Assembly (NCBI RefSeq): GCF_026210795.1
Contig: NC_089458.1
Span: 2,186,001-2,250,000 of the forward strand
Source: Rhizophagus irregularis
Lineage: Eukaryota > Glomeromycota > Glomeromycetes > Glomerales > Glomeraceae
DNA length: 64,000 bases
Direction: 5' to 3'
Shown: positions 1 through 64,000 of the stretch, one piece after another
Layout of the letters: each line of letters begins with the position of its first letter
Numbering within the stretch: the first letter of the stretch is position 1
Notes under the pieces: generated by a model
Told to the model about the DNA's origin: nothing
What the model saw: the letters and a program-made list of their open reading frames with translations, nothing else
Databases searched by the model: none
Made by a program: the position numbers and the translations under genes

Positions 1-751
1 AATACCACTTGAGAAGACCCGGCATTTCAACATGTGGGTAACCTTTCCAAAAATATGCAGTATCAAACCAATAAGGTGATTTGGACATTATATACTAAAT
101 CAATTCAATATGCAAGGAAAGAATTCATAAGCCCAATCAATTAATTCATTCTTAATTCGTCAAACCCTTTCTAATATATATTTCTTTATATTTCTTTTTA
201 CTTCACTTGAAAGAAAGGCAAATTTGGGAGTAAGACAAAATCAATTGTGGCTAAATTCCCGGGTCTTAACTTACCATACCAAGTGTCCAGAAAATTGAAT
301 AATACAAAAACGACCATCCTTGTTCAGCAAACCTTGTTTGCTGACTAACTTTCTTTATTCCGCCAAGTTTTACTGTAGGTATAAGTATGTATTCCATTAT
401 AACAGCACGTAAGAAAGTAAAAAGTGCAATCCAAGTGAAAATAAGATACACGTCGTCTTTTCCTTTCTTATAAAGGCCGGTTTTTGGATCTCCATGCTGA
501 AGGAAAAAGAATTTTTCTGCTCCGGGGAAAATAAAATATGCTAATATAAGAAATGCTAAAACACGTATCGGGAAACCTAAAGGTCATAAAAGAATCAAAA
601 ATTATTTTTTAGGTCTAAACAAGTAAAATTTTCAAGATATTTTACCTATTTGATGGTTCACAAGATAGTTGGCAATTTCTACCAAAAAGGTTATCTTTTT
701 AGCTGCTTTTTTGTTCGCACCATCAGTTTGAAGACTGATTGTTTTTAACAT
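1..751 (-). CDS. LAG1: Ceramide synthase (LAG1/LAC1 family), 5' part
   Basis: Joins sphingoid bases to acyl-CoA in the ER membrane to make ceramide. Three exons are visible: 646-751 (start MLKTISLQ), 275-576 and 1-94, the last cut by the window edge. The joins are in frame with GT/AG ends. The middle exon has two hydrophobic segments and the family signature RFAEQGWSFLYYSIFWTLG. The third exon continues with SPYWFDTAYFWKGYPH, which directly follows that block in fungal LAG1 proteins. The catalytic double-histidine part of the TLC domain would lie further downstream, outside the window. Known from the family: function and ER location. Inferred: the start, because it is the first ATG in frame after the upstream AT-rich region. 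No frameshifts are seen, so it is probably functional. Confidence 0.93.
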
Positions 752-1959
752 TATAAGTTCAGGAAAGAAAAAATTCGGATGATATTTAGATAAATAACTA
801 TTATTCCAGTAAAATAAAAGTTAATCGTTCAAAAACAGAGCCGAATTTCTCACACGTTTTTGTTTAGATAATTGTGACTGTTAAAGTGTTCGAAGTGTAA
901 AAGGGTAGATCGGCGATCACGGGACAGGCCAACATAAAGAATGAAAGGTAATTATTCATTTAAAGGTTATTAAGTTTTTTATTGACCAAATAAAGAAATT
1001 TGATCATTTAAGGGCTTTAAAGTTTTTTATTGATCAAATAGGGAAAATTTGATCGGATTAGGTAGCCAATCATCTATAAACTCAAAAGAGGTGATTGGTG
1101 CCAACTACCAATTCTACCATCGCATATTTCTTGGGGAATTGTTAAGGAACATGATGCAAAACTTTCACGGTAAATTCCGTTGGGTGTTCATTGCAGGAAC
1201 CTTTAGCAGCAATTGCCGGTAAAAGAACAATTCCCATCTTCAACCTTAAGGAACTTATACGGCTGTACCTAATTATTTATCTCTTTTGATCGTTTACAAC
1301 ATAAATTTTGGATAAACCTATAGTGATGTTGGGTGTAATTGAGTATCGTTCAAAATATTGAGGTTCTCGAATTCGGGAGACATATATTTTATAGTAATAC
1401 GGATTATCATCAACTTCATATATCATATAAATACTTAAAAAATCGTTTATAATCACTACTACGCAACTTTGCCCATTTCAGCCCTCTTGAATCCAATTGT
1501 TTGAAACTAATGCTTTAATATGAAAAATGCAAAAATGCAAATATATATAATAATATCATAGCATTTTGTCAGCTCAGGTAAAAACCGAAAGCATTTAGGG
1601 TAGTAACTTTAGGGGTGAAAAATACAAGATCGGTAATCTTTCCTTATTTTAAACGTCTAATTACTTGATTTCGGTTTGTTATATTGTTTTATAATTTAAA
1701 TCTTTATTATCACAGTAATAACTGTCTAAATTAAATTTTCTGATACAATTTGAAAAATAAATCTACGTATATTGTTTTATCATTATTATATTAATTACGA
1801 GCTTTAAATTAGCTACATGTGAAATTTGTCTCTCTAATTGAAAAAAAATTAATAAGTTTAAATTTTTTAAAAAACGAAATGTGCTATATTAAAATAAAAT
1901 ATAAGATGAAAATGTCTGAGATAAATGCGTTTATTATTGCAAAAATGAGTTTTATCTAT
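752..1959. other. Intergenic region between LAG1 and beta-tubulin
   Basis: No convincing gene. It serves as 5' flank of the ceramide synthase and 3' flank of beta-tubulin. Around 962-1060 a segment of about 50 bp is present twice in tandem with divergence (both copies contain AAGTTTTTTATTGA and AAATTTGATC). The rest is AT-rich sequence without repeats I could place. Confidence 0.6.
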
Positions 1960-3918
<1,959 letters not shown>

Positions 3919-4187
3919 TTAAATAAATCTCTTTGAAAGTGAATCAAAGGAGTGGCCAGACCAAAAAAAATCGATGAAAAATGTTTTTAACAATTTCGTT
4001 GTAGTACTGTACGCGTTCGACAAAGAGCACGAGCACGAAACTAGATATGGAGCTGCAGACGGTGGATTATTGCAGAAATTGTCAAAACACCAATCAAGAA
4101 AAAGTGTTCACTGTTGCTTATTTTATATTAGTCCAAAATTTTACCTAACCATTTCGATTTTATATAATTTTAGTGTTAATTATTAAA

Positions 4188-4316
4188 ATGCCGTCCCGGT
4201 GTCCCCCTATTTCTTTCATACATAACATTTTTGATCAATACGAATTAGTAGTGACTGAGGTCCTAGGCCATCAAGCTAAAGTCGTACAAGCGAGAATGAG
4301 CTCTCGTAAGGCGTAA
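4188..4316 (+). CDS. Short unrecognised ORF, possibly an exon or gene fragment
   Basis: A 42-codon frame beginning MPSRCPPISF and containing YELVVTEVLGHQAKVVQARM. The spacing of LG, A, V and A faintly recalls the start of a protein-kinase domain, but the glycine loop is incomplete and the frame stops at once. GTAAGG near 4305 could be a splice donor, in which case this would be an exon of a larger gene. An open frame continues downstream to about 4421 in another phase. I cannot assign a function. It could be chance. Confidence 0.2.
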   Translation: MPSRCPPISFIHNIFDQYELVVTEVLGHQAKVVQARMSSRKA

Positions 4317-4768
4317 CAATCTATATGGTATTACAATCATCTGGACAACAAAAAATTAAGATCAAATATAAAGGCCATATTTTAAATCGCAGAGATCAAT
4401 ATTCTATTACTCTATTCGCCTAAATAAATAAGCAAAAACGTGCAACAAATTTATATTAAATGCATCTGCAATCCTGCACTGGATCGACTATAACCCCTTC
4501 ATTACCATTTATATAAAATTGCGGAGGATGCAATTAATACAAATATTTACTTTAATTTTGATAGGTGATCAACAAATTTTAACTTTGGTCAAGATTGACA
4601 AAATTTCTATTCGACAACTTAATATTTATAAACTAAAAATTATTTTCAAATATTTCAAATTAAAGAATACCTTTAATATTTTACAAAAGTCTTACAAATA
4701 AAAATAATTTTTATTTAGAGTTTATAAAACAATTATTAATTAATTTAATAATAGGGTTTAAAATTTTA

Positions 4769-4880
4769 ACGCACCCCCCTTTTTTGGAAATTTTTAAATA
4801 GTAAATTTGTCGATCATTTATGATCACGTTATGATCAGCAAATTTACTATTTAATAATTTCCAAAAAAGGGGGGTGCGTT
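4769..4880. mobile_element. Small foldback (MITE-like) element
   Basis: A near-perfect inverted repeat. The left arm at 4769-4808 starts AACGCACCCCCC and reads into GGAAATTTTTAAATAGTAAATTT. The right arm at 4840-4880 is its reverse complement and ends GGGGGGTGCGTT. The loop of about 30 bp contains TGATCA repeats. No coding content. A second short palindrome (GTTGCAAC) sits just outside the right arm. Target-site duplication not resolved. Confidence 0.75.
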
Positions 4881-4940
4881 GCAACGCACCTGCGTAAAAT
4901 TATTATTTCCATAATAATAATAATAATTTTTAATTGAAAA

Positions 4941-5083
4941 TTGCTAAAGCTCACCAGCGGTAATTGTCACCATACCAGCATTAAGATGCACTTTTGGCCT
5001 GAATTAAAATTTAACAAACCACTGACCGGCATTACATCATAAATCCACCACTGGTAACCGTCACCACTGGTGATATTTAGCAA
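4941..5083. mobile_element. 143-bp element with about 32-bp imperfect terminal inverted repeats
   Basis: The left end TTGCTAAAGCTCACCAGCGG and the reverse complement of the right end, TTGCTAAATATCACCAGTGG, match over about 32 bp. The inner part TCACCAGTGGTGA resembles the CCACTGGTGGT ends of the MULE at 59.8-63.1 kb, so this may be a deletion derivative of a related family (inference). No ORF. Confidence 0.6.
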
Positions 5084-6570
5084 TACCCTTTTAATTAATG
5101 TATATGTAGTACAGTTTATTAAGAGGATTTCAATTACATCCATTAATATATTGACCACATACTAAATGAAACATATTTAGCAATAAAATGAATAATATTT
5201 TTGAAAAGTAAAAAAATTTTCCAAAATCCTATAAAGTATTTTAATTAATTAAAATAATCAGATAAGTCAAGTTTTAATTGGCAACTTCTAGTATACTTAT
5301 AAATAAATATGAAAATATGATTAAATAAATATAAAAATGCGTTATATATAATACTTTATATTAGTTAATATTTAATAAAAATGAATTATTAATTATTAAT
5401 AAAATTTAAAAATTGAAAATTGAATTTTACTAGTAAACATATATATAGTCAAACTTCTATAATTCTGTCCAGATATAATACAGTCAAAATTACAAAATTT
5501 TTCTAATAAAAAAATTAAATATTTATTCAAATCATATGATTTTATAATTTTAACTAAAATTAAAATATATAATTAGAATTATAATTTATATATAGTCAGA
5601 CCCCCATATAGTCACCTAATTGGTTCCCATAAAATCAGTGATTGTATAGGGGTGTATTTATATACAGGTACTATATCTTAATTTTGGCCGAAATTAGTAA
5701 ATTATAATTTATAAAATTATTTGATCACTACAGATATTTCCTTTTTTGGTGATAGCCATTTCACAAAAAAATTTTTTGCCGATTTTGTGTTGGAATGTCA
5801 TGTAACATTAATTCCTAAAAAGGAAAAAAAAATTATGTGTTTCATAATTCTAGGCAAAATTGCTTTTTGGCCAAAATTATGATGTGATTAATAGAAGTCT
5901 AATCACTAATAGAAATGATAGGATTATGCGATGATAGTGATTATAGTCAAATTGTAATTATAAATGGGTAATTTGATAGTATTTAAAACCATTTCTCAAA
6001 ATCAAGTTCTTATAAAGAGGTGCACTATATGTACATGATTGATGGATGTTCGACTGTATAATTAAGTGAGATTTTATTATTAATATAAATAATATAGGAT
6101 ATTGTTAAATGCTACTTAGTAGTAATTATCGCTACTGGTAATTATCATTACTTAATTCAGCAATTTTGCTGAAGTTATGCTAGTTTATAATTTTGGCCAA
6201 AGTTGCAAAATTTTAATTTAAATAATAAATCCCTATGAAAAGTCTTTATATTTTAGTATCAATTTTAATTCACAATATACTTATAATATATCCAAAATAT
6301 ACCTAAAATACTCTTAAAATATGCTTTTAATGTACTTGTTTTTTGCCCAAATACTTAAATTATATTTAAAATATACTTAAAGAAATTAACTAGGTAACGC
6401 CTCAGGTATTTTCATCTGACCATGTGATTTATTACATAATCACCTGATTTAATTATTAAGCTTTTTGATCAATTATTTTGATTTTTCATGATTTATAATT
6501 TATTTATTTCTTTTTCTTTTACTCTAACCTTTCTTACATTATAGCTACCCAATAATAAATATAAATCACG
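5084..6570. other. AT-rich transposon flank without genes
   Basis: No coding region. Several copies of the palindrome-like motif TTTTGGCCAAAATT or close variants occur (about 5684, 5868, 6195). They probably belong to decayed element ends upstream of the MULE relic that follows. Confidence 0.5.
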
Positions 6571-6574
6571 AAAT

Positions 6575-9310
6575 TATTGATTCTAGCAGTGAAGAAAATG
6601 AACCTATTAATGAATATTTTGATTCTAGTGATGAAGAAAATGATTTTTATTATATGATAATTACAGGTGCAAAGTTTTATACTTGGGAAAAACTTGAAGT
6701 TTGAGTTATTTTGAACGATATGCTTTACAGAAAGGATTTTCTTTTAAAAAAACAAGGATTAAGTATTATTTGCATTAAGAAGAAATAAAAGGTTTAACAG
6801 CTTATCAGAAAAAACTTTATGTTAAGCGAAGGACATATGAGTGTACTCATTCTGGTAATCATGTATCAAAAAAGATTATTAATTTTGATAATCAAAGAAA
6901 TAGAGGTAGTTATTAGGTTAATTGTTCTTGACATGTTAATGCAACTAAACCTAAAAAAGAAAATACCATAGGTATTACATCTGTTAAACTTAAACACAAT
7001 CATGTTATGAATCCATTAATTGCAGAAATAGCACCTAAATTTAGAAAATTTACTCTAGAAATGATTACCAATGTTTAATTTTATGTGAAACATGGTATAT
7101 TTAGCATTACACAGATATATCCATTACTTCGAGCAAAGTATCCTGATCATCTAATTTTAAAAAGAATCTATATAACATTATTCAAAAAGTTAAGGTTGGG
7201 CAAAAGGAAGTTGTTAAAAATGATAGTGCAAATTTTTTACATTATCTTTAGAAACAACAAGAACCTGAATGGTTCTTTGAATTTTGCTTATCTGAAAATG
7301 ATCAAAGACTAACATCATTAATCAGGATATCACCTGATCAATGTTCTTACTATATTAGATTTCACGAAGTCTTAATTTTTGATTGTACAGCTAGAACAAA
7401 TCATTATGATATGGTTCTATGTTTATTTCTTGTTGTTGATAATAATACAAGATCATGATTGATAGCAAGTGCATTGCTAGAAGATGAAACAGAAAACTCA
7501 TTTATTTGGGTATTACAACAACTTAAAAAGGTTTCAAGTGATGTTTATCCTCGTGTTATATATATATACTGATTGTGACCCTGCTATGGCAAATGCTATT
7601 AGTTTTATTTTCCCAACATCAAAGTACAACTTGTGCATATTTCATATTGATCTTAACCTTAAAAATAATGTGAAACCAAAACTTGGATTGCAAAAATTTA
7701 GTGAATTTCAGGCTGAATTTTTTTCATGCTGTATTAAATAGTCTTGTTTATGAGATTTTTGAATCAAAATGGAAAATTTTAATTGAAAAATATCCTGAAA
7801 TATCAAAATATTTGAAGCGAATGCTTGAATCAACAAAGGAAAATTGGATTACTTGCTATATAAATGAAATTTTCAATTGTAGAATAAATAGCACTTAAAG
7901 AATAGAATCCCTTAATCATCTATTTAAAGCTGCTGTCCAAAAAAATTTTCTTTTATATCAACTCGCCAATAAGATTCAAAAAATACTCAATAATGAAATG
8001 AAATATGAACGTATAATCAAAATGAGAAATATTTTACCTTGACAAACTTTGGATGATATACCTTCAAAATTTTTTGTAGGTATTAATGAAATTTGTAAGG
8101 AATTTTTAACTCTACACATTCTTTCAGCAATACAAAATCAGATGAAGCATTCATTTTTTTACGATGCATACTTGGTTGATAAAGATACTATTTAGCAAGT
8201 AAGTTAGGTTTTAGAGTAGCTTTAGGATTAGAATAGCGTTGAGTTAGGGTTAGGATTAAAATTAGGGTTAGGATTAGAGTTAGGATTAGAGTTAAGGTTA
8301 GGATTAAAGTTAGGATTAGAGTTAGGGTCAGGATTAGAGGTTAGAGTTATGGTTAGGATCCGTTTATGGTTTAGAAGTGAATTTATTATGAATTGAAAAA
8401 TTTTATATGGTTGCTAATTTTGTTGTTTCTTTTATTTAGGTTAATAATACAGATGATAATAAAGGTTTTTGGAAAGATGATTATGATGCAACACAAATAT
8501 TACTTCAAACTATAATCGGAAAGATACAAAATTTATTAATTGTTGAAATTTGGAAAGTTAAGCTAGAATTGTTACAAAAAAAATCACATTTTGTAGTTTT
8601 GATGGCAGATAGAAGTTTTTCTTGTACCTGTAACCTTTTAATATTATATGGTATTCTATGTAGACATTTTTATAGAATTCTTAGAAAGAGTTCACAAGCA
8701 AAATTTCATATTTCTTTAATAAATTAGCACTAATATCAAGATTCGAAGTTAAATATTGATGATAAAGAAATAGCTTTATTAGATGTTATATCAATTGTTG
8801 AAGATCATAATTTTTCAGCAGTGGTTCATGAAGAAATCAATTTTAATTATATTCATCATGTTCGTAGTGAACAAGTTTATACAGAAAAGCTTCAAGGAAT
8901 CATTTCGGCAAAATTAAAATATGGAAAAGCATTCGGTTTCGCAAAAAAGGCTTTAGACTTAACACAAAAATTAGATTGTTATAATGAGTTAAATGGATTA
9001 CTTCAAACATATATTGAAGAAAAACAACAAGAATTACTTTGTAATCAAACAACTGATGAAAATACTGCAGGAAATCAACAAGAAAATATTAAATATTTTA
9101 ATCCAGTAACTTCAAGACATCATGAATGACCTTCAGGTCGATACTTAAGTGAAGAAGAAACTTTAAGACAGAATAAGAAATAAAAGAAAACTAAAGGCAA
9201 CTTAGAAGTTAATGGAAATGATAAGAAGGAAAGAAAGTGTAAAGGATGTAGGAGTACAGGTCATAATTTGCGTAATTGTAAAAAAAGAATCCTTAGCAAG
9301 AAAAATTGAT
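6575..9310 (+). pseudogene. Decayed FAR1/MULE transposase, relic 1
   Basis: A Mutator-like transposase with a FAR1-type DNA-binding domain, broken by many stops and frameshifts. In order: an acidic N terminus (SSSEENEP), FAR1 zinc-finger remnants around 6810-7000 (KRRTYECTHSGNHVSKK, then KLKHNHVMNP), the MULE catalytic region around 7360-7700 (IFDCTARTNHYDM, TDCDPAMANAI, NLCIFHIDL), an intron at 8199-8439, the stretch DYDATQILLQTII after it, a SWIM-like segment near 8610-8680 (CTCNLL..CRHF), and a C-terminal zinc knuckle CKGCRSTGHNLRNC near 9238. The order of domains matches intact FAR1/MULE proteins such as the one at 60.0-62.6 kb. Terminal repeats were not identified. Clearly non-functional. 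Confidence 0.85.
8199..8439 (+). repeat. Degenerate telomere-like repeat inside an intron of MULE relic 1
   Basis: Between a GTAAGT donor (8199) and a TTTATTTAG acceptor (ending 8439), positions about 8200-8360 are made of variants of TTAGGG/TTAGGA (TTAGGGTTAGGATTAAAATT, TTAGGATTAGAG and so on). The coding frame of the transposase resumes after the acceptor, so the tract occupies an intron. Confidence 0.75.
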
Positions 9311-10575
9311 GAATTATAGTTGAAACTAAAGTAAAAGGATTCTTAGTGAGAGTAATTAAGGAATTTATAATTGAAATTGCATTGTAAAACTGTATTTATT
9401 TCAAAACATTGCAACTACGCCTTGATCACGTGATTTATTATATGGTGGTGAAATCACCACCGGTGATAATTAGAAATTTTTATATTTAAACTAGAATTTA
9501 AGTACAATATAAATGTATTTTTTATATATTTAAATATGCTTAAATTAAAATTTAAATACAATATAAGTGTATTTTTTATACACTTAAAATATATTAAATT
9601 GAATTTTAAGTACATTTTAAGTACATTTTAAACATATAAAAAATATGCTTATATTGTACTTAAATTCTAGTTTAAGTATTTTTTTAAGTAAGTACATTAA
9701 AAATATATTTTAAGAGTATTTTAGGCATATTTTAGGCATATTATAAGTAAATCACAAATTAAAATTGATACTTATTTTAAGTATATTTTAATAAAATTTT
9801 AAATATATTTTAATAAAATTTTAAATATATTTTAATAAAATTTTAAATATATTTTAATAAAATTTTAAATATATTTTAATAAAATTTTAAATATATTTTA
9901 AATATAAAAACTTTTTATAGGAAATATATTAATAAATATTGATTTGATATTAACCATGACAAAATTTTAAAATTTTTGTTAAAAAAAACTTTTAGTAAAA
10001 TGAAAAAAATTAAAAAATCAAAATTTTACATTTTTCTCAAAAATTATCTGAAAAATAGCCTTTTTGACCTTAAATAAATCTCTTTTTCTTATAAATTTAC
10101 ATATAAAATAAATGTGTAGTTGATTATTTAATTTAATATTAATCTTATAAAATTCAAAAAATTGCACTAGTAAAAATTATCAATGATGACAATTACTATT
10201 GATGACAGTTTAACATTCTTAATAATATAAGTTATATAACTGATAAGTGTTTATATAAAAAGTAAGATCTAATTATAATTTAAAATAATTTCTCAATTAA
10301 ATTAGAGAATAAATAAATAAAATCCTATTATACAATTTTTGGTAAAAATAATAATAGTAAAAATATTATTTATTATTTTAAATATAAAATTAAAGGAAAA
10401 TTTATATCCCATCCCTTGTGATTTCTTTAAACATCACTTTATAAATGCAAAACCAATAAATATCACCTTATAAAAAAAAATATATTCTGGTGATGCAATA
10501 AAATATTACTTTATTAAAATTATATATATTATTAAAGATTTTATTATACAAGATAATTAATTGCTTACACATTTT
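9311..10575. repeat. AT-rich spacer with a 24-bp minisatellite
   Basis: No genes. At 9779-9900 a 24-bp unit (TATTTTAATAAAATTTTAAA plus TATA) is repeated about five times almost without change. At about 9440-9470 there is a palindromic GGTGGTGAAATCACCACCGG, similar to MULE end motifs in this window, next to CACGTGATTTATTA. It may mark the right end of MULE relic 1. Confidence 0.6.
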
Positions 10576-11295
10576 TAAATTTGTTATTTTTATAATATGC
10601 TGCATTATAACCAGCCTGACTGTATATATGACATTTATAAGTATTTCAGCTTAAAGATCTACCATTTGCATTATAATACTTTTAAACTATTTTGTTGGAG
10701 GCTGATTTTTTGTTTTTATTCTTAATAGATTTTAAATGTTTTTAAGTTTATAAAGTCTATATTCTTCATTAATTAGTGTATTATTATCTGATTGCTCTTC
10801 TTAAATGTTACCATTATTATTTACCAAATTTAATCCTCTTTGTCTTTCTCTTATTAATATATTCTTTTAATAGAACTTCCATTTTATTATCATTAGATTC
10901 CAAAATAAGTAAACTTAACTTCATGAACCATTTCCCATAACCTATCATATTTTGTTTTTTATCAATAGTTTTTTTTAAAATTGAAACACATTTTAGAATA
11001 GTGATTTCTTTGCATAATAGAAGTCATAAGAATATTATCTGAATCAGTATTATTAGTAATTCCTTTTTCATATGCAAATACTAAATCATTTTCTTGAAAT
11101 AAGTCCATTCCTTGATAAGCATCTTGATAGTATCTTAATAACATCTTTCTGGAATCATTGAAATATGAAAATCTGCAATTTTTGAAAATATTATTATATG
11201 AAAATAATGATAACAAATGACCCCCTTTGAAATTGTAATTAAACATGAACATAAAAAAGAGATTTCATTAGAAATTGCAATATAATGAAAAAAAC

Positions 11296-11914
11296 TGGAG
11301 TTCCGAATGGGTCAGATCAGGTCAGGTCAGGTTATATCAGGTTATCTGTTTGACCTGACCTGAACTGAAACCTGAAAATTTTCAGGATTTTTATTAAAAT
11401 ATCAATAAAATGATATAAAACATTTTTTTTGAAAATATTGCGATTTACTTTTTCATATTAAAATCATATAAAAAGGTGAATCGCAATACCGCAACTAACT
11501 TTTTTTATATATAAAATCAATATAAAAAGTGAATCCCGATACCGCAATTCACTTTTTATATATAAAATCAATATAAAAAAGTGAATCCCAATACCGCAAC
11601 TCACTTTTATTATATAAAATCAATATAAAAAAGTGAATCCTAATATCGCAACTCACTTTTATTATATAAAATCAATATAAAAAAGTGAATCCTAATATCG
11701 CAACTCACTTTTATTATATAAAATCAATATAAAAAGTGAATTATAATACCATCACTTATATTATATAAAATCATATTTTCAGGTCAACAGGTCATTCAGG
11801 TTATATTGATGTTACAACCTGAACTGATGCTGAATTGCAATTGCTAAACCTGACCTGATAAATTCAGGTCAACCTGTCAGGTTACCTGAATTTGGTCAAC
11901 CTGTTCAGAACTCT
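11296..11914 (+). mobile_element. Non-autonomous hAT-like element A
   Basis: Ends GAGTTCCGAATGGGTCAG on the left and, reverse complemented, GAGTTCTGAACAGGTTGACC on the right: the GAGTTCC..GGTCAGGTC type of end known from hAT elements. Flanked by AAAAAAAC (11288-11295 and 11915-11922), a possible 8-bp target duplication, though the A-run blurs it by one base. The interior is non-coding. It has about five 55-57 bp subrepeats carrying AAAAGTGAAT..CACTTTTAT, followed by clusters of CAGGTCAACCTG-type motifs. Confidence 0.7.
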
Positions 11915-12049
11915 AAAAAAACATTTCTTTTCAGATCGGATATTACAAAATTTTCAGATCTCTTTAATATTCTTTTTACCAATCTCATCAATAATTGATT
12001 GTAATTTAATCATCTACACATTATAATTATTTTTCAATAAACCTGTCAT

Positions 12050-12545
12050 TAAAGTTCCAAACAGGTTAACCAAATTCAGATAACCTGACAGGTTGACCTG
12101 AATTTATCAGGTCAGGTTTAGCAATTGCAATTCAGCATCAGTTCAGGTTGTAACATCAATATAACCTGAATGACCTGTTGACCTGAAACTATAATTTTAT
12201 ATAATATAAGTGGGTTATTTATAATTCACTTTTTATATTAATTTTATATAATAAAAGTGAATTGCGATATTGGGATTCACTTTTTTATATTGATTTTATA
12301 TATAAAAAGTGAATTGTGATATCAGAATTCACTTTTTTATATTTATTTTATACAAAAAAAGTTAGTTGCGGTATTGCAATTTACCTTTTTATACGATTTT
12401 AATATAAAAAAGTGAATCATAATATTTCAAAAAAAAAAATGTTTTGCAACATTTTTTTTTTGATATTTTAATAAAAATCCTGAAAAAAAATTTCAGGTCA
12501 GGTTTATCAATTAACCTAACCTGACCTGACCTATTTGGAACTCTA
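12050..12545 (-). mobile_element. Non-autonomous hAT-like element B, inverted copy of the same family
   Basis: Ends TAAAGTTCCAAACAGGTTAA and, reverse complemented, TAGAGTTCCAAATAGGTCAG. Flanked by an exact 8-bp duplication CCTGTCAT (12042-12049 and 12546-12553), as expected for hAT transposition. The sequence is largely the reverse complement of element A (same motif clusters and about three of the GTGAAT..CACTTTT subrepeats), so the pair forms a large inverted repeat around a 135-bp spacer of older MULE sequence. Confidence 0.8.
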
Positions 12546-12640
12546 CCTGTCATGCGTTCTTTCATTTTCTAAAAAAAAAAGAAATATGATTAATGCATTA
12601 TGAATTATAATAAATAAAACCTTATTTCTTATCATAATTC

Positions 12641-12731
12641 AAACTCTAACTCTAACTCTAATCCTAACCCTAATTCTAATTTTAACCTTAACCCAAATCC
12701 TATCTAATCCTAATCCTAACCCGTAACTCTG
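12641..12731 (-). repeat. Second degenerate telomere-like tract
   Basis: CCCTAA-type repeats on the plus strand (CTAACTCTAATCCTAACCCT and variants). Its position relative to relic 2 corresponds to the telomere-like intron of relic 1. Confidence 0.7.
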
Positions 12732-13136
12732 ACTTTTTTCCGGGCACTGTAGTTGGATATGACCTCAACTACAGTATAATTATCCGGGGTAGTTAAATAT
12801 AGAGATCACATCCTGTGATATTGCTACAAATCACCGGAGGTGATTTTATTAATATTACATAATTTTAATAATATACAATTTATGTTATGTTTCCTTTTTT
12901 ACTATATATTTTAATAAGAATTTGAATTTTTTCTGTATAAATTTCAAGTTTATTTATTTGTATTATTAATATGTAAATAGATATCATCGCTATTTTTTGT
13001 TTTCAAAAAAAGTTACTGTTACTTTTTGAAAGACTAAATAAAGTTGTGTTTGTTAAAGAAAATAAATGGAAAATTTTATATATGAAGTGACATTTATAAA
13101 TGTTACACAAACTTATCAATAAAATCGTAGTTCGTC

Positions 13137-13877
13137 GAGCATCCTTATCCTGGGCCACGGTCCAGATGCTTATCCTGGACCAGCAAATATAATTGGATGA
13201 GATTGTTTTGTGTAACATTTGTCTTGGAAAAAAAAACAATTCGCGTTTTTTTTTAAAAAAAAGGTACGAAATGCCTTTTTTTAAAGCATTTAATACTACC
13301 ATTTTAAAGTAATATGTTATTTAAAATTTGTACTTTGGTATGCATTTTATTAAACTTTATTAATAAATAAGTAAAATTGCATATATAACTTTATAAAAAA
13401 GGTCTTTACATTATTTTTTACTGTAATTTTATTATTAAAATTATTTTAACGTTAATATCAAAACAAAAGTACAAAGTAATAGTATTATATTAGCTTTAAA
13501 AGTTTTGTTATAAATGTGTAATTTACAACCTTTTTTGAACAACTTTGCTTAACCCCAAAACTTAAAAAAAAAACACTTGATTTCCAGAATAATATCAATA
13601 TATCATAAAACTCTTCAAAAAGAAAATAAAAAACATTTAGTATTATCATAAAACTACAATAAATACAATTAAAATTAAAATATACAAACTGAAATGAAAT
13701 ATGAAATACTAAGTACTAACATACCACAAAAAAGAATAGAGAAAGAGTGAAAGATAGGAAGAGTAAGAGATAAAATAAATTATGCCGGAGTTATGTAATA
13801 AAAGGGCTGATTAGCCAATCAAAAGTTGACTGGTCCAGAATAAGCATCTGGACCGGTGGATCAGGTTAAGGATGGCC
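13137..13877. mobile_element. 741-bp non-autonomous TIR element in the promoter of the next gene
   Basis: The left end GAGCATCCTTATCCTGGGCC and the reverse complement of the right end, GGCCATCCTTAACCTGATCC, continue into a shared CGGTCCAGATGCTTAT(C/T)CTGG, giving terminal repeats of about 50 bp. Both sides are flanked by TAGTTCGTC (13128-13136 and 13878-13886), a 9-bp duplication that fits the MULE superfamily. No coding potential in the AT-rich interior. It ends 75 bp upstream of the ATG at 13953. Confidence 0.8.
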
Positions 13878-13952
13878 TAGTTCGTCACTCGTCAATGAAA
13901 CACGAACGACAATTTATAGTTCGCGTTTTTCTTGAAATTCAAATATGCTGGA

Positions 13953-16463
13953 ATGGAATGGCCTTTTATAAAAGAATTAAACGAACTTTTGCGGTTTTGG
14001 AAAACCGATAGAGAATTTAAAGACGAATTAATTAATCATGACATTACTTATGCAACACGTACTGTTAATATTGTTAATAAGATCGATAGACTCATAGAGT
14101 TATTGGATGTGTTACATGAGGTAACTTATATTTTTATCCGCCTTTTTGAATTTTACTAATTATATATATTCGTTAGCAACTTCTTGAATGCGATACAGCT
14201 GAAAAATGTAATACTAAATTTCCTGAAGTTCAAAATATACTTGAAGAATTAGTGGTAAATTATTTAATTACTGTATTCTCATATTTCCTTATTCCGGTAT
14301 TGACTTTGTTTTTAGTGTATTAGAATTTTAGCGCTGCACGAAACAGTATGTCAAAAAATTATAGAATGTATCTTGGAATATACAAAATTATCCGACGGAA
14401 CAATCATGTTTTCAAATTTTATTGGGTAAGAAAGTGTGAAAATTTTTCGTATATGGATTACTTGTTATAACCTTTTGTATTTATGATAAGACTACCAAAG
14501 TATTGGAGTTTAAAAGTATTGCGAGCTATCTCCATCGGCCATTCACAAGGCGATAACCTTTCAGAGAAGTTGGCATCTTTATGCGGCGCAGGGTCTTCTG
14601 ATTTAGATCAATTGTACGTCGAAGAAGCCGTTTCAATGATCACCGATTTTTTAGATAATGTTGAAAAGAATATGTTACAACTCCCGGTATGATTAGAATT
14701 TATATCTTCTTATGATTGAACCGAAATCTGAATATAATTATTTATAGTCAACATGTATAGAAAATATTTCCGAACAATTAATTCCATTATTACAAGTTCC
14801 TGAAATGTTTGGACTAATTGAACGCGTAATTTTGTTCGCGACTAAAGGCAAATTGCATCATACAATGAATTCTGAATATGGAAACGCTTTATCAAACCTT
14901 TTTGTGGAACATTTAGTCTTTTTTCATCATGACATGTATATTAAACTTTGTGGTGATGCTATGCTTGGGTAACGGTTTTAATTTTATTGTATGTAAAGAA
15001 AAAACTTGTATTTGTAAATATTTATCCGGTATTCAATATAGTTTATGGACCAATTGCTCTGCTGCTGTTGAACATGAGGTAATTAATCCTTTTTTTTTTT
15101 TTTGATTCTTTTATGATACGATTATAATTTTTATTTTATAAAAGGTCTTGGTGTCTTTTCAACAACTTCTTTTTCCAGTAGATAAAAATTATATGGCACC
15201 ACGTAATATTATAGAGTTTCTTCGAAATAGACCATTTTTTTGTCAAGCTATAAACTATCCAAAAATTTTTAACTTGTGCTTTGAAACATTTATTAAGTGT
15301 TTGGAAAATTTTCCTGATTGGCGTGTCTTGCGTTTAATAAAATATACCATAGAATATTGTATTGAAAGTAAGGATTGTAGTAAATTTATTCTTCCAGATA
15401 TTACTCACGTATGTATAAATTTCTGTCCGAATTTATTACGCGTGAAATTCGCATACTAAATAATTTTGAAGTATTTTCCTAGATTATTGGAAGGTCTTGT
15501 GACAATTCTTGCAAATGATATTCCTGGAGTACAAACAATTTCTAAAATAAATTTCCTTCGTTATAAATTACTTCTGGAACAAAGCCCTTCGGCTATGAAA
15601 AATTATAGAAAACATGTATGGATGACTTTGATGTCATTCACAAAATGGCATTATTGGATTATCAAATCATTTTTCGACATCCAAAAATTTCCGCAAATAA
15701 AAGATGTAAGTTTATATGTACTGTATTAGAAAAAATATTATTTATAATCATTAATAAATTTATTGGTTTAAAGTTACAAGAACCTATTAATTATCTAGCG
15801 TGGTTAATTTATCCACGTGAAGACAGTAGAATTATAATTATTAGTAATTCTATAGGTGATATGATTACATCCATCAGAGGTAAGACTTAATATTTTTTTA
15901 AACTTGTTATAATAAATTAACTAATTTGTATTAAAATTTGAATTAGAATGTTTGAGTTTGAGTTTACAACAAAATAGAAAAGAAAAAATACTTTTATGCT
16001 TTAATCGCTATCAGTGTATATTTGAGAACAATCTTCTATTGGTAGATATCATATTGGGTTTATGGTCTAAAATAAAATCACTAGAATTCATGGAAGAAAT
16101 GGTAAGTATATAAATATAAATATTCAACTTTCTATTGACTAAATAAGCTTTCAATAATTTTTACTTGTATTTTCATTTTTTAAAAATCAGCTAAACGTTT
16201 GTATTATGCCTAATAATAAACTCTCGTCTTCACAACCTTCTATGTCAAGGTTTGGATAATCTTTTTTTTTTCAAATCAAATGTATGATTACTATATTTAA
16301 ATTATTTTTGCTTTACTTTTTTTTAAGGCAAATTCACATAAATGAAAATATAAACTTGGCAGCTTTAACGAAAATCTTCGATTACTTTTATGAAAATCAA
16401 TATGGAAAAAATGATGAAATTATAAATTATTTAAATAGGTTAAAAGAAAGATATATGATGTAA
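13953..16463 (+). CDS. Unrecognised multi-exon helical protein
   Basis: I do not recognise the family. Exons that join in frame: 13953-14120, 14177-14254, 14316-14425, 14491-14686, 14748-14968, 15042-15078, 15145-15408, 15472 to about 15881, 15947-16101, 16191-16249 and 16328-16463. The protein is leucine-rich and appears all-helical, like HEAT/armadillo proteins (for example LIPLLQVPEMFGLIERVILF and FNLCFETFIKCLENFPDWRV). No catalytic motifs, signal peptide or membrane segments are seen. Near 15610 the reading frame has to change: NYRKH is followed by MDDFDVIHKMALLDYQ in another phase with no intron of credible length, so either a sequencing error, a real frameshift or a misread exon lies there. 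A transport-receptor-like or scaffold role is possible but only a guess. Confidence 0.7.
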
Positions 16464-16682
16464 TATTATAATAAAATTATATCTGATATCACGTTATCAA
16501 TTTTTGCTTTATAGTGTCATATTAAAAGATTTTTTATTGATAAGTTAATTCTTTCGAAATCGTGTTTCCGAATTTGCTAAGAAATGTCAAAATTACTAAA
16601 TTTTATAGCGACAATTTCAAGAAAAAAAAATAATTAAAAAAAATTAAGAAATTAAAAACAAACTATTATACTATATAATTAA

Positions 16683-20419
<3,737 letters not shown>

Positions 20420-20555
20420 TTTTGTAATTGATACTAAAAATATGATATTCTTGACAAATTTATAGTTCTATTAGGTGATACAAACACATTTTTGTTATCA
20501 CCACGTGATTTTCTTTTTATAGTTTTTTCTCTGACTGTTTTGCCCTTGATTCAAA
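20420..20555. promoter_or_regulatory. Shared divergent promoter of U2SURP and GPATCH11 homologues
   Basis: Only 136 bp separate the two start codons, so both promoters must overlap. It contains CACGTGATT (about 20501) in an otherwise AT-rich stretch. No TATA element can be assigned with confidence. Confidence 0.5.
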
Positions 20556-21643
20556 ATGTCTGATTCAGATCCAGACGATTATATGTCATCAAAATTTCTG
20601 ACCGAACCACCACCTGAACCTTCACACTCTCTAACCTATGCAGAACGGCGTCGCCGGAAACAATTATTAAATAAAAGTTATAATAAACCTCGTCGTGAAC
20701 TTGAGAACGATTATCGTGAGCAAGCTCTCGCTAAACGAATTGATACCGAAGAAAATGAATCTCCGGGATTGAAATTACTAAAAAAGATGGGTTACGAACA
20801 GGGTAAAGGTTTAGGCAATAGCGGAAGGACGGAACCCATAAAGTTCGAACTGAAACAAGGTAAATCAAATTGTTATTTTTAACGCACTTATATTCAATTT
20901 ATTAAGAAAAAATTTATTTTGTTAGACAAACTCGGTCTAGGTATGGCCACTGAAATAAAACATAAGGCTCAAGCTGAACTTGCCAAAGTTGCAAAACGGG
21001 CAAAATTTGAAGAAGATTCGTTTCGTGAACGTGTTCGTCAAGAAAATCTCGAGAAACGCGTCGAAGGACAGCTCAGGAAGCTGCAAAATATATGTGAGAC
21101 ATTGGACACTAAACATGTATGATTGTTTATTATGATTTTTGTTAATTATCTAATTATATAAGTAATAAATTGGTTTCTTGTTTATAACAGGGAATTGAGG
21201 TATGAGGTATGAACGGATAATCATACGGGTTGCCGCATCACTAATTAATCACATTCTTTCCAAACAAAGGATAATATTTATTGGCAACATGAGGAGACAG
21301 CGGATAATGAGATAAAAAATAACAATAATGATGAAATATTATTTGAAGAACAAGTAGTAGAAGACGATGAAGGTGAAAAAGTGCAATTTCAAAAAGAGAG
21401 ACAAGAATTTGAAGATCTTAAAGTATGAAATAATTAGGATTTAATATATTGTTCTATTTTAATATACTTTATATAATACTGAATTTTACAATTTTATGAC
21501 TAAAGCCTTCAGAAAAATTAGATCGTATTTTTAGATATTTGCGTGAAACGTATTATTATTGCTTTTGGTGTGGATGTGAATATGGTAGTGCTGAAGAAAT
21601 TGATCAGGAATGCCCCGGTTATGAAGAGGAAGATCATGATTAG
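20556..21643 (+). CDS. GPATCH11: G-patch domain protein, GPATCH11 homologue
   Basis: Predicted nuclear RNA-associated protein; the G-patch is known to bind and activate DEAH helicases. Exons 20556-20859, 20926-21116, probably a 9-nt micro-exon 21191-21199, then 21270-21422 and 21506-21643. The N terminus is DPDDYMSSKF, typical of GPATCH11. The G-patch is GLKLLKKMGYEQGKGLGNSG, continued by KLGLGMATEIKHKAQ. A basic coiled coil follows (RERVRQENLEKRVEGQL). The C terminus has YYYCFWCGCEY and EECPGYE-like text (DQECPGYEEEDHD), the CxxC zinc-ribbon ending of this family. The micro-exon is inferred from GT/AG ends and phase, and is the least certain part. Confidence 0.9.
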
Positions 21644-21872
21644 AAACGGATCCCTATTTAAAAATCCAATGAATCAACTATTTAATTTAGGTTAAAAAAA
21701 AAAGAAGATATGTGTAAACATAGCTCGACATACTTATATCTTTGCTTACATAATTGAAGAAGGTAAATTACATTTTTTTTGAATTATTAAATGATTGAAA
21801 GGATAATTCTTCTTAGAATTTCAACAATTTTTTCTTTGATTAACTAATATAATTATAAATTTCAACCTGACT

Positions 21873-22684
21873 TTATTCATTTTCTGCATCACCTTTACCA
21901 AAATAATTATCAATTGTCATAGCTGTAGCAATTTGAATATTATCACCAAATTCAATGATTTTGTCAAGTGGTTCAACGATTATCACTAAAGTTTTTCTAA
22001 AAATATTAAATCCTTGATATGTAATATTACTCTGTTTTACTCCATCTTCAACATTTGTCAGAGAGGTATGGTTTCCTCTTGAAGAGTTTTTAATTTCGGC
22101 ATGTTCTGTTTGTGATTGTGATGAAGACACATTTGGATTTGAAGGAGAAAATATAATAGGGTTGTCCTATTTAAAATGGGTATCGATTGATATCAATAAA
22201 GTACATAAAGCATTATAAATATAAAAAGAAATAAATGTATTAATACCTTTATTAATATTGAATGTTTTACGTCAGTAGGTCTAAAATAATAAGCGAATTG
22301 AAAATTTGCTGTGAATTTTTTTCAAAATTAATTATAAAATTAAAAAATTAATCATCAAATTCAGTATATTCAGTATGCCAAATCTTTAGTAAATACTTAC
22401 AACCACGATAAATATCTGAAAGAGATTTATCACTAGCATTTTTCTTTTTTCCCAAAAATTTCTTAGGAATTATTCGTTGCAAAGCTGATAGTATTTCCTA
22501 TAAATATATTATTTTAATTAACACGTTTAATGTAAACTTAAAGTGCGTTTAAAAACATACCTGGAATATTATATCGTTAAACCATGAAAGATTTTCTTGA
22601 CGGAGATAAATAATTAAAGGTAATACTTGTTTTTCTGAAATTCGTAAATAACGAATGTTATATGTAGAATATATGGAAGACATT
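21873..22684 (-). CDS. Unresolved small gene, function unknown
   Basis: Not recognised. The C-terminal exon (21873 to about 22168) is clear: it begins DNPIIFSPSNPNVSSSQSQ and ends GKGDAENE. A short upstream exon gives PTDVKHSILIK. Further upstream are EILSALQRIIPKKFLGKKKN (about 22497-22402) and a first region where two overlapping frames compete: MSSIYSTYNIRYLRISEKQ from an ATG at 22684, and PLIIYLRQENLSWFNDIIFQ in another phase. I could not join all pieces in one frame. One option is a donor at GTATTA right after SEKQ. A frameshift is also possible. It faces PSMB1 across 142 bp, so a real transcribed gene is likely. Confidence 0.5.
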
Positions 22685-22826
22685 TTTAAAGCAAATCATT
22701 TACGTGTAATTAGCGTAGGAATAAAAATTTTTTTGTGTAACCATAATGCGTAAATTGATTACGAACCGCACGCAGGATGTGATATAAAATTTGTAGGAAG
22801 TTTTGTTCCTTGTAATTCGGACTACA

Positions 22827-23921
22827 ATGAATCCTGTTACTTTATATAATAATGATATTTTCACTAATGTGCCGGTTGAAGCTCCAGTAGAACGAAATTT
22901 TTACCCATATGCAGACAATGGCGGGTAATGGTTACTGCTTTTTTTAACGACACTACGTAATTTAAATAGCAGCGCTTTTATAAATTAAATTACTGACGAA
23001 TTTAATACAAATAGTACTTCGTTAGGCATTGCTGGTGCTGATTTCTGTTTAATGGCTTCCGATACTCGCAAAAGCTCTGGATATTCTATACATTCGCGTT
23101 ATTCACCCAAAGCTTTCAAATTGTATTTATAGTAATTGTATTTACTTTTAACTATACATTTTCATTTATGATTTTGATCTTTCTTATCAATTAGAACCGA
23201 AAAAGCGGTGTTAGCTACAAATGGATTCGCTGCCGATGGACTCGCATTGACTAAGAGACTGGGACAAAAACTGGAGGTAAAATAAAAAATTGAGTTTCTT
23301 TGTTTTTCAATAAATTATAATTATAATTATGATTAACTGATTAACTTTTTGTTAGTGGTATAAACACGCCCACGATAAAGAAATGTCAACACCAGCATTG
23401 GCTCAGATGCTGGCTAATACCTTGTATTATAAACGTTTTTTTCCGTATTATACTTTCAATTTGCTAGGAGGAATTGATGAACAAGGTATAATTTTATTGG
23501 AATATAAATTTATTTTATAGTTGTTTATTGACTTCTTTTACAACGCTATTAATCCATAGGTAGAGGCGTGTTATATAGTTTTGATCCCGTGGGATCTATG
23601 GGTACTGAAGTTTGTAGGGCTGGTGGCAGTTCTGCTGCTTTGATACAGCCATTTTTAGACAACCAGGCAAGAATTTTACAACTAATTATTCTAGGCTAAA
23701 ACTGTAAGTTATTAACTTATTATCTTATATATTAGGTTGCATTAAAAAATCAACAAGGTGTTCAGCAAACTCCCTTGTCTTTGGAAGCGGCAATTCGTAT
23801 TACGAAGGATTCATTCACTTCAGCAACAGAAAGGGATATTTATACTGGCGATTATCTTGAAATTTTTATTATTAGACAAGAAGGCACTACAATTGAAAGG
23901 ATTGATTTGAAAAAAGACTAA
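22827..23921 (+). CDS. PSMB1: 20S proteasome subunit beta-6 (PSMB1/Pre7 type)
   Basis: Non-catalytic beta subunit of the 20S core particle. Exons 22827-22924, 23015-23122, 23195-23276, 23356-23485, 23560-23666 and 23736-23921. The propeptide-like start [12 protein letters not shown] is followed by [20 protein letters not shown], then the family blocks [60 protein letters not shown] and [15 protein letters not shown]. These match PSMB1 rather than other beta subunits. The intron after exon 5 starts with GCAAGA, so it is a GC-AG intron; all others are GT-AG. Length about 235 residues is normal. Divergent from the unresolved gene upstream. Confidence 0.95.
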
Positions 23922-23998
23922 AAAATCCTAGAACTTATTTTATGGAAAATTTTCTTAATATGTTTGATTAAAAATTATATTATTAAAAACTTATTTTG

Positions 23999-24664
23999 TT
24001 AAAAATATTTCGAGTTCTTATTAATGAAATATTGTATTGTTATAGCTATTCCTAACAATTGGACACAATCATGTAGCGTGTCAATTAGGAACAATAATAC
24101 GGGTAAGTTATAAGAAACGTATCGTGTAAACGATAAAGCACTCACAACTATCAAGAGAATATCGATGAGATGAGATGATTATATTTTGAGAATCAATAAT
24201 TTTAAATTTACTTACCAAACCATAAAAATAAATTTATAATAATTGCAGTCGAATAATTTTCAATTTTATAAACATATTGTATTTCATGAACAATTAAAGT
24301 CAGAATAATTGTAGCAATGATACTCGCCTTATAAAAAAGTATAGTTTAAGTTAGATATATTGTACAAGCAGATATGAAAAATATAATAAATACCAATGGT
24401 CCAGTTTGTGGTTCATCATATGCTAAAGATTCTCTTCTTTCCGGTGTTAAAAATAAGGTATTACGAAGTTGCATTTGAAGTCTACCAAAGATATTGTAAG
24501 CATAGTAACACGTGGTAATGACTATTTAAGGAAATAATATTTTTTAACATAGAAGATTAGAAAATTTGACTAACATTTTAACAGTTATTACCTTGAGAAA
24601 CTATTACTGCAGTAACGATAGTAAAAAAGTCAGGAAATACAAAAATAAAATTACTTAATTCCAT
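23999..24664 (-). CDS. Small multi-pass membrane protein, function unknown
   Basis: Four exons join in frame: about 24593-24664, 24395-24523, 24217-24327 and 23999-24151. The start is MELSNFIFVFPDF. The protein has about four hydrophobic segments: near the N terminus (FTIVTAVIVSQVITTCYYAY), ASIIATIILTLIVHEI, TAIIINLFLWFVVSAL and a C-terminal LFLIDTLHDCVQLLGIAITI. Between the first two lies a loop with RNTLFLTPERRESLAYDE. The layout resembles the small integral membrane proteins common in Glomeromycotina and agaric genomes, but I cannot name a family. No signal of decay. Confidence 0.6.
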
Positions 24665-24911
24665 GGTTAAACATCATCAAAAGAGTGAATGAGGGTTATT
24701 ATATTTAATTGAAATCAAGGATCGCTGCGTAAATCATTTTTATTATTTTCACAAGAAATATTAAATATTCCAAAATTAGAAAATTGATATTTAGTCAATC
24801 TAACCTATTAAGATTAAAAAGCCCCAAAAAATTTTCGTTCCATTTGAAGATAAAACAATCCAACGACAAAAAAATCAAGTATAAATACTCTTATAGTAAT
24901 TTATTTACTAA

Positions 24912-24995
24912 CGCCCCCACCTAGATTCGAACTAGGAACCTTTCGGTGTCAGTAGGATAACAGCCGAACGCGCTAGCCGGTTGCGCCATGGAGGC
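24912..24995 (-). tRNA. tRNA-Asn (GTT) with a 10-nt intron
   Basis: Minus strand. The acceptor stem GCCTCCA pairs with TGGGGGC. D-arm GCGC..GCGC, anticodon stem TTCGG/CCGAA, T-arm CCTAG TTCGAAT CTAGG. The anticodon loop is CTGTTAA once a 10-nt insert (TCCTACTGAC, 24948-24957) just 3' of position 37 is removed, the canonical place for nuclear tRNA introns. The body sequence TTAGCGCGTTCGGCTGTTA-like matches eukaryotic tRNA-Asn. Discriminator base G. A T-run follows 3' within about 30 bp only weakly. Confidence 0.93.
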
Positions 24996-25084
24996 ATTCA
25001 TGACGTGATGCACGATTAACCTTTTTTTAATTTATCATTTTACAGCTGATTTCATAAATTTCATAAATTTCATAATATACAACT

Positions 25085-25195
25085 CTGTACATTCGGGTAA
25101 AACTCGGTAAAGTTCAGAATAAGGCGAGCACAGTGTGGTGTAGTTTTTATTTTATTCCGAGTTATACCGAATCTTACCGAGTTTCTTTCGGCATG
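25085..25195. repeat. Degenerate inverted repeat
   Basis: ACTCGGTAAAGTTCAGAATAA on the left resembles the reverse complement of the right side (ACTCGGTAAGATTCGGTATA, then ACTCGGAATAA). Probably an old MITE. No coding potential. Confidence 0.4.
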
Positions 25196-25635
25196 AAGTA
25201 AAAATGATGGGGTATAACTTATAAGTGATGTAATAATGTTTAGATTTTAAACATTTCTATCCATTGGATTAAAGAAATTTTCCGAGTGAGAAGATATAAC
25301 AATACTAAATTCAAAAAACAATCATCCCGTCTTATTATTGCCAATTACGGGATTTCCATTCCATAATAACTTTACTATAACACCAATATCAACAATTTAA
25401 GCATTATTTTAAATTTTAATAAATAGTTTTCAATTGAAAAGTAAAAAAATTTTTGTGCTTAAGATAATGAAGTAAATAAATTGCAAACTTTTGTGCCGCA
25501 TACTAAAAAAAACTGGTTTAAATATTTTTTAAAATCATTTACAAATTAATCATTAAAATAGTACATCGTTCTTTTTAAAAATAGATTAACCAGCGATAGT
25601 AATTTCTTTCCGTTTATACAAAATTTAGCAAACGC

Positions 25636-26050
25636 TCAGCGATTGGATAAATAGGATAAGCTTTTCTCCAAGAGTCCCTCCACCAATTGTAGCAGTTGCA
25701 CAGGTAAATAATGTTTATCAACTTCATCAAAAATAGTAACAGTAATAATATATGTTTTAGGAAGTTTAGGTGTAGGAACATGTTCTAAAGTAATAGTAAA
25801 TGGTTCTCTTACATATGACAGTAAAATTCTGAACAAAGGGGTCATTTATGGGATTCTTGCCCGTATCATTATATGCAATTGCAACATTGGTGAATCCTGT
25901 GACTATTTATATACCGGAAACAGTGTAAGTCACTGGTTTTTCAGAAACAGGAAGGTCAGGTTCGAGTTTTACAAAGATTGTTTCACCACGACATCTTTCA
26001 AATTGAGTTTCTCTTTTACGAAGTTGGCATAGATCATGGAAAATTTAGCT
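25636..26050 (-). pseudogene. ML-domain (MD-2-related lipid-recognition) protein relic
   Basis: Minus-strand text reads VKLEPDLPVSEKPVTYTVSG, a stop, then IVTGFTNVAIAYNDTGKNPI, and after a frameshift REPFTITLEHVPTPKLPKTY followed by IITVTIFDE. This ordered pattern resembles secreted ML-domain lipid-transfer proteins that end with a PxLPxxYxIxVxIxD strand, but the expected C-terminal cysteine is absent and no signal peptide is found. At least one stop and one frameshift, so a pseudogene. Confidence 0.5.
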
Positions 26051-26260
26051 AATATTTCGGTTTATCTTGAAAATATTTAGCTGGAATTGTGAATATTATT
26101 AAATATTTCATTATAATGTAACTTGGTATTTTTATAAAGAAAAAAAAACAGTCATAGAATATCGTATTTCCGCCTTTTTGAAAAATTCAATTTTTTTAAA
26201 AAAATGATGATTATAATGCAAAACAACACGTGTAAATTTTTCGGGATTCCCATTATTAGA

Positions 26261-26425
26261 GCCAGCGCACAAAAAGTTTTTGGGACTGAGACGTTATTAA
26301 ATTTATTATTAAAGTAAAATAAATATGCGTTAAAAGATATATGAATTAATTTCCGATATTTGTAAAAAAATTCACCGGAAATCTGCTGCGCCATGTCCGA
26401 AAAATTACCGGATTTAAAAAATTTT
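26261..26425 (+). mobile_element. Fragment of the CAGCGCAC-ended hAT-like family
   Basis: Begins CAGCGCACAAAAAGTTTTTG, identical to the left end of the element at 43665, and later carries CTGCTGCGCCATGTCCGAAAAA and TTTAAAAAATTTTTA, matching that element's right part. The right terminus is missing. Truncated copy. Confidence 0.6.
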
Positions 26426-26692
26426 TAAATCAACAATCATGCGCAGTTGCACGTGATTTATCTGTTCACAAACTTTTCACGTGACTTTAAGTATTTCGAC
26501 TATAAGAAACCATTAACTTAATATATTTCTAAGGATTGTGTTTAGAAACTCTCCTGTCCTTTGACTTCTGAACGTAACTTGTAATTCATGATTTTAGATC
26601 CCTTTTTTCTGAATTAAATTACCTAGTTGTGATTAAATAAACATATTAATCAAAGCATATCATTCTGTGATGCATGGAATTAAATTGTAAAA

Positions 26693-28226
26693 ATGGCATC
26701 AATATTTTCAATTCGATCACAATTTATATATGATAAAATAATAAACTGGTTTCCAGGTCATATGGCAAAAGGTTTAAGAGTTATGTCTGAAAGATTATCA
26801 AACGTGGATTTAATTGTTGAAGCAAGAGATGCTAGAATATCCTTTTCTATAAAAAAAATTACTTCTTAAACTTTTTATTAATGATAATTTCTTAACTTCA
26901 CGTGCATATGCATTTACACATTCCATTATCTTCTATAAATCATAAATTTGAACAAATTGCTGGCAGAAAAGATAGAATTATTGTTTATAATAAAGCTGAT
27001 TTAGCTGATGATAGTGTACAACAAGTAAATTAAAAAAATATATATATTTTTGTAGGAATTTGTTTGCTTTGTTGCATTGCTGATTGATTCTCTTCCTTGA
27101 TTTTTTTTAATTTTTAGCCAATAATTGATGCATTTAAACAATATCGTAATCAGCATGTTATATTTACAAATGCGAATATGGATAAAAATGTAAAAAAAAT
27201 AATTGACTTTGCAGCAGGTAAAAAAAAACCTATTTTATATTCAATGTTAGAAAGAATTCTAAATTATGTAACTTTCATTTAAAGATAAACATAAACAGGA
27301 TCCATCAAGATATCCTTTTATTTCAGTTATGGTCGTTGGTATGCCAAATGTTGGAAAATCTTCTTTAATCAACTCAATGAGAAGAATTGGTGTACGTAAA
27401 GGTAAAAACACTATTGTAAGTTAGTTTTTAAATAGAATTGTTTTTAATACATTATTCTTAGGAAAAGCTGCAAAAACTGGTGCTTTGCCAGGAGTAACTC
27501 GATCCGTTGCTGTTACTTCTATCAAAGTATTAGAAGATCCTCCGGTTTATTTGGTTGATACCCCTGGTAATATCATATTTTTAAAATAATTAGTAAAATA
27601 TTGAACTGAGAAACAAACTATTCTATATAGGTGTTATGATACCACACCTTCCGGATCCTGAAAGTTCTTTAAAGGTTGCATTAACAGGTAAACTATATAA
27701 ACTTTAAAATACCAAAACGTTTACATATAATGTTATATTTTCACTTCTATATAGGAGGTATAAGAGATCATTTATCAGATGAAGTAGTAATGGCAGACTA
27801 TTTACTGTGGCGTTTAAATAACTTTGGAAATTTTGGGTAATAATATATTAAACTACTATTTCTTTAAGATAAATTTTATTCTAAATTTATTTCTATTTAA
27901 GCTATGTAGAAAATTTTAAATTATCCGGACCAACGGATGATATAAATTTTTTACTTCCAGTAATATCAAAACGTATCGGTGCATTACAAAAATATGGTGA
28001 ATATGATTTAAAAACTGCAGCAATATTTTTTATTAAACAATATAGAAATGGTAAATATGGTAAATATACCTTAGATGACATAACTGTTGATTCGTTAAAT
28101 AATTATTTTGTTAATGAAAATAATCCTGATAAACAAGTTTTATTGAGTAAAAATCAAGAAAAAAAATTACTATGGAATAAAAAAAGAGAGAAAAGGTTAG
28201 AAAGATGGAAAAGGCAAGGTTATTAA
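26693..28226 (+). CDS. MTG1: Mitochondrial ribosome-associated GTPase 1
   Basis: GTPase for mitochondrial large-subunit assembly. Exons 26693-26836, 26920-27024, 27118-27217, 27285-27401, 27462-27566, 27631-27687, 27755-27836 and 27902-28226. The protein opens [11 protein letters not shown] with [15 protein letters not shown], the YlqF/MTG1 hallmark. It has the circularly permuted GTPase motifs: NKADLAD (G4), then [14 protein letters not shown] (G1), PGVTRS (G2) and DTPG (G3). It ends in a basic tail rich in K and R. The first intron has ATATCC...AC ends (separate entry); only that splicing keeps [12 protein letters not shown] in frame. Other introns are GT-AG. About 340 residues, as expected. 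No decay. Confidence 0.94.
26837..26919 (+). other. Minor-class (U12-type) AT-AC intron in MTG1
   Basis: The 5' splice site ATATCCTTTT equals the U12 consensus. A branch-site match TTTCTTAAC lies at about 26888-26896, followed by an ...ACAC 3' end, 83 nt in total. The boundaries are fixed by the conserved protein text DARIP, which needs AGA joined to ATTCCA. No GT-AG alternative restores the frame. Confidence 0.85.
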
Positions 28227-29194
28227 TTACAGTAATAATAAAGAAATAGGTTTATAAATGAAAACTTAACCTTGATTTAAATTGTAATTGAATAACTTGT
28301 AGTTTAATTTTAAACCCATTTCTTTCATAATTATTTTTTAAATTACACTAAATAGGACTTTATCAAATTATATAATTCTTATATTGCAAAAAAAGAAATT
28401 TTCAAAATTATCAAATTAATTTTCAATTAAATATATTGTATATATTACAATAAATTATAAGAAAAAATATTTATTATTACAAATAAAAGTTTTTTAATTA
28501 AATAAATAAAAATAACATATAAGTATAAAAAAACTAATAATATATATGCAAATAGTTGGAATTTCTTTAATGAAAAAAACTTTAAATATTTAAAATATTT
28601 AAAATATTTAAATAAAAAGTTAAATCCAAATTACAAACAGCATATATATAATTTTATAAAATTAGTAAAAAAAATTATAGAATTGCAATTATTTAATAAC
28701 ATATTTTATTATTTGAATTTAATAAAAAATTACAATAATTACAATAAAAAATTGAAGTATTATTATAAAATAAATTAAAATAGTATTACAAATTAATAGA
28801 AGTATTAAAAAATAATGAAATAATAATTAATAATTAAGTATATTATATTTAATATCATTTTACTTATTTAATAAATATTTTATTTGTATTATAAAAAATG
28901 AAGAAGTAATTAAAATTTATATTAATATTATTAGATATTTTTGGATTTCTTGTAATTTTTTTTTCATTTTTCTTTTGTTTGAAAATAACTAAATTACTTA
29001 TAAATAATTACTTGGCTTTAAATTGAAAGTCTTCTGTCACTTTATATTAAGTACTTTACTATTGGACCAAATAATTAAGAGATATGTAATTAAATTTATA
29101 AAGACTCTTAAAAATCTAAATACAATTAATCTTTATTTAAAAATATATTTTTATATTAAAATTAAAATATACTATAAATATATTTTTATTTATA
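28227..29194. other. AT-rich intergenic region
   Basis: Almost only A and T, with poly-A/T runs and short direct repeats (TAAATATTTAAAATATTTAA). No gene can be supported. Serves as 3' flank for the convergent MTG1 and PEX19 genes. Confidence 0.6.
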
Positions 29195-30493
29195 TTACAT
29201 GTTTTTACAAGAAGTTAAATCAGATGGTATTCCTTGTTCATTAAGTTCCATGCCCGGTGCCAATTCATTTAGAATTTCTGGTGGTGGTTGCCCAAATTCT
29301 TGCAACTAAATTTGAATTTGTTAATATAGTCAATAAGTAAATTCCTTAAATATTACATTTAAAGTAATTACCTCTTGCATTAAATTTATAATGGCTTTAT
29401 TTTGTTGCTCATTGTTTCCGTCGAAATCTGGCGCGTCATATTTCTCGATGATTTTATTAATATATTCCGATTGTTTTTCGTAGCGCGCGTAATCCTCCGG
29501 CGGTACCTTGCCTTTGTTATCCTCGAGCCATTTTGGGTACTTAACAAAATCAATACCGCCATGACAATAGTAAAAGGATGCAGCGAAGACATCTTAGGTT
29601 GTTAATTTCAAAATAAAAATAACAAATATATAAAACAAGACAAATAACTAATGCTTCAAATAGTTGAATAAATCATTTCTTACCTTTTGTGCGAATTCTT
29701 TCATTGGTTCATATAAGTAATCTTTCGTCGCTAATGCTTCCATCATAGATTCTAACATTTTCTCCATTCCTCCACTACCAAACATTTCTTCAAAATCATT
29801 CTCTGCAAACCCAGACAAATTAGCCATGTTTTCTATCTGTTTCATCATTTCCATTATTTGGTCATTCGATCCGTCTATAATTTCAGCCTTTCATATATAA
29901 GATAGAAATGTATAATTAGAATGATTTAAAGATAAAAATAAAATATGGTTCATTAACAATATTCGTACATCAAGTTGTTCCGAACTATTTTGTAATTTAT
30001 TCATTGTTTGATTGATTTTATCCTGGAACGAGGTTCCATTGGATTCTACGGTGGATCTTCCGGTATTATCAAAATCAGTTCCATTTAAATTATCCTCATC
30101 CACTTCCCCAAAATTTTTCATTAATCCTTGCATTGCTATGCTTAATTCATTTTCATCAAATTCTTTGACAAAATCTTCCATATCAGCAGTAAGTAGTTTT
30201 ACATATTCATCGTCCAGTTGTGAAGGTAGATCAGCCTGGTCTCTGCTTTTATCAGGTGATATATTCAAAGAAGGAAACGTGGTTGTAGAGGAGCCCGATG
30301 GGGGTAATTTCGTAGACTGTGAGGAAGAATAGTCGTCCAGTGCCTCTGATAAAATAGTCTCAAAAAATTAACTTAGAAGCCGAAATGGAGTTCTGCTTGT
30401 ATTTCAACATAAAGACTAACCATCAAGGAGTTCGTCCAAATCGTCTGTTTCGTCTGCTTCATCAACAGTAACTCTCTTATCTTCAGAAGCCAT
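29195..30493 (-). CDS. PEX19: Peroxisomal membrane protein import receptor PEX19
   Basis: Cytosolic chaperone and import receptor for peroxisomal membrane proteins. Exons 30421-30493, 29969-30345, 29684-29887, 29372-29539 and 29195-29305. Starts MASEDKRVTVDEADETDDLD, with an acidic N terminus and DELLDEALDDY. The middle has FVKEFDENELSIAMQGLMKN. The helical C domain has EEMFGSGGMEKMLESMMEAL, DYLYEPMKEFAQKYPKWLE, PEDYARYEKQ and FGQPPPEILNEL. The C terminus ends SCKNM, so CKNM is a CaaX farnesylation box in the place where PEX19 proteins carry one. Divergent from PUS4, about 90-110 bp between start codons. Joins are all in frame. Confidence 0.94.
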
Positions 30494-30603
30494 AACGTTT
30501 AGTTTTTTCACGCAAAGTCTGATAGAAGCCTAATTGATTTTTGTATCATATTCATGTGATTTTATAAAACGTGCTTGCATGCATGTACTATTTTGATTCC
30601 ACA

Positions 30604-31566
30604 ATGATGATCCCACACGGCCTTTTTGCAATAAATAAACCAAGAGGACTATCTTCGGTTACCATATTAAATAAGATTAAAAAGCTTCAAACGAAAAACA
30701 AATTAAAATTAGGCCACGGTGGAACTTTAGACCCTTTAGCAAGTGGAGTACTAGTAATTGGTGTAAATGACGGGTGTAAAAGACTGCAAGAATATATTAA
30801 TTGCAATAAGGTTTTTGATTTCGCTTCTTGATAATCAACTTACTTTGGTTCTATTTTCATATATATACATGTATATATATATTTTAAGACATACGAAGCA
30901 ATTGGAATACTTGGACTCGCTACGGATACCTATGATTCTGAAGGTAAAATCATAGCTACTGGGCCAACAAAACATATTACTAAAGAATATATTTCGCAAA
31001 TAATTTCTAAATTTACGGGAGATATCATGCAAGTTCCACCACTGTAAGCCTTGTAAACCTTATATGGATTTGGAAATACTCTTTTATGAAGAATTCAATT
31101 GACTTATTATTCTAAACAAAGGTATTCTGCTCTAAGAATGGAAGGTCGACGTCTCTACGAATATGCGCGCGAGGGACTGTCTCTTCCAAAAGATTTACAA
31201 CCTCGATCTGTTAGAATCAATTCTTTATCCTTGTTAAATTTTATGACAAATGGTACAGTTCAAGTTCCGAAAATTGAAAATTATACTACAAATATGAATT
31301 ATTGTAAAAATATTAAACAAGCGAAAAATTTACAAGAGGCCGTTTCTGCAGCGTCTTACCCGACTTTCAAAATTCGTGTGGAATGTGGAAGGGGAACTTA
31401 TATTAGGTCATTAGTTCATGACATAGGGAAAGAGCTTGGAAGCGCTGCATATGTTGTCGAATTGATAAGAATTCAGCAGGGAAATTTTATATTAAAGGAG
31501 AACACTCTCGAATGGGATGAATGTTCGAATTTAAATAATATCTTTGAAGCTTTAAATAAAAATTAG
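30604..31566 (+). CDS. PUS4: tRNA pseudouridine-55 synthase, Pus4/TruB family
   Basis: Makes pseudouridine 55 in the tRNA T-loop. Exons 30604-30810, 30889-31043 and 31122-31566. The protein opens with GLFAINKPRGLSS, has GHGGTLDPLASGVLVIGV with the catalytic Asp of the TruB family, then ATDTYDSEGK, VPPLYSALRMEGRRLYEYAR (split by intron 2), RVECGRGTYIRSLVHDIGKE and VELIRIQQGNF. These match yeast Pus4 in order. The start is 30604 (MMIPHG) or an in-frame ATG at 30583 adding seven residues. I favour 30604 because family similarity begins right after it. Complete. Confidence 0.93.
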
Positions 31567-31882
31567 TACTAACAAAATGTAGATTCAAAGTATGAAAATA
31601 AAAATTTTAATGTGACTTATTCACTTTAGACATTTTTATTTATTTAAGAGCGTTATTAAATTTTGTGGTAGTGTGGATTAATTTTTCTTTACATACAATC
31701 TATTCTCAGGATTCATATATATATGTATATATATTACTTATTACAGATCTTAGCCAACAAACTATCTATTTAAAATGCTGTGAACAGTGGTAGAGTTTTT
31801 TAAAAAAACTAAAATTCTCTGAACTAGGATCCATTCAATCAAATCTATGATATTATTATTAGTTAACTAAATTATTATAAGC

Positions 31883-32759
31883 CTAATACTTAAAGAAATA
31901 TTTTTTTGCCAAAGTCCATGTTCCTGCAGTAGCCGCACAAATTACTGAAGCAGTACCTGCTGCCCTTAAACCAGCTAATAATTAAATAAAATTATACGTA
32001 AATTATATTAATTCGAAGAATTATATCATACTAAGGATTGGACTTATTTTCAGATTAAAGTTGATTTATTATAGAAAAATTCAAAGCAATATATTCAAGA
32101 TTTTGTAGAGAAATAAATACCTGTAGATTTAAAGAGCAATCCTATTAATGCTCCAGATGCAATACTATTTACTGAATCATGTTTTCCTCTTATACTACCA
32201 ATAGTACCATTGATGGTATTGTACCCCATGGCTATTAATAGTAATCGAAATTGAATAAAGAATAAATTACATTAAATATTTTCAATTAGTTAATTCGACT
32301 TACCAAGAATTCCGCAAGAATTTCCAATAAATGGTCCTCGTCGAGTAACAGAATTAAGGATTGTGTTTAAACGCAATTTAAAATTGGGTGAATGTCCATG
32401 AAGACCTTCCATTAAACCCCATACTCCACCAAAAGTTAAACCTGGACAAAGACAATTATGTGGTTTACAAATTAAGGAGAGCATAAAAAAAGCTAGAGAA
32501 TTTAAACCATACCGGCCAAATATGTCGTTCCTGTACCATAACATAGGTCATCAAATCCCCCTCGACTAGGGAGGGCTCCTGGTGTGACTACTTGTTCATC
32601 AAGTCTCAAATAATCAACAGCACCAAGACCAGCAATTTCTCTTAGTTGACCTGGTCCTAAATTCACTCTTGCTAAGAAATCCGATACTGCCACTGGATCT
32701 GTGCCGAATTGATTTGGTGAAGATTGGTAATCATAAGTGTTTGATGAAAAGGAAGACAT
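31883..32759 (-). CDS. TIM23: Mitochondrial inner membrane translocase subunit Tim23
   Basis: Channel subunit of the TIM23 presequence translocase. Exons 32513-32759, 32304-32441, 32121-32231 and 31883-31974. The N-terminal intermembrane-space part has YDYQSSPNQ and YLRLDEQ. The membrane domain starts DDLCYGTGTTYLAGLTFGG and continues GLMEGLHG, LNTILNSVTRRGPFIGNS, INGTIGSIRGKHDSVNSIAS and GLLFKSTAGLRAAG, the Tim17/22/23 pattern of four glycine-rich helices. About 195 residues. The presence of the hydrophilic N terminus and of RGKHDS separates it from Tim17 and Tim22. Confidence 0.94.
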
Positions 32760-33189
32760 TGTGTGTCAATTTTTTTTTGCTTATTCAACATCTATAAAAA
32801 TTTTCTAGTCATATGACTGCCTGGCAGTTCATTGATTATCTATGAATAATAAATTCCGCAGTTCCGTGATTTGATTTATTGTTATACAAGCACCGCCTGC
32901 GTAGCACACTAATGCACTAATGCCATATACGATTTTTTATATATATTTAATTATTTTATCTGTCCATCCCGCTCAGCCAGAGTTGTAATTTTTTTTTCTA
33001 CATTACATATATGGAATTATAATATAAGAAACACTTATTATACGCTAGTGAGTACGTCACTTAGATACATATAAAGAAAACATATAAAATTACTAAGCCG
33101 CTAAAAAAGTCTCTGCTGCTACTTGTAATGATTAAAAGAGGGGCGGTGAGCCCGGGACTTTTGTTTCTTTATATACATATTATATTATT

Positions 33190-36100
33190 ATGGAACCAAA
33201 TGCTTCAAACCCTTCAATGGGGAAGGAAACTCATGTTGTTGATGATGGTTCTCTTAATGTAAGTTTATTTCAAAAACCTTTACACCTTGATTGAAACAAA
33301 GTTTTTCAAGATATCACTTTGTTATATTAAACTTTATAATAAAAAGAGAAGTAAGCAAGTTTATTTCTCTCACAAAAGGTTAAGTGTGTGTAGTAAAGGG
33401 TTTTTTTTTTCGTTGAAACAACTATTTACTGCGGAAGGTTAATATCTTACGTACAATATCACGTGATTTCAACAAAACCTGATTTATTAATTCTTTTGTT
33501 TGAACCACTTTTATTTTTATTTAATTTAGTTGAAAATAAAGGAACTTCGAATAAAGGCGGAAGAAGCTAAACAGCAAGAGTTGAAGTAATTTTCGCGTTT
33601 TTTTATGAGTTTTTAGTTACATATATGATTTGACGCGAGTTCATAACATATTTGTTTTTCAAATAGTGAGTTACGTGATAAACACGAGTCTGCATTGAGA
33701 CAATTGTTTTATTTGCTAAGTAAACCGGATAGTACAGAAACATACACAGAATTAATCGAAGATATCTCGAAAGTCGATCAGATTCTATTAAAGAATTATT
33801 TACAAAGTAATAAATTAGAAAAAAATTGGGAGGTTGATAAAAGGTTGGTTCATTTGTGTTACATGTATTTAGGCCGTGGGAAAATATAATTTTTTTTGGT
33901 GGCTTCGATTAATTGTAATTGTTTTGTGAAACAATATGAACGTAAAATTTTTAAGATAATCAAAATTATTTCAATTAGTATATTTTCAATTTCTCACATA
34001 ATTTCTTTAATAACATTTTTTTATTAGTTCGACAAAACCTGATAACATAACAACTCAAAGTATCACAACTTTAAGTATTGCTGAACAATCTCAAACTTCA
34101 CAACAAATAAATATTCAGTTTCCTATACAAAGTGACCAAACTATACAAACAAAGAAAAAGAGAGTCTCAATACCAACAGAAAGAATGGTAACTAGAGCTG
34201 TAAGCGGTGCAATAAACCCAAAGACCGTGGATGAAATATTAAAGGAAGCGGAGGTATGCATAAAACTCCTTCCAAATTTTTTTACAAAGTTTCTATTTAA
34301 TGTATCACTACCACCACCACTTTATATTTTTATAAAATACGGCAGCGTGGAAGCGGTCTTTCATCATCCTTGACTTCTCCTACTTCAGCCACAACACCTA
34401 GGATACCAGTAAGATTAAATATACCGCAAAGGAAGCAATCACTACAAAGAACAAATAATATTTTACTCTCAGAAGGAAGACATCTTTCATCATCTTCTAC
34501 GGGAAGAATTGATACGAATCTATCTCGATCTTTTGATAGGGAGACGATTATAATAAATTTCAACAATAATCCAGTATATAAATCGCTACAGCCCCCAAAG
34601 AAAGCTATTACAACTTCGGAATGGAGGGTATTTATATCGAGTAGAATCTTTATATATTTATCTATGTACATTATAACTAATTTTTTTTAAAAATAAGGTC
34701 GCAATTGAAGAAGTTAAATATGCTCGAGTAATTGAACGCATCGAGGAATTAAAACGACAAGGATTTTGGAGTCGTAAACAAATCGAGCCATTCAGAGATC
34801 CTCCGAGATACAAGACACACTGGGATTATTTACTTGAAGAGATGGTATGTAATGTTTTGAGGTAAATTATCGCAGTTTTCAGAAATGTGCGACCTCTTAA
34901 ATAGATCTGCAATAAAAATTAGCAATTAATCACATGATTTTTACAGGCTATTTTTGGGAGTTCGTACATCTCTGACAATTATAGATAAATTTTATTATTT
35001 TAAGAGAAGTCATATGATATCGTGATTAATTAATATATTATCTAATTTAGATTTGGATGCGGACTGATTTCAGGGAGGAAAGAAAACAGAAAATAAAAGC
35101 TGCGTATATATTAGCATTAGCGGTTCAAGATTGGCATATGACCGAAGACAAATCAATCGTATGCGTGAAGGTAACTACTTAAATAGTAATATTCGTTTAA
35201 ATATATTTATATTTGATCTTGATCTTGATTTTAATTTAGAGACGAATACCTGAAAAACGTCCGTTATTTTCATCTCCAACTTATACTCATGATGAAAATA
35301 ATAAATCAGATTCTACTACAATGGGTATGCAATAAGTTTGCTTATTGATTTTCGTACATTCAGTTTTTTTTGCTTATTTAGTTTAATATAAATAATATTA
35401 GATAATGATGAAATGAAAGGCAAGACAGAAGAATATAATACAAATGGGCATTTATCACAGGATAACAAATGGACATTACATACAGATGATGTAATGATAG
35501 ATGTAGAGTCTGTTGATGATGATTCATCACGAATTGATATCAATCAAGAAAATATAAAGGACAATGATTCAATAAAGATGCCACCCCCAATAGCACCTCA
35601 TGTTTTACAAAGTTTACGGCAAAAAGTTTTTAATTTACCGGAAGATGCACTTATATGTCGACTAGAAGGATCTGATCAACAAGTGTATGAAGTGGATTCA
35701 ATATTTCCGGATTTACCTGTGTATAAACCACCTGAACCTTCAGAAAATGATATCTATTTCGATGAAATTCATTGTTATAAAATTATGCCAATATCAAAAT
35801 GCTTGTGGCGAAAACCTCCGAAAGGTAAACGTAGTTAATAAATAATGTTATGTTTAAATAGAATTTTTTTTTTTTTTTAAGATAACTCTCTTGTTATAGA
35901 AAATCCCAATAAGAGACGCTATGAGAGTGAAGATCAACCACGTACCAAGAAAATTAAATTAGAAAGTGAAGAAGAATCAAATGAAAATCAATACGAGGAA
36001 TCGACTCGTGAGATCAATAATATTTTTATAACTTTAAATTTTCAATCAAAATCAATAATTCTCATTATTTTCTTACAATAATAGTGTTTACATCTCATGC

Positions 36101-37304
36101 AACTTCCGAACAACAAATTCAAATTCGCGTAACTGCACCTAAAAAAGACCAAGATTCAACCGCGATCTGGTATCCTGAAGATGATGAATTGTTGATGTCT
36201 TTAACAAAAAAATACCAGTATAATTGGGATTTGATAGCTGACGCGTGGAATTCGTCGAGAGGTTTGATTACTGGTTACGAAAGATCTCCCTGGGAATGTT
36301 ATGTGCGATGGACTCAAAAAGACGATATGTCCCAATTTATTATAAACCATTATAATGAAAATGTGAATGATGCTTCAACGGTTGAGATATTAACGGATAA
36401 TGCTAACGATGCAGCAGCTTTATCGTTAAATATGAGACCTAAACGAGAGATGCCGAAAAATATTCAAAAGCGTGACATTACCAAACCTCGTAGAAACTCT
36501 AGTTTAGCTGAAGCCATGAAAAAGGCAGCAAAGAAACGAGCTGATTCAAATCAAAAACAATGTGTGTATACAACGTGTTTTATTGTTTATTATTATGTAT
36601 TCTCACATAAATTTCGTTCAAATTTGATGTTTTGAATATAGTGCAAAACAGGAGAAGCCACGATCAGCCAACTCCCATTATGCATCATGTAATGACACCA
36701 ATTGAACTTAGTAAAATGAAATCCGATCAGGAGCGTCAACTTCAAACAGCCCTATTAGAACAACGTCAAGCCGCAGTCCTGGCTTTTCAAGGCCATAGGG
36801 TAAATTTTTTTTTTTTTTTGGATTTTATCATTTATCGTCCGATATTTAGAAATTTTATTGTTTTAGCAACAGCCGATGGTCATGAGACCTCAGGCTAACC
36901 CAGCAATGACCTATATTGCCGCTCAGACGAGACCTCCAACAGGAATGGCTACAAACCAACAATTACAAGCTTTCGTACAACAACAACGTGCAGCAGCAGC
37001 GATCGCTGTTCAACATCGTCATCACCCACAACAGATAACTCAATCCATGGCTCATGCAGCACAACATGCTCAGTTTTATAATCCACATTTCAGAAATCAA
37101 GCACATGCGCAACGAAACCAAGCAATATTACAAGGAGCTCACGCGTCAGTCATACCAAATCCAATTGTCCAACAGCAAATTGTTCAACAACAAGCTGCTG
37201 TTAGACAACAAGCGCAAATACCTCAACAAGCTGCCCAACAAACACAAAATATTCAACAAACACAAGAAAATGTAGTACCACAATCTCAACAACAACCAAA
37301 TTAA
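33190..37304 (+). CDS. EAF1: NuA4 subunit Eaf1/Vid21 (HSA and SANT protein)
   Basis: Scaffold of the NuA4 histone acetyltransferase complex. Exons 33190-33258, 33530-33585, 33667-33843, 34028-34253, 34346-34627, 34698-34844, 35051-35170, 35240-35324, 35402-35824, 35900-36007, 36085-36561, 36642-36799 and 36867-37304. An HSA domain lies across exons 6 and 7 (TSEWRVAIEEVKYARVIE, then HWDYLLEEMIWMRTDFREE and KIKAAYILALAVQDWH). Low-complexity acidic text follows. A SANT domain is at about 36160-36330 (IWYPEDDELLMSLTKKYQYN, WDLIADAWNSS, SPWECYVRW). The C terminus is rich in Q. This order is typical of Vid21/EP400-type proteins without the ATPase. The exon joins keep phase. It ends the gene island. 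Confidence 0.9.
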
Positions 37305-38055
37305 ATTATCTTCAATGAGTGACAATTATATCTTACTAAACAAACTTATTTGATTCCATCATTTAAGCATACTTAAATTATCCATAATAATATATACTTT
37401 ATTTTCTCTTTAGTATGATATTTACGATCATATGATGATAATTTTCTAGTATTAAACATATGTACATAATAAAATTTTAAAATATTTTAAATTTTGAATA
37501 AAAAGGGTTTGATTCAAATCTTTACGTGCAACTATATTCCATCCTTGCAAGTATGATAACTAATGTATACACTATCCTTAAATGGTAATTTCTGGCAATT
37601 TTGCCAAAAACTATTATTTTGTTCAAAAAATATTTCGCGATTTATTTATTAAATTTTATACATATTTATACTGATCTAAAATAATTCATTCATTAAATTT
37701 CTTTATAAATAAAATTTATTCTCGCATCTGCTACAACTTCATTTATTAGTATTTAAATTTAATTAAGTGTTAAAAATATATTGTAAAGTAAAACAAATAA
37801 AATATAATAACTTATTAAAAAAATATTTAATTTCACAAAAATAAATACAATAGTATTTAAGCTAGTTAATAAAAATTGATAGTATAAAAATAACTTTAAG
37901 ATAAAAAACAGTTATTGCTACATATTATTTAATTACAGATAATATATACAAGTAAGGAAATTTTTTAGAGAATATCATATTATAAAGTAATAAAAAAGAA
38001 GAAATAAAAGCAGAAAAAAAAGCAATAAAAAAAAATATATATATATGTGTAATGA
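37305..38055. other. AT-rich 3' flank of EAF1
   Basis: No gene seen. It marks the border between the gene island and the repeat block. Confidence 0.5.
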
Positions 38056-38056
38056 T

Positions 38057-39370
38057 TTTTTTTTTTTTTTTTGCTGCAGCACATATAGATATTTATTAAG
38101 ATTTTAAAAATAAGTTCATACAATACATGTAAAACTAACATAAATCCTAATTTAGTAAAAAACTACACCACCCGCTAACTTCAGCGAAGCAACCATGTGT
38201 GCACTGTTAGTAAAGGACTTAGGCTAGAGGAGTAAGTTCACCTTGAAGGTATCTTTTCTTAGAAGGATCCCTCCTCCCAGTTTACGCCCATGAGTGCCCC
38301 AAGAACTTACTGCTACTGCAGACGAAATCCATTTTGAACAAAATGAAATAAGAGGAGCAAAAACAATAAGTCAGGGGTAAAAAAAAAAAAAAAAAAATTT
38401 AAAAAAGGAAAACTAAAAAAAAAATTAGTATTCTACAGATACGAAGTCTACTATACTGTCTACCACAATTCTACATAGTCATCTAGGCCAAGCAGTCATC
38501 TCGTCAATTCTCAAGCCTTCTTAGTAGTGATCTAATTTCTGCTAACAATGTTAGTTTTCCAGATTCACCACCATCCAAACCTTTCTTCATATTCTTTAGA
38601 GTTGAGGATATGAATTTCTTTCTGATAGGTTTGTTCATCTTAATCTTATTATCTGTAGTATTTATTCCAACCTTGTTAGCCGAGTCTTGATTCTGCTTCT
38701 GATTTCAGCCACTTCTTGATGATCAATTACAACCTTTAGATAGTTGAGGCGAGAAGTACCTAGTCCAAACATTTTCATATTCTGGCAAGTTCAACTTGGT
38801 ATTCATAATTTTATTCAAATCAGCCTAATTTTCATAATATGTAATGAGCTTATGAGTACTTTTCTTCTAAACCACCTTAAAAGCTTTGCATCCCAAATGG
38901 GATATAGGTGATTGGAAAGGGTCTGTAGGATATAGTATTGAAGTGGTGATAGTTTCAGGTAAATCTTTCATCACAGCCTGAAATCATTCTTTTTCCTTTC
39001 TTTATTGAAGATTCTAGTTAGCAGGATACCAACGGACAGAGAGACCTCCTAAAGGAGCAGTTCAGACTCCGATTCTATGCGACATGCCCCACTCAAGCAG
39101 TCAATAGAGACATGATCGTTAAATATTTCTTCTGACGTTTCATCTTGAAAGCGATCACGTGACCCAATTTCTCAAGATACTGAAGAAGTTCGAGTTGAGC
39201 CCAGGTGGAGGGGATATCATATAAAATAATTTCCCGAATATTGCCCTTAAGTACTGGATCATATCCAATCATTACTGATTGTATTTCTTTTGGAGGAGTG
39301 CGTTGTTGTTTCTTCTTAGTAGGCTGAGCCTTACTATTAGACGCTGATCACTTAGCCACGTTAACTTTTT
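38057..39370 (-). mobile_element. LINE-like retroelement relic (ORF1-type) with poly(A)
   Basis: Minus-strand fragments read KMNKPIRKKFISSTLKNM with LLAEIRSLLRRLE (about 38640-38500), and TPPKEIQSVMIGYDPVLKGN followed by IREIILYDIPSTWAQLELLQ (about 39300-39170). After several stops, text like APLGGLSVRWYPA follows (about 39050-39020). This resembles the RNA-binding ORF1 proteins of Glomeromycotina LINE elements (recalled, not searched). A T-run at 38057-38075, which is a poly(A) tail on the minus strand, ends it. The direction of tail and reading agree. Heavily decayed. Confidence 0.45.
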
Positions 39371-39374
39371 GCCT

Positions 39375-40661
39375 ACATCAGGAAATTTTATAGCGCAAAA
39401 AATTGTGTAAGTTTATGATTTTGTAAGTTTACGAAAGTTTATGGCATAATATTTCAAAAAATTTCAAAATATTACGTAAGTTTACAATTTCATAAGATTT
39501 ATGTGATATTACGGTTAAAATATTACATAAGTTTTCAATATCGTAAGATTTATGCAATATTAAGGTCAAAATATTCTGCAAATTTACAAACCTGTAAACC
39601 TGCGTAATATTACAGTTGAAATATTTCAAAAATTTACGAAACTGTAAACCTGCGTAATATTACAATTAAAATATTTTGAAAATGTACGAGACTGTAAACC
39701 TGTGTAATATTACAGTTAAAATATTTCAAAAATTTACGAGACTGTAAACCTGCGTAATATTACAGTTAAAATATTTCAAAAATTTACGAGACTGTAAACC
39801 TGCGTAATATTATGGTTAAAATATTTCAAAAATTTACAAGACTGTAAACCTGCGTAATATTACAGTTAAAATATTTCAAAAATTTACGAAACTGTAAACC
39901 TGCATAATATTATGGTTAAAATATTTCAAAAATTTACGAGATTGTAAACCTGCGTAATATTACTATTCGATCGTTAAAGCTGCGTATGTAGTAGAACGTA
40001 TACAAGGGGCATGTGATACTATTGAATAATTAAAAATAATATAAACACCTTTTCTTTTATATAAACACCTTTTTTTAAGTTTGGGAAAGCAAATTTATTT
40101 TTATTTATGAATTTTTTATTATTTACAATTTTTATATTAAAAATTAAAGTAAATTCTAATTTTTATTATAACTTAATAAAAAAATACACATTTGATACTT
40201 GTTCGTTACTATTTTATAAAATAGTACCCAGGCTGTATGGTATGAATGTCAGTATTAGTCACAGCCCAAAAAAATGCGAGTCTTCAGCCGATATTTGGTA
40301 TAGATTGGACCCAACTACTCACTTAATAAATAATAAAAAAATAAAAATAATTATCTTTCACGATACGTAGGTAAGTTTCTCCTTGCCTTACGATCATCAT
40401 GCGTGACTAAAATTGATCAAATTTATCAAATTTAAAACATGAATGTAAATATTAATTATAAATTTTATTATAGTATAATTACCCAACCTCCCAAAATCTT
40501 GTTCTAAATTCACGATAATATTTTTAGCCGGTACGCATCTACAGCTATCATCCAGGATTACCATTACGATAAAGGACATAGTTCTAAATATCAAAATCAG
40601 TTTGAATATTTGATAAATACATTTAATTTATATAAATGTAATTTTATTTATTTACTTACAT
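39375..40661 (+). repeat. Tandem duplication, unit 1 (1.29 kb)
   Basis: Starts CATCAGGAAATTTTATAGCG and ends TTTATTTACTTACATG. It contains a 50-bp satellite array (39430-39965, about ten units of the type CTGTAAACCTGCGTAATATT plus ACAGTTAAAATATTTCAAAA and TTTACGAGA) followed by unique sequence with ATAGTACCCAGGCTGTA. The same order returns from 40662. No convincing gene. Confidence 0.75.
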
Positions 40662-41181
40662 GCATCAGAAATTTTATAGCGCAAAAAATTGCGTAAGTTT
40701 ACAATTTCGTAAGATTTATGTAATATTATGGTTAAAATATTACACAAGTTTTAGATTTATGCAATATTATGGTCAAAATATTTTGAAAATTTATGAAACT
40801 ATAAACTTGTGTAATATTATGGTTAAAATATTTCAAAAATTTACGAAACTGTAAATTTGCGTAATATTACGGTTAAAATATTTCAAAAATTTACGAGACT
40901 GTAAACCTGCGTAATATTACGGTTAAAATATTTTGAAAATTTACAAGACTGTAAATCTGTGTAATATTACGGTTAAAATATTTGAAAATTTACGAGACTG
41001 TAAATTTGTGTAATATTACGGTTAAAATATTTTGAAAATTTATAAGACTGTAAACCTGTGTAATATTACGGTTAAAATATTTTAAAAATTTACGAGACTG
41101 TAAACCTGTGTAATATTACGGTCAAAATATTTCAAAAATTTACAAGATTGTAAACCTGCGTAATATTACTATTCAATCATT

Positions 41182-41618
41182 AAAGCTGCCACTAAGGTTG
41201 CTTGCTGAAACCTTCTTAATAACTGCTGAAACCTATACAGAAAATGCCGAAACTATATTAAATCATATTAAAAATCCTGCCGAAACTTTACCAAAATGCC
41301 AAAACTCCTATTTGCCGAAACTGCCGAAACCCTGCCAAAACTATAGTAAACATATAGTAAAATCTTGCCAAAATTTATCGCAGAATTTTGGAGAGGTTTT
41401 GGCAAGCAACCTTAGCTGCCACACGTCAAATGATCAAAAATAGGCAAAAAAATGGCACAAATCGCATAAACTATTCACAAATTTGTATAAACTATTTACA
41501 AATAGTATAGGTTAATTCGTAAATAGCCAAAAACAGCCAAGAATAGCTAAAAATAGCCAAGAATAGCCACTGCTTTTCGCGCCATTTTTTTTGCCGATTT
41601 TTAGCATTTCGACCTGTG
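41182..41618 (+). mobile_element. CACTA-like MITE (CACAGGTC family), split by a hAT MITE
   Basis: Compared with duplication unit 1, an insert begins CAC..ACGTCAAATGATC and ends GCATTTCGACCTGTG. Its inverted ends CACACGTCAAATG and CACAGGTCGAAATG match. The 3-bp flank TGC is on both sides, as expected for CACTA/EnSpm insertions. The hAT MITE at 41193-41414 sits three bases inside its left end. Confidence 0.7.
41193..41414 (+). mobile_element. hAT-type MITE, 222 bp
   Basis: Ends TAAGGTTGCTTGCTGAAACC and, reverse complemented, TAAGGTTGCTTGCCAAAACC. Exact 8-bp duplication GCTGCCAC at 41185-41192 and 41415-41422. The interior is made of GCCGAAAC/GCTGAAAC motifs. Same family as 55039-55282 and the outer ends of 42048-44075. 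Confidence 0.88.
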
Positions 41619-42474
41619 TGCGTATGCAGTAGAACGTATACAAGGGGCATGTGATACTATTGAATAATCAAAAATAATATAAACACCTTTTCTTTTATAT
41701 AAACACCTTTTTTTTAAGTTTGGAAAAGCAAATTTATTTTTATTTACAAATTTTTTTATTTACAATTTTTATGTTAAAAATTAAAGTAAATTCTATTTTT
41801 TATTATAACTTAATAAAAAAATACACATTTGATACTTATTCGCTACTATTTTATAAAATAGTACCCAGGCTGTACAGCGTGAACGTCAGTATCAGTCACA
41901 GCCCAAAAAAAATGTGAGTTTCCAGCTGATATTCAGTACGGACTGGGTCTAGCTACTCACTTAATAAATAATAAAAAAATAAAATAATTATCTTTTTCTA
42001 CGATACGTAAGTAAATTTCTTCTTGTTTTATAATCATCACGCGTGACTAATGTTGCTTGCCGAAACTAGGGAGTTTTGGCATGCCAAAACTGCTGAAACT
42101 GCCGAAACTAGGTTTCGGCAAGCAACTGAAAATGCCGAAATGCCAAAACTGCCAAAACTGTTTCAGCATTTTGGCGCAGTATATCATATGATATACATAT
42201 AGTTTTGGCATTTCTTAATTCAGTTAAACTCTGATCAGTTTTTTAACTGATCATTGATAATCTAAAACGGTTTTTTAAACCGTTATATATCATTATTTTT
42301 TTTTAAAAAAAAACTTTTTTAACGTTAAAAAGATAATTTAACGTTGAATTTTATGATTGCCCGCCCACCCTTTATTTTAACGTTAGTATATTTTACTAAC
42401 GTTAATTTTTTTTAATTTTTTTCTTGAATTGTATTAAAGAAACGTACAAACGTTTCTATTTTCTTGTTTTTTAG

Positions 42475-43210
42475 GATACTGGACTCCTAGGAACTTGAAA
42501 GAACCTGGACTTTGGTAAGTATATGGGGTACTGTGTTTAAATTGTGTTAAAGAAACGTACTAACGTTTCTTTTTTCTTTTTCTGTTTTTTAGGTTACTCA
42601 GACTCCTAGGAACTTGGAAGAATCGGTCTTTGGTAAGTATATGGGGTACTGTGTTTAATTGTGTTAAAGAAACGTACTAACGTTTCTTTTTTCTGTTTTT
42701 ATTAGGATACTGGACTCCCAGGAACTTGGAAGAACTGGTCTTTGGTAAGTATACGGGGTACTGTGTTTAATTGTGTTAAAGAAACGTACTAACGTTTCTT
42801 TTTTCTGTTTTTTTAGGTTACTGGACTCCTAAGAACTTGGAAGAACCGGTCTTTGGTAAGTATATGGGGTACTGTGTTTAATTGTGTTAAAGAAACGTAC
42901 TAATGTTTTTTTTTTGTTTTTTTTAGTTTACCGGACTCTTAGGAACTTGGAAGAACTGATCTTTGGTAAGTATATGGGGTACTGTATTTAATTGTGTTAA
43001 AGAAACGTACTAATGTTTCTTTTTTCTGTTTTTTTTTAGAATACCGGACTCCCAGAAACTTGGAAGGACCGGTCTTCGGTAAGTATATGGGGGTACTGTG
43101 TTTAATTGTGTTAAAGAAACGTACTAACGTTTCTTTTTTCTGTTTTTTTAGGTTACTGGACTCCTAGGAACTTGAAGAACTCAAACTTGGGATACTTGAT
43201 ATGTAAGCTT
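42475..43210 (+). repeat. Tandem array of seven exon-like/intron-like modules
   Basis: Exon-like segments: 42475-42514, 42593-42632 (40 nt each), 42706-42744, 42817-42855, 42927-42965, 43040-43078 (39 nt each), and 43152 onward (longer, to about 43200 where GTAAGC follows). Segments between are 78, 73, 72, 71, 74 and 73 nt. Each begins GTAAGTAT and ends in T-rich sequence plus AG, with CGTACTAACG (a yeast-like TACTAAC branch motif, TACTAAT in two) 30-36 nt before the AG. The branch motif lies in a 10-bp palindrome AAAGAAACGT/ACGTTTCTTT. In one phase the 39-nt segments read Y-W-T-P-R-N-L-E-E-P-V-F-G without stops. Confidence 0.85.
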
Positions 43211-43664
43211 AAGGAAGGGGGAAGGAATCTTTTTTTTTAATATATTGAAGAAACGTTATAACGTTCCTTCTATTTTTTTTGTTTTTTTTTACCAGACTTT
43301 TTTATATGGAAAGTTTTATTTAATTGCTTTGAAGAAACGAGTGTGTTTTTTATAGTATACCATTGTTTATAAAAATTGGTTTATTACAATAAAATAAATA
43401 ATATAATAAAATATTTAATTATGTATATATATATTGGAATTAAATCAATGAAAAAAAATTATTATAGAATGCTGAAATTATGCCGAAACTATATCAAGAT
43501 GTTAGTATTAGCTATGCTGAAACTATGCCGAAACTTGCAAATAGTTTCGGCAGTTTCAGCATTTCAGCAGGTTTCAGCGTTTCGGCATTTCGGCAGTTTC
43601 AGCACTAATAAAAGAGTTTCGGCTTTCAGCACTAGGCCAAATGAGTTTCGGCAGACAACCTTAC

Positions 43665-44068
43665 CAGCGCACAAAAAGTTTTTGAAAAAATACCAGAAAT
43701 TTTCTGAAAAAATCAAAAAATTCTGGAAATTCATTTTTTGCATCAGAACATGTGACTGGAACCAATAAAAAAAAATTTTTTTATTTAATTGGCAATTCGG
43801 CATAAATTCTAAAGTCTCAAATATTTTCATTATGTCTTTATTACAATATGGATTTAAGCATTAAAGAATTAATAATAGCTTGACTCAAGAAAATGAGAAT
43901 TAATATTTTAACGTTTTTATTATATATTAATAAAATTCCGGCATTCATAAAATTTACCGGAAATTTGCTGTGCCATGTCTGAAAAAATTCTGGGTTTAAA
44001 AAATTTTTACGGATTTATCAAAAAGCTTTCGGAAAATCCGGCAAAATTTAAATAGATTTTGTGCGCTG
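43665..44068 (+). mobile_element. hAT-type MITE, 404 bp (CAGCGCAC ends)
   Basis: Ends CAGCGCACAAAAAG and, reverse complemented, CAGCGCACAAAATC, flanked by an exact AACCTTAC duplication (43657-43664 and 44069-44076). It inserted across the right terminus of the 42048 element. Non-coding. A truncated relative is at 26261. Confidence 0.88.
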
Positions 44069-44789
44069 AACCTTACGCGTGACTAAAATTGATCAAATTT
44101 ATCAAATTTAAAATATGAACGTAAATATTAATTATAAATTTTATTATAGTATAATTACCTGGCCTCTCCCAAATCTTGTTCTAAATTTACGATAATATCT
44201 TTGGCTGGTACGTATCTACAGCCACCGCCCAGGGTTATTATTATGATAAAGAACATAGTTCTAAATATCAAAATCAGTTTGAATATTCAATAAATACATT
44301 TAATTTATATGAATGTAATTTTATTTATTTACTTACATGGTAATCCCTGACGAGGTTCCTCTACTTTTGGCTGTACTATTGCCCAAAAACCCTCATTCGA
44401 AATATTCTATTTATTCTGATTCAATTAAATGGATTGGTTAATTTGAATTTAAATTCTTTTTTAAAGAAATTATAGATATTAATCATATGAACCTATTGGC
44501 AACAGAATCCCAAAAATCATGGTGGCTTTTACCATTAATATTATCACAGGTCAAAAAACGATCTATCTCACACATATCGGATACCTATATATCAGTGACT
44601 AATTAGGTACATATCGGGCATTTTACATATTAACAACATATCGGATACCCGATTTGTCACATAATGCGCAAATTTCAAATATGGTTAAAAAAATGTAAAT
44701 TACCAAGTGTCCGATATCCAAACTATTAGTCACTGATCCATTATCTAATATATATCGGTCACCGATATTCGTACAATCTTTAAAAAAAT

Positions 44790-46788
44790 TTGTGTATTTA
44801 TTTAATATATATTATCGTAGTATAGAAAACAGCTACTGATTTCTGCCTATTTGGTATTGGCTTTGTACGCTTTGTACTTTGTAAAAATGTAATACAGTGT
44901 ACAAAAAAAGATAATTGCTATGGAGTACTTTGATTCAACTTCATACGGAGTTTTTCCAAATCATAAATACTTATAAATAGATGATATTTATTTACTTTTT
45001 TAGGAAATATTGAATGATAAGATTATTATATAAGCAAGCCAACTCTCAGTGATCATAGTAATACAAGAGTGCGGCCAGAGAATACCTAAACTTCAAACCC
45101 GTTATCAAAAGCATATACAAATTATTCAAATTACTGCGATTTTCTGAAATCCACTTATTGTAATTAAATTTCTCATGGCAAAAAAATAAATACGTTCCCC
45201 TTTTTTTCTTTGTAAACTATTACACTGGATTTGCAAAATGGCGTATAAGGTGTATTGTACTATTACCATACTATTAGGAATTTTTCTATATAGCCAGGAT
45301 ACCTAAAAAAAAATAAATTTTAAGGAGATATTTTTTTTACCCAAATCGTAATAAAATTGTAATACAAACTAATTCCATATAAATAACGGATTTTATTTCT
45401 CCAACATCTTTAGTTCAATCGTTACTGATAAGGGTGATTATTGGTATCTTTGATTCCAGCGATCACTTCTGATGGAAGTTTGATAACTGGAGGCGATCGA
45501 TTCAGTCATATTGAATTTGGATCCTATCTTTCAATTTAATTAATCTTTAAAGAAATATGTAAGCCAAAATACCTGCGCTGATCCCTGTCCTTTTAGAGTT
45601 TATAGGGTGATGATGAAGATCGGCTATTGCCCAAGTATACTCTTTATTGATTAATTTCTTTGAGAGATGTTTTCGTCAATGTGCTTTGTACGATAACAAT
45701 GTTGCCTCTATAATTCCGGGCTGGATTAGAGGAAAAAGTCCTGATTGCACCTCACCCATTTTGTCGTCAGGCACAGTCTGAAACTTCCGTTTGTAAACTT
45801 TTATTTCCATACCAACTGCGTGGGTTTAAGGTATATTTTATTTCCTAACCCTAAGACTTACTTGTTAGGTTAGGTAGGTTGCATTGCACTCTGTAGCCTA
45901 CCTTTTTAATGAGTTTTATGGCCATGTTTGCTCATTTAAAAATGAATTAAACAGGTTGCCATATCATTAAACACATCGCAGCCATTTGGTGATGAAGCTA
46001 TAATTGTCTAATAAGGGTTCGCCCTGTCTGGCAATTTATGGTGGATTCAAATGGATCAAATTACAAACAATAATAATTTAGTCAAATGAGAATTCCAGGA
46101 AGGAACGAGGATGCTTTGTCTAATTGAAAATATTTTTTTTATTTTATTTTATTTTTTATATTTTTATTTTTATTTTATTTTATTTTTTTATTTTTTATTT
46201 TTCTATTTGAGATTATTCATCGTATCCTATGTTCATTCATAAATGGTATTTTCGAATATACTTATCCTTATTATCATAGCGAGTTTTTTTAAAGCGTACC
46301 TGTGACATCTCATCTGACTTGGGAAGTGTTGCTGAATCTAAAGCAAGGTACCCGGTTAATCCTTAACTTTGGGTTATGAGTTATGATTTAAGCATATAGT
46401 AATTTAATTTGACTTACATACCAAAAACAAAAATTTGTGTATATTTTCATTTTAATTTTTTTGAAAAAATAATATTATCGTATTTAGCTCATTAATCTAA
46501 TTTATCGTATGTTAATATAGAAAATTTTATTAATTAGTTTTTGATATCTTATTAAATACCTTATCCGTAATTAAATTGTTACTGTAATAAAGTAATCAGT
46601 ACCGTAACTTGTTTATTAATAAAAAATAAACTGTAATCTATAGCTTTATCAAACCATGATATTTTTAATTTAATCAATCAATTTTTAAAAAAATTAAATG
46701 AAAATGGTTGAATTCTGATTTTTATTAAAGTCTGATTAGTATTTTTTACGATAAACCTATTTAGGCAAAAGTGTAATAATTGTAAAAT
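44790..46788. other. Non-coding left part of the CACTA-like element
   Basis: No frame worth calling. It includes a TTTTA/ATTTT microsatellite at 46126-46200 and moderately GC-richer patches (45420-46090) that may be older transposon pieces I could not identify. Confidence 0.4.
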
Positions 46789-47953
46789 TTATTTTTTTGA
46801 TTTTTTATTTTTTGATTTAGATTTATTTTTCTTTTTTTTCCTTTTGTTGTTATTTTTGTTATTTACGACGTTATTATCAACATCATCATCGGCACCATTG
46901 TTGTCTTGAATAATGCTTTCATCAGTATCATAATCATAAACCGGGATATTTTTGGTTAAACGGTTGAATTTTTCAAGTGCTTCTCTATTCAAACACCAGC
47001 TTGGTGCGCTGGCAGGTGGCACACTAGCTGTTTCTGTTTTGTCTAGAACTCTTTTACATTTTAAGTTTGGTGAATAACTCTACCGTTGGATCAATAAGAT
47101 CATGTAATAAACGTTGAAGCTTAAATAAAGAAATTAAACTATAAATTAGTGTTTATACTTTGATAAAAAATAATAAAATATATATACAGCAGGAGATCTC
47201 TACCATCTTTCATAAATATATATTGAATTTTTTTTTGTGACTACTTCTTCTTCATCATTTTCATCATCTTCATCATCTTCGTCGGTTTCCTCCCATTCTT
47301 CAGAATGGTAGCCTGAATCTTTTAAAATTTGAACTAGATCCTTTTCAGAATATCGGCAAATGTACTTATCTTTGTTTTGTATTAGGTAATTGGCCGCGTT
47401 TGTTCTTCTTTTTTTTTCTAACAATGTTAATTATAAAGCACAATATAATTAATTTAAAAAAAAAACTAAATTTAATAGCTTCTGTTAATTAAATAATTTA
47501 CATCCTGCATCCTTGAATTCTTCATTGCTCTTCTTTTGTTACGTTTTATTTGGACTTCCCTTGCTTTCTAATATTACTAACGCGATGGCGAGATCGCCAA
47601 CATCCATATAACATCTTTAATAAATCACTATTTGAGACTTTATATTTTTTATTTACAAGTTTGTAAAGTGGTGGAAGCAACTTGGTGACTATGTTATCTT
47701 TTTACTCAGCCCATGTGAGCTCATAGTTAATACTGTATACGTCTTTTAGCTTGAAGTCGCTCCAAATAAACACTTCTTTCTGTAAAATAATAGATAAATG
47801 TAAATAGGATAAAAGCAGAAATAATATATAAAATAATCAAATACTTGCTTTTATCGTGTTATAAGAACTTTTAGAAAAGGAAGAAGAAGAAGAAGAAGAG
47901 GAGAATGATGATGATGATGATTCATCACTAGATGATACATTATCACTATTCAT
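46789..47953 (-). pseudogene. Accessory gene of the CACTA-like element (acidic/basic nuclear-type protein)
   Basis: Minus strand, divergent from the transposase. The first exon reads MNSDNVSSSDE followed by a long serine run. A middle part has LLPPLYKLVNKKYKVSNSDL and YGCWRSRHRVSN with one stop and a frameshift. Then RRTNAANYLIQNKDKYICR with KDSGYHSEEWEETDEDDED, and a last exon SAPSWCLNREALEKFN ending in a tract of K and N. The location and composition fit the second, DNA-binding-type protein that accompanies CACTA transposases, but I know no named domain here. Non-functional in this copy. Confidence 0.5.
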
Positions 47954-48347
47954 TGTTACGAAGTATAAAATCTTTTTGTTATTTTGTAAAATAAAAAAAT
48001 CCCGTATAAAGTAGAGATTTTAAAACGCGAGAAAAGTTGATTGTGTGCAAATTTATAATGATTTCAGAGATTTCAGGATGCAGATCAAGGCTCAGAGGTA
48101 GCAACGCGTTTGCGCAATTCTCACCAGGTAAAAGTAACGCGCTCATAAAATTCTTGTGCAATTCTTTTGTATGATAAGGATTATTAAAAGCTCGTTTCTG
48201 AACGTCTTGATTACTAACTATTCAAAGTGATAGAATAAAAAATATATTTTATACATTTTAATAAAAATAAGTAATAAAAAATGTAACTCTGTATTTGAAT
48301 TAATAAAGAGTAATAAAAAACGTAAAGTTGAAACCTCTGAAACCTTT

Positions 48348-51300
48348 GTGGCTGATTTAATAAAACCCAAAAAAAAGTATTTGTATATTTGCAATTGTAC
48401 TCGTTGCAAAGGTGCAGAAGTTGATTCTTGCACTCAAGAGAAACATACGTATGATAATAGTTTGTGGGAATCGAGATCAAAAGATTCTAGAAAAAATCAG
48501 GAAAATACCATCATGATAAGAAAGAAAAAAACATCATCTGTTAATAATACATATATAAATACAGAAATAAAATTGAACATATCAAAAAAGCGAGAAAGAA
48601 ATAATTACTCTAGTACATCTAGTCCGGATCAGGATCTTCTTATCCATAGGTCCCTCTTTCCAATATATTGAAGAAAATATAACATTATTTTCATCAAAAC
48701 CTTCATGTTTTCGTATTCCAGCACCTACAATTGATGAAAATAATGATGAAATCAATTATTTTGGTGAGAATTATAATGTAGATAATATAAATGAGGGGGA
48801 AGAGAATGATGATGTAAATAATATGGATGAGGAAGAGAATGATGATGTGGATGAGGGAGAGGAGAATGATGATGTAAATAATATGGATGGGAAAGAGAAT
48901 GATGATGTGAATGAAGGAGAGAAGAATGATGATGTAGATAATATGGATGAGAAAGAGAATGATGATGTGGATGAAGGAGAGGAGAATGATGATGTAGAAG
49001 ATTTTTTCGCATCTCCTAAGATTGACAATGACAATGAAGAAGCATTTATAGTGGAAAGCTTAAGTGATTCTATTAATACTGAGATTATAATATGGCTATT
49101 TAAATTTCAACAAAGATTTCGATTGCCTGATATTGCACTTGAATCCTTAATAAAATTTTTTCATATAATTCTTATGCGCTTTGATAAGTTGCAATTTGAA
49201 AATTTTCCTACCTCATTATATATGGCAAAAATATGGTTAAACATTTTTCAACTGAAAATGCAATTAGCTGCATGTACCGATTGCCATAAATTGCATAATG
49301 TTAAAGATATTATTGCATATAAGGAAGAAGGAAAAGTTGCTATAATGAATTGCCCGTATAAAGAGTATCCAAATAATCTAATATCAAGTCGTAATCACTA
49401 ATGCAATAATCCACTTTCCATTCTCAAAAAAAATAAAAATGCAACAATTGCGGTATCTCGCATGCTTTATCCTAAGCCAAACATTCGTCAGCAATTGAGC
49501 ATTTTATATCAACGACCAGATTTTGAGAACATGTTAAAATTATCAGGGACTCAAAGAAACGAAAATAATATCTATTCAGATATTTACGATGGTAAGGTAT
49601 GGAAAAATTTTCCATTTGATGGTAGTACCTTTTTTACAACAGAGACTGCCACAATTCATCTAGGTCTTCTCCTTAATCTTGATTGGTTCCAACCATTCTC
49701 CTACACGCAGCATAGTACTGGCGCTATTTATGCGTCTATTTGCAATCTTCCAAGGTCAGAAAGGAATAAGCCCGAAAATATTATATATTTGGGTTTCTTA
49801 CCAGGACCAAAAGAGGCAGGGTTGGAACGCATTAATCATTATCTAGCTCCTATTGTAGATGAGTTATTAGAACTTTGGAAGGGGTGAAAAATACCAAAAA
49901 CTCACCAATTTTCCAATGGTTTAGAAATAAAAGTTGCGTTAAGTGTTAGATCGTCTGATACTTCAGCTACACGAAAGTTATTTGGTCATAGATCTGCAGT
50001 AATGAAATGCTATAGGTGTGATAAACGTACCACTTATAGCGAGAAATTTAGAAAAACTCATTACAGAGGAATGCAAGACTATAATGAATGGGTAACAAAG
50101 TCTGCAGATCTTTTATTACATAGGCAATATGCTCATGAATGGTTGCAATGTAACTCAAAGTCCTCCAAAGAAGCACATTTTAAAGTACATGGTATAAGAT
50201 GGACTGAAGTGCTTCGCCTACCATACATGGATCCTATACGATTTGCTGTAGTGGATCCTATGCATTGTCTTTTCCTCGGTGTTGCAAAATGGATAATCAA
50301 ATCCATTTTTGTAAACCAAAAAAAATTAACTATGGAACAACTTCGTGTAGCACAAAACAGAATGGATAATATTGATTTACCTTCTGACATTCGGTAGAAT
50401 TCCTCCAAAGATTGCAATCGGAAATGATAGGTTTTCTAACTTAACTGATCAATAGAAGACCTTTATTATGATTTATTCTACATCTATATTATGGGATATC
50501 TTAGATGATAATGATAGAAAGATCTTAGGGCATTTTGTTCGAGCTTGTAATCTTTTAGTAGCAAGATTTATTACAGATGATGATTTGAAGGAGGCGCAAG
50601 AGAGGTTAAAAGATATGGCCTACCTTATAGAATATACATATGTACCAGAATTTATAACAAGCAATATACATCTCGCACTTCATATCCCTGATTGCTGTCG
50701 TGATTATGGTCCTATATATAGTTTTTGGCTTTTCCCATTTGAAAGACTTAATGGATATATAGGTAAATTTACTTCAGTGTCTTTCAATTGTCTTTAGTAC
50801 CTTTATTAAAAAAATTCCTGTTATTTAGGATCATATCCTAATAGTAACCGACAAATAGAACCCGAATTAATGAAAATTGTTCTTAAAAACACTTTGGTGG
50901 ATTATCGATCTTATCATGTAAATGGACGTCTGGCCTTTTAGATGAATCTCTCCATCTTCATTGTACCAAAAAAAAAGCTGTAGGAAGTTTAGCAATCACA
51001 GCAGAAAGAAAGGAACTGCAGCATTTTCTATTTATGAGACATAATACGTCTATGATTTTCAAAATATATGGCACTGAACCATTACCTGGCCAAATGCTTA
51101 ACCCATCATATATCAATGTCATTATGCCTTTGGAATTGCGAGGATTTCTATGTGAATGGTATGCAATATTATATGAAAGGGAAAAAGAAGATGTGTTAGG
51201 ATTTATGGATTTGCATATGAATCAGCATGCAAGACTACAAATTGGCGCTGAAATATTTGGATCTATGATTTCTGGTCGCTATGAAAAAAATGCGAATATA

Positions 51301-52262
51301 TTTGCAAAATGGAAAGCAGCTAATGATGATTCAGTTGACACTTATCCGGATGAAGTCCAATATTATTTTGAGCATGCCCTTAGATTTCCAGAAGGAACGA
51401 AAACTCACTTCCTAGCATATGTCAAGTGGTATAAACCTGCACCTTCTTCTAGTATTTGGTTTAAATATAGTTTTATGGAGCCAAAAATATCAATTACCGA
51501 ATTATGGAAAGCCGAATACTTTCAAGAAGGTTGTGATTCCCTGTTAGCGGTTCATAGAATATTATGTCGAGCTACAAAATTTAGAAATATTACGGTAGGA
51601 AAACAAAAATATTTGTTGATTATACCTTTCACAGGTCGAAAAGTGAAAAATCAGGCACCAATCAGGTACCAATCAGGTAACTGATTGGTGACTGATTGGT
51701 GACCGATTGGTGACCGATTGGTGCCTGATTGGCATTTTCGCCAAATACCGTTACCAATCAGGCAGTTTGCTAACTTTTGATCTAGTGATTAGAAAAAGAT
51801 GAAATATAGCTCATTGGAATCGACTCAACAAGACGAATCTAATGGTAGTAAAATCGCATCTCTAGGATTAATAGTTAATAAAAAATTAAATAAAATATAA
51901 ATGATACATTTTTATTTTTATATTTTACTTAATTTCTCATCAAGTATTAATCCTAGAAATGCGATTTTACTACCATTAGATTCGTCTTGTTGAGACGATT
52001 CCAATGAGCTATATTTCATCCTTTTCTGATCACTGGATCAAAAGTTAGCAAACTGCCTGATTGGTGACGTATTTGGCGAAAATGCCAATCAGGCACCAAT
52101 CAGTCACCAATCAGGTACCTGATTGGTGACCGATTGGTGACTGATTGATGCCTGATTTTTCACTTTTCGACCTGTGTTTGAATAGAAGATTTAACTTGTA
52201 GTATGCCACACCAAATAAAGAAAATGATGACACATTTGATTTCCATTTCAAGCTTAGTGATA
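48348..52262 (+). pseudogene. CACTA-type (TNP2-like) transposase relic
   Basis: Broken into at least six open stretches. Order: a zinc-binding N terminus (YICNCTRCKGAEVDS); a repetitive acidic region (48790-49010, NDDVDEGEEN repeats); a helical region with FQQRFRLPDIALESLIKF and a CDCH-like pair; then FFTTETATIHLGLLLNLDWF and ICNLPRSERNKPENIIYLGF, typical of the Transposase_21 catalytic region; a second zinc site (CYRCDKRTTYS); then LPYMDPIRFAVVDPMHCLFL and GVAKW, the block ending that domain; PEFITSNIHLALHIPDC with FPFERLNGYIGK (DUF4218-like); and a C-terminal DUF4218-distal region. Several stops and frameshifts. A 547-bp foldback element (51630-52176) splits the last exon. A start codon is not clear. 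Confidence 0.75.
51630..52176. mobile_element. 547-bp foldback CACTA-like MITE inside the transposase
   Basis: Ends CACAGGTCGAAAAGTGAAAA, exactly inverted at the right. Arms of about 230 bp are nearly perfect reverse complements around an AT-rich loop (51866-51944). The arms contain rows of CACCAATCAGGTACC-like repeats. TTT flanks both sides (51627-51629 and 52177-52179), a 3-bp duplication. Shares the CACAGGTC terminus with the host element. Confidence 0.85.
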
Positions 52263-52865
52263 ATCGTGTATAATATAAGCAAGAAGATAGTATGTCTTGT
52301 GACTTTCATCAAATGAAAAATTATTAATCACGTATTACATAAGCATAATTTTTGCTCAACGAATTCGTTTAACGCGCTCAACATTAATTCAACATTTGAA
52401 AATTAACATTAAATCAATACGAGATGTAAAATTAATAAAATTAATTAATTTTTTTTTGCATTAGTAAGTCGTAATAAATAAATGTTAATTTTTACGTAAG
52501 AATAATACCGGGCCTAATTTACAAAATTTTTAATCACTTTTAATGGCTAATTTTTTTTTGTACGATGGAAAACAATGGAAGATCGACATTTTAATCTCTT
52601 TTAATGGACAAGAGACAGAGTTTTACGAATTCTATGTTTTGTGAATTTTATGATATAATATCATGAATCAACGAAATCATTTTAAAATGGTGTTACATTA
52701 AAAATTGTACTAATAATTAAAAAATGAAATGATGTAATATCATGATAATTGAATGGCATAATTAAAATTGTTACAAGAACTTTCTCGCATTTTTTTGATA
52801 ATCAATACTAATTAATAATCAATACATATTTTTTTTTATAATCAATACATTTTTTTTTATCAAAT

Positions 52866-53764
52866 ATGTTTCCAAATATTCTAAACAATTTTTTAACAAA
52901 ATTTCAAACAATGTCCTCATCTTCAACTGATTCAACCACCGTCAATGTTACCAATACCATCAATGTCAATACTACCTCCATTTTCGACACTATAACTTAT
53001 TCTTCCGGCCGGGTGAAGTGGTCGGATGACCAAATCGCTGCTTTGATTGAGCAGCAGAGGTCAAGAAACTTCGAGTACCATTATCAAATTGCAGGAAGAA
53101 GTAGAAAAAATTTCTGGAATTCCGTTGCGAATAAAGTAAATGAGAGGTGTGGGAGCAATTATTCGGGCAAACAGTGCCAAACAAAATTCAATGAATTAGT
53201 GACCGGTTATCACGTGAGTTAAATATTAATAAAAATTTGTTGTAATAGTAATTTTAATACTTATTTAACACTTAATACTTTAGGATCAATTATTAGTGAT
53301 TGCAAATGATCCGAGAGGGGCAAGAAGCCGTGCTGGTGCCATTTTTTTTGAAGTCATGAATACACAGTTTTGGGAGAAACCAGGTAAGAACTTTTAAATC
53401 TAACAACATTACATAATCAACAAAATGATTATATTAAAGAGGTAAATTGTTTTATTTAATATGATTTAATATATTTCTAGATGCTCAGTTTGTACAGGCT
53501 TCAATTGGTGTTAATATAACTCAACGCAGACGAAACAGAAGGAATGGTATGTAAAGTATAAAAGTTTAATCAAATTATAAATTTTTATTGATTTTCTTAA
53601 TTATTTTATAGCACGTGGGAGCCAGAATACTCAAAATACGAATACTCTAAATACAGAAGATCGAAATGGTAAGTACAAAATTTATTAATTTTTTTTTTCT
53701 TTTTTAGTCGTAAATACAAAATTTATTAATTTCTTTTCCTTTTTTAGTCGATAATGATGAATGA
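52866..53764 (+). CDS. Myb/SANT-like DNA-binding protein
   Basis: Exons 52866-53213, 53284-53383, 53481-53546, 53612-53668 and 53748-53764 join in frame and end DNDE. After a Ser/Thr/Asn-rich start, a trihelix-like domain reads VKWSDDQIAALIEQQRSRNF, then WNSVANKVNERCGSNYSGKQ and CQTKFNELVTGYHDQLLV. The rest is short and basic (TQRRRNRRN). Such SANT-like proteins are abundant in Glomeromycotina and often accompany DNA transposons. No stops or frameshifts, unlike its neighbours, so it could be active. The acceptor region before the last exon is tandemly duplicated (53670-53747), offering an alternative 3' splice site at 53707. Start at 52866 or at the in-frame ATG 52911. Confidence 0.7.
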
Positions 53765-54264
53765 GTTTTTTATTTTCATTCACAGAATAATAATTCACAT
53801 TCCGATATCCTTCAAAGCTATAATAAATACATAAAATAATAGCATGTTTGTAATTATTATATTAAATAAAAAAGTCTTCAAATAATGCTAAACTTAGTGA
53901 TTTGATGCAAGAATCAAATAATACTTAATAATTGATACATGACTATCATCAAAATTTTCAGCGCCGCTAAAAATTAAAGCCTTTTCTATAAGATCCTTAA
54001 ATGATATCCAATGCTCTTAAAAATTGTTTTCGTTATGCTAATTAATTTATTGGTCCCTTTCAATTATTGATCATCTGGCAGACTGCCATACACCAATTTT
54101 TTTTCACACGTGGTTTATCCATAGTGCACAAATAATAGTGCACATTTTCGTGCACAAAAAATTTTATTCTGTGCACAAAAAAATTTGATATGCATCATAT
54201 ATATATTCATATTAGATAAACGATATGATAATCTAATTTTTCTTTTTTTTTAAGCGTAATAAGA

Positions 54265-56874
54265 ATGGAAGATATCACAAAATATCTAAATAATTATACT
54301 CCTCAAGAGAAAAAAACTGACAAACCAACAAAAAAAAGAAGTTGAAATGATAAAAATACAGAGGTTATTCAAATTAGTGATGTTGAAGATAATGAAATTA
54401 ATAGTGAAGGAGAATTAAATGAGATTATTTAAGGCGAAAAATAAAAATAAAAAAAAATAAATATTTACATTTAGAAAAAGATAACCTTAAATGGAATCCA
54501 TCTTGGCCTTTCAAATATCCATGGTTATATTGTGAAAAAAGAAATGGAAAAGAAGTTATGTTTTGTAAAATATGCAAAAATGCAAATAGTTCTAATGTGT
54601 GGACAACTACTGGTTTGGAGTGGTTAAAGGAAGATTGTATTGAAAGGCATATAAAAGCAATTAATGCAAAAAATTCAGATCAGTTGACAATTAAAGAAGG
54701 CTTTATGCAACAAATGAACCATAATCAAGCATTAATTATTTGTTGTATGCGTAATGTATATTATTTAACACAACGTAATATAGCACTTAATAATTATGGA
54801 TCTCTTTGTGATTTAATTACATATCAAATTAATTATCAATATCAAACTGGGAATGAAAATTTTATCCAAAATCTTCGTCCACCTCTTCTTCAAAATCATT
54901 CTGAAATTATAACTTCATCATCTTCAACTAATAATTATGCACTTTATAAAAATGCAGTTGCAGAAAGAGAATTACTTTTTTCTATATTTACTATTGTTGA
55001 AGAAAGCGTTGTTGCTAAGGTTAAAGAATCACCATGTTTAAGGTTGCTTGCCGAAACCTAGGGGTTTAGGCAAGATGGCGTTTTGCCGAAAAGCGAAATT
55101 CTGCCGAAACTATATTAAAGTTATATTAAAAAACTGGCGAAACTCTGGAGAAAGGCGAAACTGCTGAAACTTATTATAAATGCCGAAACTGCCGAAACTC
55201 TGCCGAAACTATAATAAATCTATAGTAAAATTTTGACGAAACTAATCGTAGGATTTTGAAGAGGTTTAGACAAGCAACCTTAACCATGTTAGAGTTTACT
55301 TATTGATGAAAGCAATACAAATGTTATATCTGAAAAAACTATTGCATTAGTTTTGAAACATTTAGTAAATGGTGGACCTATTTTCGTTTTCTTGGATTGA
55401 CACAAATAACAGATACATCGGCTGATGGAATTATGAATGTAATAAACCTTTTTATAACTCAAAAAGAACTGGATATAACGAAATTAAGACATTTTGGTAG
55501 TGATGGAGCTGCAACCATGACAGGTAATTATTAAATAATAATTAATTAATCAAAAATATATAATTTAATAATATATATATATATATATATTTTATTATTT
55601 TACTTAGGCATTCGTAATGGTGTTGCAACTCAACTAAAAAAACTTAATAATTTTATTACATCAACATATTGTGTTGCACATCGCTTACACTTAGCTTCAG
55701 AAGAAGCTGCAAATGAAACACCATATTTCACACATTATAAAACTATAATTAAAGGAATTTATTCTTATTTTTCTAATTCATATAAGCGAATGTATGAATT
55801 AAAAAAAATCAAAGAAGATATGGAAGTTTCTGATTTAACAATTCTTAATGTATGTGATACGCGATGGCTATCATGGTCTAATGTAATTAACAATTTTCAC
55901 CAAATAATTGAACCCATTCAAAAAGCATTACAACGTAATGTTAATTCATCTAATACGGCTAAATTCTTATTTAACGCAATGTGAATACCGAATTTCTTAT
56001 TATTACAAAATTTTTTGCTGATATTTTTTTTTATTTTAAAAAAAATTATATTGGTTTTTCAATTTGATTATATTTCTTTATGATCACAACTCAAAATGGC
56101 ATATGAATCTATAACCGCAAATTTTATTGGATTTGCAAATGTCTTACCGAAGTATGGTACCCATTTGCGAAAGTTAATAGATGAGTTAGAATTACACCCT
56201 GAAGATTTGCCAGGCTAGTTTATTTTTAACTTATTTATTAAATTAATTACTAATAAATTTTTGCTCAATTATGTTTGTTAATTAGATTTTATTAAACATT
56301 ATGCTGAAAAAGTTATTACAAATTTGTGAAAAAGATTTCCTAATGAAAATTTATATTATTCTTTACGAATTTTTGATCACTCATGAAGTGCCGCTTGATA
56401 AAAATGCATAAAAATGCTTTACAAAACTATGTGAAGAAGAGCTTTTGGATCTTATACATTTTTATGGAAAGAAAAAAAGAATTAATAATGATGAGCATTC
56501 ATTAATTGATGACGAAGAAGTTAAGAAAGAATGGGATTTGGCTAAAAATCTAATTGCGTCATATAGATTTGCCAAAGGATGTAAATTTACTGAATGTTGG
56601 TATAAGATCTTTAATACTACTCATTTCCGAAACCAATTCCCTAATCTTATTATTCTTATTGATTTGTCATTAATTATACCTTTTTCTAACACTGTGGTGA
56701 AGCGTGTATTTTCTAGGCAAAATTTAATCAAAACAAACTGACATTCGAAACAGAGTGCATATTGATATTCTTAATATGCATTTACATGTTTCTTTAAATA
56801 GCCCTCAAAATTTTGAAAATTTCAATTATTTAGCAGCTTACAATCATTGGGCTTCTAAAGATCGGGCAATTTAA
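54265..56874 (+). pseudogene. hAT transposase relic
   Basis: Starts MEDITKYLNNYTPQEKK, then stops. A BED-like zinc region follows: WNPSWPFKYPWLYCEKRNG, then VMFCKICKNANSSNVWTTTG. The central part has LLIDESNTN (after a stop), FLGLTQITDTSADGIMNVIN, HFGSDGAATMTGIRNGVATQ, TYCVAHRLHLASEEA and VCDTRWLSWSNVINNF, all hallmarks of the ZNF862-like hAT class. The C-terminal dimerisation part has LIIPFSNTVVKRVFSRQN and, after a frameshift, RNRVHIDILNMHLHV. An intron near 55525-55608 is plausible (GGTAATTATT..TTAG). Flanks around 54130 and 57005 share GTGCACATTTT(C/T)GTGCAC, possibly subterminal repeats. A MITE interrupts it at 55039-55282. Non-functional. Confidence 0.8.
55039..55282 (+). mobile_element. 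hAT-type MITE inserted into the hAT transposase
   Basis: Ends TAAGGTTGCTTGCCGAAACC and, reverse complemented, TAAGGTTGCTTGTCTAAACC. Exact 8-bp duplication ACCATGTT (55031-55038 and 55283-55290). Taking out the element and one duplication copy rejoins VKESPC to SLLIDESNTN in the same frame. Same family as 41193-41414. Confidence 0.9.
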
Positions 56875-59025
56875 TAATTATAGTGATTTATTTTTCATTT
56901 TTTTGGAACATTTTAGTGTAATTAATTATATTTTATAAATAAAATCTATAATATAATTAGGAATTTAGGATTTAAAAGTTAGGACGTTTTATATTATAAA
57001 TTAATATAGTGCACATTTTTGTGCACAAAAATTTTTAAAAATTGAGTTCGTGACGTACGCAAAAAAAAAAAATTCTTATGTGCATGTGTGTACATTTTTT
57101 TTTCCAGATTTTATACACTGGTTGAAAGGTTGGAAACGTATTTTTTGGTTTATCTTTTGTATAGGTCACTAAAATCACATGACATTTATGCATGTATATT
57201 AATAACCAATTAAAATCGCTTTGATTACATACATGTGATATCTAAAATTAATGCGCGATTTTTTTTGTTTATTTTCAAAAATACACTTTTCTCTTCTTAC
57301 TTATCTTTTATTAACGCTTTACAGTTTGTCTCTTCTTTTCTCTTTTATCCAAGTATACTTTACTTATCTTTTACAATATTAACAATACTTTGGCACTTTA
57401 GTTTATATATTTAATATAGTAAGACGTACTCATCTACCATATACAAAAGAAAAAAATAAAAAAAAGGAAAAAATGTACCCCTACCCACATACAAAAAAGA
57501 GAAAAATCTCTTTTAAATAAATAGTGGAACTGTTAAGCAAGGTATGAAAATAGGATATACGCGTATTTTTCATATTTTTCTTTACAATAGTGGTTTGAGT
57601 CTTTCTTTGTGGTATAAGTGTGAATATATTTTTCAACTGCCATATATCTATTGCTTGTTAAATATATTTGCTTTCTTTGTTAGACTGTGGTATTACAATA
57701 TGAAGTGTGAATATATTTTTCAACTGCCATGTATCTATTGCTTGTTAAATATATTTGCAATTTCTTTTGTAATATTTGCTTTATCCTGGAGGAAAATGTT
57801 ATGAAATAGGGCTGGATATTTTATGACATTTTCTGCCTTCCAATTACTTTGTCCAGGGGTAGTCTGATAATTTGTCGTTGTCCGTCAGTTGTAGCAACCA
57901 GCATTTTTTTACGATTTTAAGAAACAAAACTTTTTCAAAAATTTAATAAAGAAAGAACTAACTTAAAAATATTATTTTATTATTCTTTACAAAATGCTGG
58001 CGCTGGAGTTATTTTTTCTCTCACTTATCAAATCCCAACATGTCTAAAGACTAATCATGTAGTACGCTGTGGTCTAGAACCACCCGAGATTTTTGACTAC
58101 CTAGGGATGAAGTTGTAAGGTACTTGTACCCGATAGGCTAGCCTCCTCTGACTTAGGGTCTTATTAATCGGGAGACAAGGTGGTTCCTAAGTACCTTCCA
58201 CATCAAGGGCAAACATTTTTTGATACTGTGCGTCAAGATGGTAATCCTATATCTGCGAATTCAAGAAAAAAAACTCTAAATCAAAAGAATTTGGAAGCAA
58301 CACATATCAAGGTAATCTAAGCATTCTTTTTAAAAAAATTTAATCAAAAATTAATTTGGTTTATATATAGTAAACTCAAGAAAAAGAAGATCTAATCATA
58401 TATCTTCAGAAGAATATAAGAGTAACGCACATCAAGGTAATTTAAATATTTATTTTTTTTATTTATTAAAGAAAAATAATTAACAAGATCTATTTTCTCT
58501 TTAAACAGCAAACTTCAAAAAAGAGGTGAAATAAATACAAAGGTATATTTTTTACTAATTTTTATTTATATTATACACTTCTTTTCTTTTTTTCTAACCT
58601 ACTAACGTTTGTTTTTACTAATATATTTTACTACTAAACATACTAATAACATTTTTTATTACTAACTATTTTTTACTAACATTTTTTTAATACTATTCTT
58701 TTTCTTTTACGAATACATTATTCATACTAATATCTTTATTACTAAAATACTATTTCTTTCTTTTAAATATTAAACAGATAAAAATAAGCGCTATTTGTAG
58801 ATAACAGATATCTAATTATTTATATAGCTATATAGAATAATATATTTTTTTGTAATCTTTTTTATTATTAATTAAAAAACAATAAAACTTTTAGTTTAAT
58901 TGAAAATAATAAAATTTGTGTAATAAAATTTTACTTTAGCCTGAATTAAAATTAAAAATTAATCTGAAATTATAATTTTGCCCAGATTAAATTATAATAT
59001 TATATGAAAAAATTATCTATCGTAT
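56875..59025. other. Spacer with small repeats and decayed exons
   Basis: No gene I can name. At 57605-57780 a block of about 93 bp is present twice (GTGAATATATTTTTCAACTG in each). At 58200-58540 three short exon-like pieces end CAAG|GTAAT or AAAG|GTATA and begin after TATAG or AACAG; in one phase two of them join as VNSRKRRSNHISSEEYKSNA. They may be the tail of a decayed gene. About 58050-58200 is less AT-rich and unidentified. Confidence 0.4.
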
Positions 59026-59781
59026 TGTCAGATAAATGTACGATATGTATCCTATATTTACCCGATATCTATATAACATGTGTCTGATATTATACTGACC
59101 AATATCTATATGATATTTATACGACATGTATAAGATATGTGCCCGATATTATACTACCCGATATATGTGTAATATGTGCACGATATCTATAATATATATC
59201 ACCGAACTTCTGCATAAACATTACAGATATCAGGTACCCGATAGTGTGTAATGTAATCAGATATCGTATATATATCATATATATATCCTACATATATCTG
59301 GTACCCGATATGCAACCGATAGCCTCAATTTTGACCTGTGTGTAGTAGGCGCGGTTTCTGTCTTGGCATATGTCAACAAGTTCGTCCATTATAGCCCAGT
59401 TTCAATGGACATTATAGTGGAAATGACGTGAACGTGTGTGGTAAGGCATTATTAGATTAGATTTGATTTTTATAATTTGATTTTGGGATGAGTAAAAATT
59501 TGAAAAAAAGTCGTAAAATGTCACTTTAAATAAAATTTGAACAATATCTCTTTGGTTTAATTTTATTTCTCGTTTCAATTAAAATTTAATTTATTAGACT
59601 TTTCATCATTAAACATATTAATTAAATCTTATGCTGATATGATTATCTAAATATAAATATCATAATTAAATCAAAAAATAAAAAAAATCTTAGTTTGATT
59701 TCAGCTTCATTTCAATTAAAAATAATTTTAAATATAAATATCAATATATCATATTTAAAAATAAAAGTTTGCTATTTACCA

Positions 59782-62700
59782 CCACTGGTGGTCAGCACTA
59801 CTGTCACGTGATCATATATGTCACGTGACTTCGCTTCGTTTTCTTTTTTTAGTTTTATTTGTTCTTATAAAGTGTATGTAAAATGTAATAAAATTGACGC
59901 ATTTAATAAAAGAAATTGATACTTTATTTATTTTGAGTGCAACTACATTTTTTTTGAGTGCAACTACGTTTATTTTAGTGTAACTACTATTTAACCACAT
60001 TGCCCAACTATGTAATTATTCGTCTGAGTATTCATTTTCTTTATTAGCGGACGATTCAGCCTTGTATCTTGGACATCCTCGGATATTATGGCCTTTTCCA
60101 GAGCAATAGCTACATGTTTTCTGTGCTGTTGTTTCGTTAGATTTGCCTGATATAACACGATCATTTTCTACCACTGATTTATATCTCTTATGAGGTGGTC
60201 GTCCTTTCGGTCTATGATACTCAGGATTTGATACTTCGGGAAAAATCAACAAAGGTTGTTGATTATCTTGAATAGAAGACCCTTGTGACTCCTGTAATAG
60301 TTCAGTACCTGGAAATGAAAAAATCATTAGTATTCTGATGCTTAAACTATGCATATATGATATTAGGTACCTGGAAAAGAAATAGCGCTTAAACCAGTAT
60401 TTCTACGATATTTCGTGATAAACTGGATCAAAATTGTGATTAATTCATCTGTAACATTTTCTGTAACGGTGATTTGAATACTCGTTTTAGCTACAGACAT
60501 CGCAGCACCAAACTGAACTTTTTTGCTAACTTTTTCTCTAATACTTAGTGTATATACATTGTCTGTTTTAAATTGATTCATGTAACTTAATGGTATTGCC
60601 GTATGATTTCTTTCTCCATTCACAATCGTAATAAATCCTGTTGAATTAGGTAAATCTGAATTTGAATTCAGCCAACGCATATGAATATGCGAAATATGAA
60701 ATATTGCATTGTCTGACTGAATAAAGACCCTGAACTGATGGCAACATATCATTTCTTGATTAACGATAAACATACAGGTGCAAAGAATCGTTGAATCTTC
60801 AAGTATAGCAACATAATGTGATTTGGAAGTTTTTGATCTAATATACGATACTTCCCAAAGCTCAGTAATGTCATCATAGGATATACCATTGAGGAGGTCT
60901 CGTAAACGGATTTGAGGTGTATCATATAAATGCTCCAATATACCATTAAAATTGCCGCCTTCTTCTTCAACTTGATCAATTGAAATCAAATTACCTTGAT
61001 AGAGTAATGATTGGTTCATTTGAGCTCTTTGAATTGACAACGGAATAAGCAATAAATTAGCCTGTAATACAGAATCAAGTTCTTTAAAAATAGTTTTGTA
61101 AATTGATGGAAGCCCAACCGAAGGATTTGATTCATAATAGTCATTCATTCGGGTATATTGAGATTCTTTATCCAATTCACACTCAATGGCTGTAACTAAC
61201 TCTTTCAATAATGTGCCTCGGTCAACAAGTTTTTTTATAACACTATTGATCGATTCTACGCGCTGTGTGCTTTCTACGCCTGCAGTAAAAATTTTTGATA
61301 TGCAATAACGAGCCCAATATTCTCGACTAGGATAAAGTCATTTTTCAAGGTATGGGAGACATGGTTCGTACCTGGTCAACATTTCTCTATATTTTGTATT
61401 GAATTGTTCTTCACTGTAGCTATTCCTCATAGCGTAAAAATCGGACACGAAACTTGACGCAGCTTCATCTCGAAGCTTAGACTTTGCTTTCTTCTTGATG
61501 TTTTCAAGGAGATGGTAAATGCATAATAAGTGGCGTGTTTGCGGATAGACTACCTGAACGGCTGCTATTATGGCCGGATCACTATCAGTAAACAAAACCT
61601 TGGGCTGAAGGTCATTAGTTGCTTGCAGTGTACATTCGAGAATCCAATTAAAATCAGCCTGATTTTCGTATTTAGTTAATGCTTGCGCTACGATCCTTGT
61701 TTTATAATTATTGTCTATAGCAACAAATAGACTAAGAGCCATCTTGTATCGATTTTTTTTTGAGGTGTTATCATATACAATGACGTCGTGAAATTTGGGC
61801 CATAGATCGTTGCATTGTTGGCTCGTCATCCAAAATAGCCTGGTAAGTTCATTGGCTGGTCCTTCTAAACGTGGTATGACAGCACAACTTGGATTGTCTT
61901 CCTGTTGTTTTAATAAATACAAAAGCATTGTGGTAGCGTCAGTTTCATCATGAATTCTAACACCCTGAAACCTTTGAATTGCATTATATAAGTTTTTTTT
62001 TGCAATTTTATATTGAGGATATTCTTGAACAAGCAGTTTGTATTGCTGTCCAGCGCCTAGATTTCCATTTGTTGTATAATGTTTGATTTTATCGATAATT
62101 TGTTGTGGAAGTTGTAGGTTCTTTGATGCAAATTCAATGGTTTTAGGATCACATTGATGGTTATGCTCCTGTATAAACTTGGTAAGACGTATGAGATTCA
62201 TATTTTTACCGAGATAAAAGCTAACTTGCCATGGGCAATCAGTTTTGTATGATGTATATTCTCGATGTAAACTAATATCCTCAACCTTCTTTGATTAATG
62301 AGTTCCAGATTTTCAGCAAATATAGCCGCGGCGTCGAATGATAGATTTATCAAAAGGATCAACATCCTTACGTCCTTTATTAACCACAAACCCATTTTGT
62401 TTTGCATACGAATCAATGATCACTTGGACGGATTCCCAATCATTGAATAAATCACCGATCTTTAATGTAACTTCGTTTATATTGACTATCTCATCATCCG
62501 TATCACTTTCTTCACTTTCTTTATTACCAGATGAATGATTTTCTGTCACATTATCGAAGTGTATAGGCACGACTATTTCATTATTCAGCACGACTATTTC
62601 ATTATCCATGGAGAAAACAATATGGATATAAAAGGCTGTTTATTACTTTAAAAAAGAAGTGTGTCTTTGTTAGACGATAAGTATGTCTTTGATAGGCGAC

Positions 62701-63095
62701 CTAATAGAATAGTCAAAATATAACATTCACCAAACAGAACAGTTGGTGTGTTCTTATGAAACTTGATCAAAATGGTCTAGCGTAAACTATTAAACAGAAG
62801 TAAAGAAAAAAATACGGGAGGCTTCGTGGGTATATGACAGAATACAAGCTGCAGCAAAACAATAAGCGATACAATATGACACGAAGCTACTATTGTTTTA
62901 GCGAAGCGAATTGCAGCAATATTTTATTTTGTGACGTAATACTCAACATAAATGGTTAAATTATTACGCGTTAATACTAATTAGGAAACTGCTAACTGCA
63001 TAAATACATATTAAACAATAAACAAGGGAGCTAATAATTTATTAATTTATCAATAAAAATAATAAACACGTGACACTGGTGGTGACCACCAGTGG
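59782..63095 (-). mobile_element. FAR1/MULE transposon 3 with terminal inverted repeats
   Basis: Left end CCACTGGTGGTCAGCACTAC (59782-59810) and the reverse complement of the right end, CCACTGGTGGTCACCACCAG (63067-63095), match over 29 bp with about four differences and both run into TGTCACGTG. The single gene inside is a FAR1-type transposase on the minus strand. About 20-30 bp outside the left end and about 100 bp outside the right end lies an identical ATATATCATATTTAAAAATA stretch, too far out to be a simple target duplication. Confidence 0.8.
60016..62609 (-). pseudogene. FAR1/MULE transposase with three nonsense codons
   Basis: One continuous frame from MDNEIVVLNNE (62609), interrupted by TGA (62313-62315), TAA (62295-62297) and TGA (61338-61340), none accompanied by a frameshift. 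Domains in order: an acidic start; FAR1 domain about residues 60-150 (GFVVNKGRKD, RRRGYIC, TDCPWQVSFY, EHNHQCDP); MULE catalytic core (VIVYDNTSKKNRYKM, LFTDSDPAIIAAV, HLLCIYHLLENIKKK); WARYCISKIFTAGVESTQRV after the third stop; SWIM zinc finger (CTCMFIVNQEMICCHQF). A GTACCT..TTTCCAG intron (about 60311-60368) leads to the last exon with GRPPHKRYKS and zinc knuckle CSYCSGKGHNIRGCPRY. Except for the three stops it is intact, so inactivation is recent. Confidence 0.88.
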
Positions 63096-64000
63096 TTTTT
63101 TGTAGTAAATTTCTTAAAAATAAAACAATTTATTATTAGCACATTCTATTGAATTTTAAAAAAAATCAATTTTTTTTTTAAAAAAAATAATCATCAATAT
63201 ATCATATTTAAAAATAAACCAATTATATTCTGATTAAATATTTTGCGTACATTTTTTAAAAAAATCATAAAAAAAAATCTTGTACATTGTACATGCAATT
63301 ACTAAATATCATCCTCCCCTTGTGATAAATAAAAAATTACGCAACACAAATTCAACACAAATTCAACACAAATTTAACAAATTTAACGAAATTTGGCCAA
63401 AATTAATAATTTTTTACCAGAATTATCAACACAAATTAAACACAAATTAAACACAAATTTCAGTCACGATTTATTTATATTACACCTGCTGTACGATGTA
63501 CATGATTTTTTAAAATGCGGATTTCTGTAATTTTACGATATCGTATTTTCTGGCCAATCAAAATTAGGCTGATCCTTGCATGTGATTTAATTATTTAATC
63601 ATGCACGCGTTTTTTGTCTTATTTATTTTTGTCTTTTATTTCTTTATTCTTTTGTTTAATATTTTTAATTTTTTTGTCTCTTCTTTCTATTATTTCTTTA
63701 ATTATATATAATATATTTCATAATTTATTACTTTGCAGGTATAGAAATATTTATTTATTAATATTAATTATTTTAATATTAACGTGTTTTTTTTTACCTC
63801 TTTGTTACTTTGTATCGTAATACTAACAATAATATCCATGTTTCCTTTATTTCTTTTTACTTGTACTTTAATACTAATAATACTAACAATACTAACAGAA
63901 CCTCGGACATCACATATATAACTCATAACTGATCTGCATGAATTTAAGTACTTTTTGCTCCTGTTAAAATAGACCTAATTTGCTAAAAATCAAATTATCA
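63096..64000. other. AT-rich right flank
   Basis: No gene supported. Short tandem repeats of ACACAAATTCA/ACACAAATTAA at about 63345-63460 and AATACTAACA repeats near 63870. A GGCCAAAATTAATAATTTT motif at 63394 resembles motifs at 5.7-6.2 kb. Confidence 0.5.

Follow-up and report, generated by a model that had tools for sequence, protein, structure and literature searches.

We consider it probable that a tandem array in the 64,000-nucleotide stretch of Rhizophagus irregularis DNA analysed here (the window) belongs to a set of micro-exon arrays, spread across the genome, that are carried by transposons, can be spliced, do not code for protein and have structured introns. The evidence comes from the anatomy of the array and its carriers, from predicted gene models of a sister locus, from hairpins at the branch and donor sites, and from the way in which exons and splice signals change between copies.

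Anatomy of the array

Positions 42475-43198 of the window hold seven exon-like units and six complete introns. Tandem Repeats Finder reported a single array there (42427-43181, period 112, 6.7 copies, score 1163) and the exons were re-located at the same places, bearing out the original prediction of head-to-tail modules of about 112 nt. The array and its carrier have the following features, in window coordinates:

42040..42047, unstranded: left target-site duplication CGCGTGAC, identical to 44076-44083
42048..43663, plus strand: non-autonomous hAT element with the array, ends from the 11-copy alignment
42048..42067, plus strand: left terminal inverted repeat, majority TAAGGTTGCTTGCCGAAACT, from the copy alignment
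42475..42514, plus strand: exon-like unit 1, 40 nt
42515..42592, plus strand: intron 1, branch hairpin 42549-42572
42593..42632, plus strand: exon-like unit 2, 40 nt
42633..42705, plus strand: intron 2, branch hairpin 42666-42689, fold z -1.4
42706..42744, plus strand: exon-like unit 3, 39 nt
42745..42816, plus strand: intron 3, branch hairpin 42778-42801, fold z -2.3
42817..42855, plus strand: exon-like unit 4, 39 nt
42856..42926, plus strand: intron 4 (TACTAAT), branch hairpin 42889-42912
42927..42965, plus strand: exon-like unit 5, 39 nt
42966..43039, plus strand: intron 5 (TACTAAT), branch hairpin 42999-43022
43040..43078, plus strand: exon-like unit 6, 39 nt
43079..43151, plus strand: intron 6, branch hairpin 43113-43136
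43152..43198, plus strand: exon-like unit 7, ATATGT in place of the donor GTATGT of six other copies
43247..43270, plus strand: degenerate further hairpin GAAGAAACGTTATAACGTTCCTTC, read from the sequence, perhaps that of an eighth intron
43644..43663, minus strand: right terminal inverted repeat, majority AGTTTCGGCAGGCAACCTTA, from the copy alignment
43665..44068, unstranded: nested MITE (CAGCGCACAAAA...TTTTGTGCGCTG) at the hAT right end, with the duplication AACCTTAC on both sides
44076..44083, unstranded: right target-site duplication CGCGTGAC, pushed away from the hAT end by the nested MITE

The donor GTAAGTAT occurs in all six complete introns, which account for six of its seven plus-strand occurrences in the window; the branch motif is TACTAAC in four introns and TACTAAT in two, and the acceptors are T-tracts followed by AG. 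Donor, branch site and acceptor come in this order on the same strand six times over, in agreement with the predicted splice competence of the array. The further claim that every module carries the full set of signals stands for these six introns and fails at the two edges, as the branch motif 5' of exon 1 reads TACAAAC and unit 7 is without GTAAGTAT. The donor of unit 7 is lost in the window copy: six sister copies (L010, L011, L013, L016, L017 and L018) and the majority of the 11-copy alignment read TTG followed at the border by GTATGT. All six branch motifs sit in the loop of a hairpin, AAAGAAACGT-ACTA-AYGTTTYTTT, a feature absent from the original description. The array opens with an acceptor, and no first exon of its own was discerned.

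Carriers and further array families

As had been proposed, the array lies within a non-autonomous hAT element. Eleven copies including that of the window (family 1) run from TAAGGTTGCTTGCCGAAAC to GTTTCGGCAGGCAACCTTA, with a complete length of about 1.6 kb and ends that start TAAGG. The 8-bp target-site duplication is exact in eight of the 11 copies and agrees at seven of eight bases in L012, and was not found in L014 and L016 (scored by eye in the copies, computed for the window). At up to one mismatch, the end sequence has 1120 genome matches, compared with none in the reversed control, and these ends are shared by L053, a 4.48 kb autonomous hAT element that encodes a Dimer_Tnp_hAT domain (E 1.9e-05) and a Myb/SANT-like protein. 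These 8-bp duplications, the ends shared with a Dimer_Tnp_hAT element and the lack of any reading frame longer than 130 codons in the window element lead us to regard the identification as a non-autonomous hAT as correct. A GAAACG-N(2-8)-CGTTTC hairpin was not found on either strand of L053. Upstream of the array element, the window also holds a small hAT-type MITE at 41193-41414 with similar ends (TAAGGTTGCTTGC...GCAAGCAACCTTA) and GCTGCCAC on either side, arrays of a 50-bp tandem repeat just upstream of the element (39464-41169), and degenerate GTTAGG/CTAACC-like tandem repeats (8222-8359 and 12635-12730). The array-like locus L061 contains, at 295-537, a 243-bp hAT-type MITE that shares its ends with the array element and has the duplication ATGGGTGT.

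Other arrays were found in the searched genome (146.7 Mb, 32 contigs): among the matches listed there are at least 10 dispersed sister copies of the window element and further places at about 75% and about 66% identity (at least about 20 at 73-77%), and at least five additional array families are present. The exon 1 variant AAAGAACC is carried by all 10 family-1 copies that have exon 1, exon 5 starts with TTTAC in the seven copies with the full set, and shorter copies are without whole units. Units at the same position share private variants across copies, which indicates from the alignments that the array arose before its dispersal.

Twelve loci of family 2 were compared. Its element, 3.5 kb long in L037, has the ends CACTGGTC...GACCAGTG (CACTGG... 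type; CACTGGTCAAATG/CATTCGACCAGTG) in four of the four copies read at both ends, and holds units homologous to those of the window (GTTACCGGACTCC...) plus other unit types. AAA stands on both sides of the element in L036 and L038 and no duplication was seen in L037 and L039, so that the label CACTA-like is a guess. A third family (L028) has 37-nt exons and hAT ends, and the exons of the remaining families measure 29-32, mostly 33-35, and 45-48 nt. Because an element with other ends and further families hold homologous units, the units are shared cargo that the hAT element did not invent, contrary to the suggestion that the array had been evolved by such an element.

Several side observations were made at these loci. 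By eye, positions 1-5400 and 8970-10000 of L037 resemble a Maverick/Polinton (DNA polymerase-like and ATPase-like frames), split by the family-2 array element. A tRNA-like inverted-repeat stretch is common to the 3' parts of two array families (L037 at about 8506-8560, L045, L049 and L050) and reads GTTGTTT.TTGGAATCGAACCAACTGGAA...TTCCAAACCATTAACAAC, with one change in L049, and GGTTCGATTCC on the opposite strand; despite this suspected fold, ARAGORN reported no tRNA in L037, and Rfam at curated thresholds gave no match in L037, L009 or L028. The exon start TAGGAACGCCGGACGTTTGG has 20 exact places in the genome, with a variant in L047 (family 5).

Predicted gene models remove the called introns

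In the family-2 locus L037, 16 introns were called before any gene model was seen, and gene models were then fitted to it with introns at GT...AG pairs and exons down to 3 nt allowed. All of these models are predictions for a sister locus, and none is of the window copy. Three fitted without a mismatch: P0003 (seven introns) and P0008 (nine), which carry OCT59 names, and P0006 (nine), which carries an RIR_jg name. One or more of these three predicted models take out 14 of the 16 called introns at identical borders, and P0004, which fits with one mismatch, takes out a fifteenth. Seen from the models, 21 of the 25 introns of P0003, P0006 and P0008 agree with the prior calls; the other four have other borders (GTATTT as donor, GTTGAG as donor, AAG as acceptor, and an intron missed in calling). 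P0005 found no path on L037, and L061, the sole further locus read for placement, accommodated neither P0001 nor P0002. According to excerpts of its publication, the OCT59 annotation drew on Illumina and Nanopore RNA (PMC10234402). The reading frame of P0008 starts within a branch hairpin, which suggests that the frame was forced.

Since 14 of 16 introns called beforehand are removed at identical borders in mismatch-free models, the arrays of family 2 are likely to be spliced, as far as predicted models can tell, and we infer that the window copy would be transcribed and spliced as well. A search of the genome for intron-less copies with one 22-base family-1 exon-exon junction, at up to three mismatches, gave no match.

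Constant donors in family 1 and even decay in an old copy

If splicing is what is kept, the splice motifs should decay more slowly than the rest of the copies. The result of this comparison was divided, with unusually constant donors in family 1 and signals that decayed about as fast as the rest in an old copy of family 2. Counted over non-CpG cells with gap cells left out, family-1 donors changed in 0 of 347 cells, the corresponding counts being 92 of 1992 for exons (P 3e-7) and, for the transposon flanks, 137 of 8541 (P 0.004). With the stricter masking of CpG, TpG and CpA in the seven longest copies, the counts were 0 of 252 for donors, 46 of 1276 for exons (P 2e-4) and 67 of 4603 for flanks (P 0.03); these P values serve as guides only, because cells within one copy are not independent. 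Branch columns changed in 2.0% and acceptors in 4.5% (partly through gap placement), rates that are not below the 1.6% of the flanks, and the faster change of exons than of flanks may partly reflect mispaired units in the alignment. Among 53 introns found by anchors, the donor was kept in 51, the branch motif in 51 and the acceptor in 50, and the acceptor of window intron 2, which was scored as lost, is actually intact (TTATTAG).

The old family-2 copy L040 has 87.7% identity. Without CpG, TpG and CpA, its splice signals had changed at 15 of 177 sites, compared with 42 of 344 in exons (P 0.13) and 69 of 741 in the other intron sequence (P 0.43); over all sites the signals had changed at 20 of 195, exons at 86 of 478 (P 0.007) and the other intron sequence at 120 of 956 (P 0.22). 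L040 keeps 13 of 16 GT and 12 of 16 AG, gaps being scored as lost, and L039 keeps all 16. Single copies thus seem to decay freely, and any constraint would seem to act in the lineages that are still spreading. In exons and flanks, decay at CpG sites is 4 to 13 times faster, which is what methylated repeats would lead one to expect, and CG methylation of transposons is described for R. irregularis in excerpts of PMC8647823.

The about even decay of L040 is also what one would see if the arrays were a Pack-hAT case, that is, captured pieces of a real, fast-growing, micro-exon-rich host gene family, with the constraint acting in the source gene and the transposon copies decaying as passengers. 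We take this to be a serious alternative that may well turn out to be right. It gains support from the presence of homologous units in elements with different ends and from the MITEs with matching ends that lie beside and inside arrays. A further point in its favour is L043 (family 5), where on the minus strand at 330-500 a pyrimidine-rich stretch is followed by a possible ATG first exon (read by eye) and then by the family-5 array, making this locus a candidate transcribed source gene on its sequence. Against captured gene pieces speaks that no reading frame is kept across 98 exons of 14 parsed loci; a single-copy source gene could nevertheless have escaped, because all loci were chosen by repeat or motif matches.

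Hairpins at branch and donor sites

The branch-hairpin pattern gave 392 matches in the genome, part of which were read, compared with 8 in the reversed control. Across 14 array loci, the branch motif is enclosed by a stem at 96 of the 126 acceptors that have such a motif (net score of at least 7); shuffling the left flank 200 times gave 7.6 such cases on average and never more than 16. When left flanks were dealt among introns, 60% still paired, so that much of this signal is one shared sequence. Paired stem changes were also seen (AACGAAACGTT/AACGTTTCGTT, GAGAAACGTTA/TAACGTTTCTC and AGGAAACAT/ATGTTTCCT), along with a shortened pair, AAGAACGTT/AACGTTCTT. A finder for the branch hairpin followed by an acceptor, run on 15 loci, gave 4-24 hits per locus, compared with 0-1 in the reversed sequence and 0-3 on the other strand.

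A second hairpin, with the pattern GTAAGTTTCG-N(2-16)-CGAAACTTA, stands at called donors in families 2 and 5. It gave 273 genome matches compared with 0 in the control; the 100 of these that are listed include 13 palindromic sites, each counted once per strand, and some matches that resemble another repeat, so that the true number of donors is lower than 273. In 28 inner stretches of at least 7 nt taken from the 100 listed rows (two pairs being one site read both ways), pairing continued for 3.5 pairs compared with 0.71 after shuffling, a value that 0 of 2000 shuffles reached. Three donor-hairpin introns of family-5 loci have fold z values of -4.8 to -5.8 and a family-4 intron -2.1, and the window introns fold only modestly (z -1.4 and -2.3 in two introns).

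Such structures raise the possibility that the introns themselves are the mobile units, which would make them a tandemly stacked Glomeromycotina version of the structured introner-like elements of fungi. Excerpts of published work describe fungal introner-like elements as symmetrical or stably folded (PMC8469720), and an identical hairpin core recurs here between unlike exons; stable intron structure, an introner feature, is thus present, weakly so in the window family. We find this reading unlikely, as a second introner feature, that the intron itself moves, is not seen in family 1, where the target duplications flank the entire hAT element and not single introns. Moreover, of six branch-hairpin matches that looked solitary, four were, when read by eye, clearly related exon-intron sequence, one was a degenerate piece and one another palindromic repeat, and a clear intron of an ordinary gene was not among these six.

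No reading frame is kept across the parsed loci

As the original prediction had allowed, the exons could also encode a variable-length repeat protein. Built of the 13-residue unit GYRTPRNLEEPVF, it would be in the manner of schistosome micro-exon genes or of an SP7-type effector. Some observations lean this way: the supposedly stop-free phase is indeed open in exons 2-6, as it is in several copies, the models P0001 and P0003 read it, and lengths in multiples of 3 prevail in family 1 (4 of 5 exons) and family 6 (13 of 14). Family-1 substitutions (92 in the 38 of 55 exon copies that are free of indels) are as expected in two frames, and the third, that of the 13-residue unit, shows a weak silent excess (33 compared with 25.4 expected, P 0.039 uncorrected).

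The bulk of the evidence makes a repeat protein highly improbable. The 13-residue phase meets a stop in exon 1 in all 10 family-1 copies that have this exon, so the claim of an open phase fails there, and of the 44 exons after exon 1 in 11 family-1 copies, nine are not 39 nt long and eight of these nine break the frame. Stops close two frames of the window copy in exon 1 and the remaining one in exon 5; its array is not read through by any frame, and ATG is absent from its joined exons. Exon lengths modulo 3 are spread 33/36/29 over 98 exons of 14 loci, a set without exons longer than 90 nt and without L041, with borders from a mechanical parse that includes some doubtful rows (e.g. the first four of L040); in family 3 none of nine exons is a multiple of 3. 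At the family-6 loci the longest open stretch is 14-22 codons, shorter than the shuffle averages of 34-42, and on the same locus L037 the models P0003 and P0006 read the exons 7924-7956 and 8040-8079 in different frames. A protein search with a family-5 peptide returned no candidate, and a search of the R. irregularis genome with P0003 gave no match, which carries little weight given such short exons. The arrays are apparently non-protein-coding.

Finally, that these are plain DNA palindromes whose splice signals arise incidentally from T-tracts and AT-richness is a most improbable reading, for which one may cite the donor-hairpin matches that are symmetrical and counted on both strands or that resemble another repeat, the one palindromic repeat among six solitary branch-hairpin matches and the about even decay of old copies, and against which stand the six ordered sets of donor, branch site and acceptor on one strand and the strand-specific and direction-specific yield of the hairpin and acceptor finder (4-24 per locus in 15 loci, compared with 0-1 reversed and 0-3 on the other strand).

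How the arrays may work and spread

In our preferred reading, that of spliceable non-coding arrays, the unit mostly consists of a 30-50 nt exon and a 70-90 nt spliceosomal intron, whose donor is enclosed by a stem in certain families and whose branch site lies at a hairpin loop just before the T-tract and AG. Because the window copy opens with an acceptor and no first exon of its own was discerned, we propose that an outside promoter would transcribe the array, after which the introns would be removed. The branch hairpin may present the branch A and, by folding, take up some of the sequence that separates donor and branch site, and the donor hairpin, where present, may slow or regulate the access of U1. 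The joined exons would form a short RNA in which the reading frame is not kept. Whole units are lost or gained by the arrays, which owe their dispersal to repeat elements having ends of at least two types. An array may have been captured by hAT ends that inserted beside it, a route that is plausible given the same-ended MITEs in L061 and upstream of the window element, the one in L061 being a possible first step. As for what an element could gain from being spliced, shielding from RNA silencing is one idea, by analogy; RNAi triggered by stalled spliceosomes in Cryptococcus is a precedent for silencing linked to splicing.

A bolder version, which we put forward tentatively, is that R. irregularis has a spliceosomal intron class of its own, defined by a donor hairpin and a branch hairpin and residing in tandem non-coding micro-exon arrays. 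These would be parasites of parasites that cross between unrelated transposons, in which spliceability is kept rather than exon content, for example so that transposon transcripts pass the fungus's RNA surveillance as ordinary spliced RNA.

Relation to known systems and significance

Pack-type elements carry gene pieces. The window element resembles non-autonomous hAT and Pack-type elements in its TAAGG-starting ends, its 8-bp duplications, the existence of an element that has these ends and encodes a hAT dimerisation domain, and its foreign-looking cargo, and is unlike them in that this cargo is a tandem, spliceable micro-exon array that is also carried by an element with other ends. According to excerpts of two papers (PMC8469720, PMC9860276), fungal introner-like elements and sister stwintrons are near-identical U2-type introns with inverted-repeat structure and many copies per genome. 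Introns of the window type share near-identity, inverted-repeat structure and multiple copies with them, and differ, as far as those excerpts go, in that the mover seems to be the whole element with its exons, in that the introns stand in tandem and in the separate donor (in some families) and branch hairpins.

Schistosoma micro-exon genes, as portrayed in part of PMC10526429, have many very short exons, long introns and secreted protein products. The series of very short exons is common to both systems, and on that partial account the arrays described here are unlike them in having no kept frame, mostly 70-90 nt introns and a transposon as carrier. The SP7-like effectors of R. irregularis itself have repeat units and paralogues across chromosomes, carry a signal peptide, and have their first repeat preceded by a conserved intron, in the portion of PMC11333574 that deals with them; repeat units and several dispersed paralogues are found here too, and, compared with that portion, here introns bound every unit and no frame runs through. 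Among the matches listed in a search of the open-licence literature, no paper dealt with micro-exon arrays in Rhizophagus.

The origin of new spliceosomal introns is an open question, and the arrays offer a recent system in which complete tandem intron-exon units travel on transposons. Their donor and branch hairpins would make it possible to test cleanly how splicing is controlled by RNA structure. In R. irregularis, where unclassified repeats make up 24% of the genome by an excerpt of PMC8647823, the arrays would account for some of these repeats, and several of the annotated proteins of this fungus are probably not proteins.
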